Shown here piece by piece: positions 1 through 64,000 of a stretch of DNA of 64,000 nt. How positions within the stretch are numbered: position 1 is the stretch's first letter; every line of letters starts with the position of its first letter. The notes under the pieces are model-generated. The model was not told where the DNA came from. It saw nothing but the letters and a program-made list of their open reading frames with translations, and ran no database searches. Both the position numbers and the translations under genes were made by a program. The stretch comes from an uncultured Pseudomonadales bacterium (lineage in GTDB: Bacteria; Pseudomonadota; Gammaproteobacteria; Pseudomonadales; Azotimanducaceae), in the NCBI GenBank assembly GCA_937921865.1, contig CAKZWF010000035.1:1-64000 (forward strand), read 5' to 3'.

Positions 1-228
1 GCCTTCAGCGGCTAAAGAGCCCTCAGCGGATAAAGAGCCCTCAGCGGATAAAGAGCCTTCAGCGGATAAAGAGCCTTCAGCGGATAAAGAGCCTTCAGCG
101 GATAAAGAGCCCTCAGCGGCTAAAGAGCCTTCAGCGGATAAAGAGCCCTCAGCGACTCTTTTCCTCTCGGTTTTTCCTGACTTTTCAGCGTTTTCAGCCC
201 GCTCAACCACATCAGCCGCTACCGTCAT
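1..228 (-). CDS. Possible repeat-containing protein, N-terminal part (runs off window)
   Basis: A minus-strand frame opens with ATG at 226-228 and stays open to the left edge (76 codons, no stop). It starts MTVAADVVERAENAEKSGK, a charged Ala/Glu/Lys-rich segment, then enters eight copies of the hexapeptide AEGSLS encoded by the 18-bp repeat. I do not recognise a family. A weak GGAA lies about 11 bases before the ATG, and TATAAC about 40 bases upstream could be a -10 element. The plus strand is also open from base 2 to 405, so the coding strand is not certain. Low confidence until the sequence to the left is seen. Confidence 0.3.
   Translation of the reverse strand, partial: MTVAADVVERAENAEKSGKTERKRVAEGSLSAEGSLAAEGSLSAEGSLSAEGSLSAEGSLSAEGSLSAEGSLAAEG
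2..154. repeat. 18-bp tandem repeat, 8.5 copies
   Basis: Eight complete 18-bp units plus a half unit run head to tail. The unit is CCTTCAGCGGATAAAGAG. Copies differ only at two places: CCT/CCC near the start and GAT/GCT in the middle (units 1 and 7 carry GCT). Because 18 is a multiple of three, each open frame repeats a hexapeptide: PSADKE on the + strand and AEGSLS on the - strand. The array reaches the left window edge, so its true length is unknown. The regular copies and in-frame period suggest a repeat inside a coding sequence that grew by replication slippage. Confidence 0.95.
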
Positions 229-482
229 ACCAGATTTCCAGAGCCAGAAGCCTAAAAGTTATAAAGATAGGAAAAAACGATTCTTCTCAGCAGCCGGCCG
301 CTCGCCTATTTTTACTGCCATGAAAAAGCTTCGCATCCCGGACTACACAAGCGCGCTGGCCCTGCTGGCTTTCGCCGGCTATCTGTTGCTGCCGTTCGTC
401 GCCTGACGATCTGCGGCCCGTCCCCGCGCTGACTCACTGCCCGCAGCAACGGTCAGCTAACCCTTTTCCACCGTTAAGTCTT

Positions 483-1100
483 TCACGCCGACGCACTTGG
501 TCTGGCAGTGACCCGAGCATGCCAATCCCAGAGATTGGTTAACGCCTCATCCGGTTTCAGACCAACAGAACTGCTGGCGAAATCAACACCTGTAAGCGCC
601 GTAATGTCGGCAACGGTATATCGATCCCCGGCGGCGAATTGCCGGTCTGCAAGTTCCTTATCGAAACGCCGGTAAAACGCGTGAACGTTAGCATCACTGG
701 TTTCTTTGGCCTGAGGGTTCTGCGTGAATCGACCCGGCGCCATTTTGGCGACCACCGGCCCATTGACCCAGCTGATGCCAATCTGCGTCCACATCTCCAG
801 CTCGAAGATCCGATTGTGCATCTCTATTGTGCCCAGCTCAAAAGGCGTTGCCCCAAACAGATTCGGCTGCGGATAAACCGCCTCCAGATAACGACAGATC
901 GCGACACTTTCGGCAATGAAGCCCTCATCCGTTTCCAGAACAGGTATCTTGCCGCTGGGGTTCATCGCCAGAAACTCAGGGCTCTTGTGCTCCTGGGCCA
1001 TCATGTTGACCTGGTGGTACTCCATCTCGATGCCTTTCTCAGCCACAAAGATACGTACCCGTCGCGGATTCGGTGCGGCGGTCATGTCATAAAGTTTCAT
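483..1100 (-). CDS. Glutathione S-transferase family protein
   Basis: A 205-residue soluble GST, the usual family length. The N-terminal thioredoxin-like domain shows LYDMTAAPNPRRVRIF, then the cis-proline segment NPSGKIPVLE and the glutathione-contacting ESVAICRYLE. The C-terminal half is helical. The classical catalytic Ser/Cys/Tyr near residue 10 is not obvious (Ala-Ala-Pro-Asn), so the nucleophile is unclear. The protein probably conjugates glutathione to electrophiles or reduces disulfides in the cytoplasm. I chose the ATG at 1098-1100 because GGGAGAGAG lies just upstream. A further in-frame ATG 57 bases earlier has no ribosome binding site and would add an atypical N-terminus. Confidence 0.9.
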   Translation of the reverse strand: MKLYDMTAAPNPRRVRIFVAEKGIEMEYHQVNMMAQEHKSPEFLAMNPSGKIPVLETDEGFIAESVAICRYLEAVYPQPNLFGATPFELGTIEMHNRIFELEMWTQIGISWVNGPVVAKMAPGRFTQNPQAKETSDANVHAFYRRFDKELADRQFAAGDRYTVADITALTGVDFASSSVGLKPDEALTNLWDWHARVTARPSASA

Positions 1101-1195
1101 TGCTTGATTCTCTCTCCCTGTTTCGCACCAGTCTGCCTTCGCGGGGACCGTGTGCACAAGCGGCGACGAGGGTCGATTGGCCTGAAGAACAGTAA

Positions 1196-1360
1196 AAGAA
1201 GTGCGGCCAGCTGATCTTCGTTGCTCTGGTGGTCATACTGTTCACCCTGCTGCCGACGGGGAAACTCACCGGCGGCCTGAGAGCCGGGCTGCTCTATGGC
1301 GCCGGCATTGTCGCCGCCTTCTGGACCATGGAGCGGGTAGTCAGTTTGCCGTGGGTTTAA
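1196..1360 (+). pseudogene. Small two-helix membrane protein remnant without a start codon
   Basis: A plus-strand frame closed upstream by TAA at 1193-1195 and ending at TAA 1358-1360 encodes a convincing membrane sequence. One helix is around IFVALVVILFTLLP and a second around GLLYGAGIVAAFWTMERVV. No ATG, GTG or TTG lies ahead of the first helix; the first GTG (1223) is inside it and has no ribosome binding site. I therefore read it as the 3' part of a small inner-membrane gene whose 5' end was lost or frameshifted near 1193. A non-standard start or a sequencing indel is the alternative. No family recognised. Confidence 0.4.
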
Positions 1361-1419
1361 CTCAGCCTTCACAGCAATTCTGATATCGTCGGCCCGCCTA
1401 GTCACCCGGAATACATTTG

Positions 1420-2880
1420 ATGGCTGATCCTCAACCCGGCCAACGCCTGGTCTTTGGCGCCACCGGCTATATCGGCAGCCATCTGGTACCGCGCCTGCTT
1501 GCCGAGGGACTGCCAGTGCGGGCCTGCGGACGCAATTTGAGCACTCTGGAATCCAGACAGTGGTCGGGAGTCGAGCTGTGCGTCGCGGACGCGCTGGAAC
1601 CCGAATCTCTCGACGCCGCGCTGGCAGATATTGAGATCGCCTACTACCTCGTTCACTCCATGGCTGCGGGCCGCAATTTCGGAGAACTTGATCTCGCCGC
1701 TGCTGACAATTTTCAGCAGGCAGCCGCTGCAGCCGGCGTCAGGCAGATCATTTATCTGGGCGGACTGGTTCCGTTGAAGGCCAGCTCCGAACATATCGTC
1801 TCGCGGCGGGATACCGGCGAAGCGCTCAGGCGTGGCCAGGTTCCTGTGATCGAACTCCGTGCGGGCATCATTGTCGGGCCTGGCTCCGCAGCATTCGAGG
1901 TCATGCGAGATCTGGTTTTTCACCTGCCGATAATGATCACGCCGCGCTGGGTCAGGGCCCGTTCGCAGCCAATCAGCCTCGAAGACCTGCTGCGCACGCT
2001 GGTGGAACTTCCGGATCATTGCCCGCACAGCGCCATCTTCGATATCGCCGGTGATGAGACCCTTAGCTACCAGGACATGATGACCACACTGGCAGAGGTT
2101 GCCGGACACCGACCGCCGCTGATCATTCCGGTCCCCGTGCTCTCACCGCGCCTGTCATCGTACTGGCTGCGACTGGTGACCTCGGTTCCCTACAATATTG
2201 CCCGGGCACTGATTGAAGGCCTGAAACATGACTTCGAGGCGGACGATACGCCATTGCGAAGTCTGCTACCCGGTCCCAGGCAGAGTTTCCGGGAAGCCGT
2301 CGCCCAGGCTTTTGAGACTGAAGCCAATCAGGCCCTGGTGTCACGATGGAGCGAAGGGGCATTTGCGGTCCGCCACCAGCGTCGAGACTATGCCTACTAC
2401 GCAAAACAGGCCAGCGGCAGCGCGCTGAGCCGAGCTCCGGCGGCGGCATTGTGGCGGGTGATCACCAGCATCGGCGGCACCACCCGTTATTTCTATCTGA
2501 ATCCACTATGGACGCTACGCGAGGTGCTGGACTGGTCAGTCGGCGGACCCGGCCTCAACCATCAGCGCCGGCACCCGATTGAACTGCGGGTCGGCGATCG
2601 GATCGATTCCTGGTCGGTCATCGGCATCGAGCCACAATCGCGTCTGAGCCTGGCATTCGGCATGCGGGCACCCGGGGCAGGCATGCTGGAGCTGACGTTA
2701 ACCCCAAGTACGGATGGGCAAACCCGCGTAACCGCCACCGCCTACTGGCATCCGGCAGGAGTCTGGGGATTGCTTTACTGGTATGCCCTGGCACCCGCGC
2801 ACCTGATCATCTTCAAAGGCATGACCCGCGAGATCTGCGCGCGTGCTGAAGCATCGTCGCCAGAGCCCACTCTGACGTAG
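1420..2880 (+). CDS. NAD(P)-binding SDR-type protein with C-terminal DUF2867 domain
   Basis: A 486-residue cytoplasmic protein. Residues 1-300 form an atypical/extended SDR Rossmann domain: the dinucleotide motif is GATGYIGSHL near residue 13, followed by VADALEPESLDAAL and a YLVHSM segment, resembling NAD(P)H-binding NmrA-like proteins. The last 150 residues match the DUF2867 layout (YFYLNPLWTLREVLDW, WHPAGVWGLLYWYALAPAHLIIFKGM). The substrate is unknown. Start ATG 1420 has GGA nine bases upstream; a TTG sits directly before it at 1417. The lipase-like gene follows closely on the same strand and may be co-transcribed. Confidence 0.85.
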   Translation: MADPQPGQRLVFGATGYIGSHLVPRLLAEGLPVRACGRNLSTLESRQWSGVELCVADALEPESLDAALADIEIAYYLVHSMAAGRNFGELDLAAADNFQQAAAAAGVRQIIYLGGLVPLKASSEHIVSRRDTGEALRRGQVPVIELRAGIIVGPGSAAFEVMRDLVFHLPIMITPRWVRARSQPISLEDLLRTLVELPDHCPHSAIFDIAGDETLSYQDMMTTLAEVAGHRPPLIIPVPVLSPRLSSYWLRLVTSVPYNIARALIEGLKHDFEADDTPLRSLLPGPRQSFREAVAQAFETEANQALVSRWSEGAFAVRHQRRDYAYYAKQASGSALSRAPAAALWRVITSIGGTTRYFYLNPLWTLREVLDWSVGGPGLNHQRRHPIELRVGDRIDSWSVIGIEPQSRLSLAFGMRAPGAGMLELTLTPSTDGQTRVTATAYWHPAGVWGLLYWYALAPAHLIIFKGMTREICARAEASSPEPTLT

Positions 2881-2987
2881 AATTGATCTGTTAATTTTTT
2901 AAAGCGCTGACTGACATCAAACTGACCGGCAAACTGTTTCTCATACTCGCCATTTCCAGCGGCACCAGTTGGGCGAATGCTGACTGT

Positions 2988-3629
2988 GTGGTACTCCTGC
3001 ACGGGCTGGCCCGAACTTCGTCGGCAATGGACAAGCTCGCAGAAGCGTTCGTCGCAGCCGGCTACCGGGTCAATAACGTTGACTACCCATCGCGCCAGCT
3101 ACCGATCGAAGAACTGGCGCCGCTGGCAGTAAATACAGGCCTGGAGGGCTGCGGTCAGGCGCAGACCATTCACTTTGTTACCCATTCTCTGGGCGGAATC
3201 CTGATCCGCTATTATCTTGAGCATAACTCCATCGCAAACCTGGGCAGAGTGGTCATGCTCGCACCCCCTAACCAGGGCAGCGAAGTGGTCGACACCATTG
3301 GCGAGTTGCCCGGCTTTCAATTACTCAACGGACCCGCAGGCGACCAGTTGGGAACCGGCGCCGACAGCATTCCGCGGCAGCTGGGCCCGGTTGAGTTCGA
3401 GCTTGGGGTGATTGCCGGCAGCGACACCTTCAATCCGATTCTGTCGTTGTATCTGCCGAATCCTGACGACGGCAAAGTGTCAGTTGCCAGCACCAGGGTG
3501 GACGGCATGTCGGACTTCATCGTCCTCCCCTACACCCACACTTTCATGATGCAGGCCGAGGAAGTTCACAGCCAGGCGATAGAATTCATTCGCCACGGCC
3601 GCTTCAACTCACCCGGGCCCTGGCGCTGA
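2988..3629 (+). CDS. Secreted lipase-like alpha/beta hydrolase (start uncertain)
   Basis: From the first GTG the product is 213 residues. It has an oxyanion-hole segment LLHGLARTSSAM, a nucleophile elbow THSLGG and a likely catalytic His in YTHTF, typical of PGAP1/DUF676-like lipases and esterases. The frame continues upstream to 2895 after TAA 2892-2894 and reads through KLFLILAISS..SWANADC, a good signal peptide with an AxA-type cleavage site. That extension has only CTG (2907) or other non-standard start codons. The protein is therefore probably periplasmic with an unusual or mutated start, and 2988 is only the first standard start. The convergent ABC gene ends 9 bases away. Confidence 0.75.
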   Translation: MVLLHGLARTSSAMDKLAEAFVAAGYRVNNVDYPSRQLPIEELAPLAVNTGLEGCGQAQTIHFVTHSLGGILIRYYLEHNSIANLGRVVMLAPPNQGSEVVDTIGELPGFQLLNGPAGDQLGTGADSIPRQLGPVEFELGVIAGSDTFNPILSLYLPNPDDGKVSVASTRVDGMSDFIVLPYTHTFMMQAEEVHSQAIEFIRHGRFNSPGPWR

Positions 3630-3637
3630 GTCGCTGC

Positions 3638-5557
3638 TCAGCTCTCGGCTTCACCGGGATCCAGACCAACTTCCTGAAACTGCAGCTGATTCAGAGTGTA
3701 GTAAACGCCTTTGAGATCCATGAGCTCTTCATGAGTACCCAGCTCTTTGACCCGACCATGCTTCAACACCAGCACCCGATCAGCCTCCTGAATGGTCTGC
3801 AGTCGGTGCGCAATCAGAATTGACGTCCGCCCGGCCATGATCCGGCGCAGCGCGCTCTGAATAATCTGCTCGGTTTCAGTATCAATACTTGCTGTCGCTT
3901 CATCGAGTATCAGGATCTCCGGATCAGCAGCCAGCACCCGGGCAAAAGCCAGCAGCTGCCGCTGGCCCTGCGAGAGATTCTGGCCCCGCTCTACCAGTGG
4001 CGTGTCGTAACCCTGTGGCAGGCGCTCAATGAACTGGTCCGCGGCGACCGAACGGGCTGCCTCGATTGCCTGCTCCCGGCTGACTGCCGGATTGCCCAGA
4101 CTGATGTTGTCGAGAATTGTGCCGCTGAAGATGTGGAAATCCTGCATCACCACACCAATACGGCGACGCACTTCACTGGACGGCACACTGTTCAGATCAA
4201 CGCCGTCGAGGAATACGGTGTCGTCAGCAAAGTCGTAAAATCGCCCGAGCAGTCTGATCAGGGTACTTTTACCGGACCCGGTAGGCCCGACCACGGCCAG
4301 CTTTTCACCAGGTTCGATCATGAGCGAGACATCATGCAGCACCGGCTCATCAACATCGTAGCCAAAAGTAAGGTTGCGGAATTCGAGTCGACCTTCCAGT
4401 CGCTCGGGTAACGTCACCGGATGTTCGGGTTCATGCACGTGCTCTGCCCAGTCGAGCGCCTGAAAAATCCGTTCGGCGCTGGCCATGGCGCGAAACAGCA
4501 CGTTGTACTGCATGCCGAGTACGCGGATGGGCCGAATCAGCATATCCACGAACTGAGTGAACAGAATCACGCTGCCAAGGGAAATTGTTTCCTGCAGCGC
4601 GGAACCACCGCCAATCCAGAGAATGACCGCAAGCGCCATGTTCACCATGTTGTCCATGAAAGCGCCGTAACCGGTCTCCATATGGATGGCGTGCATTTCC
4701 TGCTGACGATTGGTTTCGTTGATGCCGCGATAAACGCTCAGATTGCGGCTTTCCCGATTGCTCAGCTGGACCACCTGCATGCCGGAGAGGTTTTCCTGAA
4801 GATTCTGATTGAGCAGAGAAACGGTATTGCGGATCATTCTGTAGACCCGTCGTGTTGCCCGGCGGAAAAACATGGTAATGACTGCAAATATCGGCACCGC
4901 GCACAGCAGATACAGGGTCAGCTCAACATCAATTGCAAACATGATGGCCAACGCCAGGAAAAACGGCACAAATTCCCCGAGCAGCTGCCCTAACCCCTGC
5001 AACAGTTCAAACAGTGCCTGGATGTCGTTGGTGATCCGGGTCATCACCCGCCCTACCGCCACCTTGTCATAGAAGGATGCGGGGCGTCCTTCCATGTGTT
5101 TGAAAAGATCGTGGCGCAGATCCCGCAGCGCGGTCAGCATGGTGCGCGCAAAACTCACCCGGTGCAGGTGATAAAGCAGATGGCAGAAAATCGTCAGCCC
5201 ACCATAGAGTACACAGGCGCTGGCCAGATCCGACAGACCCAGAACACTCGCCAGCCAGGCATTGGCTTCATTCATGCCGAAATCAGGAAGCAACGCTTCC
5301 GGCTGCTTCATGATGATGCCGTCGATGACCACGCGGGTTATTACCACCGGCAGCAGCACAGCGAGCAACGAGGCAACTAACACCAGCCCGATGCTGAGCG
5401 CTGCCAGTCGGCGATGGGGTCGGACCCACTGCAGAATCCGACCCAGGTACTGAAGGTTCAGCGCCTGACCGTGAATGTCAGCTTCAAAGATCGAATGATC
5501 CAGTTTTCTGGCAGGCTGTTCCTCAGCATCAGGCATCGCAGCGCTCTGGGTATTCAT
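3638..5557 (-). CDS. ABC exporter, permease-ATPase half (MdlB/YheH-like), active-site subunit
   Basis: A 639-residue half-transporter: about 80 cytoplasmic residues, a six-helix exporter domain, then a nucleotide-binding domain. Walker A is GPTGSGKST, the signature is LSQGQRQ (not LSGGQ), Walker B plus catalytic Glu is LILDEATASID, and the switch His is in LIAHRL. The ATG overlaps the stop of the upstream partner by four bases (ATGA), so the two are translationally coupled. The altered signature here and the altered Walker B in the partner together describe a heterodimeric exporter with one degenerate ATP site, as in TM287/288 or BmrCD. Likely role is export of lipids or drugs across the inner membrane; the substrate is unknown. 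Confidence 0.92.
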   Translation of the reverse strand: MNTQSAAMPDAEEQPARKLDHSIFEADIHGQALNLQYLGRILQWVRPHRRLAALSIGLVLVASLLAVLLPVVITRVVIDGIIMKQPEALLPDFGMNEANAWLASVLGLSDLASACVLYGGLTIFCHLLYHLHRVSFARTMLTALRDLRHDLFKHMEGRPASFYDKVAVGRVMTRITNDIQALFELLQGLGQLLGEFVPFFLALAIMFAIDVELTLYLLCAVPIFAVITMFFRRATRRVYRMIRNTVSLLNQNLQENLSGMQVVQLSNRESRNLSVYRGINETNRQQEMHAIHMETGYGAFMDNMVNMALAVILWIGGGSALQETISLGSVILFTQFVDMLIRPIRVLGMQYNVLFRAMASAERIFQALDWAEHVHEPEHPVTLPERLEGRLEFRNLTFGYDVDEPVLHDVSLMIEPGEKLAVVGPTGSGKSTLIRLLGRFYDFADDTVFLDGVDLNSVPSSEVRRRIGVVMQDFHIFSGTILDNISLGNPAVSREQAIEAARSVAADQFIERLPQGYDTPLVERGQNLSQGQRQLLAFARVLAADPEILILDEATASIDTETEQIIQSALRRIMAGRTSILIAHRLQTIQEADRVLVLKHGRVKELGTHEELMDLKGVYYTLNQLQFQEVGLDPGEAES

Positions 5558-7347
5558 GATACTTCGACCTCACTGACATCCTGACCACGACCACCAAGTT
5601 TCTGAACCGCTTCAAGGTCCGCATAAAAGCCGCCCAGGGCCAGTAGTTCCGCGTGAGTGCCCATCTCCTGAATCCGACCCTCATCCAGCACGATGATCCG
5701 ATCGGCGTGTCGTGCGGTGGACACCCGGTGAGAAACCAGCATCGTCGTCAGGTTCCGCCGGACCCGCTTGAGCCCGGACAGGATGTGCTCTTCAGTTTCG
5801 GTATCGACGGCAGAAAAGCAGTCATCGAGTATCAGCAGCGGCGTTTTCCGGATCAGTCCGCGGGCCAGAGTTGCCCGCTGCTTTTGACCGCCAGACAGGG
5901 TAACCCCTCGCTCGCCAAGGATAGTGGCCAGGCCCGTCGGGAATTCGGTAATCGTTTCACCCAGCGCAGCTGCGTCCGCGGATTCGAGAATTTCGTTCTC
6001 GTGCCGCTCCGGATCATCGTAGGCAATGTTGTCGCCCAGGCTGTCCGCGAACAAAAATGGGTCCTGCAATACCAGGCAGACCTGCTCACGCAGATACGCC
6101 AGCGGATAGTCTTTGATTGGATGATCGTCCAGTAGAAGTTCACCGGAACTCGGATCCAGAAGTCTGACAAACAGACGCAGCAGCGTCGATTTACCGGAAC
6201 CTACCCGGCCAATGATGGCAATGGTTTCACCAGGATCAACAGAAAAACTGATGTCATCCAGTGCGTTGCGATCTTTGTTTTCGTATTGAAAACTCAAGTT
6301 GCGCACGGTGACTTTCCCTGTCAGCTGGGGGTGATCGGGCTGGCCGAGGTCGCGGATTTCAGGTTCATAGTCGAGGATTTCAAAAACCCGGGCAGTGCCT
6401 GAAGCACCGCGCTGCCACTGGGTCACCAGCGAACCGGCTTCTCGAACCGGCCACAGCAGCAGCGCCAGATAGGAAAAGAATGCCGCCAGAGTCCCCAGGG
6501 TCATCTCGCCGGAATTCACCAGCGTGGTTCCGTAAGCAACGATCACCAGCGTCCCGGAGGCAGCCAGCACCGGCATCAGCGCACCCAGCAGCGATGTGGT
6601 GTTGAACAGCTGCATGTTGTACTCGAGGAAGCGGCCGTTGACCACATCAAAGCGTTCCACTTCGCGTTCTTCCTGAGCCATCGCCTGAACGGTCCGTATC
6701 CCATTCAGATTCTCCTGAACAAATGTGGACAGTTCAGAAAAACCTTCCTGCACCTGATAACTCTGGGCATAGATCTTTTTGGAGTAGTGCCAGGCTGCCA
6801 GCGTGACTATCGGCATCGGTACCAGTATCGCCAGAGTCAGCGGTACCGAGAGATTGAACATGAAGATCAGACCAACGGTAGCGGTGAAGATCAGCACCAT
6901 TGTCATCCGGGTCGTGCCGGCAATGAACTGGCGTATCAGCGAGATGTCATTGATTGACCGGGCCATCAGATCGCCAATGGTGTAGCGATTGAAAAACACC
7001 GGCCCCTGTCGCTGCAGATGGCCGTACACCCTGTTGCGAAGGTCAAACGCTGCAGTCATGCCAATGCGACGGATCAGAATCCGGCTGATGATGGTGACCA
7101 CCATCTGAGCCAGCACACACGCGACAATTGCCAGTGCCGGAGCAGACAGGGCCTGCACGGCCACTTCCCAGCTGGAGGTTCCAGCGCCAATCTCAGCCTG
7201 GCCGGCTGCGATCGCATCGATCCCTTCTTTGACGTAAAGCGGAATCATCGCTTCGAAGATGCGCGCGACCAGCAGACCGGAAATACCGGTCCAGAACGCC
7301 CAGGCATGCTGCTGGAAATAGGGCATCAGGCGCAGCAGTACGTTCAT
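5554..7347 (-). CDS. ABC exporter, permease-ATPase half (MdlA/YheI-like), degenerate-site subunit
   Basis: A 597-residue half-transporter, the first gene of the minus-strand pair. A six-helix membrane domain is followed by an ATPase domain with Walker A GRVGSGKST, canonical signature LSGGQKQR and Walker B LILDDCFSAVD. The catalytic glutamate after Walker B is replaced by aspartate, the usual mark of the degenerate-site subunit in heterodimeric exporters. The switch motif SHRVS is present. Start ATG 7345-7347 has GAGA about eight bases upstream. Transcription probably begins in the 370-base gap shared with the divergent TonB operon. Confidence 0.92.
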   Translation of the reverse strand: MNVLLRLMPYFQQHAWAFWTGISGLLVARIFEAMIPLYVKEGIDAIAAGQAEIGAGTSSWEVAVQALSAPALAIVACVLAQMVVTIISRILIRRIGMTAAFDLRNRVYGHLQRQGPVFFNRYTIGDLMARSINDISLIRQFIAGTTRMTMVLIFTATVGLIFMFNLSVPLTLAILVPMPIVTLAAWHYSKKIYAQSYQVQEGFSELSTFVQENLNGIRTVQAMAQEEREVERFDVVNGRFLEYNMQLFNTTSLLGALMPVLAASGTLVIVAYGTTLVNSGEMTLGTLAAFFSYLALLLWPVREAGSLVTQWQRGASGTARVFEILDYEPEIRDLGQPDHPQLTGKVTVRNLSFQYENKDRNALDDISFSVDPGETIAIIGRVGSGKSTLLRLFVRLLDPSSGELLLDDHPIKDYPLAYLREQVCLVLQDPFLFADSLGDNIAYDDPERHENEILESADAAALGETITEFPTGLATILGERGVTLSGGQKQRATLARGLIRKTPLLILDDCFSAVDTETEEHILSGLKRVRRNLTTMLVSHRVSTARHADRIIVLDEGRIQEMGTHAELLALGGFYADLEAVQKLGGRGQDVSEVEVS

Positions 7348-7718
7348 TGTCTCGCTGTTGTTTCCGTTCGGATCGCTGGGGAATTCCCCGGGTCGGCAGC
7401 AGTGACCAGCACCGGTTCAATTCGTCGGACAGCCAGGATCTGATGGGCCGCAGATCCGGACTACCTGTGAAAACAATAACACATCTGACAACAGGTCCTG
7501 ACGACCCTGCGTCGCCCCAGCCCTATCTTCAGCAGTTTTCTAACTGCTTATATCCATAATATTCAGTTATTTAGAATCGATATCGAAACAAATTCTGGAT
7601 TGTCTGTGCTGATCTTTCGTCTCCTCGTCAGCCTGACCACGCCGGCTACGGGTATCCCCGGATTAATTCACGGCTTCAGCTACCTGTCCTTTATCAAGGG
7701 TAGTGGGAGCTAACAATA
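7348..7718. other. Divergent intergenic region between ABC exporter and TonB operon
   Basis: This 371-base region separates two divergent operons and must hold both promoters. It contains an AT-rich patch around 7545-7600 (TTATTTAGAATCGATATCGA), which is the likely promoter zone. I could not assign -35/-10 boxes with confidence. I saw no convincing ORF, terminator or Fur-box-like palindrome that would match the iron-regulated TonB systems. Confidence 0.5.
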
Positions 7719-8492
7719 ATGACAATGAACCACTTTCCAGCAGCCATATTGCTGGGGTTGGCTGGCGCAGGGCCAATGCTCTGCGGCGCTGAAGAAGCCA
7801 CCGTTGATGACGTCATCAACGAACGCACAAGCTACCAGTCCGAGGCGCAACGCAGCCAGAGCCGCATCGATGGCCTCGACGACGAGACCCTGACCCTGAT
7901 TGCACGCTACGGCAGCGAACTGGAACGCTACAGCGATCTGGTCACCTACAACGACAACCTTCGCAATCTGCTGGCCAACCAGCAGCAGGAAAAACAGCGC
8001 CTCGCCCGGGAACTGGAAGAGATCGAAGTGTTGCGCCAGGACATTGTGCCGCTGATGGTGGAAATGATCGAAGTGCTTGATCGCTTTATCACTCTCGATC
8101 AACCGATGCTGCTCGAAGAACGCCGCGCCAGGCTCACCAAACTCGAAGCCAACATGTCGCGCTCGGATGTGGAGCTGGCAGAAAAATTCCGGCGATTGCT
8201 CGAGGCTTATCAGATCGAGGCCGAATACGGCCAGTCGCTCGAGGCCTATGAAGGCACTCTGGACGATCAGGGTGTCCAGCGAACGGTGGATTTTCTGAGG
8301 GTTGGACGGGTCGGCCTCTACTACCTGAGCCTGGATCGCCAGAGCGCAGGCATCTGGAACCGGCAGTCTCAGCAATGGCAGGGCCTGCCTGCTGGTGACC
8401 TCGACGCAATCGATTATGCCATCCGCGTTGCCCGCAAACAGGCACCGCCAAATCTGTTTGAAGTACCCCTGTGGACCGAGACCGGATCATGA
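7719..8492 (+). CDS. DUF3450 periplasmic coiled-coil protein of TonB cluster
   Basis: A 257-residue exported protein, first gene of a six-gene coupled operon. A signal peptide (MTMNHFPAAILLGLAGAG, then a small-residue region) is followed by a long coiled coil (NLLANQQQEKQRLARELEE) and a C-terminal segment with VGRVGLYYLSLD and GIWNRQSQQW typical of DUF3450. This family is regularly encoded beside two ExbB homologues, ExbD, TonB and a TPR protein, and is thought to assist energy transduction to the outer membrane. The start has GGGAG nine bases upstream. The stop overlaps the next ATG by four bases. Confidence 0.88.
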   Translation: MTMNHFPAAILLGLAGAGPMLCGAEEATVDDVINERTSYQSEAQRSQSRIDGLDDETLTLIARYGSELERYSDLVTYNDNLRNLLANQQQEKQRLARELEEIEVLRQDIVPLMVEMIEVLDRFITLDQPMLLEERRARLTKLEANMSRSDVELAEKFRRLLEAYQIEAEYGQSLEAYEGTLDDQGVQRTVDFLRVGRVGLYYLSLDRQSAGIWNRQSQQWQGLPAGDLDAIDYAIRVARKQAPPNLFEVPLWTETGS

Positions 8493-9349
8493 GCTGCCCC
8501 CAGATGCTGCTCGTAATTACCCTGCTCGCCTTCGGCTCGGCGCTGGGTCAGGAACAGCCTGCCGCTGATACGCCCGAATCCGCGCCGCTGACCCTGGACG
8601 AACTGCTGAATCAGGTTCGCACCGGCACCACAGCCCGCCGCACGGAAATGGCTGTGCGCGAGCAGCGTTTTATTGAGGCCCGGGAAGAACGGGCCCGATT
8701 GCTCAGCGAAATTGAGCAGCAACGGCGTGATGCAGAAGCCCTGGCCGATCAGATACGCGCCGACTTCGAGCGCGGTGAAGCAGAGCTGGCCGATCTGGAA
8801 ACCGAGCTGGAAGATAATGCCGGTGACCTGCGGGAAGTCTTCAACGTCGCCCGCCAGACCGCGGGCGATGCACTGCCCACCTTGCAGAACTCAATGGTTC
8901 GTGCCCAGTTTCCGTTAGCCACCGACCTGCTCGACGAACTTTCCACTGGGGATACCACCCCGACCTCCGGGCAACTGCGCGAACTGTGGCTGATGCTGCT
9001 CGAAGAGATGAATGAAAGCGGCAAAGTGGCCCGCTTCGAGCGCACGGTCATCGGCGCGGACGGCGTGGAGGCCCGCAGAACTGTCACCCGGATTGGCACC
9101 TTTGCCGCCGTGGCCGGCATGATCGAGACCTTTCAGGTCATTACGCTGTTCGGTGCTGGCGATCCGAGATTGATGCCCGGCGGTATCTCCCAGGCTCTGA
9201 TTACCACGCAGCTGGGGCTCAGCGTGGCGATCCCCCTGCTGCTGGCGCACAGTTTCGTCCAGAGTCGGGTCAATGCGCTGATCGCCACCCTCGACGAATC
9301 GGCAGCCGAGATATTCGCGATCAGCCGCAGCGCCCGTGAAGGTGGTTAA
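8489..9349 (+). CDS. MotA/TolQ/ExbB-type proton channel with periplasmic N-domain (TtpC-like)
   Basis: A 286-residue protein with a signal peptide (MSCPQMLLVITLLAFGSALG), a roughly 150-residue periplasmic domain rich in coiled coil (REQRFIEAREERARLLSEIE), then membrane helices carrying the ExbB/TolQ pattern IGTFAAVAGMIETFQ and GGISQALITTQLGL. This layout matches TtpC of the Vibrio TonB2 system. I chose the ATG at 8489 because it forms an ATGA overlap with the preceding stop; an upstream GTG at 8471 is less likely. It should work with the following ExbB/ExbD/TonB in the inner membrane. Confidence 0.88.
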   Translation: MSCPQMLLVITLLAFGSALGQEQPAADTPESAPLTLDELLNQVRTGTTARRTEMAVREQRFIEAREERARLLSEIEQQRRDAEALADQIRADFERGEAELADLETELEDNAGDLREVFNVARQTAGDALPTLQNSMVRAQFPLATDLLDELSTGDTTPTSGQLRELWLMLLEEMNESGKVARFERTVIGADGVEARRTVTRIGTFAAVAGMIETFQVITLFGAGDPRLMPGGISQALITTQLGLSVAIPLLLAHSFVQSRVNALIATLDESAAEIFAISRSAREGG

Positions 9350-9353
9350 GGAC

Positions 9354-9893
9354 ATGCTGGCAGACTGGTTCAACAACAGCGACCTGCTCCTCTCCGGGGG
9401 TTGGATCGTGGTGCTGATCCTGCTGTTGACCTTCGTCATGTGGGCTTTGATTCTCGATCGATACCTGCTGCTGTTTCGCGACATCCGCCCGCTGGTTGCC
9501 GCCACCTTCGAACGCTGGCAGCGCCTGCGGACCAATGATTCAAGATCCAATCGCCGGCTGCGGCTGGCCATTACCGGAAGTTTCCACCACACCCTGGCCC
9601 GCTTCCTGACAACCATCAGAGTCATCACCGCCATTCTGCTGTTGCTGGGATTGCTGGGATTGCTGGGTACAGTTGCCGGCATGATCGCCACCTTCGAAGT
9701 CATGACAGTATTTGGCACCGGTAACATTCGCGGCATGGCAGACGGCATTTCTCAGGCTCTGGTGACGACCATGGCAGGACTGCTGAAGGCGCTGTCCGGC
9801 CTGTATTTCGCCGACGATCTGCAACAGCGCATTGACTCTCAAACCAATCACCTCTCTGAACACCTCAGCATGACCGGGGAGCCTGAGCAATGA
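9354..9893 (+). CDS. exbB: ExbB-like proton channel subunit
   Basis: A 179-residue inner-membrane protein with three helices: residues about 10-35, then a pair around VITAILLLLGLLGLL and GISQALVTTMAGLLKALSGLYF. The conserved GTVAGMIATFEVMTVFGTG segment is the MotA/TolQ/ExbB signature. A GTG at 9336 would overlap the previous gene, but ATG 9354 has AAGGTGG eight bases upstream and is preferred. The second helix is encoded by three 9-bp repeats of TTGCTGGGA (9642-9668). It is the second ExbB homologue of the operon and probably forms the motor with the ExbD that overlaps its stop. Confidence 0.9.
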   Translation: MLADWFNNSDLLLSGGWIVVLILLLTFVMWALILDRYLLLFRDIRPLVAATFERWQRLRTNDSRSNRRLRLAITGSFHHTLARFLTTIRVITAILLLLGLLGLLGTVAGMIATFEVMTVFGTGNIRGMADGISQALVTTMAGLLKALSGLYFADDLQQRIDSQTNHLSEHLSMTGEPEQ

Positions 9894-10318
9894 TTCGTCT
9901 GCATACCCGCGAAGAAGGTGGTGATGCAGCCATCAATCTGACACCGCTGATCGACATGGTCTTCATCCTGCTGATCTTCTTTGCGGTGAACTCCACCTTC
10001 GTGAAAATCACCGGTGTCGAAGTCGATCAACCGGTCGCCAAGTCGACCACGCTGCAGCCCGCTTCGGTGCTGCTGATTGCGGTGACTGAAACCGGCGATG
10101 TGTGGATCGACAAAAAGTCCGTCGATATCCGGCGGGTGCGCGGTGTGGTTGAAAGGCTGCTGCTGGAAAGCCCGGACGCATCCGTGGTGGTTCTTTCGGA
10201 CGAGGCGTCCCGAACCGGACTGGTCGTCGACGTGATCGATCAGGCCCGCCTGGCGGGGGCTGATCGGGTTGCTCTGGCAGCTGCAGCGCCAGACAGTGAA
10301 CTCGGCGCCACACGGTGA
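9890..10318 (+). CDS. exbD: ExbD-like biopolymer transport protein
   Basis: A 142-residue protein: short cytoplasmic N-terminus, one membrane helix containing the essential aspartate (NLTPLIDMVFILLIFF) and a periplasmic domain ending in DVIDQARLAGADRVALA. These are the hallmark ExbD/TolR features. ATGA overlaps link it to exbB upstream, and its stop overlaps the GTG of tonB downstream. It converts proton flow through ExbB into force on TonB. Confidence 0.93.
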   Translation: MIRLHTREEGGDAAINLTPLIDMVFILLIFFAVNSTFVKITGVEVDQPVAKSTTLQPASVLLIAVTETGDVWIDKKSVDIRRVRGVVERLLLESPDASVVVLSDEASRTGLVVDVIDQARLAGADRVALAAAAPDSELGATR

Positions 10319-10959
10319 AACTGCTGCTGGTGGTCGCCGGCGCACTGCTGATCACCTCAGCGATCTATGCCCTGATGGACCATATGATCTCCCGGGATCG
10401 CACCAGACTGGTGAACGCTTATGACGCCCAGCCGATCGAATTTACCCGCGCAGCGCTCGAAGAACAGACCCGCACCAAAGACCGACGGAAAAAACCGCCT
10501 CAAAAACCTAATAAAATCAAGCGAGTACAATCGAAAGTTGATGCTTCTTTGAGCCGTCTAGCTAACCTGCCGCAGGACTTCGCCGCCTACAATGTCAGCA
10601 GCCTGCTCGGCGAAGGGTCGGGCGTTGCGCTGGGTCAGAACCTGCTCGATGGCAGCGCTGAAACCATGGCGATGGTCATGGCCAGTGATCTCACCCCGCT
10701 CACCATGCTGCCGCCACAATACCCGCCAGCGGCACTGATGCGCGGCACAGAGGGTTGGGTGCAGGTGTCATTCCTCGTTACCGAAGAAGGGCTGGTGCGG
10801 GATCCGGTCGTCATCGACGCCAAACCCCGAGGCACCTTCGAAGACGCGGCAACGGCTGCCGCGGTCCGCTGGCGATTCAGACCGGTCGTGCAGGGCGGAG
10901 TTCCGGTGGCGGTCCGGGCATTCATGCAGATCGACTTTATTCTGCCGGAGTCGAGATGA
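10315..10959 (+). CDS. tonB: TonB family energy transducer (short TonB2 type)
   Basis: A 214-residue protein: N-terminal anchor LLLVVAGALLITSAIYALM, a short basic proline-poor linker (RRKKPPQKPNKIKR), and a C-terminal TonB domain with PPQYPPAALMRGTEGWVQV and AAVRWRFRPVVQGGVPV. The linker is much shorter than in classical TonB. The start is GTG 10315, which overlaps the exbD stop; the stop overlaps the next ATG. It should span the periplasm and energise outer-membrane receptors, none of which is encoded in the window. Confidence 0.9.
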   Translation: MKLLLVVAGALLITSAIYALMDHMISRDRTRLVNAYDAQPIEFTRAALEEQTRTKDRRKKPPQKPNKIKRVQSKVDASLSRLANLPQDFAAYNVSSLLGEGSGVALGQNLLDGSAETMAMVMASDLTPLTMLPPQYPPAALMRGTEGWVQVSFLVTEEGLVRDPVVIDAKPRGTFEDAATAAAVRWRFRPVVQGGVPVAVRAFMQIDFILPESR

Positions 10960-12075
10960 AACGGTCGCTTCCAGAGATCGCCCGGCTGATCTGGCTCAGC
11001 ACAATTGCGCTATTGACTCTCTTTGCCCCGCTCCAGACTTCTGCTGCGACCCAGGACCCGATGGATCCGCTGCTGGCTCGTCAGCTGATGCGCGTCATGA
11101 CTGAGGCGGAAGGTGACGTCAGTCAGATGCTGGCCGGACTGGCAGAACTCGCCGAACGCAAACGCCGGCCCGATGACCTGAAGTTCATCATTCGCGAACG
11201 CGCAGCACTGCTGATCCAGGAAGAACAGCTCACGGTGGCGCGAACTGAGCTGCAGGCCACCCTGGCCGGTCAGCCGGAAGAGTATGCCCCTGCCCTGCGC
11301 TACCTGCTGGGCCAGATTTGTCTGCTGGAGGGGGATGCCAAAGCTGCAATCGAGCCATTGGAGACCTGGGCCCGATATGCGCAGGAACCCGACCCGGCCG
11401 GACTGTTTGTGCTCGCCTACGCGCTGGTCCAGCTGGAGCGTTTCGATGCGGCCGCGACCAGGCTCGAATCAATCATTGCGAACGCCAGCATTGTCCGCCC
11501 GCAATGGATCGAAGTACTGGCTTACGTTTACGCTCAGCTCGGTCGCACGGATCAGGCAATCACGCTGCTTAATGGCCTGGTTGCCGAACAGCCGGATAAA
11601 GCTCGCTGGTGGCGTCAGCTCGCCACCGTTTACCTGATTATCGAAAACGTCCCACGTGGGACCGCAGGCTTCACCGTCGCCAGCGAATTAACGGACATGG
11701 AGTTCGCGGATGCCCGCCGACTGTCCCGGCTGTTCGGCTTGCTCGGCCTGCCTGCTGATGGCGCTGAGCTGCTGCAGCAGGCCATCGCTGACAGCCCGGA
11801 TCCGGTCCGCTACGAAGATCAGATGCTGCTGGCGGAACTGTGGATTGTCGCCCGGGAATTTGACGCCGCCATCGCAGGAAGCGCTGACCGCGGCAACAAC
11901 CGCCTATGCAGAGCAGGCGCCGCCACTCGTCTACTACCTGCTCGCGGTGGCACAGCTCAATGCCGGGGATCTCGCTGCCGCGGCAAGCGCGATCCAGGTG
12001 TTCTCCGAGGACCCCGAATTCAGCCGCCGTGCGGCCTCGCTGCGCGACTATATCCGCAGTGTCGCTGGCAAATGA
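10956..12075 (+). CDS. Exported TPR-repeat protein of TonB cluster, frameshifted
   Basis: ATG 10956 overlaps the tonB stop. The protein begins with a signal peptide (AIARLIWLS-type hydrophobic stretch ending TSAATQ) and has TPR-like helices such as LFVLAYALVQLERFDAAATRLE and WIEVLAYVYAQLGRTDQAITLL. Around 11874 the TPR reading switches frame. In frame, the sequence after EFDAAI turns into Arg/Gly/Cys-rich nonsense that runs to 12161. In the +1 frame the pattern continues as QEALTAATTAYAEQ and PPLVYYLLAVAQLNAGDLAAA to TGA 12073-12075. One extra base near 11874 explains this: either a genuine inactivating mutation or a sequencing/assembly error. No slippery sequence is visible. Restored length is about 372 residues. 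Confidence 0.8.
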
Positions 12076-12194
12076 CCGAAACACCCGAGCCAGCACCTGG
12101 TCTGCCCAATCTGGCCAACCCCAGAAAGACAGGTGTACTATTTCCGGCAGGGTATATCTGAATGAAAGAGCCTGAAAGGCGCAAGGAGAGAGAC

Positions 12195-13838
12195 ATGGAC
12201 CATGACATTGTGATTCGCGGTGGAACGATCGTTGACGGCACCGGTGCAGACCCGATTACCGGCGACGTCGCCATCGACAACGGCCTGATCACCGCCATCG
12301 GCTCGGTGCCAGGCACTGGCAGACAGGAAATCGATGCCTCAGGGCACGTGGTGACCCCGGGATTTGTCGATATCCATACCCACCTTGATGCTCAGATTGG
12401 CTGGGATCCGGACATGACTCCAGTCAGCTGGCACGGGGTTACCACCGCGCTGATCGGCAACTGCGGTGTCACCTTCGCGCCCTGCAAACCCGAAGACCGG
12501 GAACTGCTCGCGGGCATGATGGAAACCGTGGAAGACATTCCGAAGTCAGCCATTCTCGATGGCCTGGCCTGGGACTGGGAGCAGTACGGGGAATATCTCG
12601 ACTCCATCGAACGCCTCGGCACCGCTGTGAACGTTGCCGGGCTGGTCGGGCACAGCGCGATCCGCTACTACGTCATGGGTGAGCGTGCGGTAGAAGAACA
12701 GGCTACCGACGAAGAAAAACGACAGATGGCTGAGATTACTGCCAAAGCCATAGACGCCGGCGCATTCGGCTTTTCCACCAATCGTTACGAACCTCACAAG
12801 GGCCCCGACGGGCGCTCGATTCCTGGAACTTTTGCAGACGTAGAAGAACTGGAAGAAATCGCCAGAGCCGTTGGGCCCAGACGCGGTCTGATGCAGGCAG
12901 TAGGCGCGGACTTCGATGTGCTCAAGCGCATCGCCGACACCGAAAACAGTCGGGTGCTGTTCAGCTACGGCACAGGCGACCAGAAAGGTGCCGGACGCTG
13001 GTCGGCACAACGTCTGGACGAACTCTGCGAAGGTCGGGATATCACCGCGATTTCACACGTTCGCGGCTCAGGCTACATGTTTGGTCTGCAGTCGGGTCTG
13101 CCGGTTCGCGGTCAGACCTGGCGCGATGTTTCTGAAATGGACTTCGAAGGTCGACTGGCAGCGATCAACGACGCGGATATCGCAGCAAAACTCATCGAAG
13201 AAGCCAAACAGCCGAAAGCTACCGGTATCCCGATGACCGAGGTATTTTTCTTAGGCGCAGGCGACACACCGAACTACGCCCTGCCCGCTGATGAAAATCT
13301 GCAGGCAATGGCCGATGCCGCTGGAGAACACTGGTCAGAGACCTTTCTGCGTCTGACTCGGGAAAGTCACGGTAAAGGACTGTTCAACTTCCGTATGTTT
13401 GCGAAAAACATGAAAGAACAGGGTGATCTGTTTCGCAGCGACCATATCTATCCGGGTCTCGGTGACGCCGGCGCCCACGTATCCCAGATCATGGACGCTG
13501 GCTGGTCGAGCTTTGTGCTCTCCCACTGGCTGCGCGACACCGGCCACTTCACCCTGCCTGAAGCCATCGAAAAAATGACTTCGGGACCTGCGCGGGTGAT
13601 CGGTCTTGAGGATCGCGGGGTGTTGAAAGCCGGTATGCGTGCTGATGTGAACGTGATTGACCTGGCAACGGTGGGAGAACGACAGCCCGAACTGGTCCAC
13701 GATTTTCCGCACGGAGCGCCGCGCTACATTCAGAAGTCGCAGGGTTTCAAAGCCACCATCGTTAACGGTCAGGTGAGTCTCCTCGACGGAGAACTCACCG
13801 GCAGTCGAGCAGGACAGGTGTTGCGCCATTCGGCATAG
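12195..13838 (+). CDS. Amidohydrolase family protein (N-acyl-D-amino-acid deacylase type)
   Basis: A 547-residue metal-dependent hydrolase. It starts with the typical small beta domain DIVIRGGTIVDGTG, then the metal-binding HxH in VDIHTHLDAQ, a GVTTALIGNCGVTFAPCKP segment, AGAFGFSTNRYEPHKG, and ends with ADVNVIDLATVGERQPELVHDFP. This is the D-aminoacylase/dihydroorotase-like superfamily; the substrate may be an N-acyl-D-amino acid or a cyclic amide. ATG 12195 has AAGGAGAGAG immediately upstream; an earlier ATG at 12162 has none. A strong hairpin terminator follows the stop. Confidence 0.9.
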   Translation: MDHDIVIRGGTIVDGTGADPITGDVAIDNGLITAIGSVPGTGRQEIDASGHVVTPGFVDIHTHLDAQIGWDPDMTPVSWHGVTTALIGNCGVTFAPCKPEDRELLAGMMETVEDIPKSAILDGLAWDWEQYGEYLDSIERLGTAVNVAGLVGHSAIRYYVMGERAVEEQATDEEKRQMAEITAKAIDAGAFGFSTNRYEPHKGPDGRSIPGTFADVEELEEIARAVGPRRGLMQAVGADFDVLKRIADTENSRVLFSYGTGDQKGAGRWSAQRLDELCEGRDITAISHVRGSGYMFGLQSGLPVRGQTWRDVSEMDFEGRLAAINDADIAAKLIEEAKQPKATGIPMTEVFFLGAGDTPNYALPADENLQAMADAAGEHWSETFLRLTRESHGKGLFNFRMFAKNMKEQGDLFRSDHIYPGLGDAGAHVSQIMDAGWSSFVLSHWLRDTGHFTLPEAIEKMTSGPARVIGLEDRGVLKAGMRADVNVIDLATVGERQPELVHDFPHGAPRYIQKSQGFKATIVNGQVSLLDGELTGSRAGQVLRHSA

Positions 13839-13877
13839 CTTCCAGATCGATCAAGATAGACCGACTGCAATTGAAAT

Positions 13878-13904
13878 GGGCCGCAACAGCGGCCCTTCTT
13901 CTTT
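13878..13904 (+). terminator. Rho-independent terminator after amidohydrolase
   Basis: A perfect 7-bp stem GGGCCGC/GCGGCCC closes a four-base loop AACA, followed by TTCTTCTTT. It lies 39 bases after the amidohydrolase stop. Confidence 0.8.
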
Positions 13905-14262
13905 AGTAACAATGTACTGATAAGCAAACGGCAGGTTTCGATCACGCACCGTTCGCGTCAGGCTGGATGCATCTATGGGTTGCAAAACATGACGTCTGCT
14001 GCGCTGTAGCGATTCTGTAATCGGCATTTCATTCACCATCCTCCTCTCTACCCCTAGAAACCAGGTGTTGCGTTGACCGGTTGAAACCGCAGCCGCAAGC
14101 AGACGTTTGCCTTGCTGAAACAAACAGTCTGTTTCCAACCCATTTGCGCCTCATGAATTTCTCCCGATCAGCTAATGCCTTCTGAGGCCTTGAGTCAGTA
14201 GAGAGGACAGAATTACCGCCGACGATTAAAACCACTGATGCGTTCTGATCATCCTGAAAACC

Positions 14263-14287
14263 GGAACCCCGCTTGTGACGGGGTTCC
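14263..14287 (-). terminator. Rho-independent terminator for exported protein gene
   Basis: A perfect 9-bp inverted repeat GGAACCCCG/CGGGGTTCC with a seven-base loop. Read on the minus strand it is followed by GGTTTTC. It lies 14 bases beyond the stop of the minus-strand gene at 14302. Confidence 0.75.
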
Positions 14288-14301
14288 GATCGGATCAAAC
14301 G

Positions 14302-15027
14302 CTACTGCGGAGTCAGCGTCAGGAGCGCGCGGCTCAGGTAACGACTTTCTATTTTTCGGAACTCATTAGCATCTTTTGCGTAGGCAGCGAAATCGTTGGA
14401 GCTCATGAACTCTTCCACCCCCGACAGCAACGTGCCCATGTCTTTGGCCTGAAAGGCCACCCAGTGAGTCCCGGGCACTTCACCCATAGCCACCACAGTC
14501 CCTGAGGTCATGTTGCCCGGAAAAGCAGCAGCAGCGTCAGAGTTGAGGATGGTCTCAAGGGCAGTCGTGTATCGACCAGCATCGAACACGGTCATGCCGA
14601 ACAACATGGTGGCCGATCCTGCACCGCCGAGACTCTCATCGTTGATCTTGCTGTTGGTTTGGGTGAATACGTTTTCCGTTTCGATGGTCGCAGCGTTGCC
14701 CATAGCGCTGACAAACGCGGCACGGTCAGCGCTATCCATAGAGGCTTTCATGTCGGCTTCCATAGCTGCCGGGGACGGATAGAACACGGAAACAGTGTGC
14801 GTTGCCTGATCCGTGCCATTTGCGACATTCGCGCTCAATGTGACCGTGGAAGACAGTTTTCGCCCCGTGGCCGAATTCCGGTATTTCGTCATAGCTGCGA
14901 CGACGGCTTCCGGATCAGAAGCGATGACTCCAAAGTATTGACCGTAGATGGTTGGCTCGGCGTGATTGTCTGCTAAGGCGAAACCAGAAATCATGACCGA
15001 CAGGCACAGAAGAAGTGCTCTTTTCAT
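14302..15027 (-). CDS. Exported protein of unknown function
   Basis: A 241-residue protein with a clear signal peptide (MKRALLLCLSVMISGFALA, cleaved before DNHAEP). The mature part looks like two similar alpha/beta halves: each has a YG/MFG-containing strand, a conserved small-residue region and a helix (SPAAMEADMKASMDSADRAAF; SGVEEFMSSNDFAAYAKDA). It resembles tandem ferredoxin-like/dimeric alpha-beta barrel domains, but I cannot name a family. AAGGACG lies about nine bases before the ATG, and a good terminator follows. Probably periplasmic and monocistronic. Confidence 0.8.
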   Translation of the reverse strand: MKRALLLCLSVMISGFALADNHAEPTIYGQYFGVIASDPEAVVAAMTKYRNSATGRKLSSTVTLSANVANGTDQATHTVSVFYPSPAAMEADMKASMDSADRAAFVSAMGNAATIETENVFTQTNSKINDESLGGAGSATMLFGMTVFDAGRYTTALETILNSDAAAAFPGNMTSGTVVAMGEVPGTHWVAFQAKDMGTLLSGVEEFMSSNDFAAYAKDANEFRKIESRYLSRALLTLTPQ

Positions 15028-15278
15028 TGTTAGTCGTCCTTGTCATAGGTAAGTAAAAACGAGGCCTACCGAACCGCACGCCTGCTGACATTCGGAAGCG
15101 GTGCGAACTCTCATTGACTCGACCGCGTCCGACGACACATTTCCAGAGACGGGCGATTGATCAACAGTAACAAAACAGCCACAGGGAACATAGGCCATGA
15201 GTAATCAAAAGATGGAAGTTTTAACGACAGCAGGATCATGCACTGCACAATACGATGTCCGCTTGCAACCCGGAGCGG

Positions 15279-15767
15279 TCAGTCGGTCGTAATTGTCGAC
15301 CCGATCCGTCGAGCCAGATCAGCGAGTTCTGCATCCGCGACTTCAAGAGCGCCATGCTCGTGCATTAGGGCGTGATACTGCTGCTCCTCGAGCGGTACTC
15401 CGTGCGGCAGCGGCGCGATGTGCCAGTGAATATGTGTGTTTGCCGATTGACTGCCCAAGCTGAGGATATAAACCCGTTCCGGTTCCATGACCTTCCTGAC
15501 AGCTTCAGCAACGCAGTAAACGAACGCCTGTAGTTCAAGATACCCAGCCGCACTCATATCCCCCGTAACCTGCTCGAGATGGTCAAGCGGCGCAACCAGC
15601 ACGTATCCTTCGAGAGTCGGATATTTGTTCATGAATGCGACAGCGTGGCCCGTCCGCGCTACCTCGAAATGCGCGTACCGGGAATTTCCCCGAATGAATT
15701 CGCAGATGAAACAGGTTTCGGATTCCGGCTGTAGGCTGGCGGTGTCGAAGGGTTTTCTTTTACGCAC
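15279..15767 (-). CDS. HIT family protein (histidine-triad nucleotide hydrolase/transferase)
   Basis: A 162-residue protein with the full histidine-triad motif HIHWHIAPL (His 112, 114, 116). An N-terminal CFICEFIRG segment is typical of bacterial HIT/AP4A-hydrolase-like proteins, followed by GYVLVAPLDHLE. The family cleaves nucleoside phosphoramidates or diadenosine polyphosphates. The start is GTG 15765-15767 with no strong ribosome binding site, so the N-terminus is the least certain part. A second HIT-like gene lies just upstream on the same strand. Confidence 0.85.
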   Translation of the reverse strand: MRKRKPFDTASLQPESETCFICEFIRGNSRYAHFEVARTGHAVAFMNKYPTLEGYVLVAPLDHLEQVTGDMSAAGYLELQAFVYCVAEAVRKVMEPERVYILSLGSQSANTHIHWHIAPLPHGVPLEEQQYHALMHEHGALEVADAELADLARRIGSTITTD

Positions 15768-15869
15768 GAGTGCAGTCCGCTAATCGTTAGGTCATCGTAG
15801 CATCGTCGGGTCTGTTCGGATCGTTCCCGGAAGTACGAGGCCCCGTGGCCACCTTTCGCTGATGGCGGC

Positions 15870-16319
15870 CTAGGACACAATACCTGCATGGTCGAGATAC
15901 TGCGCTATCCGGTCCATCAATGCTTGGTCTCGCGAGACATCGAATGGTGGCGCGTTCTGCCAGTCATACGACCAGACGGGTATGCGCCTGAGCTCCTGAG
16001 GCTCGCTTCGATACCTAGGAAAGATATGTGCATGAAGTGCGGCTTCGGTGTTCCCGAGAATCTCGTAGTTGATTCGGTAAGCGTCCGTTGCGGACAGCAG
16101 CGCGTCTCCGATCACAGACATCTCGTAGAGATACGTCTCGCGCTGTTCCCGAGTCATCGTGTTGAGATCAACTACCACAGGATCGGGCAGAAGGAGTGAG
16201 TAGCCTCTCAGGAACTGAACGTCTCCGAGCACAGCCCATCCAGAATGAACGCGAGCGATAGTCTTGGGATTCCGCCCCTGTCGGCAATCTTCCACTCGAC
16301 GATGAATAAGCGTTGACAT
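15870..16319 (-). CDS. HIT-like domain protein
   Basis: A 149-residue protein whose core, ALHAHIFPRYRSEP, keeps a shortened histidine-triad pattern (HxHxFPR). Ahead of it are a substrate-cradle-like AVLGDVQFLRGYSLLLPDPVV and a DAYRINYEILGN strand. It resembles HIT/GalT-superfamily proteins. The triad is HAHIF rather than HxHxH, so the third histidine is missing and activity could differ. It is transcribed in the same direction as the neighbouring HIT gene, with about 100 bases between. A palindromic repeat copy lies upstream of its start. Confidence 0.7.
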   Translation of the reverse strand: MSTLIHRRVEDCRQGRNPKTIARVHSGWAVLGDVQFLRGYSLLLPDPVVVDLNTMTREQRETYLYEMSVIGDALLSATDAYRINYEILGNTEAALHAHIFPRYRSEPQELRRIPVWSYDWQNAPPFDVSRDQALMDRIAQYLDHAGIVS

Positions 16320-16399
16320 TGATGCCTAGCATAGCTCCATTTCAGGTATTCCGTCGTCTGAAGGGAGCGCTTTGCTTGCATGCGCAGGACTTCCGCTTC

Positions 16400-16460
16400 T
16401 GGCCGAAAGCGGACCTTTTTGGGTTATTTCGCTGATGTCCGCTTTGGTGCCCACTCCGGA
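16400..16460 (+). repeat. Island palindromic repeat, copy 1
   Basis: The 5' core GGCCGAAAGCGGAC (16401-16414) is followed about 22 bases later by the inverted arm GTCCGCTTT and then a GTGCCCA remnant. It lies between two divergent genes. Confidence 0.75.
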
Positions 16461-16518
16461 CCTTCGCGTCGTTAAGGATCTGCGATAGCCTCCGCTCATA
16501 AGATGGAGGAAAAACAGG

Positions 16519-16998
16519 ATGGATCTTCAGGCTACTTCCCAGCTTCTTGGCAATTTCGGTGAGTTCTTCGGCGCGATTGCGGTTGTAATTACCTTGATGT
16601 ATCTGGCGCTTCAGGTTCGCCAAGCACACAGACACACGAAGGCAGATATCAACCAGCGATTAAATGACGAGATAGCCGAGCTTAATCGAGACGTTTATCT
16701 AAATCCGGAGTTCGCGACCTTGGTAAACAGAGCCTACACAAAGAGCAGTCTAGATGAGCTGGAACCAGAAGAACGGCAACGCATGAGCAGGTATTTTGCT
16801 ACGGTCCTTAACCGTGGACGGCAGATATACGAACTCAGTAGAGACAACGTAGTAGACGAGCAGACCGAGATACTAGGGACAAGCTTTCTGGCAAGATTTC
16901 TCGACCGGCCGATCTTCTTGTCTGCGTGGCAGTCGGTATTGCGGAATTGGTATCCAAAGGACTACGTCGATTACGTTGATAACCTTTCAAAGAGGTAA
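16519..16998 (+). CDS. One-helix membrane protein, island paralogue 1
   Basis: A 159-residue protein with one N-terminal helix (NFGEFFGAIAVVITLMYLAL) followed by QVRQAHRHTKAD and a soluble helical domain ending YVDNLSKR. The pattern 'ETLGAIAVVITLxYLAxQVRQN' recurs in three neighbours, so this belongs to a local paralogous family of unknown function. The helix near the N-terminus suggests an inner-membrane anchor with a cytoplasmic tail. AGGAAAAACAGG precedes the ATG. GC content looks lower than in the flanking core genes. Palindromic repeats lie on both sides. Confidence 0.75.
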   Translation: MDLQATSQLLGNFGEFFGAIAVVITLMYLALQVRQAHRHTKADINQRLNDEIAELNRDVYLNPEFATLVNRAYTKSSLDELEPEERQRMSRYFATVLNRGRQIYELSRDNVVDEQTEILGTSFLARFLDRPIFLSAWQSVLRNWYPKDYVDYVDNLSKR

Positions 16999-17012
16999 GA
17001 CAGCGTCCGATC

Positions 17013-17074
17013 ATGGCCGAAAGCAGACTTATTGCGCGATCGCACATTCCGTCCGCTTCGTACCCATAGCGGCC
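17013..17074 (+). repeat. Island palindromic repeat, copy 2
   Basis: The 5' core GGCCGAAAGCAGAC (17015-17028) and the 3' arm GTCCGCTTCGTACCCATAGC (17051-17070) plus GGCC form an imperfect hairpin with an asymmetric bulge. This is the most complete copy with copy 3. Confidence 0.8.
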
Positions 17075-17172
17075 TGCATGGTTGAGGGCGTGCAACACGC
17101 CTAAAGCCGCACTATCCGCCCGATTGATCTTCGGTCTATCCTTGATCAAACCTAATAGCAAAGAGATAGACC

Positions 17173-17685
17173 ATGAAATTGCAAGACCTGGCATCAGTAG
17201 CAGAAATCGTGGGCGGAGTTGCCGTAATTGTTTCGCTGATTTACGTCGGTGTTCAGGTTAACGACAATACCTCCGCAATAAGATCTGCGGCTGCAAGTGA
17301 TGCAACAACAACGATGCAATCTTGGTACGTCGAAATGGGAACTAACCGACAGGCCAGCGACGTCTGGTTCAATGCGATGACAAGCGCGGAGCCACTCCCG
17401 CCCCGCGACGAATTCCAGTTTATGATGTCGATGCATGTAGCCATATTGGGTATGCAGAACAGTTATCTTCTCGCTAAGGAAGGTACTTTGGACGCGGAGT
17501 TTCGTGAAGCGGTCACCACAGCGATAGTGGCAGTAAAAGATCTTCCCGGTATGAGTCGCTATTGGACTCAAAGAAGGGGATTCTTCCACAGCGGATTCGC
17601 AGAATATGTCGATGGGCTACTCGCACAAGATGCTATCGAAACGCTCGATATTTACAAGATGTCAGGTGTAGCGACGGATTCATAA
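17173..17685 (+). CDS. One-helix membrane protein, island paralogue 2
   Basis: A 170-residue protein with the same N-terminal layout as its neighbour: VAEIVGGVAVIVSLIYVGVQV, then NDNTSAIRSAAASDAT, and a soluble tail with WYVEMGTNRQASDVWF. The function is unknown. The family is common in marine gammaproteobacterial genomes in my recollection, but I cannot assign a role. The upstream AGCAAAGAGATAGACC contains a GAGAT-type ribosome binding site. Repeat copies 2 and 3 flank it. Confidence 0.75.
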   Translation: MKLQDLASVAEIVGGVAVIVSLIYVGVQVNDNTSAIRSAAASDATTTMQSWYVEMGTNRQASDVWFNAMTSAEPLPPRDEFQFMMSMHVAILGMQNSYLLAKEGTLDAEFREAVTTAIVAVKDLPGMSRYWTQRRGFFHSGFAEYVDGLLAQDAIETLDIYKMSGVATDS

Positions 17686-17718
17686 TTTCAAGCCGAGCTA
17701 TGAAAATTCAGGCCGCCA

Positions 17719-17781
17719 TTGGCCGGAAGCGGACATTTTGCCGTGCTGAAATAAAGCGGCCGCTTCCGACCCATAGCTGCC
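17719..17781 (+). repeat. Island palindromic repeat, copy 3
   Basis: The 5' core GGCCGGAAGCGGAC (17721-17734) and the 3' arm GCGGCCGCTTCCGACCCATA followed by GCTGCCC. It has the same order and orientation as copy 2. Confidence 0.8.
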
Positions 17782-17828
17782 CTGTTCATCGAATGCGATA
17801 CCAGTCAAAAATGTGAGTATGTAGATGC

Positions 17829-18290
17829 TTGGATGCAATCGGCACGACGGCAGAGTTTCTGGGTGCGATCGGCGTCGTTGTGAGCTTGTTCTACCTTGGG
17901 TCGCAACTTCGTCGCAATTCACGCGCACTTGAGGCTGAAACTAACCAAGCGGTTGCTGACGCCACCCAGGAACGCTTGCTTGCACCGGCCCAGAATTCAG
18001 AGTTGGCAGCAGCATTCTCAAAGTCACAAACTGGAGAGAGCCTTTCACCAACACAGGAAACTCAGTTGGCCTTTTTCAGCCGCGCGACGTTCCGCGGCAT
18101 TCAGAACACTTTCTTCCAGCATCGTAAGGGACTTATATCTGATTAAGTAGGGCGCGACTATGAGCAGGTCTTGATCAACCTGAGCGGCATGCCCCACATA
18201 GAGGGCTGGCGGAGTACTGAGCGTAATACATACGATAGTGATTTCGTAAATATCTACGAAGCGCTGATCTCCTCTGCGTCAATCGACTGA
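17829..18290 (+). pseudogene. One-helix membrane protein, island paralogue 3, broken by in-frame TAA
   Basis: The frame from TTG 17829 gives TAEFLGAIGVVVSLFYLGSQ then LRRNSRALEAETNQ, the same family as the two preceding genes. It stops at TAA 18144-18146 after 105 codons. The identical frame resumes directly with GRDYEQVLINLSGMPHIEGW and ends at TGA 18288-18290, where the length (153 codons) matches the paralogues. I read this as a nonsense mutation in a once-complete gene. The start is also weak: an ATG at 17825 is out of frame by one base. Confidence 0.7.
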
Positions 18291-18353
18291 CCCGGTTTTA
18301 GCCATCCTCATTGTAGCTGTTCACTTTAACTCAGATGTTTGCAATGACCTCTG

Positions 18354-18416
18354 TTGGCCGAAAGCTGTATATTGCCCGGCACAATATAGCGTCTGATTCC
18401 GTCCGAGAGCTGCCCT
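18354..18416 (+). repeat. Island palindromic repeat, copy 4
   Basis: A diverged copy: TTGGCCGAAAGCTGTATATT at 18354-18373, then GTCTGATTCCGTCCGAGAGC and TGCCC to 18415. Confidence 0.65.
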
Positions 18417-18450
18417 TTCTTACCGGTAACTGCCGGTGTTTCTATCCAAC

Positions 18451-18963
18451 TTAAGCAGCGTCGACCCAGTCGGGATCGATTGCAGAAAACGCTTTGGTCA
18501 TCCGGCTTATTGGCGAATCCTCGCTCAGCACTTCTTTGGCAATCAAATCTTGGAATCCTGGGCTGTAAATCGAAGACATCTGAGACCACATGCGACGACA
18601 CGCGGGTGCGGATAAGGCCCACCTCGCGAGATCAATATGGAGGTCGAACTGGTCACGAGAAACAGAACCCAGTTGTTGTTGAAGCCAAAGCACCTCAAAC
18701 CCTTTCATGATTGTATAGAACCTCTCAACCATTAGTAGGCGCTCCTCCGGTGTCAGCGTTTCCTTTCTCAGGGACTTAAGCACAAGCACGTTGTATTGCT
18801 CATTGTGTTCGGTCAATAAATGGAGGTCGCGTAGGTAACTCAATCCGGACCTTTCCGATGAACGAGTATTCTGCCGTATCTGCACAGCCAGATATCCAAC
18901 TGTAATCAGTACGGCAATCGCCCCCATCAACTCAGCAACAGCACCAAGCGCATCCCACTCCAT
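18451..18963 (-). CDS. One-helix membrane protein, island paralogue 4
   Basis: A 170-residue protein on the opposite strand to its three paralogues: ALGAVAELMGAIAVLITVGY, LAVQIRQNTRSSERSG, then a helical soluble domain with LTPEERLLMVERFYTIMKGF. Start ATG 18961-18963 has GAGGG about eight bases upstream. Longer open sequence before it lacks family resemblance and was excluded. The function is unknown. Repeat copies lie on both sides. Confidence 0.78.
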   Translation of the reverse strand: MEWDALGAVAELMGAIAVLITVGYLAVQIRQNTRSSERSGLSYLRDLHLLTEHNEQYNVLVLKSLRKETLTPEERLLMVERFYTIMKGFEVLWLQQQLGSVSRDQFDLHIDLARWALSAPACRRMWSQMSSIYSPGFQDLIAKEVLSEDSPISRMTKAFSAIDPDWVDAA

Positions 18964-19020
18964 ATGCAAACCCTCGTTATTGCTGGAATTGTACAGGATC
19001 AAGCAAGACTGTCCCTTCCC

Positions 19021-19070
19021 GGCCGATAGCCGACAACTGCGCTGCATAACATCACATCTGCCAGCAACCG
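19021..19070 (+). repeat. Island palindromic repeat, copy 5 (diverged)
   Basis: GGCCGATAGCCGACAACTGC at 19021-19040, followed by CATCTGCCAGCAACC. Both halves are degenerate but have the same orientation and spacing as the other copies. It overlaps the open region upstream of the SnoaL-like gene. Confidence 0.5.
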
Positions 19071-19103
19071 AAGAACGATATTGAAGCCAGAAACATCCAA
19101 ACC

Positions 19104-19448
19104 ATGACATTGTGGGGCACAGAAGTATGGGGAAATGGTCGCCTCGATCTGGTGGATGAACTTGTGGCGCCGGACTACGTCAGGCATGGAGCTAATGGTA
19201 CTGGAGTTGTTAGTCCTGAAAGCTACGCTAAGGAAATCGAAGCCGGTAGAGCTAATGGATGGCAGTTCACCACCCACGCTGCAGCCATTGACGGTGATTT
19301 TATCTGGACACGCTGGTGGTTCGGCGGTCATCGGCCGGACAGAGAAAAGGCCACCGGCAAGGGGATTCAGATCTATCGCCTTGAAAACGGCAAGCTTGCA
19401 GAGACCTGGAATATGGCCGAGATACCGGGCGATTCCTGGGCCGATTAG
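19104..19448 (+). CDS. SnoaL-like (NTF2-fold) protein, possible N-terminal truncation
   Basis: The first ATG gives 114 residues with the SnoaL/ester-cyclase pattern LDLVDELVAPDYVRHG, a central TTHAAAIDGDFIWTRWWFGG strand and a C-terminal KGIQIYRLENGKLAETWNMA. Members form small barrel dimers; many are cyclases or isomerases, others have no known activity. The in-frame sequence before the ATG (from 19050) reads NDIEARNIQTM, which fits the usual first helix, yet contains no ATG, GTG or TTG. The natural start may have been lost at the adjoining repeat. No ribosome binding site precedes 19104. Confidence 0.7.
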   Translation: MTLWGTEVWGNGRLDLVDELVAPDYVRHGANGTGVVSPESYAKEIEAGRANGWQFTTHAAAIDGDFIWTRWWFGGHRPDREKATGKGIQIYRLENGKLAETWNMAEIPGDSWAD

Positions 19449-19470
19449 CGTCTCTCCGGAATGTGGCTTC

Positions 19471-19530
19471 TTGGCCGAAAGCCGACTATTGCGGTGCACC
19501 ACTGGCGTCTGCCTGCGACCCTAATTGCCG
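19471..19530 (+). repeat. Island palindromic repeat, copy 6
   Basis: TTGGCCGAAAGCCGACTATT at 19471-19490, then GGCGTCTGCCTGCGACCC and a TTGCCG end. It lies exactly between the SnoaL-like stop and the next convergent gene. Confidence 0.75.
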
Positions 19531-19995
19531 TTACTCGTCGAAGTTCGCCTTGAGAAAGTCGGCCAGAGCAGCATCGATCCCACTTGTTATCGTATCTTTT
19601 ATGAACTGAATGCTGCTGGCACCAACCCCCGCATTCGTTTGGCTACCGTATTCCAATCCTGCGTACAGCATGGGTTCCCTGTTAATAATCACCGCGAAAC
19701 CCAGGCTCGAAGAAATACTCCAATCTGACGGCTGGCCGTCTGTCGTCCTGCCTAAGCAGCTGACGTCCAGGTTCATATACAGATCTGGAGTCGAAGCCCA
19801 ATTCACTGGTTCAACGCTGGAACGGAGGAATTCGCCCTCAAGCACCGCAGAGATTTCTTCTTGTGTGAACGGGCATTCAGGCTGGACAGAGACCAAGTAG
19901 CCCAGTTCGTTTGGATTTTCCCGCTGCATCCACGGCTTTGGTTCTGCGAATGTTATGGCCGGTAGCAACAGAATCGCACAGAGTACCCAGCGCAT
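19531..19995 (-). CDS. Exported protein of unknown function
   Basis: A 154-residue protein with a signal peptide (MRWVLCAILLLPAITFA) and a mature domain holding two cysteines (QPECPFT; LDVSCLGRT) and alternating strands (LGFAVIINREPMLYAGLEYG). The C-terminus is a helix (IDAALADFLKANFDE). I do not recognise the family. Start ATG 19993-19995 has AAGGA upstream; the much longer open frame above it is not protein-like. It probably acts in the periplasm. Divergent from the GNAT gene. Confidence 0.7.
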   Translation of the reverse strand: MRWVLCAILLLPAITFAEPKPWMQRENPNELGYLVSVQPECPFTQEEISAVLEGEFLRSSVEPVNWASTPDLYMNLDVSCLGRTTDGQPSDWSISSSLGFAVIINREPMLYAGLEYGSQTNAGVGASSIQFIKDTITSGIDAALADFLKANFDE

Positions 19996-20159
19996 ATTCC
20001 GATCCTTTTTACATTCTCGACTGACCGAGCATAGGCGCACACTGCAGCATTGTGAAATCCGCGACACCTGCGGGCTGCTGTAGAACCGTCGAGCCATACC
20101 CTGAGACGCAATGAGAGCAACTCTATTAGACTCTGCGCTTTCCTCTCCTGGAAGTGACC

Positions 20160-20717
20160 ATGAGCTCAGACATCCTTGCCTCCGGATCGTCCATATCAAT
20201 TCGAAAACTCGCACTGAGTGATCTGCAGGCGATATCCCGATTCGAGTACTCGGTATCTGTTACAGAGTCTCACTCTGATCCCCGCCGGTTGGCTGAGATC
20301 CACAACGAATCGGGTATGTGGCAAGACGAGTCGGGAGCCGTCGCGATTGTCGAAAATTCAACTCAGCGAATGGTCGGTACTCTCCAGTACTACAGATCTG
20401 CACCTTGCATCCACGGTTTGGAAATTGGTTACGTTGTGCACCACCCGGACGATCGCCGAAAGGGATACGCAGCAGAAGCATTACGCCTGTTATCCGATCT
20501 GCTATTCTCAGCGAGGCCGAATTTCTTTCGACAACAATTGATCATTGAGGTGTGGAACACTCCCTCCTGGAAGGTGGCGGAGCGATCCGGGTTTATCCGC
20601 GAAGGGGTATTAAGAAGCTGCGGGTTTGGCGATGGCGATCCAGCGGATTGTTTTGTTTACTCAAGAACCCTGAAGGATTTCTCGCAACAGATCGCCTCAG
20701 CCAACGGGCCGGAATAA
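20160..20717 (+). CDS. GNAT family acetyltransferase (RimJ/RimL-like)
   Basis: A 185-residue protein of the ribosomal-protein N-acetyltransferase type. It begins ISIRKLALSDLQAISRFE, has the acetyl-CoA pyrophosphate-binding stretch VVHHPDDRRKGYAAEALRLL, and near the end NTPSWKVAERSGFIREGVLR, the classic 'N..S...EK.GF..EG' motif. It transfers an acetyl group from acetyl-CoA to an amine; the substrate is unknown. ATG 20160 is preferred over GTG 20154 because GGAAG sits just upstream. A partial palindromic repeat follows the stop. Confidence 0.87.
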   Translation: MSSDILASGSSISIRKLALSDLQAISRFEYSVSVTESHSDPRRLAEIHNESGMWQDESGAVAIVENSTQRMVGTLQYYRSAPCIHGLEIGYVVHHPDDRRKGYAAEALRLLSDLLFSARPNFFRQQLIIEVWNTPSWKVAERSGFIREGVLRSCGFGDGDPADCFVYSRTLKDFSQQIASANGPE

Positions 20718-20727
20718 TCGGCCATTG

Positions 20728-20770
20728 TTGGCCGAAAGCGAAATTTTCCAGAAGATGGGCAAAGCGGAGA
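20728..20770 (+). repeat. Island palindromic repeat, copy 7 (5' half only)
   Basis: TTGGCCGAAAGCG at 20728-20740 matches the 5' core of the other copies. The 3' arm is replaced by unrelated sequence leading into the GFA gene. Confidence 0.6.
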
Positions 20771-20777
20771 ACAGACC

Positions 20778-21434
20778 ATGACCGAACCGGAGGCTTTTCT
20801 TGAGTGCCGATGTGGAGCCTGCCGAATCACCCTGTGTGACCCGGCTTTGCGTTCACACACGCAATGTTTGTGTTTCGACTGTCGCCAGAGAGGCCTGATC
20901 TCAGCAAGCAGAAGTCCGGGTAACTCGCTGCCTGACGCGGTTGCGAACTTTGAACGTGGGATCGATTTACTCTATTTCGCGAACGCTCTGATCGTCGACG
21001 AAGCCTCGCGCGATCTACTGGAATTCTCGAAGCTGACGGCTGACGCGTTCAACACCACCGCGATGTCGACTTGCTGCGGAACACTGATGTGCGGAACGCA
21101 CCCGCTTTACGAGGGCAGGACGATTTCAGTGAATGCCGACAGCTGTTGTGTCACAACGACATCGAGCCTGCCGGTACAGGCCGTCGCCTTCGCCTGTGAC
21201 ATTCCAGATGAACACGCTGCAGCGCTCGTTCAGCGCAGCACAGCGCCAGTGGTCTTCTCGGTCTATGACGAACTCGAGAGTCCGACGATGAAGGCGTTTG
21301 TGAGTGCTGTAACCGCACCGATTGCAGCCGGTGCAAGCGCTATCGCGACCACCAGTTTCGAAGAATTGTGTGCGGCCAAACCGCTCACCATTGATAACGC
21401 ATGCTTTGTCGAAAGCCGCTCAGGGCCATCCTGA
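20778..21434 (+). CDS. GFA-domain protein (CENP-V/formaldehyde-activating-like)
   Basis: A 218-residue protein. Residues 9-120 carry the zinc-binding cysteines of the GFA fold: CRCGAC, CLCFDC and STCCGTLMC. The C-terminal 90 residues (AFACDIPDEHAAALVQRS onward) are alanine-rich and not recognised, so it is longer than a plain GFA protein (about 135). The family is named after glutathione-dependent formaldehyde activation, though most members have no proven activity. A separate, shorter GFA gene occurs at 43233. Confidence 0.82.
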   Translation: MTEPEAFLECRCGACRITLCDPALRSHTQCLCFDCRQRGLISASRSPGNSLPDAVANFERGIDLLYFANALIVDEASRDLLEFSKLTADAFNTTAMSTCCGTLMCGTHPLYEGRTISVNADSCCVTTTSSLPVQAVAFACDIPDEHAAALVQRSTAPVVFSVYDELESPTMKAFVSAVTAPIAAGASAIATTSFEELCAAKPLTIDNACFVESRSGPS

Positions 21435-21542
21435 CAAACCTGGCTGACCAGGCCGGTAAAGTTCCAGCTGGCCGATTGTTGAGGCTACGGCGAGCGCTGC
21501 AAACAGGTCGAGCATCCCCGGTAATCGGTTGAAGCATCTTGT

Positions 21543-21586
21543 CCCAGCAGTTTCCTCTCCATCACCGGAGAGAAAACTGCTGCTGG
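21543..21586 (-). terminator. Long stem-loop downstream of peroxiredoxin gene
   Basis: CCAGCAGTTT and CTCTCC on the left pair with GGAGAG and AAACTGCTG on the right around an ATCACC loop, with one small internal mismatch. It lies ten bases beyond the peroxiredoxin stop. It is a strong hairpin, but no T-run follows on either strand, so it may act as an mRNA-end stabiliser instead of a classical terminator. Confidence 0.55.
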
Positions 21587-21595
21587 ACTAACAAC

Positions 21596-22156
21596 TCACA
21601 GCTGTCCTTCCGGTCCTTCAAGCAGGGTTTTCGCTGCAGGTACACCCATCTCTTTCAGGTTGCTCACCAAAGCCTGCCCTGCCGTGCTGGGATTGACCTG
21701 TTTGTCGATTTTCGCAATCGTTCCCTGGCCGTCAATGTAGTAGGTCCAGCGTTTTGCATAACCCATCGGACTCAGCACGCCATAGGCTTTACTGACAGAC
21801 TTATCCACATCGGACAGGATTGGAAAGGTCGCGTCATTTTTTTCCGCGAAGCCTTTGTTATCTTCCGGCTTGTCGACACTGGCCATGAAGTATTCAACGT
21901 CGAAGTTTCTGATTTCCCGGTCACTGTCACGCAGCGCCTTGCATTCAATAGTTCAGCCGCCGGTGAACGCTTTGGGAAAGAAGGCCACAACCACCCACTG
22001 GCCGCGCAGTTCGGAAAGTGTATGGGAGTTGCCATCAGAACCCGGCAGAGTCCAGTCAGGCGCGAGGTCGCCAACGCCTGGTTCAGCGTGAGCGGGCAGT
22101 GACGTCAGCGTCAGCGTTGCCAACAGGGCAATCGTAAAGGTCATGATTCTTGGCAT
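21596..22156 (-). CDS. Bcp-like peroxiredoxin, candidate selenoprotein (in-frame TGA = Sec68)
   Basis: Reading TGA 21953-21955 as selenocysteine gives a 186-residue exported thiol peroxidase. The signal peptide is [20 protein letters not shown], ending PAHA. Then come [31 protein letters not shown], residue 68 (TGA), TIECKALRD, and a full AhpC/TSA tail ([31 protein letters not shown]). In Cys homologues the residue at position 68 is the peroxidatic cysteine (TGGCT pattern); a Cys four residues later could resolve it. Start ATG 22154-22156 has an ideal GAAGGAGAGG. A SECIS-like hairpin follows the TGA. The alternative is a nonsense mutation, but 118 intact, conserved codons downstream argue against decay. 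Confidence 0.82.
21919..21938 (-). promoter_or_regulatory. Bacterial SECIS-like hairpin after Sec TGA
   Basis: On the minus-strand mRNA, 14 bases after the TGA, a 7-bp stem (GG, then CGCUG pairing with CAGUG and CC) with one bulged A closes a five-base apical loop CGUGA. The loop lies 22-26 bases from the TGA with a G among its first two bases. This fits the general bSECIS model, which needs a short stem with an apical G at roughly 16-37 bases. It is a prediction by eye only. Confidence 0.6.
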
Positions 22157-22228
22157 AGGCCTCTCCTTCAATTGGATCATGGGAATACGCAGCATACTGC
22201 GCTTCGGCGTGAGCAGCACGTGAAGGAT

Positions 22229-22462
22229 CTATCGCCCAATGAGCGGTGCCAGCATTTTTTCCAGGCCGTTGACCTTGATTTCATACATCACCGCCATGCG
22301 CCGTCCGAGCTGACCTTCCGGAAATCCCTGGTTGTGGAACCACACCAGATAGGGTTCCGGTAACTCAATCAGACGGCGACCCTGATAGCGGCCAAAGGGC
22401 ATAACCTGATTGACAATTCTGATCAGTTCTTCCGAGTCGCCGAGATCTGCAGGTTCGTCCAT
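22229..22462 (-). CDS. DUF3820 family protein
   Basis: A 77-residue cytoplasmic protein with the family core MPFGRYQGRRLIELPEPYLV, then WFHNQGFPEGQLGRRMAVMYE. The role is not established; the family was linked to quorum-regulated virulence factors by name only. ATG 22460-22462 is directly preceded by GAGG; a TTG twelve bases earlier is an alternative start. It is on the same strand as the peroxiredoxin gene, 72 bases upstream of it. Confidence 0.8.
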   Translation of the reverse strand: MDEPADLGDSEELIRIVNQVMPFGRYQGRRLIELPEPYLVWFHNQGFPEGQLGRRMAVMYEIKVNGLEKMLAPLIGR

Positions 22463-22522
22463 CCTCAGCCGCAACCCCGCGCCACGACCGACAGAGTCGG
22501 AAAGATCAGAGCCTGGGCAGGA

Positions 22523-23038
22523 CTAGCGATGATGGCCCGCGTGGCGCGCCGCATGCCTCACCGCATGTTGTTCGGCAGTTTCGTTGGCCCGACGACGCGG
22601 GTCGAAGTCTCGTCGCAACCGGTCATCGTCGTTACAGCGTCCCGCGCCCGCACGGTTACAGGCTTCGTGCGCATAACCACGCCAGTCTTCGTCCCAGTTA
22701 CAGGGTCGCCCGTGAATTTCAGCACAACCCGCTGCATCGAAAGGTTGTGCCTGAACCTGCCCGGGTCGGGCTGGCGCCTGGGGGTCAGGAATTGATGCGG
22801 CCGCATCCAGCGTCCCGCTGGCATTCATGTCGATGCTGTTGACGTCTTTGCCGTCAATGCGCAGCATCACCACGCCTTTCTGATCAGCCGGCGGCGGCGT
22901 GTCAGTCATATGCTCGACACCGTCCGCATCACGCCATTCATAAACTTCCGCAGCGCTGGAACTCAACGCCGTGGCTGCGATGACTGACCAGACGAAGAAG
23001 ATCGCCGTTCGCTTGATCTGTACCTTTACTGGTTCCAT
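22523..23038 (-). CDS. DUF4124 domain exported protein
   Basis: A 171-residue protein with an N-terminal signal/anchor (KRTAIFFVWSVIAATALSSS) and the DUF4124 motif EVYEWRDADGVEHMTDTPPP just after it. The remainder is low-complexity and polar, with a CAEIHGRPCNWDEDW segment and a His/Arg-rich tail (RHAARHAGHHR). Start ATG 23036-23038 has AGGTGA seven bases upstream. The DUF4124 domain is a small beta-rich envelope module; the overall function is unknown. The His-rich tail could bind metal, which is speculation. Confidence 0.8.
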   Translation of the reverse strand: MEPVKVQIKRTAIFFVWSVIAATALSSSAAEVYEWRDADGVEHMTDTPPPADQKGVVMLRIDGKDVNSIDMNASGTLDAAASIPDPQAPARPGQVQAQPFDAAGCAEIHGRPCNWDEDWRGYAHEACNRAGAGRCNDDDRLRRDFDPRRRANETAEQHAVRHAARHAGHHR

Positions 23039-23185
23039 TTGTTCACCTATTTTCCGCACTGACTGGGATTTTCCGGATTATAGAGGGTCAAGCTCGCAAC
23101 GGGCTGAGCCTGATCACTTTTCACATCTTCGACCAATCCAGCTTCTGCTATGCTCGTCGCCATTCTAGCCAGACGGGAGCCCAAA

Positions 23186-23500
23186 GTGCCGCTAAAGCTG
23201 ATCGCAACCGGATTGCTGGGGCTGCTGCTGACTTCAGGCTGTGCGGGTGGAGGCCAGATCTACGAGGAACGCATTACCGAACGCAACGGCATCGAGTACG
23301 CATGCGGCGAAGGACCAGGTCTGGAACCATGCCGCGACGCCAACGGTGAAACCTACGAACAGGAGCTGAACCAGGACGGCTACATTGGCCTCGAAGGTAC
23401 CGATCAGCTGGAAGCGGATGCGCAACGCATCCGCAACGAATCACCCGAAGAGGCTGAACAGACCACCGAACAGCTGGAACAGGAACAGTGGTCTAACTGA
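23186..23500 (+). CDS. Small lipoprotein of unknown function
   Basis: A 104-residue lipoprotein: from GTG 23186 the sequence VPLKLIATGLLGLLLTSGC ends in a good lipobox. A flexible acidic domain follows, with two more cysteines (YACGEGPGLEPCRDANG) and a Glu/Gln-rich C-terminus (EEAEQTTEQLEQEQ). GGGAG lies about eight bases before the GTG; an ATG at 23150 has no ribosome binding site and would push the lipobox too far inside. The net negative, repetitive tail suggests a disordered envelope protein. Confidence 0.75.
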   Translation: MPLKLIATGLLGLLLTSGCAGGGQIYEERITERNGIEYACGEGPGLEPCRDANGETYEQELNQDGYIGLEGTDQLEADAQRIRNESPEEAEQTTEQLEQEQWSN

Positions 23501-23509
23501 GTACTGGCG

Positions 23510-24583
23510 TCAGGCCACAAAGCCCGGCCAGCTGCTCATGTAATCGATGAAGGCTTCACCCAGCCCCTGCTCCTGCAGATAAGCACGGTTCACAGGCAGA
23601 TCAGTCTGGCGAAAATCCGCGTTGGCACGAGCCTGATCCGGAAAGTCAGCGTGCAGAATGGCCGCTCGACCCAGCATCACAAAATCGACGCCCTGATCCA
23701 GAACGCTCTGGACATCGGCTACACTGCGAATCTTTCCTGCAACACCCAGGCGAACCTGCCCGCGATCGAGTTCGGTAAAACAGGATAAGAGGCTGCGACC
23801 ACGCATAGACTCCTGCTCAGGCTCCTTGAAAGAATCCCACAGGGACATATCGAGATAATCAATGGCGCCGTCACTCATCAGGCGGCCAGCCAGTTCCGCC
23901 ACCTCTTCCAGCTGCATCCCGAAACGTTCCGGAGACAATCGCACCCCGAGCTGAAAATCCTCACGACAACGGCTGCGAATCTTCTGGATAATTTCCAGCA
24001 GCGGCCGCGCCCTGTTCTGCAGCGAACCGCCAAACTGATCGCTGCGCTGATTGATTTCGCTGCTGAGAAACTGACCAAGTATGTAGCCATGCGCCCCGTG
24101 CAGTTCAACGCCGTTGAATCCAGCCTGGTCGGCGCGCTGCGCAGCCAGAACGAAGTCTTCGATCAGCTCTTCTACTTCCTTCGTGGTCAGGCCTCGAGCA
24201 GAAAACTCCGCGTTATCCGACGGGCAGACGGGGGCATGGCCAATCAATTCAGCTGGCGAACGCATACCCGCATGATGCAGTTGAACAGACGAAACGCTTC
24301 CGGCCGCGTGAATGGCTTCGGCAAGACGGGTCAGTCCTTCCAGATGTTTGTCAGCAAATATGCCGAGCTGCCCAGGAAAGCCTTGCCCTTGTGCCTGCAC
24401 ATGAGCCGCACAGGTCATGGTCAGCGCAAAACCACCTTGCGCGCGCTTCAGCAACCAGTTTTGTTCATCATCAGACAGGACACCATCAGCATGGCTTTGA
24501 GAATTGGTCAGTGGTGCCAGCACAAAACGGTTTTTCCATGCCGGTCCACGCTGAAAAGTCAGCGGTTCAAAAGGTGAGGTCAT
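23510..24583 (-). CDS. NADH:flavin oxidoreductase, Old Yellow Enzyme family
   Basis: A 357-residue FMN-dependent alpha/beta barrel. Motifs in order: FVLAPLTNSQSHADGVLSD (FMN phosphate region), VQLHHAGMRS, GFNGVELHGAHGYILGQFLS with NQRSDQFGGS just after, and GVDFVMLGRAAILHADFP for the phosphate-binding end. The family reduces activated C=C bonds or related substrates with NAD(P)H. It lies 51 bases downstream of the FAD monooxygenase-like gene on the same strand, so the two flavoenzymes may act together. Confidence 0.9.
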   Translation of the reverse strand: MTSPFEPLTFQRGPAWKNRFVLAPLTNSQSHADGVLSDDEQNWLLKRAQGGFALTMTCAAHVQAQGQGFPGQLGIFADKHLEGLTRLAEAIHAAGSVSSVQLHHAGMRSPAELIGHAPVCPSDNAEFSARGLTTKEVEELIEDFVLAAQRADQAGFNGVELHGAHGYILGQFLSSEINQRSDQFGGSLQNRARPLLEIIQKIRSRCREDFQLGVRLSPERFGMQLEEVAELAGRLMSDGAIDYLDMSLWDSFKEPEQESMRGRSLLSCFTELDRGQVRLGVAGKIRSVADVQSVLDQGVDFVMLGRAAILHADFPDQARANADFRQTDLPVNRAYLQEQGLGEAFIDYMSSWPGFVA

Positions 24584-24634
24584 AATTTGCTTTTCTTGGA
24601 GATGTCTACCAGCGGATATTGGTACTCAGGATGT

Positions 24635-26029
24635 CTATTCCGCCGCAGCGATCAGCTTCTGCAGATTGGCCACCGCCGGTGCTGCATTTTCCATCAGCGT
24701 CCTCAGCATCGCCAGCTGTTCAGCTGAAGGCGCCTGCGCTTCAGTTGGTTGCTGAGTAAAACCATCCAGGCGTGCGTTCTGCAGCCAGGTCTGCAGCTCA
24801 GCATCCTGTCCCCAGCGTGCGGCATTCAGATTGTTGGCCAGACTGGTCTTGAAGAAATCCAGCGTTGAATCCGGATGGGGCACCGGCGTGCACAGCTCAT
24901 TCTTAACCGCTTCGTCCTGATAGGTCGCTTCCACGTGGCCAATGAACGCTGCACTGAATACCTGCTGGCAGGTGCGCACCGATTGCAGAACCAGCTTGTT
25001 GCTGTCAAACACCGGCAGTGCAGCCCGGCGCTCCAGGCCATCCGCGGTGCAGTCAATGTGCAGTGTTGCCCCGGACGTCGCCACGGTGCCTTCGTCCAGG
25101 TGAATGGTATCAGCCGCTATACGCTGCACCCGGCCCATTCGGATCACATGGTCAATACGGCGCAGCTGGTCAAGTTCAGCCTGGGTGACAGTCGCGCAGC
25201 GGTACATGGTCGGCCAGACGTTTTCATCGAACCGCAGCAAGCCGCCCTGCTCGGCAATCCTCAACAGCGCCTCTTCAACCGATTCGGCGGTGGCAAACAC
25301 CTCAACCTGCTGTGCAAAACTGCGGCCAATTGAGCTGGCAAACAGTTTACCGGGTTGGATATTCGCGCGATCCAGCAGCCAGGAGTCTCGCGGCATCACC
25401 CAGGAAACATTCTCGGCAGACACACCGTTGCGCAACAGAAACAGGCAGGCGTCCATACCCGTTTTTCCGGCCCCCACCACAACGTACCGTTGGTAATGCC
25501 CAGTCAACTGAGCGAGCGCATTGGGGGGCGCACAGGCGACACCTTCGTCAACCTGATAACTTGGCGGCCGCATCGACGGCACGGTCACGTTCATGTAGGT
25601 GGCATCGACGGTCTTGGCAGCGTTGACCTCAACTGTCTCGCCAGAGACCAGCGATTTGCACCGCCCATCACCAAGATAGTCGGTCATTGGTAAGTAACGC
25701 ACCCTGCCGGTCGGCAGAAACTGCTGATTCATCACCTGATCGAAATAGGCACAGACTTCACTGTTGGTTGCCAGTTCGTACAGGCCTTTGTTCCAGCCTT
25801 CACTATCTATGGTGTCGCTGCCCAACTTGCGGGAATTGACACCATAGAACGCAGATGGCTGATGCAGACGCACAAACGGATAAGCCTGATTCCAGTGGCC
25901 GCCCGGTTGATGATGACGATCCACGATAACAACACTGGCGTCGGTCTCGTTCATCAACACGTCGGTGAACGCCATGCCCATGGCACCGGCGCCCACGACC
26001 AGATAGTCAGCCTGCAATGATTCAGCCAT
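24635..26029 (-). CDS. FAD/NAD(P)-dependent oxidoreductase, flavin monooxygenase-like
   Basis: A 464-residue protein. The N-terminal FAD motif is VVGAGAMGMAFTDVL, and RHHQPGGHWNQAYPFVRLHQ resembles flavin-containing monooxygenases. A second nucleotide-binding motif, VVGAGKTGMDACLFLLRNG (GxGxTG), sits near the middle and should bind NAD(P)H. The last 100 residues are less conserved. The substrate is unknown. It is first of the pair with the Old Yellow Enzyme; TTCCTAAATC-type sequence upstream gave no clear promoter. Confidence 0.85.
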   Translation of the reverse strand: MAESLQADYLVVGAGAMGMAFTDVLMNETDASVVIVDRHHQPGGHWNQAYPFVRLHQPSAFYGVNSRKLGSDTIDSEGWNKGLYELATNSEVCAYFDQVMNQQFLPTGRVRYLPMTDYLGDGRCKSLVSGETVEVNAAKTVDATYMNVTVPSMRPPSYQVDEGVACAPPNALAQLTGHYQRYVVVGAGKTGMDACLFLLRNGVSAENVSWVMPRDSWLLDRANIQPGKLFASSIGRSFAQQVEVFATAESVEEALLRIAEQGGLLRFDENVWPTMYRCATVTQAELDQLRRIDHVIRMGRVQRIAADTIHLDEGTVATSGATLHIDCTADGLERRAALPVFDSNKLVLQSVRTCQQVFSAAFIGHVEATYQDEAVKNELCTPVPHPDSTLDFFKTSLANNLNAARWGQDAELQTWLQNARLDGFTQQPTEAQAPSAEQLAMLRTLMENAAPAVANLQKLIAAAE

Positions 26030-26056
26030 ATGAATTCCTAAATCCCTACTTGATCG

Positions 26057-26731
26057 TCACTTAACTGTTGCCTGCATGTGTTTAGCCATGGTGTCCGCCC
26101 ACATCTTGACGATCCGGTCTTCGGCCAGTTTGTTGGTTACGTTGTTCTGTTCCATCATGTTGCCGCCGAAACCCCGATCTGCCTCAGGATCGAGAACCTT
26201 GGCTATCATCTGGCTGGACACAGAGTCAAAAATCTCCGCATAAAGGGTCATCTGGCCGGCTGACGCAGCAACAGTACGCACGTTGTTGATCTGCCCCATG
26301 GGATCAGGTGCTTCGATGTCCAGATTGATGATGGCAGGCCTGATGATCAGTACATCGTCGCCAGTTTCGGTTTGAGCGACCACTGGGATGCCGTCTTTTT
26401 CGAGCTGAGCTGTAAACGCCTTGCGGAACTCAGCCGCAACCCGCTTCTTCATTTTCTCCATATCCTGGTTGGTCACGCGGTTCATGCCATCGTTGTGTTC
26501 GCGCTTGTAGTTCTTTTTAAACGCAACGTATGCGTCCACCAGGATTGCCTTGTCATACTTGGTGAAATCAACGTCGGGGAGTTTATAGACCAGCCTCAGG
26601 TCTGAGTGATGCACCAGATGCAGACCATGATTGTCCACTTCCGGGGGTTTCTCATTCGCAGCAACAGGGCCTGCGGTGAATGTCAACGTCGCAATACTCA
26701 CGATTGCCAGTGCCAGCTTGAGATGGTTCAT
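26057..26731 (-). CDS. DUF3313 family exported protein
   Basis: A 224-residue protein with a signal peptide (MNHLKLALAIVSIATLTFTA, ending PVAA). The family layout is visible: RLVYKLPDVDFTKYDKAILV, VAFKKNY, a helix MEKMKKRVAAEFRKAFTAQL, then VLIIRPAIINLDIEAPDP and MTLYAEIFDSVSSQM. DUF3313 proteins are usually lipoproteins; here no lipobox cysteine is present, so it is probably soluble in the periplasm. GGAGCAACTG precedes the ATG. Function unknown. Confidence 0.82.
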   Translation of the reverse strand: MNHLKLALAIVSIATLTFTAGPVAANEKPPEVDNHGLHLVHHSDLRLVYKLPDVDFTKYDKAILVDAYVAFKKNYKREHNDGMNRVTNQDMEKMKKRVAAEFRKAFTAQLEKDGIPVVAQTETGDDVLIIRPAIINLDIEAPDPMGQINNVRTVAASAGQMTLYAEIFDSVSSQMIAKVLDPEADRGFGGNMMEQNNVTNKLAEDRIVKMWADTMAKHMQATVK

Positions 26732-26828
26732 TTCAGTTGCTCCTTGAGTTCAGCAAAGCCTGATCGATTTAAATGTATACCATCCATTTACCCACAGCCA
26801 ACCGATCCGCTACCTCAGCACAAGCCGA

Positions 26829-28055
26829 TCAGCGTCCCGGGTAAAAGTGCAGATTAGCGCCCACCATGAAAATCCGATTCGGATCAAAGTCACCTTCAAA
26901 AAACTGCGAAGATCCAAGTTCAGCACTACCGAGATCCATATAAGTAATGAAGGTCCCGATACGCAGCCGCTTGCTGTGCTGCCAGGAAGCGCTGGTGCCA
27001 ATTCTGATCTGCCGGTCAACGGGCAGATCAGCGCGTCGATCTTCGTCATCTACCGGGCTTGAGTCATAAGCAACGCCAAACTGCATCTCGAAGCCATCGC
27101 TGCGGCGATAGCGGATACCGCTCGAGGCATGCCAGGTGTCTTTCCAGTTGGTCTTGAGAGTTGCCGAATTTTCTTCCCCACTGATCAGGATGTCAGCCAG
27201 CTCACTCCAGTTTTCCCAGCCGGCGCCAAGATACAGGGTGTATTCTTCGTTCAGCTTGTGGGCAAGACCGACTCGAACCATTTCCGCGAAGGTCAGGTCA
27301 GTATCTACCGAAACTTCCTGAGAACCTAGTGCGACATCGAGATCCAGACCGCCGCTGAAACTCTGGTCAAACTTCGACATATACATGATGCCCAGTCGGG
27401 TTTTATCGGTAAATTCATAGATTGCGCCAGCCTGTACGCCAACATTGGTGTCATCGCCGTCAATTGACGCACTGCCATCCGGGCCTCCAGGTTCCTGAAG
27501 GTTGGGAATGGCAACATCGAGTTCCAGGTCCGTGTACAGAATCGGCAGCGCCAGACCAAGTGACAATTTCTCTGTCGCCTGCCAGGAGATACCCGGTACC
27601 GCCGCAATACCAATTAGCTCCACTTTCTGCGCCTGATAACGCCCTACCCAGTCGTCACCGTAGTCTAAAGACGCCCCAGTAAGACCAGCGATGGCAAACC
27701 CCGCTGACCAGCGCTCATTGAGCTTTTTGACGTAGCTGAGCCCTCCTGCGGGCGCAGTGCTGGCAGCCGAACCTCCGTCCCCAGTACCTGCTGCCGGTGT
27801 GGTGCTGTCGATATCAAACTCGGTATCACCAATCAGCGCAAAGCCCGACGCAGCAAATTCGTCTTCTTCAAGTAAAGCCATTCCCGCAGGATTGTGAGCC
27901 ACCGTACCGGCGCTCTCGACGCCAGCTGCTTCACCGGCATTCGCCCGACCCTGGGCAGCGGTGCCAAAATCACGAATCCACAGCCCACCGGCATGAGACC
28001 ATGCCGAGATCAACAGGAGTGAAGTGCCGAACAACGGTTTGGCGAGATTTTTCAT
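26829..28055 (-). CDS. OmpP1/FadL family outer-membrane transporter
   Basis: A 408-residue beta-barrel protein. After the signal peptide (MKNLAKPLFGTSLLLISAWS, ending HAG) comes the FadL N-terminal signature GGLWIRDFGTAAQGRANAGE and TVAHNPAGMALLEEDEF, the NPA motif of the hatch region. The C-terminus ends in an aromatic-containing strand (NRIFMVGANLHFYPGR). It should let long-chain fatty acids or other hydrophobic compounds cross the outer membrane, which fits the acyl-CoA dehydrogenase and acyltransferase genes nearby. Divergent from the DUF1080 gene. Confidence 0.9.
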   Translation of the reverse strand: MKNLAKPLFGTSLLLISAWSHAGGLWIRDFGTAAQGRANAGEAAGVESAGTVAHNPAGMALLEEDEFAASGFALIGDTEFDIDSTTPAAGTGDGGSAASTAPAGGLSYVKKLNERWSAGFAIAGLTGASLDYGDDWVGRYQAQKVELIGIAAVPGISWQATEKLSLGLALPILYTDLELDVAIPNLQEPGGPDGSASIDGDDTNVGVQAGAIYEFTDKTRLGIMYMSKFDQSFSGGLDLDVALGSQEVSVDTDLTFAEMVRVGLAHKLNEEYTLYLGAGWENWSELADILISGEENSATLKTNWKDTWHASSGIRYRRSDGFEMQFGVAYDSSPVDDEDRRADLPVDRQIRIGTSASWQHSKRLRIGTFITYMDLGSAELGSSQFFEGDFDPNRIFMVGANLHFYPGR

Positions 28056-28141
28056 GAATGGGCTACCTAATGCGTTTTTGACCAGGCGCTATGATACTTT
28101 CAAATACCCACCTGTGGGGAATAAGGAACGGGGAACATTTC

Positions 28142-28891
28142 ATGGCTGGAAATCAACGACTACACACCCGCACATCACCAGATAATCACCTTCAGACCAG
28201 AAATCGTTACCACATAACCTTTCTGCTGCTGGCATTTACCCAGATTGCTTTGATCAGCACAGCCTATAGCGCTGAATTCTCGGAGCGCTGGGAGAACCTG
28301 CTGGCCAATGACTCCCTGGCCGCCTGGCGCAACTATCAGTCACAAAACATCTCCGACGGTTGGTCTGTGAGCAATGGAACGCTGCAGAAAACCGGCCGCA
28401 ACGCGGGTGACCTGATCACGCGCGAGCAGTATTCCGATTTCGAACTGGAACTGGAATGGCGGGTCGAAAACGGCGGCAACAGCGGCATTTTCTTTCGCGC
28501 CACCGAAGCTGAACCGCGCATTTACCTGTCCGCGCCGGAAGTCCAGATCCTTGATGACAACCACCACAAAGACGGTCGCAGCCCATTGACGTCCGCGGGA
28601 TCAAATTACGCCCTGCACCCCGCCCCAAGAGGTGTGGTCAGATCAGCAGGCGCATGGAACCAGGTGAGATTACGGGTTGAAGGCGACCAGGTAAGCCAAT
28701 GGTTGAACAATCAGCTGATAGTCGAATACCAGCTTGGCAGCGAAGACTGGCAACAGCGGGTAGCGAACAGCAAATTCGCGAAGTGGCCCAGCTATGGCAA
28801 AGCGGCCAGCGGGCACATCGGCCTTCAGGATCACGGCGACCCGGTCGCTTTCCGGAATATTCGCATCCGGCGTCTGGAGCCGCCAAAGTGA
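28142..28891 (+). CDS. DUF1080 (3-keto-disaccharide hydrolase-like) exported protein
   Basis: A 249-residue protein. A long N-terminus with hydrophobic ITFLLLAFTQIALISTAYS, probably a signal peptide, precedes the DUF1080 concanavalin-like fold: WENLLANDSLAAWRNY, SDFELELEWRVENGGNSGIF, EVQILDDNHHKDGR and HIGLQDHGDPVAFRNIRIR. ATG 28142 has GGGGA eight bases upstream; an ATG at 28091 lacks one. The fold binds or cleaves carbohydrates, in some members 3-keto-glycosides. The substrate here is unknown. Confidence 0.87.
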   Translation: MAGNQRLHTRTSPDNHLQTRNRYHITFLLLAFTQIALISTAYSAEFSERWENLLANDSLAAWRNYQSQNISDGWSVSNGTLQKTGRNAGDLITREQYSDFELELEWRVENGGNSGIFFRATEAEPRIYLSAPEVQILDDNHHKDGRSPLTSAGSNYALHPAPRGVVRSAGAWNQVRLRVEGDQVSQWLNNQLIVEYQLGSEDWQQRVANSKFAKWPSYGKAASGHIGLQDHGDPVAFRNIRIRRLEPPK

Positions 28892-28920
28892 AGCGCGTCC
28901 AGCAACTGCAGAATTGACTT

Positions 28921-30831
28921 GTGAACGCAGCGGATCAGCACGCCGAAACCAGCTCCCACGACCCTCAGGAATCCCGCAAGCAGTTTGCGCTGCTCCAGAC
29001 ACAACGGTTTCTGCCGCTGTTTCTCACCCAGTTTCTCGGCGCGTTTAACGACAACCTGTTCAAAACCGCATTAACGGTCGTCATCGTCTACGGTCTGGAC
29101 AGCAGCAACGCCAACCTGCTCACCAACCTGGCGGCCGGCCTGTTCATCCTGCCGTTTTTCCTGTTTTCCGCAGCCGCCGGTCAGTTAGCAGACCGACACG
29201 ACAAATCCCGCATCATCCGCTTCAGCAAACTCGCCGAGGTGGCGATTATGGCTTTCGGGCTGCTGGCCTGGTCAATAGGCAGCACTGTCCTGCTGTTTGT
29301 CGCGCTGCTGTTCATGGGCACTCAGTCAGCGTTTTTCGGCCCGTCCAAGTACGCCATCCTGCCGCAACACCTGGGTGAAACCGAACTGGTTGGCGGTAAT
29401 GCCCAGCTGGAGATGAGCACTTTCGTCGCCATTCTGATCGGCACCATTATCGGCGGAATACTGTCGACGGCGGAGTCACGCCATCTGGTGGGACCAATCT
29501 GTCTGGGTATTGCCGGACTGGGGCTCATCACCAGCTGGCGGATCCCGAGAGCGCCGGCGGCTGCACCCGACCTGAAGATAGACTGGAACCCATTGCGGGC
29601 AACCACCACCATGTTCCGTTTTGCCCGCGACAATCACTACAGTGTGCTGCTGTCGATCATGGGCATATCCTGGTTCTGGCTGCTCGGCTCGGCCTACCTG
29701 ACCCAGATACCCAACTATACCGCCAGCTACCTGCATGGCGGACCGGCAGTGACCACCCTGCTGCTTGGCAGCTTTACCGCCGGCATCGGCCTCGGGGCGC
29801 TGCTGTGTGACCGGATGTCCGGACACAAAATCGAAATCGGCCTGGTACCTTTTGGCGCTCTGGGTATCAGCCTGTTCGGTCTGCATCTATCGTCTCACAC
29901 GCTGGCAGTACCTCTGACGCCCTACGATATCGCCGGGTTTATCGAGGCTGGGGGTCTACCGATCATGTTCGATATCCTCGGTCTGACCCTGTTTGGCGGG
30001 TTCTTCATCGTGCCCCTGTATGCATTCGTGCAGCAGCAGTCGCCGCCGGAGCAGAGGGCGCGAATGATTGCACTCAACAACATCATCAATGCTCTGTTCA
30101 TGGTGGTCGCGGCGCTGTTCGGTGTGGTGATGCTGCAGCTGTCTGGCGTCACGATTCCAGAACTGTTCTGGACCCTGGCGATCATGAACATCGCCGTCAG
30201 CCTGTTTGTGTTCAAACAGGTTCCGCTGTTTGCCGCCCGTTTTTTCATCTGGCTGCTGTCCCACAGCATCTATCGGGTGCGTCACGAGGGCCTGACTAAC
30301 ATTCCCGACACCGGGGCAGCGCTGCTGACCTGTAACCACGTCAGTTTCGTCGACACCCTGCTGATCAACGGCGCAATCCGCCGCCCGATCCGTTTCATCA
30401 TGACCAAACGTATTTTCGACATTCCGGGTTTGAGTTTCGTGTTCAGAACGCTTCGAGCTATCCCGATCGCGTCAAAATCAGAAGATCCGGTCGCGTATGA
30501 AGCTGCGTTCGACGAGGTAGATGCAGCCCTCGCCGCCGGAGATCTGGTCTGTATCTTTCCCGAGGGCGCATTGACCACAGATGGTCAGATCCACGAATTC
30601 AAACCTGGTATGCAGAAGATTCTGGCCCGCCGTCCTGTTGCGGTGATTCCGCTAGCGCTGCGCGGCCTCTGGGGCAGCCTGTTCTCCGCTCACGGAGGCT
30701 TCTTCAAAGGCGGACCAAAGCGCCTGCTGGGGCGGATCGACGTGGTCGCAGGGACACCGATACCCGCCGACCGCGTCACCCCGGAGTCGCTGGCTGGTGT
30801 GATCGGGCAGCTGCGTGGCGACAAAGCGTGA
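28921..30831 (+). CDS. MFS transporter fused to 1-acylglycerol-phosphate acyltransferase (LplT-Aas-like)
   Basis: A 636-residue fusion. Residues about 25-420 are a 12-helix major-facilitator domain (FLTQFLGAFNDNLFKTAL; GTQSAFFGPSKYAILPQHL), the lysophospholipid-transporter type. Residues about 450-636 are a PlsC acyltransferase: CNHVSFVDTLL holds the HX4D catalytic motif (His473, Asp478), and FPEGALTTDGQI is the substrate-binding FPEG motif. E. coli encodes LplT and Aas separately; here the Aas AMP-binding/ligase domain is absent. The protein probably flips lysophospholipids inward and re-acylates them. The start is GTG 28921 with a weak ribosome binding site. Confidence 0.9.
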   Translation: MNAADQHAETSSHDPQESRKQFALLQTQRFLPLFLTQFLGAFNDNLFKTALTVVIVYGLDSSNANLLTNLAAGLFILPFFLFSAAAGQLADRHDKSRIIRFSKLAEVAIMAFGLLAWSIGSTVLLFVALLFMGTQSAFFGPSKYAILPQHLGETELVGGNAQLEMSTFVAILIGTIIGGILSTAESRHLVGPICLGIAGLGLITSWRIPRAPAAAPDLKIDWNPLRATTTMFRFARDNHYSVLLSIMGISWFWLLGSAYLTQIPNYTASYLHGGPAVTTLLLGSFTAGIGLGALLCDRMSGHKIEIGLVPFGALGISLFGLHLSSHTLAVPLTPYDIAGFIEAGGLPIMFDILGLTLFGGFFIVPLYAFVQQQSPPEQRARMIALNNIINALFMVVAALFGVVMLQLSGVTIPELFWTLAIMNIAVSLFVFKQVPLFAARFFIWLLSHSIYRVRHEGLTNIPDTGAALLTCNHVSFVDTLLINGAIRRPIRFIMTKRIFDIPGLSFVFRTLRAIPIASKSEDPVAYEAAFDEVDAALAAGDLVCIFPEGALTTDGQIHEFKPGMQKILARRPVAVIPLALRGLWGSLFSAHGGFFKGGPKRLLGRIDVVAGTPIPADRVTPESLAGVIGQLRGDKA

Positions 30832-30881
30832 AGTGAATTGGCTCCTGCTCCCACAGGTGGCGCGCAATTCCGTGACTATTG

Positions 30882-30900
30882 TTGGCCCTGAAGGGGCCAA
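30882..30900 (+). terminator. Hairpin after MFS-acyltransferase gene
   Basis: A 7-bp inverted repeat TTGGCCC/GGGCCAA around a five-base loop, 51 bases after the stop. No strong T-run follows, so it is a terminator only tentatively. An AT-rich stretch with TAGACA and TTAATT about 17 bases apart follows and may be the promoter of the acyl-CoA dehydrogenase. Confidence 0.45.
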
Positions 30901-30954
30901 CGCGATAACTTAGACAGATCGTCTTATTACTTTTTAATTATCTGGGGAGAACTC

Positions 30955-32202
30955 ATGTCGGATCTGGATGCAGACCTCTTTAACCTGGCCATGTCAGAAG
31001 AAGCACAGCCGCTGATGGCTGCGGTAAAGAAGCATATCGAAGACAATGTAGTGCCGATCACCGAAGAATTTTTTGCGCTCAACAACGAAAAGGAAGATCG
31101 CTGGTCCTGGCATCCCCGGCAGCTGGAGCTGCTCGACGGTGCGAAAGACAAAGCCAAGGCATCCGGACTGTGGAACTTCTTTCTGCCTGATTCCGAAATT
31201 GGCGAAGGTCTGACCAATCTGGACTACGCCTATATTGCCGCGGAACTTGGCAAATACCCGCTGGCGTCAGAAACCCTGAACTGCAGCGCGCCGGATACCG
31301 GCAACATGGAAGTTCTCGAACGCGTTGGTACCGAAGCACAGAAAGAGCAGTGGCTGAAACCGCTGTTGAATGGTGATATCCGTTCCGCCTACGCAATGAC
31401 CGAGCCTGGCCTGCCTTCTTCGGATGCAAAGAACATCAGCACCAGTGCGGTGCTCGAAGGTGATGAATGGGTCATCAATGGAGAAAAATTCTACATCTCC
31501 GGTGCCGGTGATCCCCGCTGCAAAATCATGATCACTATGGTCAAAACTGACCCGAACGCGCCACCCAGCAAACAGCAGTCGCAGATCCTGGTACCCACCG
31601 ACACTCCTGGAGTAGAGATTCTCGAAGGTATGCAGGTGTTCGGGCACGATCATGCACCACGTGGTCATATGCATATCCGCTTCACCGATGTTCGAGTACC
31701 AAAAGAAAACATTCTGATGGGTGTCGGGCGCGGCTTCGAAATTTCTCAGGTTCGTCTCGGCCCCGGTCGCATCCACCACTGCATGCGCTCCATCGGTAAA
31801 GCTGAAATCGCCCTCGAGCTGATGGTCAAGCGTGGTGCCACCCGGGAAGCCTTCGGCAAACCGATCATCAAACTCGGCAAGAATCTGGAGGTGGTCTCCA
31901 GAGCACGGATCGAGATCAATGCGATGCGACTGGCGGTGTTGCAGGCTGCCAAAGCCATGGATGTGCTCGGCAACAAAGAAGCGCGTGTCTATGTCAGCGC
32001 GGTCAAAGCCATGGTGCCGGAAAAGGTCTGCCTGATCATCGACCAGGCTATCCAGATCTACGGCGCATCCGGTGTTTCACAGTGGACTCCGCTGGCCGAT
32101 CTCTACACTGATATGCGCCATCTGCGCTTCGCCGACGGGCCTGACGAAGTTCACCACATGGTGGTGGGTCGGGCCGAAGTCCAGAAGCACGGTCTGTGGT
32201 AG
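30955..32202 (+). CDS. Acyl-CoA dehydrogenase (ACAD10/11-like)
   Basis: A 415-residue flavoenzyme. Helical N-terminus; a middle FAD/substrate region AYAMTEPGLPSSDAKNIST; EWVINGEKFYISGAGDPRCK; then RVPKENILMGVGRGFEISQV; and the C-terminal helices with QIYGASGVSQWTPLADLYTD and HLRFADGPDEVHHM, which carries the FAD-binding arginine. Length and motifs match ACAD10/11-type bacterial enzymes. It catalyses the first dehydrogenation of fatty-acid beta-oxidation or of related acyl-CoAs. GGGGAG precedes the ATG. The SDR gene follows after nine bases, suggesting an operon. Confidence 0.93.
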   Translation: MSDLDADLFNLAMSEEAQPLMAAVKKHIEDNVVPITEEFFALNNEKEDRWSWHPRQLELLDGAKDKAKASGLWNFFLPDSEIGEGLTNLDYAYIAAELGKYPLASETLNCSAPDTGNMEVLERVGTEAQKEQWLKPLLNGDIRSAYAMTEPGLPSSDAKNISTSAVLEGDEWVINGEKFYISGAGDPRCKIMITMVKTDPNAPPSKQQSQILVPTDTPGVEILEGMQVFGHDHAPRGHMHIRFTDVRVPKENILMGVGRGFEISQVRLGPGRIHHCMRSIGKAEIALELMVKRGATREAFGKPIIKLGKNLEVVSRARIEINAMRLAVLQAAKAMDVLGNKEARVYVSAVKAMVPEKVCLIIDQAIQIYGASGVSQWTPLADLYTDMRHLRFADGPDEVHHMVVGRAEVQKHGLW

Positions 32203-32211
32203 GCGGCTGAC

Positions 32212-32982
32212 ATGGAATTAGCAGACAAGGTCGCCGTAATCACCGGCGGCAGCGGCGGCATTGGCAAAGCCATGGCCAAAGCCTTTCTACGCGAAGGTGC
32301 AAAAGCCGTGGTGCTGGCCGACCTCAGCGAGGAGGCTGTGACGGCTGCCGCAGCCGAAATCGGCTGCGACGGGATTACCTGTGACGTCACCAACGAACAG
32401 CAGATCATCAACCTGGTGGAACAGACCCTGAGCAAACACGGTCAGATTGATCTGTTCTGCTCAAATGCCGGCGCTGGCGCTGGCGGCCTGCTTACCGACG
32501 CCGACAATACGATCTGGCAGCACCAGTGGGAACTGCACGTGATGTCCCACCTGTACGCAGCCAGGGCCGTATTGCCGCATATGATCGAGCGTGGCAGTGG
32601 TTATTTGCTGAATACCGCATCCGCCGCTGGACTGCTCGCAGCCATCGGCTCCGGTCCATATACAGTAACCAAAGCCGCCGCCGTCAAACTGGCAGAATTT
32701 CTCGCGATCACCCACGCAGATGACGGCATCAAAGTCTCCGTGCTATGCCCGCAGGGTGTGAATACCGCCATGGCACCTAAAAGTCTCGGCGACGGTCAGA
32801 CCGATGGCATCATTGAACCCGAGCAACTGGCGCAGTGTGTTGTCGAGACGCTGCGGGAAGAGCGCTTTCACGTACTGCCGCATCCCGAGGTCGAAGAATA
32901 TGTTCGGCGGAAAGGCGATAACGTCGACCGCTGGCTGGTCGGGATGCAACGGCTGCGCCGCAGTTCGCTGGGTGATGACTGA
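32212..32982 (+). CDS. SDR family oxidoreductase
   Basis: A 256-residue classical short-chain dehydrogenase. Motifs in order: VITGGSGGIGKAMAKAF for the cofactor, CDVT, FCSNAGAGAGG for the NAG motif, LLNTASAAGLL for the catalytic serine region, GPYTVTKAAAVKL for the YxxxK pair and SVLCPQGVNTAM after it. It probably reduces or oxidises a hydroxyacyl or keto substrate with NAD(P)(H). Its closeness to the acyl-CoA dehydrogenase suggests lipid metabolism. Confidence 0.92.
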   Translation: MELADKVAVITGGSGGIGKAMAKAFLREGAKAVVLADLSEEAVTAAAAEIGCDGITCDVTNEQQIINLVEQTLSKHGQIDLFCSNAGAGAGGLLTDADNTIWQHQWELHVMSHLYAARAVLPHMIERGSGYLLNTASAAGLLAAIGSGPYTVTKAAAVKLAEFLAITHADDGIKVSVLCPQGVNTAMAPKSLGDGQTDGIIEPEQLAQCVVETLREERFHVLPHPEVEEYVRRKGDNVDRWLVGMQRLRRSSLGDD

Positions 32983-33046
32983 GTTACCTCATCACCGCAT
33001 AGAAATACGCTGCACAGGCGTCGTGAATTCAGGATAGGAAGTTGTA

Positions 33047-34618
33047 ATGTCTGAATCCGACCGAAAGAAACGCAAACTGGTCACCACGGGAATGGTCAGT
33101 CTGATACTGCTTTCTGCCTGTGGTGGTGGTGGCGGCGGTGGTAGCACTGCTTTCACACCGCCGCCAACACAGACCCAGCCTGACCCCTATGTGCCCGGGG
33201 TATTCGAGCCTTCAGAGCGCTTTCGCTATCTGTGCGAAACACCACCCGCCGACCTGCCTGGTACCCAAGGCACTTCGACCGACGAAAACAACTGGCTGCG
33301 CTCCTGGAGCAACGAGTTGTACCTGTGGTACGACGAAATTGTCGATCGCAATCCTGCCGATTTTGCCACCGCTGACTATTTTCAGCTGCAGAAAACTGAA
33401 CTGCTGACCGCATCCGGCGCGCCCAAAGATCGTTTCCATTTCACCATCGGCACCGAAGAGTGGATCGCGCTTTCCCAGTCTGGAGAATCCGCGGGCTATG
33501 GTGCCCGTTTCGAACTCATCGCTGCCGCGCCACCTCGACAAGTGGTCACTGCCTATGTTGATGCCGGAACACCCGCCGCCGCCGCAACCCTTAGCCGCGG
33601 AACAGAAATTGTCGCGATCAACGGCGAAGAAGTTGCCACCACCAGCAATGTCGATCTGCTCAACGATGCTCTGTTCCCGACCAGCGAAGGCCTCACCTAC
33701 GCCTTCACTGTGCTCGATCCGGGCGCCGCCAGCACCCGCACGGTCAATCTGACCTCAGCAATTGTGACCACAGATCCGGTCAACGTGGTCAGTGTGACGG
33801 ACACAGCCAGCGGGCCGGTGGGCTATGTATCTTTTACTGACCATATCGCCACATCGGAAGCAGAGCTTATAGCAGCAGTGAATCAACTGAGTGCAGCCAA
33901 CATTACCGATCTGGTTCTGGACCTTCGCTACAACAGCGGCGGATTTCTGGACATCGCCAACGAACTGGCCTTCATGATCGCGGGCCCGGTCGCCACCACC
34001 GGCCAGGTCTTCGATGAAATTCAGTTCAACGACAAATATCCCGACCGCAACCCCGTCACCAACGAGCTGCTGGAACCGGATCTGTTTCACACCACAACCC
34101 AGGGCTTTTCGACCAACCCGGGTCAACCGCTGCCCAGCCTGAGTCTCAACCGGGTGTTCGTCATCACCAGCGCCAGCACCTGCAGCGCCAGTGAAACCAT
34201 CGTCAACGGCCTGCAGGGCATCGGCACTGAAGTCATTCAGATCGGCACAACCACCTGCGGCAAGCCCTATGGCTTTTATGCGTTCGACAACTGCGGCATG
34301 AGCTATTTCTCGATCCAGTTCAGAGGCGTGAATGCCCTGGGCTTCGGCGATTACACCGACGGTTTTTCACCAACAAACGTCAATGGAATTGAAGGTGTAC
34401 CCGTACCCGGCTGTGAAGTTGCCGACGACTACACCCGACAACTCGGTGATCCCGATGAACAGAATTTCGCAGTGGCGTTGAGCTATCGAGAAACCGACCT
34501 TTGCCCGGTGCTCCCAGCCGCCGCACAGTCTTCGCTGCGACTGTCCAAATATCCCGGCGATCCCGAACAGGTTATTACACGCCCGCCGTTTCCGGGCACA
34601 GTGAGGTTACCCCGATGA
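33047..34618 (+). CDS. S41 family C-terminal-processing-type protease, lipoprotein
   Basis: A 523-residue lipoprotein: basic N-terminus, MVSLILLSACGGGGGGGS with lipobox LSAC then seven glycines, and a proline/threonine linker. A PDZ-like domain lies around 150-230 (PAAAATLSRGTEIVAINGEE). The S41 peptidase domain follows with GYVSFTDHI, DLVLDLRYNSGGFLDIAN, the serine region ITSASTCSASETIVNGL and the Lys-containing TTCGKPYGFYAF. The serine/lysine pair is in place, so it is probably active in the periplasm on outer- or inner-membrane proteins. The stop overlaps the next ATG by four bases. Confidence 0.9.
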   Translation: MSESDRKKRKLVTTGMVSLILLSACGGGGGGGSTAFTPPPTQTQPDPYVPGVFEPSERFRYLCETPPADLPGTQGTSTDENNWLRSWSNELYLWYDEIVDRNPADFATADYFQLQKTELLTASGAPKDRFHFTIGTEEWIALSQSGESAGYGARFELIAAAPPRQVVTAYVDAGTPAAAATLSRGTEIVAINGEEVATTSNVDLLNDALFPTSEGLTYAFTVLDPGAASTRTVNLTSAIVTTDPVNVVSVTDTASGPVGYVSFTDHIATSEAELIAAVNQLSAANITDLVLDLRYNSGGFLDIANELAFMIAGPVATTGQVFDEIQFNDKYPDRNPVTNELLEPDLFHTTTQGFSTNPGQPLPSLSLNRVFVITSASTCSASETIVNGLQGIGTEVIQIGTTTCGKPYGFYAFDNCGMSYFSIQFRGVNALGFGDYTDGFSPTNVNGIEGVPVPGCEVADDYTRQLGDPDEQNFAVALSYRETDLCPVLPAAAQSSLRLSKYPGDPEQVITRPPFPGTVRLPR

Positions 34619-34977
34619 AATTTCTTAGCGCTATCAGCCTGATCATGCTTGCAGCCTGTCAGACAGCCACACCGCCCCAAGACTCTGCGGTCATCGTCGA
34701 CTCCAGCCCCCAGATGCTGGAGGAACTGGAAAAAACCATGACTACAGCGCTGTTCGGCGTGCCAATAAAGCTGTCAGCGGGCGCATTCACCACGCCCACC
34801 ATACTGACCCTCGAACCGCAGATGCAGCACACGCCTGCCGGACGCCTGGCCACTGGCAGGACTGTAACCCGTCCTGAGCAGTTTCGATTGATTGCCACCG
34901 CTGATGGCTGCGTTCTTGAACATGTGAACAGCGGCGAACGGTTTACCCTTCGCGTTACGCACTGCCGAACGGAGTAG
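34615..34977 (+). CDS. Small lipoprotein coupled to S41 protease
   Basis: A 120-residue lipoprotein with a clear lipobox (MKFLSAISLIMLAACQT). The mature part has a helix (SPQMLEELEKTMTTALFG) and a beta-rich end (ILTLEPQ; FRLIATADGCVLEHVNSGER). The ATG overlaps the protease stop (ATGA), so it is translated with it. It may be a partner or inhibitor of the protease, which is inference from position only. I do not recognise a family. Confidence 0.8.
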   Translation: MKFLSAISLIMLAACQTATPPQDSAVIVDSSPQMLEELEKTMTTALFGVPIKLSAGAFTTPTILTLEPQMQHTPAGRLATGRTVTRPEQFRLIATADGCVLEHVNSGERFTLRVTHCRTE

Positions 34978-34981
34978 ACAC

Positions 34982-35800
34982 TTGGACTTGGGACTCAAAG
35001 ATCGAACAGGCATCGTAGTGGGCGGCAGTCGCGGGATCGGCAAGGCTATTGCGTTGGCACTCGCGGACGAAGGTATGAATCTGGTCATCGCAGCCCGGAA
35101 TCCACAGCGACTGGATGATACGGTCAAAGAAATCGCCGCAAGCAGCGGCACAACAATCACCGGAATCGCCTGCGATGTCCGCGATCGCGAGCAGGTAGAC
35201 GCGATGGTTGAGAATGCTGTCGCGCAACTCGGTTCATTGAATGTGCTGATCAACAGCGGATCTGCACCAGGTGGATCAAGCACTGCCACCGGCTATATCG
35301 AAACGATTGTCGACGAGGATCTGCTCGAAGACTTCAACATTAAATACCTGGGCGCACTGCGCTGCTCACGCGCGAGCATTCCACATCTGCAGCGTGCCGG
35401 CTGGGGCCGCATCATCAACATCAGCGGGCTGAATGCGCGCATTGCCGGCAACCTCTCCGGTGGTGCGCGCAACGGATCACTGGTTCATCTCACCAAAACT
35501 CTCGCGAATCAGCTGGGCCGAGACGGCATCACCGTCAACTGCATCCATCCCGGGATCACCCGAACCGAGCGGACCCCCGCCCTTCTCGAAGCACGCGGAC
35601 AACGCAGCGGTCAGAGCGCCGTCGACGTCGAGAACAGCGACTATGCGAAAGGCAGTCCGCGCAGCAACGCCATCGGGCGTATGGTAGATGCCAGTGAAAT
35701 CGCTCACCTGGCAACTTTTCTGTGTTCGGATAAAGCCTGGTCTGTGACCGGTGAGGTCATTGCCGCAGACGGTGGTGGCTCCAACGCGGTCTACTACTGA
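34982..35800 (+). CDS. Atypical SDR family protein lacking the YxxxK catalytic pair
   Basis: A 272-residue Rossmann protein beginning at TTG 34982. The cofactor motif VVGGSRGIGKAIALALA, CDVRDREQV and VLINSGSAPGG are normal for the family, as is the end FLCSDKAWSVTGEVIAADGG. Where a classical SDR has YxxSK, this protein reads GGARNGSLVHLTK, so both catalytic Tyr and Lys are replaced. The serine in NISGLNAR is present. It could bind NAD(P) without classical dehydrogenation or use another mechanism. GGAGTAGACAC lies just upstream of the TTG. Confidence 0.85.
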   Translation: MDLGLKDRTGIVVGGSRGIGKAIALALADEGMNLVIAARNPQRLDDTVKEIAASSGTTITGIACDVRDREQVDAMVENAVAQLGSLNVLINSGSAPGGSSTATGYIETIVDEDLLEDFNIKYLGALRCSRASIPHLQRAGWGRIINISGLNARIAGNLSGGARNGSLVHLTKTLANQLGRDGITVNCIHPGITRTERTPALLEARGQRSGQSAVDVENSDYAKGSPRSNAIGRMVDASEIAHLATFLCSDKAWSVTGEVIAADGGGSNAVYY

Positions 35801-35828
35801 GACCTCAACAAGATATCCACTGTTTTAT

Positions 35829-35849
35829 TGAGCGCAGCAATAGCGCTCA
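35829..35849. terminator. Hairpin between convergent genes
   Basis: A perfect 7-bp inverted repeat TGAGCGC/GCGCTCA with a seven-base loop. The right arm includes the stop codon of the minus-strand nitronate monooxygenase-like gene (35847-35849). No T-run follows in either direction, so the terminator call is tentative. Confidence 0.4.
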
Positions 35850-36944
35850 GCGCAGATAACCACTTTGTTTATGTAAAACCTCACTGGCCTGATCGACCAG
35901 CTCAGCGATGATCTGCGCAACCGGACGAACTTCTTCAAAGTAGCCGATGCTCTGCCCGGCCCCGGAATGAATCAACGGCTCGATGTCGTGTTCCTCAATG
36001 GCGCCCAGAAGGTCGCCAACCAGAACATCCTGATAGGGCATCTTCAAAGGCGCAGGGGCATCGGCCGCTTCCCATTCCTGACTCCAGGCGGTGCGAACCT
36101 GACGGAAAGTTTTACCGCTTTCTGAACGTGTGATCACCGTATCACCGCTACCGGCCGCGATCAGCTTGTCACGGTTAACTGGATGCATATGTCGTTGATG
36201 TTCTTCCGAGAGCAACCACGCAGTGCCCATCCAGACCCCGGCTGCACCCATGGCCATTGCCGCAGCAATATGCCTCCCGGTCGCCACCCCTCCGGCAACA
36301 AGCACCGGCACGTCACCGGCGGCGTCCACAATCTGGGGCACCAGCGAATAGGTGCCAATCGGGCCGGTGTGGGCACCGGCGTCATAGCCCTGAGCGACCA
36401 GCATCTCTACACCGGCCTGAAGTGCACGGGGCACATGGTGGGGACTGCCAATCAGCGCCAGGGTAGTCTTGCCTCGCCTTTTCGCCTCCGCGACCGCCTC
36501 AGGTGGTGAGCCAATCCCACAGGCGAACATATCCACATCCGAATCCAGTACCGCCTGCAGTTGAGCGGCTTCGATTTCCGCCGACCGGATAAAACGGGTG
36601 CGCATGCCCGGACCGCTCGCCGGCGGCACCTGGTACTTCTCAATCATTTGAGCCACAAAGTCTTTGTGGGCTTGTGGAATCTGAGCTTCGATCGCGTCTC
36701 TACTGTTGTGCTCGGGCATACCCGGTGGCAGCACCAGATCCACGCCAAACGGGCGATCGCCTACCAGTGTGCGTATCTCCGCCAGCTCAGTGGCAATTTC
36801 CTCAGGAAATCGCCTGGTGGCACCATAAACGCCATAACCACCCGCATTGCTGATGGCCGCTACGGTTGCAACGTCATGAGCAAAACCGAATATCGGGTAG
36901 CGAATACCCAGTTGTTCACACAGTGGTGACCAGAGTTGTTTCAC
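35847..36944 (-). CDS. Nitronate monooxygenase-like FMN oxidoreductase
   Basis: A 365-residue TIM-barrel flavoprotein of the nitronate monooxygenase/2-nitropropane dioxygenase family. Motifs: RYPIFGFAHDVATVAAISNAGG, VDMFACGIGSPP, GVEMLVAQGYDAGAHTG, PVLVAGGVATGRHIAAAMAMG and GVWMGTAWLLSEE. The start is GTG 36942-36944, eight bases after an excellent GGAGGA; an upstream TTG would overlap that site. It may oxidise nitronates or serve as an enoyl reductase-like enzyme. The RND gene upstream is divergent only in function, not in strand, and its stop is 35 bases away. Confidence 0.88.
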   Translation of the reverse strand: MKQLWSPLCEQLGIRYPIFGFAHDVATVAAISNAGGYGVYGATRRFPEEIATELAEIRTLVGDRPFGVDLVLPPGMPEHNSRDAIEAQIPQAHKDFVAQMIEKYQVPPASGPGMRTRFIRSAEIEAAQLQAVLDSDVDMFACGIGSPPEAVAEAKRRGKTTLALIGSPHHVPRALQAGVEMLVAQGYDAGAHTGPIGTYSLVPQIVDAAGDVPVLVAGGVATGRHIAAAMAMGAAGVWMGTAWLLSEEHQRHMHPVNRDKLIAAGSGDTVITRSESGKTFRQVRTAWSQEWEAADAPAPLKMPYQDVLVGDLLGAIEEHDIEPLIHSGAGQSIGYFEEVRPVAQIIAELVDQASEVLHKQSGYLR

Positions 36945-36978
36945 GCGAGCTTCCTCCAACAATAAGCTGTATTTGTCC

Positions 36979-39900
36979 CTAAACGTGGTCCCCGATCATT
37001 CGCAAACGGCCCGCCCCGGACTTCAGGTCATCGAGAATGACATACAGGCTCGGGATCAGCACCAGGGTGATCAACGTAGCAAAGACAATACCAAAGCCAA
37101 GTGAGACCGCCATCGGCGTGACAATCTGCGCAGACAGACTGGACTCAAGCAGGATTGGGATGAGCCCGAAAAACGTGGTCAGCGAAGTCAACACAATCGC
37201 CCGGAACCGCTCGGTCCCAGCATTAACCACAGCCTGCTCGACAGGAGTGCCAGACTCAACAGACTTGTTAATGAAGTCGACCATGATGATGCTGTCGTTA
37301 ACAACCACACCCGCCAGAGCCACCAGACCGAAGAGCGACAACGCACTGAAAGGAATACCAACCAGAAGATGACCGATCAGCGCCCCGATCATGCCAAACG
37401 GAATCACCCCCATGATAATCAGCGGCTGGACATAAGAACGAAGCGGTATCGCCATCAACGCATAAATCGCAAACAAACCCAGACCCCCGGTATAGATAAG
37501 TCGGACAATGAGTTCCTGTTCTTCTTCACTGGCGCCACCCAGTTGCATCGTCACACTGGGAAATTCCTCGCGTAGTACCTGCTGGAAACTACCCTGAAGA
37601 ATGTCACTGACAATGTCCGCAGCCTGAGCGCTATCTTCATCTAAGTCTGCCGAGACCTCTATCGAGCGATCGCCGCCGATCCGAACAATCGCTGACGGGC
37701 TCAAGCGTCGATCGACAGCGGCAACCGCAGAAAAAGGCACCTCATCACCGTCTGCAGTTCGCACAAACATTGACTCGAGATTGCCCATAGAGCGGCGTTC
37801 ACTTTCCGGATAACGAACCATCACCCGGACTTCTTCGCCCCCGCGCTGGAGACGTTGCGCCTCAACACCATAGAAAGCTGCTCGAACCTGGCTGGCAAGA
37901 TCCCTCAGAGACAGCCCAAGGGCTTCGCCAGAGCTCGTTATCTGGATATCCAGTTCAGGAATCGCGCCCTGGCCGGAGTTTTCGATGCCATACACACCCT
38001 GGTACTGGCGCAGTATCTCCTGCAGCTGTTCAGCTGCCCCGCGAAGCTCTCTTTCATTGCTACCTAGCAGCCGAAAACTGAGGTCACCGGTACCCCCGTG
38101 AGAGCGCTGGGCGCCACTGATTTCGAGTTTTCTGGTCCCGACTATTTCGCCGACGCTCTCGCGCCAGAGTCTGGCAACAGCTGTCGGGTCGACGTTCTCG
38201 TGGGTACGCAGGTCTGCGACGATCTGACCATTTGCACCAAAGGTGAATGCAATCATGTTCTGCAGGAACTGTTCGTCTTCCGGCAGCGCTTCATTCAGTT
38301 CCAGCAATGCATCCGCAACAGTGCTGACTACCCGTACTGTCTGCGCCGAAGATGAACCTTCCACCAGCTCAATCTGCGCCATCGCAAAATCTGCGGAGAG
38401 ATCTGGAAACATCACGGTGCGCACATAGGGACCCAGGGTGAATCCCAGCGCCAGGATCAAAGAGCCAAGAAATATCGCCGTCGTGGTGTAGCGATGTTCT
38501 ACCGCCCGCTGCAGCGCAGGCTGATAATAGTTTTTCACCCAGCGACGCATGGCATCGGAAAATCGTTGCTGAAAGACTCTAATACTGAACCTGTTCGCAT
38601 CCTGCAGCGGCGGCAGTTCGCGCATGCTGGCCAGGTGAGCGGGTAGAATCAGCTTTGACTCAACCAGCGAAAAAACCAGACATAGAATAACGACCCAGCC
38701 GATGGAAGCAGGGACTGCTCCAAAGTTGCCCGGCACAAACAGCAACGGCGTAAATGTGGCAATGGTGGTCAGGACTCCAAATGTCGCCGGTACCGCGACC
38801 CGTCTGGCCCCTCGTATCACGGTATCGACACTGTGCCCGTCCCGTTCCAGCGAGGTCTGAACACTTTCGCCAATAACGATGGCGTCGTCGACTACGATGC
38901 CGAGCACAAGAATGAAGCCGAACAGGCTGATCATGTTGATTGAGCCGCCTATGCCCGGCAGCAGGGCTAGTGCCCCAAGAAAAGCGACCGGTATCCCCAA
39001 CATCACCCAGAACGCCAGTTGGATCCGCAGAAACAGACCCAGCATCAGCAACACCAGCAGCGCACCAAACGCCATATTGGAGAGCATCATGTTGAGCGTC
39101 GCATTAAGGTATTCGGTGCTGTCGAGCCAGTAATCAAGATGAATGCCGGGAGGTAACCTGGACTTCCGTTGCTCGACATAGTCACGAACCTGGCGGGATA
39201 TCTCGATCTGGTTCTGATCGGCAACTGCAGAGACAGTTACCCCGACACTGGGTTGACCGTTAAACAGCGAATAGAAGTCCTGCTCGACAAATCCATCACG
39301 GACTTGAGCCACATCACCCAGCGTCAGGCGGGTTCCATCAGATCGCTTGATCAGCACAATGCGTTCGAACTCAGCCTGCTGGTAAGCCTGACCCTGGGTC
39401 CGCAACAGAATGTCACCCGACTCAGTACGGATTGAGCCGGCGCCGATATCCACCGAGGTGGCCTGGATCGCCCGGGCCACCTGGGCGAGTGTCAGTCCAT
39501 ACTGACGCAATGAATCCTCATCGATATCAATACTGATCTCGTAGGCCCGAGCACCAGCGAGTTCAGCTTTGGTAACGCTTGGCAGGTTGAGAATTTCTTC
39601 GCGGATCTCCTGGGCCAGAGCTTTCAGGCCACGTTCGTCCAGATCACCATAGACCTGAACATTGATTGCGCCCTTCTCTATCAGAGAACGGGAGATTATT
39701 GGCCGCTCCGCATCACCCGGCATGCTGACAATTCGATCAACCGCGAGTTTTACGTCATCCATGACCGCCTGAAGGTCATAACGGTTTTCGATCTCCAGAG
39801 TGACGATGCCAATGCTCTGACGGGAGACTGATCGCATCTCCTCAATGCCATCAATGTCTCGAACTGCCTCTTCTATACGCGCCACCACGCCAGTTTCCAC

Positions 39901-40104
39901 TTCACCCGGCGAAGCCCCTGGATAGGGCACATTGATGGTGATCGAGTTCGACTCGATGTCGGGATTAACCTGGGTGCGGATGGTGAACGCCGCCACCAGT
40001 CCGCCGATGATGATGACAATCATCAGCAGATTCGCAGCCACATGGTTTCTGGCGAACCAGGAAATGACGCCGGAGCGGGTGTCAAGGGAACGGGTATCAG
40101 TCAT
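36979..40104 (-). CDS. RND family efflux transporter, inner-membrane pump
   Basis: A 1041-residue AcrB-type pump with the expected 12 helices and two large periplasmic loops. TM1 is NLLMIVIIIGGLVAAF, the porter start is PYPGASPGEVETGVVARIEE, and TM4 carries the proton-relay aspartate pair in VLGIVVDDAIVIGES. The C-terminal half repeats the plan (GVVVNDSIIMVDFINKS). Belongs to the hydrophobe/amphiphile efflux group by appearance; the substrate is unknown. The gene follows its adaptor after 21 bases on the same strand. No outer-membrane channel gene is adjacent. Confidence 0.93.
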   Translation of the reverse strand: MTDTRSLDTRSGVISWFARNHVAANLLMIVIIIGGLVAAFTIRTQVNPDIESNSITINVPYPGASPGEVETGVVARIEEAVRDIDGIEEMRSVSRQSIGIVTLEIENRYDLQAVMDDVKLAVDRIVSMPGDAERPIISRSLIEKGAINVQVYGDLDERGLKALAQEIREEILNLPSVTKAELAGARAYEISIDIDEDSLRQYGLTLAQVARAIQATSVDIGAGSIRTESGDILLRTQGQAYQQAEFERIVLIKRSDGTRLTLGDVAQVRDGFVEQDFYSLFNGQPSVGVTVSAVADQNQIEISRQVRDYVEQRKSRLPPGIHLDYWLDSTEYLNATLNMMLSNMAFGALLVLLMLGLFLRIQLAFWVMLGIPVAFLGALALLPGIGGSINMISLFGFILVLGIVVDDAIVIGESVQTSLERDGHSVDTVIRGARRVAVPATFGVLTTIATFTPLLFVPGNFGAVPASIGWVVILCLVFSLVESKLILPAHLASMRELPPLQDANRFSIRVFQQRFSDAMRRWVKNYYQPALQRAVEHRYTTTAIFLGSLILALGFTLGPYVRTVMFPDLSADFAMAQIELVEGSSSAQTVRVVSTVADALLELNEALPEDEQFLQNMIAFTFGANGQIVADLRTHENVDPTAVARLWRESVGEIVGTRKLEISGAQRSHGGTGDLSFRLLGSNERELRGAAEQLQEILRQYQGVYGIENSGQGAIPELDIQITSSGEALGLSLRDLASQVRAAFYGVEAQRLQRGGEEVRVMVRYPESERRSMGNLESMFVRTADGDEVPFSAVAAVDRRLSPSAIVRIGGDRSIEVSADLDEDSAQAADIVSDILQGSFQQVLREEFPSVTMQLGGASEEEQELIVRLIYTGGLGLFAIYALMAIPLRSYVQPLIIMGVIPFGMIGALIGHLLVGIPFSALSLFGLVALAGVVVNDSIIMVDFINKSVESGTPVEQAVVNAGTERFRAIVLTSLTTFFGLIPILLESSLSAQIVTPMAVSLGFGIVFATLITLVLIPSLYVILDDLKSGAGRLRMIGDHV

Positions 40105-40125
40105 GATTCGGGACCAGCATAGTTT

Positions 40126-41265
40126 TTAATCACCGCCATCATCCTGATTGGAAAACCGCACCACGGTGCCCGGCAGCGGATTCTCCAGCGTAGTCAGGCA
40201 TACCAGCGCAACGCCTTCGAGGCCACTATCGATGTATATTCTGTCTTCATCTGCGCGCAACACGCTCACCTGCCTGGGCAGCAGTTCGTTGTTGCCCCCC
40301 ACTGTCCAGACCCGATTGTCGGCCCTGAGGACGTTCCTTGGCAGCACCACAATATTGTCTACGTCGCGCCCGGCGATGGATGCTTCGACGAAGGTACCGA
40401 CCCGCAGCGGGTACGGCCAGCTTTGCGAGCGCCTGTTGTAAGGATCTTCAATTCTCGCCACGGCATACAGCACCCGACTCTTTGCATCAAACACGCCTTC
40501 AGTGCGGACAATCTCGCCATACCAGGTCTGTACCTCATCACCTAACTCCGCACTGAGTTCGACACGCGGAGAACTCTCAAGGTCAATGTACGGTAATTCC
40601 CGGTCAGGTAGCGGCAACCGTACTTCGACGGCATCAACAGCAAAGACTTCCGCCAGCATCGTCCCACCACTGACAAATTGACCAACATCTGAAAGCTTGG
40701 CTTTGATCATGCCATTGTACGGTGCACGGATGACAGTCCGATCAAGATCACCCTGGCGCTTTTCCAGATCCGCTATCGCAAACTCGAGATTCGCTTTGGC
40801 CTCCGCAAGTTGCGGTTTACGCAGCGCAAGATCTGTCGCCGCCTGGTCCGGGCGCATAGCTTCAGTTCGGCGAGCATAATCAGCCTGCCCCTGCTCTTGA
40901 GTGACCTTGGTGCGGGCTGCTGCTATTGCCGACTCTGCCCTCTTCAACTCAGCCTTGTAGTTGCGATCATCAATCCGTAACAGCACATCGCCCTGCTCGA
41001 AGAAGCCTCCTGATTCGAAATTCTCAGCAACTTCAATAATCTGGCCGGACACTTCCGAAACCAGCGTCGTCTGGGTGCGCGGACTCACAGTGCCATTGAC
41101 CTGGACACTGAGATTGACGTTGCGCCGCTCGACTGCGACCACGTCAACGAGCAGAACGGGTGGATCAGGATTGCGGACCGATGGATCCGGTGTCTGCAAT
41201 GCCATCCAGATCGCAACGGACAGACACACGGACAAAATCACCACGGGAAGCAGAAGCTTCTTCAT
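40126..41265 (-). CDS. RND efflux periplasmic adaptor (membrane fusion protein)
   Basis: A 379-residue adaptor: N-terminal anchor (LLLPVVILSVCLSVAIWMAL), first lipoyl-like half VNGTVSPRTQTTLVSEVSGQ, a coiled-coil hairpin (AELKRAESAIAAARTKVTQE ... AKANLEFAIADLEKRQ), second half TVIRAPYNGMIKAKLSDVGQ, then the beta barrel. It links the inner-membrane pump to an outer-membrane channel in the periplasm. It is first of the two-gene unit; the promoter must lie in the gap shared with the ParA module. Confidence 0.92.
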   Translation of the reverse strand: MKKLLLPVVILSVCLSVAIWMALQTPDPSVRNPDPPVLLVDVVAVERRNVNLSVQVNGTVSPRTQTTLVSEVSGQIIEVAENFESGGFFEQGDVLLRIDDRNYKAELKRAESAIAAARTKVTQEQGQADYARRTEAMRPDQAATDLALRKPQLAEAKANLEFAIADLEKRQGDLDRTVIRAPYNGMIKAKLSDVGQFVSGGTMLAEVFAVDAVEVRLPLPDRELPYIDLESSPRVELSAELGDEVQTWYGEIVRTEGVFDAKSRVLYAVARIEDPYNRRSQSWPYPLRVGTFVEASIAGRDVDNIVVLPRNVLRADNRVWTVGGNNELLPRQVSVLRADEDRIYIDSGLEGVALVCLTTLENPLPGTVVRFSNQDDGGD

Positions 41266-41589
41266 AACACCAGTTTCATATTTTCAATCTGAATACTACC
41301 AAGGCTGTTGTTCGCAGGGACTGATCCAGGATAGCGACTTTACCACTTTAGGATCACGCCCACATCGGCTCCGGCCGGCCATCCACTGTTACTCGACGAG
41401 GCAATCCCAGGCAGCTCCCCATAAATACAGTTTTATATGGTTATATTTCTACAGGTATACAGTTATACTTTTAAGCTTGAGCTGGAGACCGGCAACAACC
41501 GACCGAAGAGGACGACTGCCAGAGGTTCAATGGCTCAGAAGATCTAACAACCAACAAAAATTCTGATTTGTTCTAAGGAGCTGACAGGG
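41266..41589. other. Divergent intergenic region with AT-rich tract
   Basis: This 324-base gap separates the RND adaptor from parA. Its middle (about 41420-41475) is unusually AT-rich and carries 8-bp repeats (separate entry). A short frame ATGGCTCAGAAGATCTAA at 41530-41547 codes only five residues. The strong ribosome binding site AAGGAGCTGACAGGG at the right end serves parA. I saw no other gene. Confidence 0.55.
41433..41470 (+). promoter_or_regulatory. 8-bp repeat pairs upstream of parA: probable operator/centromere
   Basis: Two abutting octamers, TTATATGG and TTATATTT (41433-41448), are followed after six bases by GTATACAG and TTATACTT (41455-41470). ACAG also recurs at 41427, 41451 and 41459. 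An 8-bp period is what ribbon-helix-helix partition repressors such as ParG and omega bind, one dimer per repeat. Position upstream of a ParA/small DNA-binding pair supports an autoregulatory operator, a partition site, or both. Confidence 0.55.
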
Positions 41590-42246
41590 ATGAGTATCAT
41601 CACCATGGCCACCACCAAAGGTGGGGCCGGGAAAACGACAGTCGCGCAGATGATCATCGGCGCTGTGCACAATCTTGGTTATTCGATAGGGGTGGTCGAC
41701 ACGGACGAAAACCAGACCTTATCCAACTGGCTCGACAGCAACACCAACATGGCTATCGACTACAAAGTGGTACTCGAAGAGTCCAAAGTGGTTGAGGTGG
41801 CGCAGAAAATGAGCCGCAAACACGATCTCGTCATTATCGACACACCCGGCGCGCAATCGCAGGCTTCGGTATTCGCAATTGGCTGTGCAGACCTCGTGAT
41901 CGTACCGCTGCAGTTGTCGAAAGCCGACGTGGTGCAGGCACAGAAGACCTACGAGCTTGTTAAAAGCACAGCGCACATGACCAGCCGCACGATTCCCGCT
42001 CAGCTGCTGTTTACCAACTACACACCAAAAACCAAGATCGCGAAAAAAGTTCGTCAACAGGTTAAAGAACTCGGACTACCGACCTTCAACACCCGCTTCC
42101 ATCATCTGGTGGCTTACAAGGAACTGACCTTCAGCGGCAAGATTCCCAGAAAAGGAACCGCCGGCGCACAGGGTCAGCTGCTGGTCCAGGAGATTGCTGA
42201 TTTGGGCCTGATGCCGTTCCTGCAGGAATTCAGACGCGCTTCATGA
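41590..42246 (+). CDS. parA: ParA family partition ATPase (small, plasmid Ib type)
   Basis: A 218-residue deviant-Walker ATPase: MATTKGGAGKTT (Walker A with the signature lysine, residues 10-17), GVVDTDENQTLSNWLD for A', DLVIIDTPGAQSQ for Walker B. It lacks the N-terminal DNA-binding domain of type Ia ParA, as in plasmid-type Ib systems that pair with a ParG-like protein. AAGGAG precedes the ATG. The stop overlaps the ATG of the partner. It probably positions DNA over the nucleoid, or is a domesticated remnant of an integrated plasmid. Confidence 0.9.
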   Translation: MSIITMATTKGGAGKTTVAQMIIGAVHNLGYSIGVVDTDENQTLSNWLDSNTNMAIDYKVVLEESKVVEVAQKMSRKHDLVIIDTPGAQSQASVFAIGCADLVIVPLQLSKADVVQAQKTYELVKSTAHMTSRTIPAQLLFTNYTPKTKIAKKVRQQVKELGLPTFNTRFHHLVAYKELTFSGKIPRKGTAGAQGQLLVQEIADLGLMPFLQEFRRAS

Positions 42247-42500
42247 CAGCCAATTCCCGCAACAGCAAACGCGCTCGCAGTGTGGAAGCCAAGGCGAAAA
42301 GCCCGAAGTCTCCACTGATGTCGGAGCGCGGTGAGCGGCAATCTCAGGTCACGCTGCAGATGCGCGAATCGCTGCACAAGGAGCTGGCCAGAAAAGCCTT
42401 TGATTCCGGAATGACCATGCGCGGATACATCATGAACGCATTGCGGAGAAGCGGCTTAAAGGTCACCGACGCCGATCTTGTCGACCGACGTCGCCGCTGA
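42243..42500 (+). CDS. Small DNA-binding partner of ParA (ParG/RHH-like)
   Basis: An 85-residue basic protein. A disordered N-terminus rich in Lys/Arg/Ser (NSRNSKRARSVEAKAKSPKS) precedes a compact region: SQVTLQMRESLHKELARKAF and GMTMRGYIMNALRRSGL. This is the strand-helix-helix order of ribbon-helix-helix domains. ParG is similar: a mobile tail that stimulates the ATPase and an RHH fold that binds DNA. It overlaps parA by four bases. It should bind the 8-bp repeats upstream. Confidence 0.75.
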   Translation: MTANSRNSKRARSVEAKAKSPKSPLMSERGERQSQVTLQMRESLHKELARKAFDSGMTMRGYIMNALRRSGLKVTDADLVDRRRR

Positions 42501-42521
42501 GCCAGATCACCTCCCCGTGTA

Positions 42522-42550
42522 GGGCTCCTGACATGCCTGATCAGTAGCCC
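42522..42550 (+). terminator. Probable terminator of parA operon
   Basis: The stem GGGCT/AGCCC extends through one mismatch into CTGA/TCAG around a nine-base loop, followed by CCTGTTATTGTCTTT. It lies 22 bases after the operon's last stop. Confidence 0.5.
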
Positions 42551-42706
42551 CCTGTTATTGTCTTTGGTATCTGAAAAAAGCAACCACCCACCCGGATCAC
42601 ACAACAGGTTGCACCTCATACCCGTCTGCGCGATTACACCGAACGAGTAACGGCCAGCGTTGCTGTCTACGGTCGAGCGCTGTAGCGACTTAACGCAAGG
42701 AGACGA

Positions 42707-43111
42707 TCATGGCGAGTAGTCGGTTGCAGTCATGAACACACTGTCGATTTTCTTGACCAGGCGTCCGTCTGCAATAGACGCCTGATAAACCGCCCGCCAC
42801 TGAGGGTCAGCACTGAATGCCTGCCAGGAGGCTTCAGCCGCTTCACGACTGGCGTGAGAAATCAGATAGATCAACGTATTCGACTGATCAACGGGTACCC
42901 AGTAACCAACGTTGTGCATGCCGTGCTTTTCGAACAGAGCCATGGTGTGTTCTCGAAATCGCCTGTTCAGATCCTCGAGCTTGCCTTCGTTGGTTGTATA
43001 GGTTCGGAGCTCGAAAACCGGGGATTGCGGCATTTCCTGCGCCTGCAGCAGGGGTGCAACCAGCTGCAGCGCGAGCGCCCCCCACCAAACAATGATCGTT
43101 ATTGTCTTCAT
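42707..43111 (-). CDS. NIPSNAP family exported protein
   Basis: A 134-residue protein with a signal peptide (MKTITIIVWWGALALQLVAP, ending LLQAQ). The mature part is one NIPSNAP ferredoxin-like domain: VFELRTYTTNEGKLEDLNRR, HTMALFEKHGMHNVGYWVP and SREAAEASWQAFSADPQW. GGGGGAG lies just before the start, where GTG and ATG are adjacent; I take the ATG. NIPSNAP domains form dimers, and their bacterial role is largely unknown. Confidence 0.85.
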   Translation of the reverse strand: MKTITIIVWWGALALQLVAPLLQAQEMPQSPVFELRTYTTNEGKLEDLNRRFREHTMALFEKHGMHNVGYWVPVDQSNTLIYLISHASREAAEASWQAFSADPQWRAVYQASIADGRLVKKIDSVFMTATDYSP

Positions 43112-43232
43112 CACTCCCCCTGATTGGCAGAAATTGCGGTTGAGCTTGTGTCATCTGCTGAGCGTTGACAATAGACAGACACACAACGAAAGCGCGAAAC
43201 TACCCGAGTGAAAACCAATGGAGAGGAACAGC

Positions 43233-43640
43233 ATGACCACAACAGGACATTGCCTGTGCGGCGATATAAGCTACGAAATCGAAAACCCACCGGCGATGAC
43301 GGGCGTCTGCCACTGTAAAAACTGTCAGCGCCAGGCGGGGTCAGCATTTTCGACTCTGGCCGGAGTGCCGAAAAGCGAATTCACTTTCACCGCAGGAACC
43401 CCAACCCTGTATACCGATAGTGATACCAGCAGCGGCAACGCTGTAGAACGCTACTTCTGCGGCCGCTGCGGATCACCGATCTACTCAGCTTTACCAGGCC
43501 AGCCGGACACGCTGTACCTGAAGACCGGCACACTCGACGATACCTCAAATTTTCAACCGCAATTCCACGTCTGGTGCGACAGCAAGCAGAACTGGGTAAC
43601 GCTCGAAGACGGCGTTCCAGCCATTCCCACCCAGGCCTGA
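43233..43640 (+). CDS. GFA family protein
   Basis: A 135-residue protein of standard GFA length with all zinc-binding cysteines: HCLCGDISYE, GVCHCKNCQRQAGSAFS and YFCGRCGSPIYS. ATG 43233 has GGAGAGG six bases upstream; an ATG at 43218 would place that site inside the gene. The family is named for formaldehyde activation with glutathione, but activity of most members is unproven. It is shorter and more typical than the GFA gene at 20778. Confidence 0.9.
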   Translation: MTTTGHCLCGDISYEIENPPAMTGVCHCKNCQRQAGSAFSTLAGVPKSEFTFTAGTPTLYTDSDTSSGNAVERYFCGRCGSPIYSALPGQPDTLYLKTGTLDDTSNFQPQFHVWCDSKQNWVTLEDGVPAIPTQA

Positions 43641-43656
43641 TCAGAGCCGAGGAAAA

Positions 43657-44670
43657 TCATGTGCGGATGAACACATCGACAAGATTTTCGATCAACGCCG
43701 CACCAATCCACGTCAATGGCACGATGACCAGATAAAGCGCGAATCTCGCGACGATACTGATATCAAACGGCCATTCCAGCGCATCAGCAATTTCCCGGCG
43801 GTAAACCAGCAACGGGCTCAGCGTCAGGTCTGTGGCAGGATCTGCGGAGCTCGCACGCAAGGTGCGGATTTCCCTCCCGAGGCGAACGAGTTCATCACGT
43901 TTCGTTGCCCGTAGCCGCTGGTGCATTGGCCAGACTGCCGCGAAAAACAGATACAGCAGGGCTAGACTGGTGCCGAGCAGGCCGGGAATGCTGGTCCACG
44001 GATCTGTATCTTCTCCCAGCCACATGAGAGGAAACAGCGCCTGAGAGCCGATGACCACCAGCGTAGATGTCACAGCCATTCGCCCGAATGGCGTCAGCGG
44101 TGAAGCATCCAGCAGATCGATGTGCACCGCTCGAGCAAGCTGCCTGAATGTACGTGCATTATCCACCAAGGCGTGGGTGGCGCAGAACATGAAAATCCAT
44201 ACCGGCAACGGGCCAACTGCCATCGCGAAGTCGATACCGCTACCGCTGAGCATGCCAAACATGACCTCAAAACTGCCGGCCAGCACTCGACTCTGCAGCA
44301 GCCACACCGCGACGCCCATTGAGGTATTCACAACAAACCATTTTGTCGACTTCCTGCTCAGACCCTCACGCAGGCGAGCGACAGCAGAGGGTTCCAGAGT
44401 CAGATGGTCAGCGAGTTCATCAAACGCAGCCTCAGTACGCTCAGTCACATAGGAAATAATGGGTGTGATGTAGCTGAGAATCGCGCAAAAAAACAGTGCC
44501 GTGGGTGCGGCATCGGAATCGGGTAGTGTTCCTGTCAGCCAGAAAAAGAGCAGCAGCGCCATGAACATTACGATCCCACACCACCAGCGCCCGTACCTGC
44601 CGGTGGGAACCAATCTCAGGATCCACAGCAGATGACCTGATCCAGCCGGATTTGGTGTCGTTGTGTCCAC
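43657..44670 (-). CDS. Polytopic membrane protein of unknown function
   Basis: A 337-residue inner-membrane protein with about seven helices, including WWCGIVMFMALLLFFWLTG, FFCAILSYITPIISYV, PVWIFMFCATHALVDN and FALYLVIVPLTWIGAALIEN. A cytoplasmic segment with RATKRDELVRLGREIRTLRA separates the last two. I do not recognise a family. The start is uncertain: GTG 44668-44670 has AGGTAG upstream, while ATGs at 44727 and 44748 have no ribosome binding site and would overlap the promoter of the divergent phospholipase gene. Confidence 0.7.
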   Translation of the reverse strand: MDTTTPNPAGSGHLLWILRLVPTGRYGRWWCGIVMFMALLLFFWLTGTLPDSDAAPTALFFCAILSYITPIISYVTERTEAAFDELADHLTLEPSAVARLREGLSRKSTKWFVVNTSMGVAVWLLQSRVLAGSFEVMFGMLSGSGIDFAMAVGPLPVWIFMFCATHALVDNARTFRQLARAVHIDLLDASPLTPFGRMAVTSTLVVIGSQALFPLMWLGEDTDPWTSIPGLLGTSLALLYLFFAAVWPMHQRLRATKRDELVRLGREIRTLRASSADPATDLTLSPLLVYRREIADALEWPFDISIVARFALYLVIVPLTWIGAALIENLVDVFIRT

Positions 44671-44775
44671 AACGCGCAATCTACCTGATTTCCGGCACCT
44701 GATGTAAACGCAATCAGACCTTTGCATCAATGGGAGAGTGGGTATCATTCAGATCGTCCACAGGGAGAAGAGATT

Positions 44776-46317
44776 TTGCACGGCAATGCCCGTCGACTAA
44801 CGATCATTTTGTGCAGCCTGTCGCTGGTCGGCTGCGCGAGCGTCGATTTCGACTATCCGAAAGTTGAGTCCCATGCCTATACCAACACCACCGACACCCT
44901 GCTCGGTCGGGAAGTGGCAGCACTGGGACACATCCCGGAAGGCTATGGCGGTTTCCATCTGCTGAGCAATTCCCTCGATGCCCTGTCCTCGAGACTGCTG
45001 CTGGCGGAACGCGCCGAACGCAGCATCGATGCTCAGTACTACCTCGCTTACGCCGACAGAATCGGCTATCTGACCCTGCGCTCTCTGCTCGATGCCGCAG
45101 ATCGTGGCGTACGGGTCAGGCTGCTGCTGGATGATTTCCTCACCGGCGGGTTATCGGAAGGTCTGGCGGCAATGGACACACACCCGCTGATCGAAGTGAG
45201 GATGTACAACCCGTTTGCGCGACGGAAGTTTCGCCTCGGTGACTTCACCACTGACTTCAAACGCGTCAACCGACGTATGCACAACAAAGTGCTTATCGCA
45301 GACAACCAGGTAGCGATCATCGGCGGCAGGAACATTGCGGAGGAGTATTTCGGCGCGGGTGACAAATACAACTTCGGCGATCTCGACGTATTGGGTGTTG
45401 GTCACGTGACTGAAGACGCTTCAGAGATGTTTGACGCCTACTGGAATAACCAGATATCCGTTCCGATCGAAGCCCTTGTCAAAGTGTCTGCAAAACCGGA
45501 AGCCGCCCTCATTGCTCTGCGCCAGCGGGTAGAGAAAGCCCTCGAGGGTATAAAAGACTCGCCCTATCAGGCTGCGCTTGATGACTCGACCATCGACTAT
45601 CTTGAAGGCGGCATGCAGCTTTCGCCGTGGGCACCTTACCAGTTTGTTTACGATCCACCAGTAAAGCCCACCAGGGAAGAAGAGGAACAATACGGCAACT
45701 CAATTCTCACGCCGCTGCGGGAAGTGGTAAATTCAGCTCAGGAAGAGCTTATCGTTTCATCACCCTATTTTGTGTTGCAGGACGCTGCGATCAACAGGAT
45801 TGGCGAATTTGTCGACCGCGGAGTGACCATAAAGGTCATCACCAATTCACTATCATCAACCAATCACAACATTGTTCACTCAGGTTACGCACCGACCCGG
45901 AAGAAAATGCTACAGGAAGGCATAAAATTGTTCGAAACCCGTCCGGATGCCAGAATCAGCGGCGTGCATCACGACGCCGAATCAAAATCCAGTCTGCACA
46001 CCAAAGCCTTTATCGTCGACCGGCGCTGGTTTTACCTTGGCTCTTTCAACTGGGATCCCAGATCAGCCTACACAAACACTGAATCGGGAATTATTATCGA
46101 TGATCCAATTATCGCGACAACAGCAGCGGAACGGACCGATCTTCGGTTGCCGACTGCAGCGTATGAAGTCTATCTGGATGAAAAAGACCGTCTTCGCTGG
46201 AAAACCTTGAACGACACAGGACAGCTGGTGGTCTTCACCAAAGAACCCGAAACCGGAGCCTGGACCCGCTTCAAAGTCTGGTTCATGTCTCTGCTGCCGA
46301 TAAAGAACCAACTATGA
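44776..46317 (+). CDS. Phospholipase D family lipoprotein (ClsC/YmdC-like)
   Basis: A 513-residue protein. The N-terminus RRLTIILCSLSLVGC ends in a lipobox. Two HKD catalytic motifs are present: HNKVLIADNQVAIIGGRN (His169) and HTKAFIVDRRWFYLGSFN (His408). This two-motif layout and length fit bacterial cardiolipin synthase C-like phospholipase D proteins, which exchange phosphatidyl groups at the membrane. The start is TTG 44776, supported by GGAGAAGAG just upstream. The L,D-transpeptidase gene follows after 55 bases. Confidence 0.88.
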   Translation: MHGNARRLTIILCSLSLVGCASVDFDYPKVESHAYTNTTDTLLGREVAALGHIPEGYGGFHLLSNSLDALSSRLLLAERAERSIDAQYYLAYADRIGYLTLRSLLDAADRGVRVRLLLDDFLTGGLSEGLAAMDTHPLIEVRMYNPFARRKFRLGDFTTDFKRVNRRMHNKVLIADNQVAIIGGRNIAEEYFGAGDKYNFGDLDVLGVGHVTEDASEMFDAYWNNQISVPIEALVKVSAKPEAALIALRQRVEKALEGIKDSPYQAALDDSTIDYLEGGMQLSPWAPYQFVYDPPVKPTREEEEQYGNSILTPLREVVNSAQEELIVSSPYFVLQDAAINRIGEFVDRGVTIKVITNSLSSTNHNIVHSGYAPTRKKMLQEGIKLFETRPDARISGVHHDAESKSSLHTKAFIVDRRWFYLGSFNWDPRSAYTNTESGIIIDDPIIATTAAERTDLRLPTAAYEVYLDEKDRLRWKTLNDTGQLVVFTKEPETGAWTRFKVWFMSLLPIKNQL

Positions 46318-46372
46318 ACATACCAACGAGAGGCAGGCGAACAGCCCGGCCTCGAAGACTGAGATCGAACCG

Positions 46373-46903
46373 GTGAGTTACCAAAGCCGAGCTTTTACCA
46401 CCCTGGCGTTCTGTGTCACATGGTTTTTGAGCACGGCGTGCACGGCCGAAACACCAACGGTCACCGCCGCAAAACCCACCATCGCTGATGCCGTGCTGGT
46501 CGTGAAAAGCGAACGGCGCCTGTATCTACTCGCAGACGGAGAGGTGTTTGCCGACTTTCCCGCAACGTTTGGTGCTGATCCGGTTGGCCACAAACAGCGT
46601 GAAGGAGACGAGCGGACTCCGGAAGGTCACTACATGCTCGACTGGAAAAACGCTCACAGCGCCTTCTACAGATCAATTCATGTTGACTATCCCAATAAAC
46701 AGGATAGAGCCGCCGCAGCGGCACGAGGTGAAGATCCCGGCGGATTAATCATGATTCACGGCCAGCGTAACGGCTATGGCTGGTTGTCACCGCTGGCCCG
46801 CTTCTTCAACTGGACTGACGGCTGCATCGCGTTGAACGATCACGATATGGATGAGGTCTGGCTGAGCGTCCGCGAAAACACGCCTATTGAAATCAGACCC
46901 TGA
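46373..46903 (+). CDS. L,D-transpeptidase (YkuD/ErfK domain)
   Basis: A 176-residue exported protein. A hydrophobic N-terminus (FTTLAFCVTWFLSTAC) could be a lipoprotein signal. The YkuD domain follows: DAVLVVKSERRLYLLADGEV, then DERTPEGHYMLDWKN, IMIHGQRNGYGW and the catalytic cysteine in NWTDGCIALNDHDMDEV. It forms 3-3 peptidoglycan cross-links or attaches proteins to peptidoglycan in the periplasm. The start is GTG 46373, with only weak pairing upstream. Confidence 0.88.
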   Translation: MSYQSRAFTTLAFCVTWFLSTACTAETPTVTAAKPTIADAVLVVKSERRLYLLADGEVFADFPATFGADPVGHKQREGDERTPEGHYMLDWKNAHSAFYRSIHVDYPNKQDRAAAAARGEDPGGLIMIHGQRNGYGWLSPLARFFNWTDGCIALNDHDMDEVWLSVRENTPIEIRP

Positions 46904-46939
46904 ATCCGCACCGACATCCGCCCTGTATTCGGACCCTTA

Positions 46940-47923
46940 CTACCGCTCGAGTTGCTCCGCCAACACCAGTGGCAAGCGCTGCTCAGCAGCAAACTGCCTG
47001 GAAATTGATACCTGGGCGACTTTAAGCTCATCACCCCAGTCGCGCCACATGTCCTGCTGAGGCGGGTCCAGACGCATCGTATCCAGGTCTGTCTTGCAGT
47101 AGTCATACAGCAACGCCTGCCGAATGGTTGCTGGCTCGGCATAGTTGTGGCCGGCCATATGCCCCAGTCGGTGATGCCAGAACACCACATCACCCTGCTC
47201 ACCGTGACAATCCACTGCGGGGGTGTCCGCTTCCACCCGCTCGATCTCTTCGAGATATTCAGGCGGGTGGATGATGCCTTTGTGTGACGGCAGATGTTCG
47301 TAAAAGGGAATGCGCGCCTGGTCATACTGCATCGGAAACAACGGATAAAAACGCTGGTGACTGGCTGGCCAGATTTTGAACGCGCCGCCGTCTGGTGGAC
47401 TGTCATCCAGCAGACAGACGACGCCAAGATGAAACGGGTGTCCGTCTGTATGCAGCTGATCCGGCTGCCGCTCACTGCCAGCTTCGGCAGGCAGCGTCGC
47501 ATAGATTCCCCGAACCCCTTCACCGAGCTGAGGATCAACCGGGCCGCCGGGCCAGGCCGGGCCCCAGGAACCCATCGGTCGGCCGCCAACTTTCGGCGCC
47601 CTCAATGAGTCAGCGCCCAGCAGTTGCTCTGCCCAGGCGACCAGCGGACGGTTAAAGACCAGATCAATCAGCGCCTGCTCCGTTGCTGCGCCGCGAAACT
47701 GCCATCGAGTTTTCTGCAGAAACAGCAGAGGGTCATCCGACGCCTCGTCGTCCGGGATTGGCCGCCAAGTTGTGGGATCATCGCGCTTGATCGAAGCCGG
47801 TGCCGTCTGCCACATCCGGTCAAGGACCACTTCGCAGGCATCCCGATCGAGCGCTCTCTTCTTGATCAGATAGCCGTAGTTTTTGAAGAAGCACAGCTCC
47901 TCAGCATTGAGCAATGGGTGCAT
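46940..47923 (-). CDS. Phytanoyl-CoA dioxygenase (PhyH) family protein
   Basis: A 327-residue Fe(II)/2-oxoglutarate oxygenase of the PhyH family. The iron ligands appear as HTDGHPF (His and Asp) and a distal His in HHRLGHMAGHN, with a 2-oxoglutarate-binding Arg in ATIRQALLYDY. The N-terminus ELCFFKNYGYLIKKRALDR is typical. ATG 47921-47923 has GAGGAG upstream. It is last of a three-gene unit after the dehalogenase-like and nitroreductase genes. Substrate not known; hydroxylation of a lipid or xenobiotic is plausible. Confidence 0.85.
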   Translation of the reverse strand: MHPLLNAEELCFFKNYGYLIKKRALDRDACEVVLDRMWQTAPASIKRDDPTTWRPIPDDEASDDPLLFLQKTRWQFRGAATEQALIDLVFNRPLVAWAEQLLGADSLRAPKVGGRPMGSWGPAWPGGPVDPQLGEGVRGIYATLPAEAGSERQPDQLHTDGHPFHLGVVCLLDDSPPDGGAFKIWPASHQRFYPLFPMQYDQARIPFYEHLPSHKGIIHPPEYLEEIERVEADTPAVDCHGEQGDVVFWHHRLGHMAGHNYAEPATIRQALLYDYCKTDLDTMRLDPPQQDMWRDWGDELKVAQVSISRQFAAEQRLPLVLAEQLER

Positions 47924-47927
47924 GCGA

Positions 47928-48578
47928 TTACTCCTCGCCTGATGTCCAGACATCAAGATAAGTTTGCTGCTCTGCAGGGATTCGTGTCACCGGCCCGAAC
48001 TTACCAGACGGATAGCCGATCGGGATCGCAACCACTACACCATAGGTATCCGGGATCTGGAAGTGTTCATGCAGCTCTGCTTCAAACACCTGGTGCATTG
48101 TGGTCAGCGCTGCACCAAGACCCAGCGCGCGACACGCCAGCAGGATATTCTGCACGCACGGATAGACGGCGCCATAATTCGGCGGTGCCAGGCCAACCCG
48201 ATCCTCGGGCGCCACTTTGAACGGCCAGTCGCGCTTACCGCAGACCAGCAGAATGACAGGTGCTTCATGAAGATGATCGATCTGGTGATACAGAGCCCCT
48301 AGTTGGCCTGTTGTTTTATGTGGTCCACGCTGCTCCGGGTCTGCGATCAAGCCGAAGCGGCTTTCAAAAGCCGCCGCATAACGTTCGGCAAACCAGCATT
48401 TGTGTTCCGTATCCCGGACCAGGACAAACTTCCAGGGCTGGGTATTCTGACCCGAAGGAGCCTGAACACCGGCATTAAGCACCTTCCAGATCAGAGCTTC
48501 GGGCACCGGGTCGGGCTTCAGACGGCGCATCGCTCGAACGTTGCCGACCAGGTCAAAGAAACCGGGCTCATCCGGCAC
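47928..48578 (-). CDS. Nitroreductase family protein
   Basis: A 216-residue FMN enzyme: VRAMRRLKPDPVPEALIWKV (FMN phosphate arginines), APSGQNTQPWKFVLVRD and a C-terminal ALGLGAALTTMHQVFE with IGYPSGKFGP. These are the family's FMN and NAD(P)H regions. Its start lies 11 bases inside the end of the dehalogenase-like gene, so it is translationally linked. The family reduces nitro groups, quinones or, in some members, iodotyrosine; here the companions suggest detoxification or catabolism. Confidence 0.9.
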   Translation of the reverse strand: MPDEPGFFDLVGNVRAMRRLKPDPVPEALIWKVLNAGVQAPSGQNTQPWKFVLVRDTEHKCWFAERYAAAFESRFGLIADPEQRGPHKTTGQLGALYHQIDHLHEAPVILLVCGKRDWPFKVAPEDRVGLAPPNYGAVYPCVQNILLACRALGLGAALTTMHQVFEAELHEHFQIPDTYGVVVAIPIGYPSGKFGPVTRIPAEQQTYLDVWTSGEE

Positions 48579-49536
48579 GACCTAGCCTCTCAACAATCAG
48601 CCGCGCCACTTCTTTGCCATGGGTGTTCTGCAGGAAGTGTCCGGCTTCCGCAATACCATCAAAACTGCCACCCATCTGCTGCGCCCACTGACGACCCCAG
48701 GATTCAGTAAATACGTCGTCAGCACAGCCCCAGATAAAGTGCACCGGTTTATCCCAGCTCAGCAGCGTCCGATAGTGGTGGGTTTGTGCCGCCCCGTTTC
48801 CGTTGTCGTAGCTGTCCAGCGGAATCGACAGCGGAAAACGGCGGAAGCCGTTGTACGCGTCGTCTGATAGACCCTCAACCGGGGCTCTGTAGGCTCGATA
48901 CATGTCAGCCGCTGCATCACTCAGCTGGGGAACCGTTGCGGATGTCAGAGCCGGAAACACCACCTCAGGTGCAGCCAGCCCCGAACTCAGCAGCATCAGC
49001 AGCGCAATATCGGGTTTTTCGCGACAGAACAGTCCACCCTCATGCCAGTTGCGATTCCAGTTGTTTATCGCCTGGGAGTACTCATATTCGGGATGGTGCA
49101 GCCAGGTGTTCATGATCACCAGGCTGGCGAAGCGCTCCGGCATGTAGACAGCCTGCGCAAGCCCAGTGGGTCCACCCCAGTCCTGGCAGACCAGGGTAAT
49201 ATTGCGCAGATCCAGCGCGTTGATAAGCGTTGTCAGAATTTCTGTGTGTCTGGCGATCGTATACCAGTGTATGTCCGTGGGTTTATCAGACCGACCGAAG
49301 CCCATGTGATCTGGTGCGATACATCGATAGCCCGCCTCCACAAGAACCGGAATGATGTCCCGATACAGATAGCTCCAGGTCGGCATACCGTGCATCAGCA
49401 GCATGACCGGCCCGTCCGCTGGACCTTCATCGAGATAATGCATCCGCAGGTCCTGCCACTGATGGTAGTTGGACTGGAAGCCATAATCCGCCAGACCCTC
49501 GAAGTTTCTGTCTGGTGTGCGCAAAAAATCTGTCAT
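48568..49536 (-). CDS. Haloalkane dehalogenase-like alpha/beta hydrolase
   Basis: A 322-residue hydrolase with the dehalogenase layout: LLMHGMPTWSYLYRDII for the oxyanion/halide region, APDHMGFGRSDKP, nucleophile elbow VCQDWGG (Asp119 with the halide-binding Trp120), WGCADDVFT for the acid and GHFLQN for the histidine. An Asp nucleophile is what separates haloalkane dehalogenases and epoxide hydrolases from Ser esterases. The specific substrate cannot be read from sequence. First gene of the operon with nitroreductase and PhyH. Confidence 0.88.
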   Translation of the reverse strand: MTDFLRTPDRNFEGLADYGFQSNYHQWQDLRMHYLDEGPADGPVMLLMHGMPTWSYLYRDIIPVLVEAGYRCIAPDHMGFGRSDKPTDIHWYTIARHTEILTTLINALDLRNITLVCQDWGGPTGLAQAVYMPERFASLVIMNTWLHHPEYEYSQAINNWNRNWHEGGLFCREKPDIALLMLLSSGLAAPEVVFPALTSATVPQLSDAAADMYRAYRAPVEGLSDDAYNGFRRFPLSIPLDSYDNGNGAAQTHHYRTLLSWDKPVHFIWGCADDVFTESWGRQWAQQMGGSFDGIAEAGHFLQNTHGKEVARLIVERLGRAG

Positions 49537-49700
49537 GACCTCGTCCCTGCATCTATTTCGATATCAGCGGTAGCTGCCAGTTCGAAGCTATCCAAGCTGA
49601 ACGGACACCGCAAGCCCTGCTAGAGTGTCTTTGGGAATTGTTATTCGGTTGGTGCAGGAAAGCGCGTAGGTGCCGACTGGTCTAAAAGGGGGCGGATTCA

Positions 49701-51173
49701 TTGACACCAGCAAAGACTGACGTTTCGGCTGACACACCACACCGGCTGTCACTGCCGGTAATGGGCGCTTTCGGCATAGGCCAGGCGGCCGAAGGTATCA
49801 AAGGCACAGCGTTCAATACTTTCCTGCTGTTCTTCTATCAGCAGGTACTGGGAGTATCCGGAACGTTCACCGGACTGGCGCTGGCAATTGCACTGACCTT
49901 CGATGCCATCACTGACCCGATCGCCGGCTCTCTCTCTGACAAAGTCAGAACTCGATGGGGTCGGCGGCACCCGTTCCTGCTGATCAGTGCAGCACCGCTG
50001 GGTCTTGCATTCTATGGACTGTTCAACCCGCCAGGGGGTCTATCAGAGTTCGCGCTGTTCGTCTGGCTGACAGTTTTCGCGACACTGATTCGCGGCTCAC
50101 TTACTTTTTATCACGTTCCGCATCTGGCACTGGGTGCGGAAATGGCGCATGACTACAATCAGCGCTCTACGCTGTTTGCGTTCAGCACCCTGTTCAGCGC
50201 GCTGGGTGGCGCAATGCTGGCGTTTATCGCGTATCGCTGGTTCTTCCCCACTACCGAACAATTCAACCCGGGGCTGCTCAACCCGGAAGGCTATACCGGA
50301 TTCAGCCTGCTGGCAGGAACCGCTGCGGTGATTTCCATTCTGATCTGCGTATTCGGCACTCGCGGTGAAATCCCGCACCTGAAGACGCCGCCGCCCTCAC
50401 CCAGGTTCAGCCCGCTGAAAGTGGTCGCTGAACTTGGTGAACTGTTTCGAAACTACTCCTTTCGGGCGTTGTTTTTTGGGATGCTGCTGGCCACCACCTC
50501 GCTGGCTGTGGAAGCCGTATTCGGGCCCTACATGGGCGTTCACTTCTGGGGATTGACTACCGAACAGCTGTCACTGGTGCCGCTGGTGCTGATTACCGGA
50601 CTGATATTTTCAGTGCCTTTAACACCTGTGTTCACACGGCTTCTCGACAAGAAAAAAGCTGTGGTCATTCTCGCTACGCTGACGATTGTGAATATGAATG
50701 CCATGACCGTGCTCAGGCTGCTGGATGTGCCCTGGTTTCCGGATAACGATTCCGAGTGGGTGCTGCGTCTGTATCTGCTGCGCATACTGATCACCGCGTC
50801 TATCGCACCGATCATTTTCAGCTCGATCAATTCCATGTTTGCGGATATCGCCGACGAACACGAACTGGAAACTGGCGAACGCCGCGAAGGCATCATCTAT
50901 TCGGCCCGGTCATTCACCCAGAAAGCCACCGGCGCTATCGGCGTCATCGCCGGCGGCGCAATTATCGATCTGATTGCTTTTCCTTCAGGCGCAAAACTTG
51001 GTACCGTTCCCGCCGACACTATATGGTGGCTGGGCTTCGCAGAAGGCCCGGGGACATCAGTGTTCACCATTGTCGGCGTGCTGTTCTATATGCGCTACCG
51101 GATTGACCGGCGGCGGCATGCACAGATTGTTCGCGAACTTGCCGACCGAAACGTGCAATCAATTCATGAATGA
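49701..51173 (+). CDS. GPH family sugar-cation symporter (MFS)
   Basis: A 490-residue 12-helix transporter. It shows the glycoside-pentoside-hexuronide signature DAITDPIAGSLSDKVRTRWG then RRHPFLLISAAPLG between helices 2 and 3, and a second KKAVVILATL-type loop between domains. The family imports sugars or related compounds with H+ or Na+. The start is TTG 49701 with GGGGG about eight bases upstream. The stop overlaps the first ATG of the MscS gene, suggesting co-translation. Confidence 0.88.
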   Translation: MTPAKTDVSADTPHRLSLPVMGAFGIGQAAEGIKGTAFNTFLLFFYQQVLGVSGTFTGLALAIALTFDAITDPIAGSLSDKVRTRWGRRHPFLLISAAPLGLAFYGLFNPPGGLSEFALFVWLTVFATLIRGSLTFYHVPHLALGAEMAHDYNQRSTLFAFSTLFSALGGAMLAFIAYRWFFPTTEQFNPGLLNPEGYTGFSLLAGTAAVISILICVFGTRGEIPHLKTPPPSPRFSPLKVVAELGELFRNYSFRALFFGMLLATTSLAVEAVFGPYMGVHFWGLTTEQLSLVPLVLITGLIFSVPLTPVFTRLLDKKKAVVILATLTIVNMNAMTVLRLLDVPWFPDNDSEWVLRLYLLRILITASIAPIIFSSINSMFADIADEHELETGERREGIIYSARSFTQKATGAIGVIAGGAIIDLIAFPSGAKLGTVPADTIWWLGFAEGPGTSVFTIVGVLFYMRYRIDRRRHAQIVRELADRNVQSIHE

Positions 51174-51181
51174 AGGCGCAA

Positions 51182-52984
51182 ATGTCTCTTAACAAGATCA
51201 GAACTCTATTCTTTTCCGTAATCTTTGGGATGTTTCTCGTCGGTCCGTCATCGACCATATACGCCGCTGAAGCCGGCGGCGATAAAGGTCCGGACAAAGT
51301 CGAACAGCTGAACGCGGCTCTTCAACAGATTGCCGAGCTCAGCCCGGAATTCCAGGCACTGACCACCCGCTATCAGTCATTGGAAGCGGAAAATCATCTG
51401 GCCCGCACCGTCATGGAGGCACGCATTGAGCGTACCTGGAAGGCCCTGCTCAATCGAGTCAACACCTCAGCAAATCTCGCGCTGGATCTTGCCAAGACCG
51501 GCAAAGATGTCGCGGCGCAGCGTGAGGTCATAGTCCAGCTGCTGGGAAAGGTCCCCGCGGTTACATTCGGGTCAATCGACCGACTGAGCGGCGATATCGA
51601 AGTGCCTGATGATTCGATGCCCGCTGCAGAACAGGCCGCGATCTACGCTCAAGCCAGTGTCGCTATCAATCGAATCAACACCCTGTTTCAGCTCGTCGCC
51701 GATAACATCAAACTGCAGCAGAAATTCGAACTCGATGTCACCTCCATCAAGACAGAGTTTGAAAGTCGACTTGAAGAACGCGCTGCGGCTGCAGCCGCCT
51801 TCCTTGATGTTTCTCAACTGGATGTTCAGGCACTTGCAGCACAACTGAAGGCATTGCCTGATGAAACAGAAATTGCATCACGACTGGCGGTAGCCAGACA
51901 GCGCATCAACCTTTCGGCAGATTCGCTGAGGGTTTTGACCGGAATGATGAAATCCCAGAACTTGGATACATCGCTGTATGACGCTGAACTGATTGCCGTA
52001 ACCGGCGCAATCACAACAGATATTTTCAATCTGGGCGTAGCCAGAGATCTGCTGACATCGGCGTGGGCTGCAATCACCGACTGGCTGAGCGGCAACGGCG
52101 CCGGCCTCATCTTCAGCGTCCTGATCTTTATCGTCATTCTCTTCGCCACCTTCAAGATCGCCAGCGTCGTTCAACAGCTCGTCATCGGTGCCCTGGGACG
52201 CTCTCAGGTTCGACTTTCGGAGCTGCTCAAACGCATGATTGTCTCCACCACTCGAGGCCTCATTATCGTTATTGGTCTGCTGGTGGCGTTATCCCAGATA
52301 GGTATCTCTCTTGGACCTCTGCTGGCTGGTCTGGGTATTGCCGGCTTTGTGATCGGCTTTGCTCTGCAGGACACCCTGTCCAACTTCGCCTCGGGTCTGA
52401 TGATCCTGTTGTATCGCCCTTTTGATGTTAAAGACGTGGTCGAAGCCGGCGGCGTTTTCGGTACGGTCAGTCATATGAGCCTGGTCAATACCACCATCCT
52501 GACATTCGACAATCAGACCCTGGTACTGCCAAACAACAAAATCTGGGGAGATGTCATCAAGAACCTGACGACCCAGAAGCAGCGCCGGGTCGATATGACC
52601 TTCGGCGTCAGCTATTCCGACGACATCGAAAAAACAGAACAAATACTCATGCAGATCGTCACCTCCCATCCTGCGGTGCTGGAAGATCCGGAGCCGATGG
52701 TCCATCTGCATGAACTCGGCGACTCCTCGGTGAACTTTATCGTCCGACCCTGGGTGAAAACCGACGACTACTGGCCCGTATACTGGGATATCACCCGGTC
52801 GGTGAAAACGACCTTTGACGCCGAGGGCATATCGATCCCCTTCCCGCAGCGGGACGTACACGTCTACACCGAAGTCTCAGCCCAGGCACCAGAGGGGAAG
52901 ACCGACGCTGTAGAAATGCAGGATTCCACGGTCGGTCACCGCAAAGAATTCAACGACACCGAAGCCACCGCCGATGACGACTAG
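51182..52984 (+). CDS. Mechanosensitive ion channel, MscS family
   Basis: A 600-residue channel. A signal peptide (FSVIFGMFLVGPSSTIYA) and a large helical periplasmic domain (residues about 30-280) precede the core: GLIFSVLIFIVILFATFKIA, then the pore helix GLGIAGFVIGFALQDTLSNF followed by ASGLMILLYRPFDVKDVVEA, and the beta domain with TLVLPNNKIWGDVIKNLT. It opens under membrane tension to release solutes. A second ATG at 51170 overlaps the symporter stop and is an alternative start; ATG 51182 is preferred for its AAGG upstream. Confidence 0.92.
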   Translation: MSLNKIRTLFFSVIFGMFLVGPSSTIYAAEAGGDKGPDKVEQLNAALQQIAELSPEFQALTTRYQSLEAENHLARTVMEARIERTWKALLNRVNTSANLALDLAKTGKDVAAQREVIVQLLGKVPAVTFGSIDRLSGDIEVPDDSMPAAEQAAIYAQASVAINRINTLFQLVADNIKLQQKFELDVTSIKTEFESRLEERAAAAAAFLDVSQLDVQALAAQLKALPDETEIASRLAVARQRINLSADSLRVLTGMMKSQNLDTSLYDAELIAVTGAITTDIFNLGVARDLLTSAWAAITDWLSGNGAGLIFSVLIFIVILFATFKIASVVQQLVIGALGRSQVRLSELLKRMIVSTTRGLIIVIGLLVALSQIGISLGPLLAGLGIAGFVIGFALQDTLSNFASGLMILLYRPFDVKDVVEAGGVFGTVSHMSLVNTTILTFDNQTLVLPNNKIWGDVIKNLTTQKQRRVDMTFGVSYSDDIEKTEQILMQIVTSHPAVLEDPEPMVHLHELGDSSVNFIVRPWVKTDDYWPVYWDITRSVKTTFDAEGISIPFPQRDVHVYTEVSAQAPEGKTDAVEMQDSTVGHRKEFNDTEATADDD

Positions 52985-52989
52985 AGCCT

Positions 52990-53727
52990 TCAGCGAGCCG
53001 ACGCCTCGAGGATCGTTAATCGCCGCGAGACCTCATCTTTAAACTCTCTGAACGCGGCGGAGCCCTGTAAACGCATACGAAAGTCACCGGCGAAATAGCG
53101 TCCATCAGGGGCCGGCTGGCACTGAGTGCTCAACTCGAAATCAGTGATCTTGGCGACCAGGGCCTGACGAAACGGTTCAGGAGCCGAAAGCTCAAATCTG
53201 ACGACCGCTCCCGTATGCTGATTGATGCTGATCTCACCGCTGAGATTTTTAAGGAAGTCGTCATTGCGATCACCAGTGGGCATAGGATCAAACTCATAGG
53301 TCGCCAGCTCCCCGACCTGAGCAATCAGCCTGGCATCTCCAGGAACGCTTTTAAGCAGTTTTGAACACCAGTAGCCTTCAGCTGCTCCGCGCTCAAGATC
53401 GGCGATTACAGCCTCCAGCCGTTCGGCCTTTTCCGATTCTGCGAGCTCGGTGCTCAGGACAGTCAGCCGCTCACTTTCTGGAGCCCTTAGATCAACCTCT
53501 GCAAGGACAGTAACTGTCAGGGATTGGTAGTCCAGCCGATAGCGGTAATCAGGTTTTGAAACCTCGTCTGTCGTCGCAGCAACGGCCAGAGCCAAAGCCA
53601 ACGGCGTCATCGCTGCAGTGTCGTCATCTGCCCGCATTGGTAGCCCATATATTGCGATCAGGAGGCAGACAACCCAGAGTCCAAGGCTGTGCAAAAGTGC
53701 CCGTCGTGTCGGCTTCGTTCGATTCAA
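52990..53727 (-). CDS. Exported protein of unknown function coupled to HxlR regulator
   Basis: A 245-residue protein with a basic N-terminus and one hydrophobic segment (LHSLGLWVVCLLIAIYGLPM) that may be a signal or anchor. The rest is periplasmic-like, with two cysteines (GYWCSKLLK; LSTQCQPAP) and a strand-rich end. The ATG overlaps the HxlR stop by four bases, so both are made together. The function is unknown; co-expression with a MATE exporter suggests an envelope role. Confidence 0.8.
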   Translation of the reverse strand: MNRTKPTRRALLHSLGLWVVCLLIAIYGLPMRADDDTAAMTPLALALAVAATTDEVSKPDYRYRLDYQSLTVTVLAEVDLRAPESERLTVLSTELAESEKAERLEAVIADLERGAAEGYWCSKLLKSVPGDARLIAQVGELATYEFDPMPTGDRNDDFLKNLSGEISINQHTGAVVRFELSAPEPFRQALVAKITDFELSTQCQPAPDGRYFAGDFRMRLQGSAAFREFKDEVSRRLTILEASAR

Positions 53728-54059
53728 GGTTCTTGTGTCTCCGTATCCATCTCGAGATACGTTTCGCCGTAGTTTCGCATCGCTTTTATTATCGGTCTGA
53801 TGGCACGGCCTTTTGCTGTCGGCAGATACTCAAATCGTTGCGGATTCTGCTGATAAGCCACCTTCTCCAACAAACCAGAGGCAACTAAGCGTTTCAATCG
53901 TTGCGCCAGGAGATTCGTGGGGATCCGTTCCGGACTGCCGGCAAATTCCGAATAGGTACGACGATTAAAAACCAATGCGTCTCGAAGTATCAGCAGCGTC
54001 CACTTGTCTCCCAGCAGATCCAGAGTCCTGGCTATCGGACAACTTGAGCGATCAGACAT
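53724..54059 (-). CDS. HxlR family transcriptional regulator
   Basis: A 111-residue winged-helix regulator: SCPIARTLDLLGDKWTLLIL, FNRRTYSEFAGSPERIPTNL, then LAQRLKRLVASGLLEKVAYQ and FEYLPTAKGRAIRPIIKAM. The N-terminal cysteine near residue 7 is the position used for redox or electrophile sensing in this family (as in HypR or YodB), which is inference here. ATG 54057-54059 has AGGAGGG. It lies 52 bases after the MATE gene and likely controls the palindrome at 55478-55513. Confidence 0.92.
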   Translation of the reverse strand: MSDRSSCPIARTLDLLGDKWTLLILRDALVFNRRTYSEFAGSPERIPTNLLAQRLKRLVASGLLEKVAYQQNPQRFEYLPTAKGRAIRPIIKAMRNYGETYLEMDTETQEP

Positions 54060-54111
54060 TTGCCCTCCTGACGACTTGACTGGTTTGATCCACACACCTG
54101 ACGAATACCGG

Positions 54112-55455
54112 TCACGATCGCCAGGCGCCGAACTTGAGAGATCCGGCGATCATGACACCGTAGATGACCATGCCGAAGGCGGCAGCAAAATACACTGCCC
54201 TAAGCCCGAAGTCTGCGCCGACCGCAAATATCAACGCACCGCCCACTGCAATCACTATGCGCAATATCGTAGCACTTACCGGCCAGAGCATGGCACCCGC
54301 CCCCTGCGAAGCAAAATACAGCGAAAGGCCCAACCCCTGAAATGCAAAAAACGGCCCGACAATTCGAATGTAATCCCGCGCAGACTGATGAATTTCCGGG
54401 TCACTGGTGAACGCGGGGATCCAGGCGTCAGGAAATGCCGCCAGCAGCAGACCGATCGAGCCTGCAAGCACCGCAGAAGCGCAACCACCAATCCAGCCTA
54501 TCTGCTCTGCCCTGTCGACATTGCCAGCACCGATGTTCATACCCACCAGAGATGTCATCGCTGCGCCAAGACCGAAAATCAGCGGAATCAGTAGAAACTC
54601 GATTCTCGAGCCAATTCCATAGCCGGCGAGAGCGGACTCGCCAAAGCTGCCAACCACGGCCGTCAGACTGAGAATGGTGGCCACAGTAAGAAACGGCGAC
54701 AGCGACGCGGGCACAAAAACACTCAAAATATCGTCAAACCGTGCTCGGGAGAACACCATCGCCCGACGCCGCAGCTTAATCGCCGTGTTACCCGTGATGA
54801 GCCGGAAAAACATCACGCTGCTGACTATGAAGCCAGTGAAAATGGCTGAGAATCCCGCACCCACAATGCCCAGTTGTGGAGCACCCAGCCAGCCGAGCAC
54901 CAGGCATCCGGAGACCGGCACCTGAATAAACGCGCCAGCAACCATAAGCCCGGCCGGGAACTGCATGTCACCCAGGCCGCGATAGACAGCACTCAAAACG
55001 CCCATCAGCCAAAGGAAAATTCCGCCGGTAAAAATCACCAGACAATAGCTGAACGACGCATCGAGCACGCGACCACTGCCACCCAGAAAACCAAGGAAAC
55101 GCTCACCAAACAGCAGGAAGGTCACCAGAAATACAATCGCCCCTGCCAACGCCAGGGCCAGCGCATGCCAGATCAGCCGTTCTGCCCGCTCGACGTCCCC
55201 CGCCCCCATCGAACGCGCTATCGCTGACGCGACAGCACCGCCCATTGCACCACCTGACATAGTCTGAATCAGCATCAGCAGTGGAAACGCCAGCGCGATT
55301 GCAGCCAGCGAGACTGAACCCAACTGCCCAATGAACCAAACCTCGGTCATGCTCACCGAAGCCTGCACGAAGAACGCCAGGGTGTTCGGGGTACCCATCC
55401 TGATCAGCAGAGGCAGCGGTTTTGCGGTGAGCAGCGCTCGGATACGGTCATCCAT
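54112..55455 (-). CDS. MATE family multidrug/toxin efflux transporter
   Basis: A 447-residue 12-helix protein. Helix 1 region has TLAFFVQASVSMTEVWFIGQ, then LGSVSLAAIALAFPLLMLIQ and GGAVASAIARSMGAGDVERA; the second half repeats with GLGAAMTSLVGMNIGAGNVD, the paired MatE signature. It exports cationic or aromatic compounds using Na+ or H+. It is first of a three-gene unit with the HxlR regulator. The divergent amidohydrolase is across the palindromic operator. Confidence 0.92.
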   Translation of the reverse strand: MDDRIRALLTAKPLPLLIRMGTPNTLAFFVQASVSMTEVWFIGQLGSVSLAAIALAFPLLMLIQTMSGGAMGGAVASAIARSMGAGDVERAERLIWHALALALAGAIVFLVTFLLFGERFLGFLGGSGRVLDASFSYCLVIFTGGIFLWLMGVLSAVYRGLGDMQFPAGLMVAGAFIQVPVSGCLVLGWLGAPQLGIVGAGFSAIFTGFIVSSVMFFRLITGNTAIKLRRRAMVFSRARFDDILSVFVPASLSPFLTVATILSLTAVVGSFGESALAGYGIGSRIEFLLIPLIFGLGAAMTSLVGMNIGAGNVDRAEQIGWIGGCASAVLAGSIGLLLAAFPDAWIPAFTSDPEIHQSARDYIRIVGPFFAFQGLGLSLYFASQGAGAMLWPVSATILRIVIAVGGALIFAVGADFGLRAVYFAAAFGMVIYGVMIAGSLKFGAWRS

Positions 55456-55477
55456 GCTTCTGTATTTCTATATGTAA

Positions 55478-55513
55478 CTTTAATAATGAAAGTCTATACT
55501 TTCAAAATTAAAG
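55478..55513. promoter_or_regulatory. 36-bp palindrome, probable HxlR operator in divergent promoter
   Basis: CTTTAAT at 55478-55484 pairs with ATTAAAG at 55507-55513, and GAAAG at 55488-55492 with CTTTC at 55499-55503, both centred on 55495.5. The two-fold symmetry over 36 bases in an AT-rich stretch, between the MATE gene start and the amidohydrolase, is typical of operators for HxlR/MarR-type dimers. Confidence 0.75.
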
Positions 55514-55599
55514 CAACTATTCAACCGGAATGCACAAACACAGGTGACCCCGAAGGCTTTTTTTCATACTCTGACGGTTCGCGGGGAGGCGAAAAAAGC

Positions 55600-56817
55600 A
55601 TGAACAACGATCCATACCTGTTGATTACTGCGGATACCCACGCGGGCGGCAGCCACGCCCAGTATCGTGAGTATCTGGACCCGGAGTATCGAACCAAATT
55701 CGACGACTGGCGTGGCGGCTACAAAAACCCTTCCCAGGAGCACTACGGTTCCAAAAAAATGCGCAATTGGGACTACGATATCCGCACTGCAGATCAGAAC
55801 AGTCAGGGTGTCGTAGGTGAGGTGGTCTTCCCGAACACGGTGCCGCCCTTCTTCCGAAAAAGCATCGTCACCGCTCAACCCCCAACGCCTGACCATTTCG
55901 AATTGGCGCTGGCTGGCATTCGCGCCCACAACCGCTGGCTGAAAGACTTCTGTGCAGAAGATCCGGATCGGCGGGCGGGTATCGGCCTGATACTGCCAAA
56001 CGATCTGGATGAGGCGATCAAAGACATCGAGTTCATTGCCAAAGCAGGACTGCGTGGTGGCGTGCTGTTGCCGCTGATTCCTCCCGACTGTACCTGGTTG
56101 AAACCACTCTTTGACCCAGCCTGGGATAAAGTTCTGGCAGCAATACAGGATCACGATCTGGTGATCAATCAGCACTCCGGGCAGGGTTCGCCCGACTACG
56201 GCCAGGGGCCGGTACCAGAAGCACTGTGGATTTCGGAAGTAACCTTCTACTGCCAGGCAGGCTGGCGCCATCTGCTGATGAGCGGTGCCTACGAGAAGTT
56301 CCCGAAACTGAAGTACATCCTGACCGAGTCGGGCTGTGCCTGGGTAGCACCGATGCTCAAACAACTCGATCGGATCCACATGGGCTTCAAGGCCGGAGCC
56401 ATCGGTGAGATGAACTACGAAGGCATGGAGTGGGTACTCAAAGATATGCCCAGCGAGTACGCGGCTCGCAATTGTTACTACGGTGCCAGCTTTCCAAGCC
56501 AGGCCGATCTGGAAGGCATTGACGACGTCGGCGAAGACCACGTGCTGTGGGGCAACGACTATCCCCATTACGAAGGCACCTTTCCCTACAACCTGGAGTC
56601 TCTGCGCCTGACCTTTGCTGACATTCCCGAAACCCGACGGCGTAAGATCCTGGGTGGCAACGCTGCCGAGCTGTACCAGTTCGATATCGAGAAGCTGATG
56701 CCGCTGGCACAGGCTCATGGCCCGACCCCGGATCAGGTAAACGCACCGCTGGCGAAAGCAGACATTCCCCGTGATTCAATGTGTTATCTGTTCACTAACG
56801 CATTGTATGGAGTCTGA
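55600..56817 (+). CDS. Amidohydrolase family protein (PF04909-like), first of pair
   Basis: A 405-residue metal-dependent hydrolase of the amidohydrolase-2/decarboxylase type: ITADTHAGGSHAQYREY near the N-terminus, EDPDRRAGIGLILPNDLDEA, GLRGGVLLPLIPPDCTWLKP, LVINQHSGQGS with the inner histidine, and HVLWGNDYPHYEGTFP carrying the metal-binding Asp. The first metal motif is DTH rather than the usual DxHxH. ATG 55600 has GGGGAGGCG nine bases upstream; the ATG at 55486 sits inside the palindrome and was rejected. The second amidohydrolase follows after two bases. Confidence 0.88.
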   Translation: MNNDPYLLITADTHAGGSHAQYREYLDPEYRTKFDDWRGGYKNPSQEHYGSKKMRNWDYDIRTADQNSQGVVGEVVFPNTVPPFFRKSIVTAQPPTPDHFELALAGIRAHNRWLKDFCAEDPDRRAGIGLILPNDLDEAIKDIEFIAKAGLRGGVLLPLIPPDCTWLKPLFDPAWDKVLAAIQDHDLVINQHSGQGSPDYGQGPVPEALWISEVTFYCQAGWRHLLMSGAYEKFPKLKYILTESGCAWVAPMLKQLDRIHMGFKAGAIGEMNYEGMEWVLKDMPSEYAARNCYYGASFPSQADLEGIDDVGEDHVLWGNDYPHYEGTFPYNLESLRLTFADIPETRRRKILGGNAAELYQFDIEKLMPLAQAHGPTPDQVNAPLAKADIPRDSMCYLFTNALYGV

Positions 56818-56819
56818 CC

Positions 56820-57680
56820 ATGGCCATCCCCGCAGACATCGGCATTGTCGACACGATGATCGGATTTCCCGCAGATGACTTTAAGCAGTACGACTTCATC
56901 CGGAAACAGCTCAAAGACGGCTCAAGCGATTTCGATTTTCCGGTTGAGTACATGTTCAAGAACGTCCCGAAAGAGCTGTACGGCGCCAAAGATCCGATTG
57001 CGATCACCCTGCACGAAATGGATCGCCACGGCATCGAAGTCGGTGTTATCGGCGTCGGGGGTGACGTCAGTCGCAAAGCCTTGAAAGATCATCCGGATCG
57101 TTTTGTCGGCCAGGGATCTGTCGACCCCAATCGCGGTATGGAGGGAATCCGCGACATGGTGCGCCAGCATGAGGAATTCGGCGTGCGCTCATTCGGTGCT
57201 TTCAACGCCGGCTACAATCCGCAGGTCGGCATCAACGACGCACTCATGTACCCGATCTATGCCAAGTGCGTTGAGCTCGACGTGCCTATTTTCTCTTGCG
57301 CCGGTGTACCGGGACCTCGGTTTCCGATGTGGCCTCAGGAAGTCCGGCTGATTGATCAGGTCATGTACGACTTTCCGGAACTTGTTTTTGTCACCCGCCA
57401 TGGCTGCGAGCCGTGGCAGGACCTGGCGGTCAAACTGATGCTGAAGTGGCCGAACCTGTACTATTCCACGACAGCTTTTGCGCCGAAATACTACCCGCAG
57501 GCTATCGTCGATTACGCCAACAGCAGAGGCGCAGACAAAGTCATTTACGGCGGTTATTTTCCAATGGGCCTGTCCATTGAACGCATAATGGCAGACATGC
57601 AGCATCTGCCACTGAAAGATCACGTCTGGCCGAAATTTCTCCGCGACAATGCCCGAAAGGTGTTGAAGCTCGACTCGTAA
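56820..57680 (+). CDS. Amidohydrolase family protein (PF04909-like), second of pair
   Basis: A 286-residue relative of the preceding gene: IGIVDTMIGFPADD, DRFVGQGSVDPNRGMEGIR, GVRSFGAFNAGYNPQVGIND, VFVTRHGCEPWQDLAVKLML and DKVIYGGYFPMGLS. The position where active members have Asp-x-Pro (as NDYPH in the neighbour) reads GGYFP, and DTM replaces the first metal histidine. The protein may therefore be a non-catalytic or modified partner. Tandem pairs of this kind occur with SDR genes in catabolic operons. Confidence 0.85.
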   Translation: MAIPADIGIVDTMIGFPADDFKQYDFIRKQLKDGSSDFDFPVEYMFKNVPKELYGAKDPIAITLHEMDRHGIEVGVIGVGGDVSRKALKDHPDRFVGQGSVDPNRGMEGIRDMVRQHEEFGVRSFGAFNAGYNPQVGINDALMYPIYAKCVELDVPIFSCAGVPGPRFPMWPQEVRLIDQVMYDFPELVFVTRHGCEPWQDLAVKLMLKWPNLYYSTTAFAPKYYPQAIVDYANSRGADKVIYGGYFPMGLSIERIMADMQHLPLKDHVWPKFLRDNARKVLKLDS

Positions 57681-57708
57681 CCTTAATTCGCAACCTCAGG
57701 GAAAAAGC

Positions 57709-58395
57709 ATGTCTACTGTAGTAATCACCGGCGCCAATCGCGGCATTGGCCTGGAACTGGTAAAGATCTACGCGGGCCGCGGCGATACTGTCCTCGCGTG
57801 CTGTCGTAATCCTGGCGCTGCTACTGATCTGGCCGAAGTGGCTGGCACCGTAGAGATCTTAGAAACCGAAGTCAGCGACGCCAAATCTGTCGCCGCGCTG
57901 GCCGAATCTCTACAGTCGCGCGCTGTGGATATTCTGATCAACAACGCCGGCATTATGGGACCAGCTCCGGCAAAACAGAGCGTTCAGGAGATGGATTTCG
58001 AAGGCTGGGCAGAGACATTCGCAGTCAACTCCATGGCTCCGGTACGCATCATGCAGGCCCTGATGGCTAACCTGCGCGCCAGCAGCGACGCCAAACTGGT
58101 GACCATCACTTCTCAGATGGGTGCGCTGTCGCTAGACATGCCGATGGCCTATGCCTACTGCGCGTCCAAAGCCGCGCTCAACAAATTCATGAAAATGGCC
58201 GCACTGGAGCTGGGTAAAGAAGGCATCAACGTTTGTGTGATTCATCCCGGCTGGGTCCAGACCGATATGGGCGGCGCAGCCGCGGATATCACACCCCAGC
58301 AGAGCGCTGAAGGCATTGTGAAAACCATTGATGGCCTGAACGCGGACAACAACGGCAGCTTCTGGAAGTGGGATGGTGAAACCCACGACTGGTAG
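57709..58395 (+). CDS. SDR family oxidoreductase (short type)
   Basis: A 228-residue classical SDR: VVITGANRGIGLELVKIYAG, DILINNAGIMGP, TITSQMGALS for the catalytic serine, AYAYCASKAALNKFMKM for YxxxK and CVIHPGWVQTDMGG. This subgroup resembles carbonyl-reductase-like SDRs with a short C-terminus. A ribosome binding site CAGGGAAAAAGC precedes the ATG. It follows the amidohydrolase pair by 28 bases and is likely the third gene of that operon. Confidence 0.9.
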   Translation: MSTVVITGANRGIGLELVKIYAGRGDTVLACCRNPGAATDLAEVAGTVEILETEVSDAKSVAALAESLQSRAVDILINNAGIMGPAPAKQSVQEMDFEGWAETFAVNSMAPVRIMQALMANLRASSDAKLVTITSQMGALSLDMPMAYAYCASKAALNKFMKMAALELGKEGINVCVIHPGWVQTDMGGAAADITPQQSAEGIVKTIDGLNADNNGSFWKWDGETHDW

Positions 58396-58579
58396 CGCGT
58401 CAGTAACCTGCTGGTTTCGATCCGGGCATTGATTCATACTGGGTTTAGGCCGCAGCCCATGCCTCCCCCCTCCTTAAAGGGAAAGAAAACGACATTCAGG
58501 GCGCCACCTTTACAGAACCGACTGATCGAGCAACACATAAGGAGGGATTGTGACAACCGCTCGTCCGGGAGGTTTTCGT

Positions 58580-59299
58580 ATGCAACTGTCTGCACCTGTC
58601 TATCAACTGAAACGCCGAGCTAAAGCCATGTCGCGCCAACTTGGCGTTGCGCTGAACCAAACGCTTGATCAACTCGCTCGCGAAGAAGGCTTCAAAGGCT
58701 GGAGCCATCTGGCGGCGGCCCTGGCCGACCAGAGCCCGGCCAGAACACTGTTTGAACGCGCCCGTCCCGGCCAGCTGATCCTGCTCGCCGCCCGCCCCGG
58801 ACATGGCAAAACGCTGATGGCCCTGGAACTGCTTGCCGAGGCCGTCAATGCGGGTCACCAGGGTGTCTTCTTCACCCTGGAGTACACCCAGCAGCAAGTC
58901 GAGCAGCAACTGGAAGCCATTGGCCAGAGTCTGGCCGCGCTGGGCGAACGCTTCGTGTCCGACAACTCAGACAACATCAGCGCCGATTACATCATCAGTC
59001 GTCTCGCCGAGACACCGGCCGGCACAGTGGTCGTAGTCGACTATCTGCAGCTGCTCGATCAGAAACGAGAAAATCCAGACCTGCTGAACCAGGTAAAGGC
59101 TCTGAAAGCGTTCGCGGAGGCGAAAGAGCTGATCATCGTCTTTATTTCTCAGGTGGATCGCAGCTTCGAGGCGGCCGACCAGCGCGCTGCAACACCAGGC
59201 ACAGCCGATGTTCGGCTGCCCAATCCGATCGATCTGCAGCTGTTCGCTGCGACCTGCTTTCTCCACGATGGCACGGTGCAGATCAACACGACCGGCTGA
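58580..59299 (+). CDS. DnaB-like RecA-fold ATPase (helicase C-domain type)
   Basis: A 239-residue protein. The first 60 residues are a helical, basic segment (LKRRAKAMSRQLGVALNQTL) followed by GQLILLAARPGHGKTLMALE (Walker A), GVFFTLEYTQQQVEQQLEAI, VVVVDYLQLLDQKRENPDLL (Walker B) and IIVFISQVDRSFEA. This is a stripped-down replicative-helicase ATPase domain without an N-terminal hexamer collar. Two candidate starts each have a good ribosome binding site: GTG 58550 (AAGGAGG) and ATG 58580 (GGGAGG). I prefer ATG 58580 because the LSAPVYQLKRRAK segment looks like the conserved beginning. Confidence 0.8.
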   Translation: MQLSAPVYQLKRRAKAMSRQLGVALNQTLDQLAREEGFKGWSHLAAALADQSPARTLFERARPGQLILLAARPGHGKTLMALELLAEAVNAGHQGVFFTLEYTQQQVEQQLEAIGQSLAALGERFVSDNSDNISADYIISRLAETPAGTVVVVDYLQLLDQKRENPDLLNQVKALKAFAEAKELIIVFISQVDRSFEAADQRAATPGTADVRLPNPIDLQLFAATCFLHDGTVQINTTG

Positions 59300-59381
59300 T
59301 CCCGCGAAATCAGATCCTACATCACCTGTTTACGACGGGGCTTTGTTAAACTCGCGCGATCACACCGGTATCGAGGACACT

Positions 59382-61196
59382 GTGGAAAGCGCAATTCAAG
59401 GCCCCGCCTGGGATCTGACCGAAGAGTACACCAGCCCTAACGCAGCAGAGATTGATGCGGATCTGGGTCAGGTTGCGGTGCTGTGCGACGAGATCGAAGC
59501 GCTGAATGGACAGCTTAGCGGGGTACAGAAGGTCGCTACTGCCCAGCAGATTTTCAAGCTGTGTGAGCGGGTGTCCGTGCTGCTGCAGAACCCGTCCACG
59601 TATGCGAACTGTCTGCTGTCAGTGAACAGTCGCGACCCGGATGCCCAGAATCTGCAGGGACGCCTGCAGGCATTTCAAAAGAGACTGGGCGATGCTGCAC
59701 AACCACTGAATCAGTTCAGTGACCTGGCAACAGACGACGAAATCCGCGACTACCTGTCCGACCCTGAAGTCGCACCAGCAGAGTTTCTGGTCATGCACTC
59801 GCGCGAACGGCGCCACGAGTTACTGAGCCTGAAAGAGGAAAACCTGGTAAACGGCCTGTCTCAGGATGGTCTGCATGCCTGGGGCCGGCTGTACACACAG
59901 TTGTCGGGCACCCTGGAGTGCGACGTTTTGATAGGTAATGAGCAGCAGCAGATGGGGATCGCTCAGGCAGCCGGATTGATGCAGAAGCCCGATGACAGCG
60001 TGCGTCGGAATGCCTGGAGCGCGATCAACACCGCCTGGGAACAACAGGAAGAAAGCTGTGCTGCCGGGATCAACTCGATTGCCGGTTGGCGTCTGGAGAT
60101 GTGCCGAAAGCGATCAGACCAGCACCCGGTTCACTACCTCGATGCCCCGGTGCACATGAATCGCATCTCACGCGCCACGCTGGAGCGCGTGCTCGATGCC
60201 GCAGCGACCTTCAAACCGCTTGCCCAGCGAGCCGCCAGACTGCAGGCCCGCGCCTATGGCAAAACTCAGATTGGTCCCTGGGATTCCCGGGCCCCCGCCC
60301 CGGTGCTCGATCCGAACGCAGATGCCGCGATCTCTTTCGACACGGCCATCGACATCATCAGCCAGGCCTACAGCCAGGTGGACCCAAGCCTTGGTGAATT
60401 CGTCCAGATGATGGTCGACAAACGCTGGGTGGAAGGGACCGCGGGCGGCAGCAAGCGGCCAGGCGCCTACTGCACCGGCTTCAGAAAGTCCCGGACCCCG
60501 CGGGTTTATATGACCTATACCGGTGGTGCCAGCGATGTGATCACGCTGGCCCACGAACTCGGCCATGCTTACCACAGCTGGGTGATGCGGGATCTGCCGG
60601 AATCCCAACTCAGCTACGGGATGTCGCTGGCGGAGACTGCCAGCACTTTTGGCGAAACCCTGGTGCGCGATGCGATGCTGCAGCGCGCCGATTCTCTGCA
60701 GACCCGTATGGACGTAATCTGGGAAGACATGACGGCACTGATTGCCTTTGTGCTGAACATCCCGACCCGCTTTGAGTTCGAGCGCAATTTTTACGATGCC
60801 AGGGCAGAACGGCCACTGCGACCCGACGAACTGAAAGCCCTGATGAGCGATGCCTGGCGCAAATGGTATGGAGATGCACTGTCAGAACCGGATCCGATGT
60901 TCTGGGCCAGCAAGCTGCACTTCTATATCTCGGGACTTTCGTTCTACAACTTCCCGTACCTGTTCGGGTACCTGTTCAGCCAGGGTGTCTACGCCAGCAG
61001 GGATAAGTTCGGCGACGATTTCTTCCCTCGATATCAGGCACTGCTGCGCGACACGGGTCGGATGACGGCAGAGCAACTGGCCAGCAGACACCTGGATGCA
61101 GATCTCACCAGCCCGGATTTCTGGCACCAGACGCTGTCCGCCATGGAACCCAGAGTGAACGAGTTTGAGTCAGTGATTGAAGAAGCCGGTTTCTGA
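59382..61196 (+). CDS. M3 family oligoendopeptidase (PepF-like)
   Basis: A 604-residue zinc peptidase. The start WDLTEEYTSPNAAEIDADLG is typical of oligoendopeptidase F-like proteins. The metal motif HELGH (His391-His395) sits in ITLAHELGHAYHSWVM, followed by the third ligand in SLAETASTFGETLVRD. A long C-terminal helical domain completes the clam-shaped fold that degrades short peptides in the cytoplasm. GTG 59382 has GAGG just upstream; longer open sequence before it overlaps the ATPase gene and is not protein-like. Confidence 0.9.
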   Translation: MESAIQGPAWDLTEEYTSPNAAEIDADLGQVAVLCDEIEALNGQLSGVQKVATAQQIFKLCERVSVLLQNPSTYANCLLSVNSRDPDAQNLQGRLQAFQKRLGDAAQPLNQFSDLATDDEIRDYLSDPEVAPAEFLVMHSRERRHELLSLKEENLVNGLSQDGLHAWGRLYTQLSGTLECDVLIGNEQQQMGIAQAAGLMQKPDDSVRRNAWSAINTAWEQQEESCAAGINSIAGWRLEMCRKRSDQHPVHYLDAPVHMNRISRATLERVLDAAATFKPLAQRAARLQARAYGKTQIGPWDSRAPAPVLDPNADAAISFDTAIDIISQAYSQVDPSLGEFVQMMVDKRWVEGTAGGSKRPGAYCTGFRKSRTPRVYMTYTGGASDVITLAHELGHAYHSWVMRDLPESQLSYGMSLAETASTFGETLVRDAMLQRADSLQTRMDVIWEDMTALIAFVLNIPTRFEFERNFYDARAERPLRPDELKALMSDAWRKWYGDALSEPDPMFWASKLHFYISGLSFYNFPYLFGYLFSQGVYASRDKFGDDFFPRYQALLRDTGRMTAEQLASRHLDADLTSPDFWHQTLSAMEPRVNEFESVIEEAGF

Positions 61197-61213
61197 AGTC
61201 GCTTGTCGCGAAC

Positions 61214-61609
61214 CTAATTATCAGCATCCGGCTTATAGCCCAGGCAATAGGCTACCAGCTTGTTGCCATCGAGGTCGCGGAAGTAACCGCCATAAAACCC
61301 CATGGATGAACCCCGATCATGCGGGTGCCCTTCATCCGTGGCACCCAGCGCCAGTGCTTTGCGGTATACCTTCTCAACGCTATCTGGATTTTCGACATTC
61401 AGCGCAATCATCACGCCATTGCCCACCGTCGCCGGCTGTTCATCGAACGGTGTGATCACCGAAAACAACGTCTCTTCAGGGTTTCTGCCCCATCCCGCCA
61501 TGCGTTCATCATCAAAGCTGCGCGTTGCACCCAACTCAGCCAGCAGAGCATCGTAGAACTCGATTGCCCGCGGCAGGTCGTTAGTCCCTAAGGTCAGATA
61601 GCCAATCAC
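61214..61609 (-). CDS. VOC (glyoxalase-fold) family protein
   Basis: A 131-residue single-module VOC protein: IGYLTLGTNDLPRAIEFYDA, NGVMIALNVENPDSVEKVYR, GATDEGHPHDRGSSMGFYGG and YFRDLDGNKLVAYCLGY. The usual metal residues are partly present (the final Glu position reads Lys-Leu-Val-Ala). The start is GTG 61607-61609, which overlaps the stop of the upstream VOC gene as GTGA; an ATG at 61648 would make a 43-base overlap and has no ribosome binding site. Function unknown; could be a lyase or resistance-type protein. Confidence 0.85.
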   Translation of the reverse strand: MIGYLTLGTNDLPRAIEFYDALLAELGATRSFDDERMAGWGRNPEETLFSVITPFDEQPATVGNGVMIALNVENPDSVEKVYRKALALGATDEGHPHDRGSSMGFYGGYFRDLDGNKLVAYCLGYKPDADN

Positions 61610-62451
61610 GCGGGGACGATCCGATCCGGATAACCTGACCAGCTCCATGCGAACGTTGTCCGACTGATCCCCATCATTGTGGAACCAGTGGCTCGCGGGT
61701 GAATGAACATTCCGTCCGGATTATCGTCGCTACCGGTCCAGTCCTGCGGTGCTAACGCTTTCATGCGCTCGCGTATCGGCGCAAGATTTTCTGCTTCTGC
61801 ATAACACATATACAGCGAGGGACCGAAACGCTGGAAATAGCGTCCCATGGTTTTTTCGCGATCGTAAGGATCAATCGATTCGATTCTGTGCAGACGCTCG
61901 CTGTCGAACAGCGTCAGACTGCCTTGGTAGCCATAAGTATCAGACTCGATCTTCACAAACTGATCTGCGTCGAGACCGAAGACCCTGGCAATGCTCGCAG
62001 TGGACAACGCCGCATCCGCAGTCAGATGAGTACATTCGTAGAGATTCTGCAGCAGGCCCACCTGAGGGTGATGTTCGAGACTGGAAAGCACAACCCGCAA
62101 ACCGGGAATACCGAGCGAAGCCGCATCACAATAAAAACGACCTTCGCCCAGAGCAACGGGGAAGATCGACTGACTGGACAGATGATCGAGCAGACCCGGC
62201 AAATCCGGAGTGGCCAGACCTGCAGCGAACGGACCGCCACTATCTGCCAGATGACTGGCAATAAGACCTGGCCCGGTCGGTTCATGAATTTCCAGCTCAG
62301 CATCACCGAGCCGAACAACGGTTTTACGACTGGCCAGGAGCGGTTCATCCACCCGCCGATCGATCACAGCATCGACAAGATCACACCATTTGCTGGCAAC
62401 CGTCTGAGCGTCATGCGCCGCCACCAGTATTCGATCAACGCGATCCAACAT
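61606..62451 (-). CDS. Two-module VOC/glyoxalase-like domain protein
   Basis: A 281-residue protein made of two VOC-type halves: RVDRILVAAHDAQTVASKWC with AELEIHEPTGPG in the first, and VGLLQNLYECTHLTADAALS with ATGSTMMGISRTTFAWSWSG in the second. The order resembles glyoxalase-like domain proteins. Its stop overlaps the next VOC start, so the pair is co-translated and probably forms one pathway or complex. The substrate is not known. The start ATG has GGGAGAGAAG upstream. Confidence 0.8.
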   Translation of the reverse strand: MLDRVDRILVAAHDAQTVASKWCDLVDAVIDRRVDEPLLASRKTVVRLGDAELEIHEPTGPGLIASHLADSGGPFAAGLATPDLPGLLDHLSSQSIFPVALGEGRFYCDAASLGIPGLRVVLSSLEHHPQVGLLQNLYECTHLTADAALSTASIARVFGLDADQFVKIESDTYGYQGSLTLFDSERLHRIESIDPYDREKTMGRYFQRFGPSLYMCYAEAENLAPIRERMKALAPQDWTGSDDNPDGMFIHPRATGSTMMGISRTTFAWSWSGYPDRIVPA

Positions 62452-62491
62452 AAACTTCTCTCCCTGCGAACGTTGTCATTGTCGGGTGAAT

Positions 62492-63028
62492 TCATATCAG
62501 ACTCAAATGCCGGCAAGGCAGCTCACACTCTCCCAGTTGAGTCGCAATGTAGGCAGTGCCTTCCGTTATTGTGACGCTCATTTCCATAGTCCGCTCGACC
62601 AGCTTGGCCAGTTCCCGCACCGATTCGTTTGGAAACTGGTAGACGGCCACCGGGAGTCGGTTCAAGGCACTCTCGGACTGGTGCCACCAGGTGTCTGACT
62701 TGCTGTTGAAACTGTAGACGCAGACCCGATCAGCAAGCCCAACGGCTTTCTTCAAGCGCTCCAGCGACGGCTCGCCAATGTCTATCCACAATAGAATCTG
62801 ACCGTCGAGTGAGTGAGTCCAGATATCGGGTTCACTGGTTTCGCTCAACCCGCGGGTAAATTCCAGACGCTCGTCGGCGTTGAGACAGAAGGCGATCACC
62901 CGGGCCATCATGCGTTCCAGACTTTCTGATGGGTGTAACGCGACGGTGAGTTTCAGCGAGTCATAGCGCTCACGGTCGAGATCCGAAAGTGAGATCTCGA
63001 ACTTATATATTGTCGGCTTCAACGCCAT
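62492..63028 (-). CDS. yaeQ: YaeQ family protein
   Basis: A 178-residue protein of typical YaeQ length and pattern: KPTIYKFEISLSDLDRERYD, SLKLTVALHPSESLERMMAR, EPDIWTHSLDGQILLWIDIG and VYQFPNESVRELAKLVERTM. YaeQ has a PD-(D/E)XK-like fold; it was named as a suppressor of an RfaH mutant effect, and the activity is unresolved. AAGGGGAACTGC lies before the ATG. It is monocistronic or first of the run to the VOC genes (40-base gap). Confidence 0.93.
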   Translation of the reverse strand: MALKPTIYKFEISLSDLDRERYDSLKLTVALHPSESLERMMARVIAFCLNADERLEFTRGLSETSEPDIWTHSLDGQILLWIDIGEPSLERLKKAVGLADRVCVYSFNSKSDTWWHQSESALNRLPVAVYQFPNESVRELAKLVERTMEMSVTITEGTAYIATQLGECELPCRHLSLI

Positions 63029-63177
63029 TGCAGTTCCCCTTCTTTGTCACCCGACCCTACTCCGACGATATCCGTTTCTGGCCGCGACGCCTGGCGCAGC
63101 AGTCTCGCGCCGTATCTGATTAGGCAGTCTACTGCGAAACCCTTAGACTGCGCGCGTTAACATCGCAGGTGTGCACC

Positions 63178-63975
63178 ATGAGTACGATCGAATGGCAACC
63201 CGGACGAGGTGGTGCTGAAGACTTCATCATCTCCAACACTGAGACAGATGTATCACCAACCGCAGCGCCCCGGCCGGTAACCGGTGCGTTATGGCAACCG
63301 GAGCGTCATGATGAGACTACCCCGCTTATTCTGTGCGGCCACGGGGCATCCGGAGACCGCTACCAGGCGCCCATTGTGCATCTGGCGAACCGATTTCTGC
63401 GCGAATGTGGCTACGCGACCCTGGCAATCGACGGCCCGGTTCATGGCCTGCGTCAGTCCGGACCCGGTGGACGCGAAGCTCTGAGCGGTGAAATGCAGCG
63501 ACCGGGTTTTATCGACGATATGGTTCGCGACTGGCGTACCGCGCTGACGAAAATCAGCGCTGAGCGGAACCTGGGCCTCGGGCCCCTGGGCTATTTCGGT
63601 TTATCGATGGGCACTATCTTTGGCTTACCGCTGCTGGCAGGCGCACTTAAAGACGGCTTGAACGTCCGGGCTGCGGCCCTGGGTCTTGCTGGTACCACCG
63701 GCGCCGTTTCATTCATCAGCCAACGCCTGCTGGAAGACGCCGGCACTATTTCTCATCCAGTGGCGTTCCTGATGCAGCTCGAAGACGAACTGTTTCCCCG
63801 CGACGGCTACCTGGAACTGTTTGATGCACTGGCTACTGCAGACAAGCGCCTGCACGCTAACCCCGGTCTGCATCCGGAGATACCGGGTGAAGAAGTCGCT
63901 TTCTGTTTTGACTTTCTGGCTGCACGTATGAATGCAGAAGTCCCCAGAAACATAACCAACCCTATCGCTGACTGA
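63178..63975 (+). CDS. Serine hydrolase-like alpha/beta protein
   Basis: A 265-residue alpha/beta hydrolase. ALWQPERHDETTPLILCGHG has the oxyanion-hole region, LAIDGPVHGLRQSGPGG follows, and the nucleophile elbow reads YFGLSMGTIFGLPLLAG (GLSMGT). The acid is probably in QLEDELFPRDG; the expected C-terminal histidine may be HPEIPGEE, so catalysis is plausible but not certain. ATG 63178 has AGGTG six bases upstream; an in-frame GTG nine bases earlier is less likely. Substrate unknown. Confidence 0.85.
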   Translation: MSTIEWQPGRGGAEDFIISNTETDVSPTAAPRPVTGALWQPERHDETTPLILCGHGASGDRYQAPIVHLANRFLRECGYATLAIDGPVHGLRQSGPGGREALSGEMQRPGFIDDMVRDWRTALTKISAERNLGLGPLGYFGLSMGTIFGLPLLAGALKDGLNVRAAALGLAGTTGAVSFISQRLLEDAGTISHPVAFLMQLEDELFPRDGYLELFDALATADKRLHANPGLHPEIPGEEVAFCFDFLAARMNAEVPRNITNPIAD

Positions 63976-64000
63976 AACAAGTGATGGAGACATTCGACTA

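Follow-up and report, generated by a model that had tools for sequence, protein, structure and literature searches.

An in-frame UGA at the peroxidatic position of an apparently exported peroxiredoxin marks a selenoprotein candidate in an uncultured Pseudomonadales bacterium

Analysis of a 64,000-nucleotide stretch of DNA from an uncultured Pseudomonadales bacterium (this whole stretch is referred to below as the window) indicates that an apparently broken peroxiredoxin gene is, judged from its sequence and that of its relatives, a well-supported selenoprotein candidate. We estimate the probability that the UGA at codon 68 of this gene encodes selenocysteine (Sec) at roughly 94%. An earlier note on the same DNA had proposed that the TGA replaces the peroxidatic cysteine and is read as Sec, and this proposal is now supported by the exchange of Cys and TGA codons among homologues, by the selA, selB, and selC genes of the source genome, and by a conserved hairpin downstream of the TGA.

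The gene lies on the minus strand, which the earlier note had left unnamed, at positions 21596–22156 and would encode 186 residues including Sec68. As read from the sequence, it begins with an ATG (22156–22154) preceded, six bases 5′, by a Shine-Dalgarno-like AAGGAG (22163–22168, minus strand), and it ends with a TGA (21598–21596, minus strand) that is in the same frame as the internal TGA (21953–21955, minus strand). The internal codon interrupts the frame at residue 68, after which the frame remains open for 118 further codons. Thus, the Bcp-like frame with a single TGA, the intact continuation bearing the family motifs, and the good ribosome binding site described in the earlier note are all present: P61 to T65 (21962–21976, minus strand) form, together with residue 68, the PxxxTxxU catalytic motif, and R136 (21749–21751, minus strand) is presumably the catalytic arginine, a role we assume from the peroxiredoxin family. 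The hydrophobic N-terminal extension is predicted to be a Sec-type signal peptide (residues 1–24, 22085–22156, minus strand) with an A-H-A end. On the same strand, 72 bases upstream, a PF12843 QSregVF_b protein (109.3 bits) is encoded at 22229–22474, and the next gene beyond it encodes a DUF4124 protein. No functional link from either neighbor to the peroxiredoxin was found, and at E≤1e-5 none of the other 169 loci has either of them next to the gene; the downstream open reading frame has no Pfam match. Within the window, an Rfam search returned nothing at the gathering score and ARAGORN called no tRNA gene.

The read-through protein scored 111.7 bits against the PF00578 AhpC-TSA profile (cut-off of 26), and its best NCBIfam model, the PrxQ/Bcp-type NF006960, gave 86.1 bits, which is below that model's cut-off of 140. 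The predicted structure (pLDDT of 90.8) displays a thioredoxin-like peroxiredoxin fold that most closely matches the structures of BCP/PrxQ and AhpE (Z about 23). In this model, residue 68 is located near the start of a helix comprising residues 66–77, with Cys72 (21941–21943, minus strand) one turn further on. The gene product is accordingly assigned, as a prediction, to exported BCP/PrxQ-AhpE-like peroxiredoxins, with Sec as its peroxidatic residue.

We searched 195 related genomes with the protein and obtained 99 matches at E≤1e-37. The codon aligned to the TGA was read in 90 of these loci and was TGA in 49, TGC in 32, TGT in 9, and no other codon in any; the match listing shows no TGA for the nine matches left unread. 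A scan of genome contigs confirmed 520 relatives, and the best 80 of the 520, which were kept, have TGA (60), TGC (14), or TGT (6) at codon 68. By record title, all but one of these 80 are metagenome-assembled Gammaproteobacteria, Pseudomonadales, or Proteobacteria (including K189A, HTCC2089, OM182, and Pseudohongiella), the remaining one being Allopusillimonas soli, which carries the Cys form. Together, the two sets comprise 170 loci with 109 TGA codons, 61 Cys codons, and nothing else. Proteins already present in the first set account for 42 of the 80 loci from the contig scan; among the 127 distinct proteins, the codon is TGA in 75, TGC in 39, and TGT in 13. P61, T65, residue 68, C72, and R136 are invariant in two alignments (22 and 45 sequences), and the TGA therefore sits at the peroxidatic position, where the Cys anticipated for homologues is indeed found.

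One relative (G055) has two copies of the gene (L045 and L081), one of which is identical over its readable length to the copy (L057) in another genome (G030), probably reflecting mixed strains or assembly contamination. Six relatives also contain weaker peroxiredoxin matches with one internal TGA each in frames of 152–201 residues (G084:C17:640666, G016:C6:71902, G047:C9:17176, G055:C89:4093, G022:C101:25176, and G100:C237:4427), which perhaps represent a second, separate Sec peroxiredoxin.

Fourteen bases past the TGA, the transcript can form the hairpin GGCGCUG-CGUGA-CAGUG(A)CC, predicted to be a bacterial SECIS element (21919–21938, minus strand). It has the apical CGUGA and the seven pairs given in the earlier note, plus one bulged A, and its core of five pairs spans 21922–21936 on the minus strand. 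A short hairpin of the form GCUG-CGUGA-CAGY follows the TGA in the TGA loci. To compare the two forms of the gene, identical 51-base segments and segments containing N were removed, leaving 69 distinct TGA and 52 distinct Cys sequences. Column 20 (C) and columns 22–32 (CUGCGUGACAG) are invariant in the 69 TGA sequences, and the pair between columns 21 and 33 is G-U in 42, G-C in 25, and A-U in 2. At the codon level, all 109 TGA loci encode residues 75–77 by CTG-CGT-GAC and none of the 61 Cys loci does, and the Ser78 codons of the TGA set are restricted to AGT or AGC. Leaving aside Sec68, Met, and Trp, every other column in which one residue occupies at least 93% of the 69 TGA rows is encoded by two or more codons. 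The background usage in 46 of the same genes (L048, L061, and L081 were dropped because of N or duplication) is 37.7% CTG for Leu, 13.9% CGT for Arg, and 53.6% GAC for Asp. In the Cys set, Arg76, where it is retained, is encoded by CGC (11), CGT (5), CGA (3), or CGG (1), and Asp77 by GAC (12) or GAT (8). The five core stem pairs are formed in 99.7% of TGA-set cells versus 46.9% of Cys-set cells.

Because the stem is nearly invariant, it offers no covariation to back the hairpin: in no pair were both partners altered, and shuffling gave an equally good score in 217 of 500 cases. The folding energy of the hairpin in the source gene is ordinary (z = −0.92, with 33 of 200 shuffles folding at least as well). 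With energy unexceptional and covariation absent, the support comes from synonymous-codon conservation, and the conserved hairpin immediately 3′ of the UGA that serves as a selenoprotein criterion is found here by sequence conservation, not by covariation. A covariance model of the hairpin, applied to the source genome, scored this site at 74.3 bits and the next at 15.8 bits (150 of 2915 candidates scored). In scans with stricter filters, in which 14–15 candidates per genome were scored, 12 of 390 genomes from the order matched, with eleven in two families and a weak twelfth (26.5 bits) outside them; among 398 genomes from the phylum, only the source genome and one weak match (27.1 bits) were recovered, and no peroxiredoxin was seen by eye near the latter in the locus ORF listing. 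In bacterial SECIS elements the loop lies 16–37 bases after the UGA and has a G early in the loop, a rule that the position of this hairpin fits.

The lack of compensatory changes in the stem and its ordinary stability would also be expected if the hairpin were not a SECIS and the frozen codons were kept for an overlapping signal, for translational pausing, or by a constraint on the protein. We regard this as improbable. The freeze is synonymous, and among degenerate conserved columns it affects only codons 75–77, which lie in the stem and loop; it is also absent from 61 of 61 Cys loci, including three Cys groups placed among the Sec rows, and the hairpin lies where the SECIS rule would put it.

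The source genome (4.27 Mb in 103 contigs, 89.7% complete) contains a tRNA-Sec gene (selC, 71.8 bits, over the cut-off), which ARAGORN also calls as tRNA-SeC with a TCA anticodon, as well as selB (411 bits) and selA (530 bits), all three clustered at C4:2316–7089. The earlier note had named these genes and selD as those to look for, and selD is the one missing from this incomplete assembly: no match exceeded the cut-off, and the sole match below it (68.6 bits, positions 34–258) may, we guess, be ThiL. In contrast to this assembly, selD was found in each of the three genomes of the same genus that were searched, with matches of more than 357 bits each (G001:C235, G002:C33, and G003:C56) that contain one internal TGA, so that SelD itself seems, from these sequences, to be a selenoprotein in the source genus. 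Since three same-genus genomes have the gene, its absence is most simply read as a gap in the assembly. If selD were truly lost, Sec might be inserted in the relatives while decoding is impaired in this bacterium and the protein is not made. The missing match in the source genome is what such a loss would produce, but an assembly at 89.7% completeness in 103 contigs, the selD genes of the same-genus genomes, each with its own TGA, the long and open selA and selB frames, a selC over the cut-off, and the intact hairpin of the gene leave little room for it. A second candidate selenoprotein was observed in the source genome, a thioredoxin-like frame from position 1375 of L201 (contig C65) with a TGA at L201:1627–1629. 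The TGA falls in a UxxC motif (FIFFRSAVWUPPC), and a hairpin is predicted downstream of it (GCAGCU-GGUCG-AGCUGC); the frame probably ends at its next TGA, which lies 298 codons further along.

Among the 195 relatives, selB exceeded the cut-off in 101. It was detected in 40 of 48 TGA-form genomes versus 32 of 41 Cys-form genomes (Fisher p = 0.59), in 34 of 35 versus 29 of 35 when genomes at least 90% complete are considered (p = 0.11), and in 29 of 29 versus 29 of 34 at 92% completeness or more (p = 0.056). The eight TGA-form genomes of the 48 that had no selB over the cut-off are all 91% complete or less. Because selB is frequent in Cys-form genomes too (32 of 41), its co-occurrence with the TGA form is weak evidence when taken alone.

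Two further explanations have next to no support left. A lone TGA in an intact frame does resemble a recent nonsense change in one genome, but a pseudogene or base-call error yielding only a 67-residue fragment is hard to reconcile with intact downstream motifs, with synonymous sites frozen just past the TGA, with the complete lack of TAA or TAG at this codon in the 170 loci, and with the recurrence of TGA here in 75 distinct proteins, a finding that also served as an indirect test of the sequencing error considered in the earlier note. Decoding of the UGA as another residue such as Trp, or read-through by a near-cognate tRNA, is all that the open frame formally needs, but homologues have Cys here and never Trp, the same gene terminates with TGA, a tRNA-SeC with the anticodon TCA is encoded in the genome, and the frozen hairpin occurs only with TGA.

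With regard to localization, 68 of the 69 distinct TGA sequences and 51 of the 52 distinct Cys sequences begin with a hydrophobic extension, and an AxA-like end was identified within these extensions in 63 and 47 sequences, respectively. The hydrophobicity threshold of 1.8 is unspecific by itself, as the mature core already reaches a median maximum of 1.94. L076 and L085 show no clear hydrophobic N-terminus by this measure, possibly owing to a wrong start. Overall, these N-termini make it quite likely that the peroxiredoxin is exported from the cytoplasm via a signal peptide.

The protein was compared with related structures and with known Sec-containing families. BCP/PrxQ proteins (PDB codes 3drn, 3ixr, and 5iiz) share its fold (Z of 22–23) and also have a second Cys further along the helix that bears the peroxidatic residue, but they carry Cys at the peroxidatic position in place of the Sec predicted here. 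In PrxQ, the resolving Cys of this helix is found five residues past the peroxidatic one. The present protein departs from this spacing, with Cys72 four residues after Sec68, and its U-x3-C arrangement contrasts with the C-x4-C of the Cys-containing PrxQ-like protein encoded in the same genome (L199:1492–1947). AhpE of Mycobacterium tuberculosis (PDB codes 1xxu and 4x0x) has a similar fold (Z of 22.9) and the highest identity to solved structures among the matches listed (33%–36%); it is a 1-Cys enzyme according to the title of its entry, with Cys instead of Sec, and the alignment reveals no second Cys in the helix. Two other families combine a peroxiredoxin-like protein with Sec. PrxU of Eubacterium acidaminophilum, which shares the peroxiredoxin fold and is reportedly a Sec peroxiredoxin described by Soehling in 2001, is represented by an NCBIfam model named accordingly (NF040737, 233 positions), against which our protein scored 50.6 bits, well short of the cut-off of 270. 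The Prx-SUH thiol peroxidases (NF045827) are likewise a peroxiredoxin-like selenoprotein family, and the protein scored only 19.7 bits against a cut-off of 298; Prx-SUH proteins carry a CxxU motif according to available extracts of PMC13188914.

By analogy with established bacterial selenoprotein biology, SelB bound to the hairpin would deliver Sec-tRNA(Sec) to the UGA, so that translation continues past this codon rather than ending after 67 residues. The N-terminal signal peptide would then send the protein across the inner membrane. As the fold and the invariant residues suggest, Sec68, activated by T65 and R136, would reduce a hydroperoxide and become a selenenic acid, after which a selenenylsulfide probably forms between Sec68 and Cys72, which is one helical turn away; an exported thiol partner may then reduce this bond. 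We lean toward, but hold with some reserve, the view that Cys72 resolves Sec68 within the helix.

The history of the exchange was approached with a quick tree of 121 distinct sequences, in which the residue-68 column was masked and a midpoint root was assumed. Only four changes between the Sec and Cys states are needed on this tree, compared to a mean of 39.6 after shuffling. The well-supported branches force at least two changes, with 54 of 118 inner branches unresolved. The simplest story that fits these sequences would be that Sec arose once from an ancestral Cys form and reverted three times, with root and direction assumed. The hairpin codons differ in every Cys row, including the three Cys groups that fall among Sec rows.

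In 17 of the 109 TGA loci, corresponding to 11 distinct places, selB lies directly upstream of the peroxiredoxin gene on the same strand at a distance of 26 to 907 bases, and selA lies further upstream in eight of the 17; none of the 61 Cys loci has this arrangement. With each distinct protein counted once, the adjacency is seen in 11 of 75 TGA versus 0 of 52 Cys proteins (p = 0.003, with relatedness ignored). On the tree, the 11 places are confined to two clades. A broader and more tentative proposal, to which we give somewhat less than even odds, is that these proteins form a distinct class of exported selenoperoxiredoxins with an intrahelical U-x3-C pair, which would have arisen from a Cys ancestor by one Sec gain in marine Pseudomonadales and undergone about three Cys reversions with decay of the hairpin; on this view, given the position of the gene directly behind selB in two clades, an envelope peroxidase may be a main client that keeps the Sec machinery in these bacteria.

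Sec-containing peroxiredoxins with a TxxU motif are already known from marine metagenomes, where they are abundant, and the kind of enzyme is therefore not new. According to available extracts, the Sargasso Sea set contributed 43 sequences (PMC1088965), and GOS, where a peroxiredoxin also adjoins SelW in some reads, contributed 253 (PMC2398784); elsewhere, Sec peroxiredoxins are filed under PF00578 or COG1225 in reviews (PMC13188914 and PMC9312934, in part), and five Cys-to-Sec conversions of peroxiredoxins had been counted earlier (PMC1794560, in part). The marine metagenome proteins resemble ours in Pfam family, in the TxxU Sec, and in coming from uncultured marine bacteria, and our gene family is probably among them, although the portions of these sources available to us name no organisms for the class and mention neither export signals nor a second Cys. 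The expectation in the earlier note that a periplasmic Sec peroxidase would be notable is thus borne out in part: published descriptions of Sec peroxiredoxins go back to 2001, and these enzymes are plentiful in marine waters (PMC1088965 and PMC2398784, in the extracts available), while the apparent export and the U-x3-C pair, whose roles are presumed, are less ordinary. Judged by titles and abstract openings, the papers listed in searches of the open-licence PMC literature describe no exported Sec peroxiredoxin and not this family in these clades, and the accessible parts of that literature yielded no description of the export signal, the U-x3-C pair, or the selB-prx neighborhood; the consulted part of PMC12013277 likewise has nothing on an exported Sec peroxiredoxin or this family.

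Ordinary annotation would truncate this gene at 67 residues. The closely related Sec and Cys forms, with the recoding signal frozen in the former and decayed in the latter, offer a natural experiment for weighing the costs and benefits that selenium brings to a peroxidase. If the predicted export is true, Sec chemistry would be placed in the cell envelope of marine Pseudomonadales.
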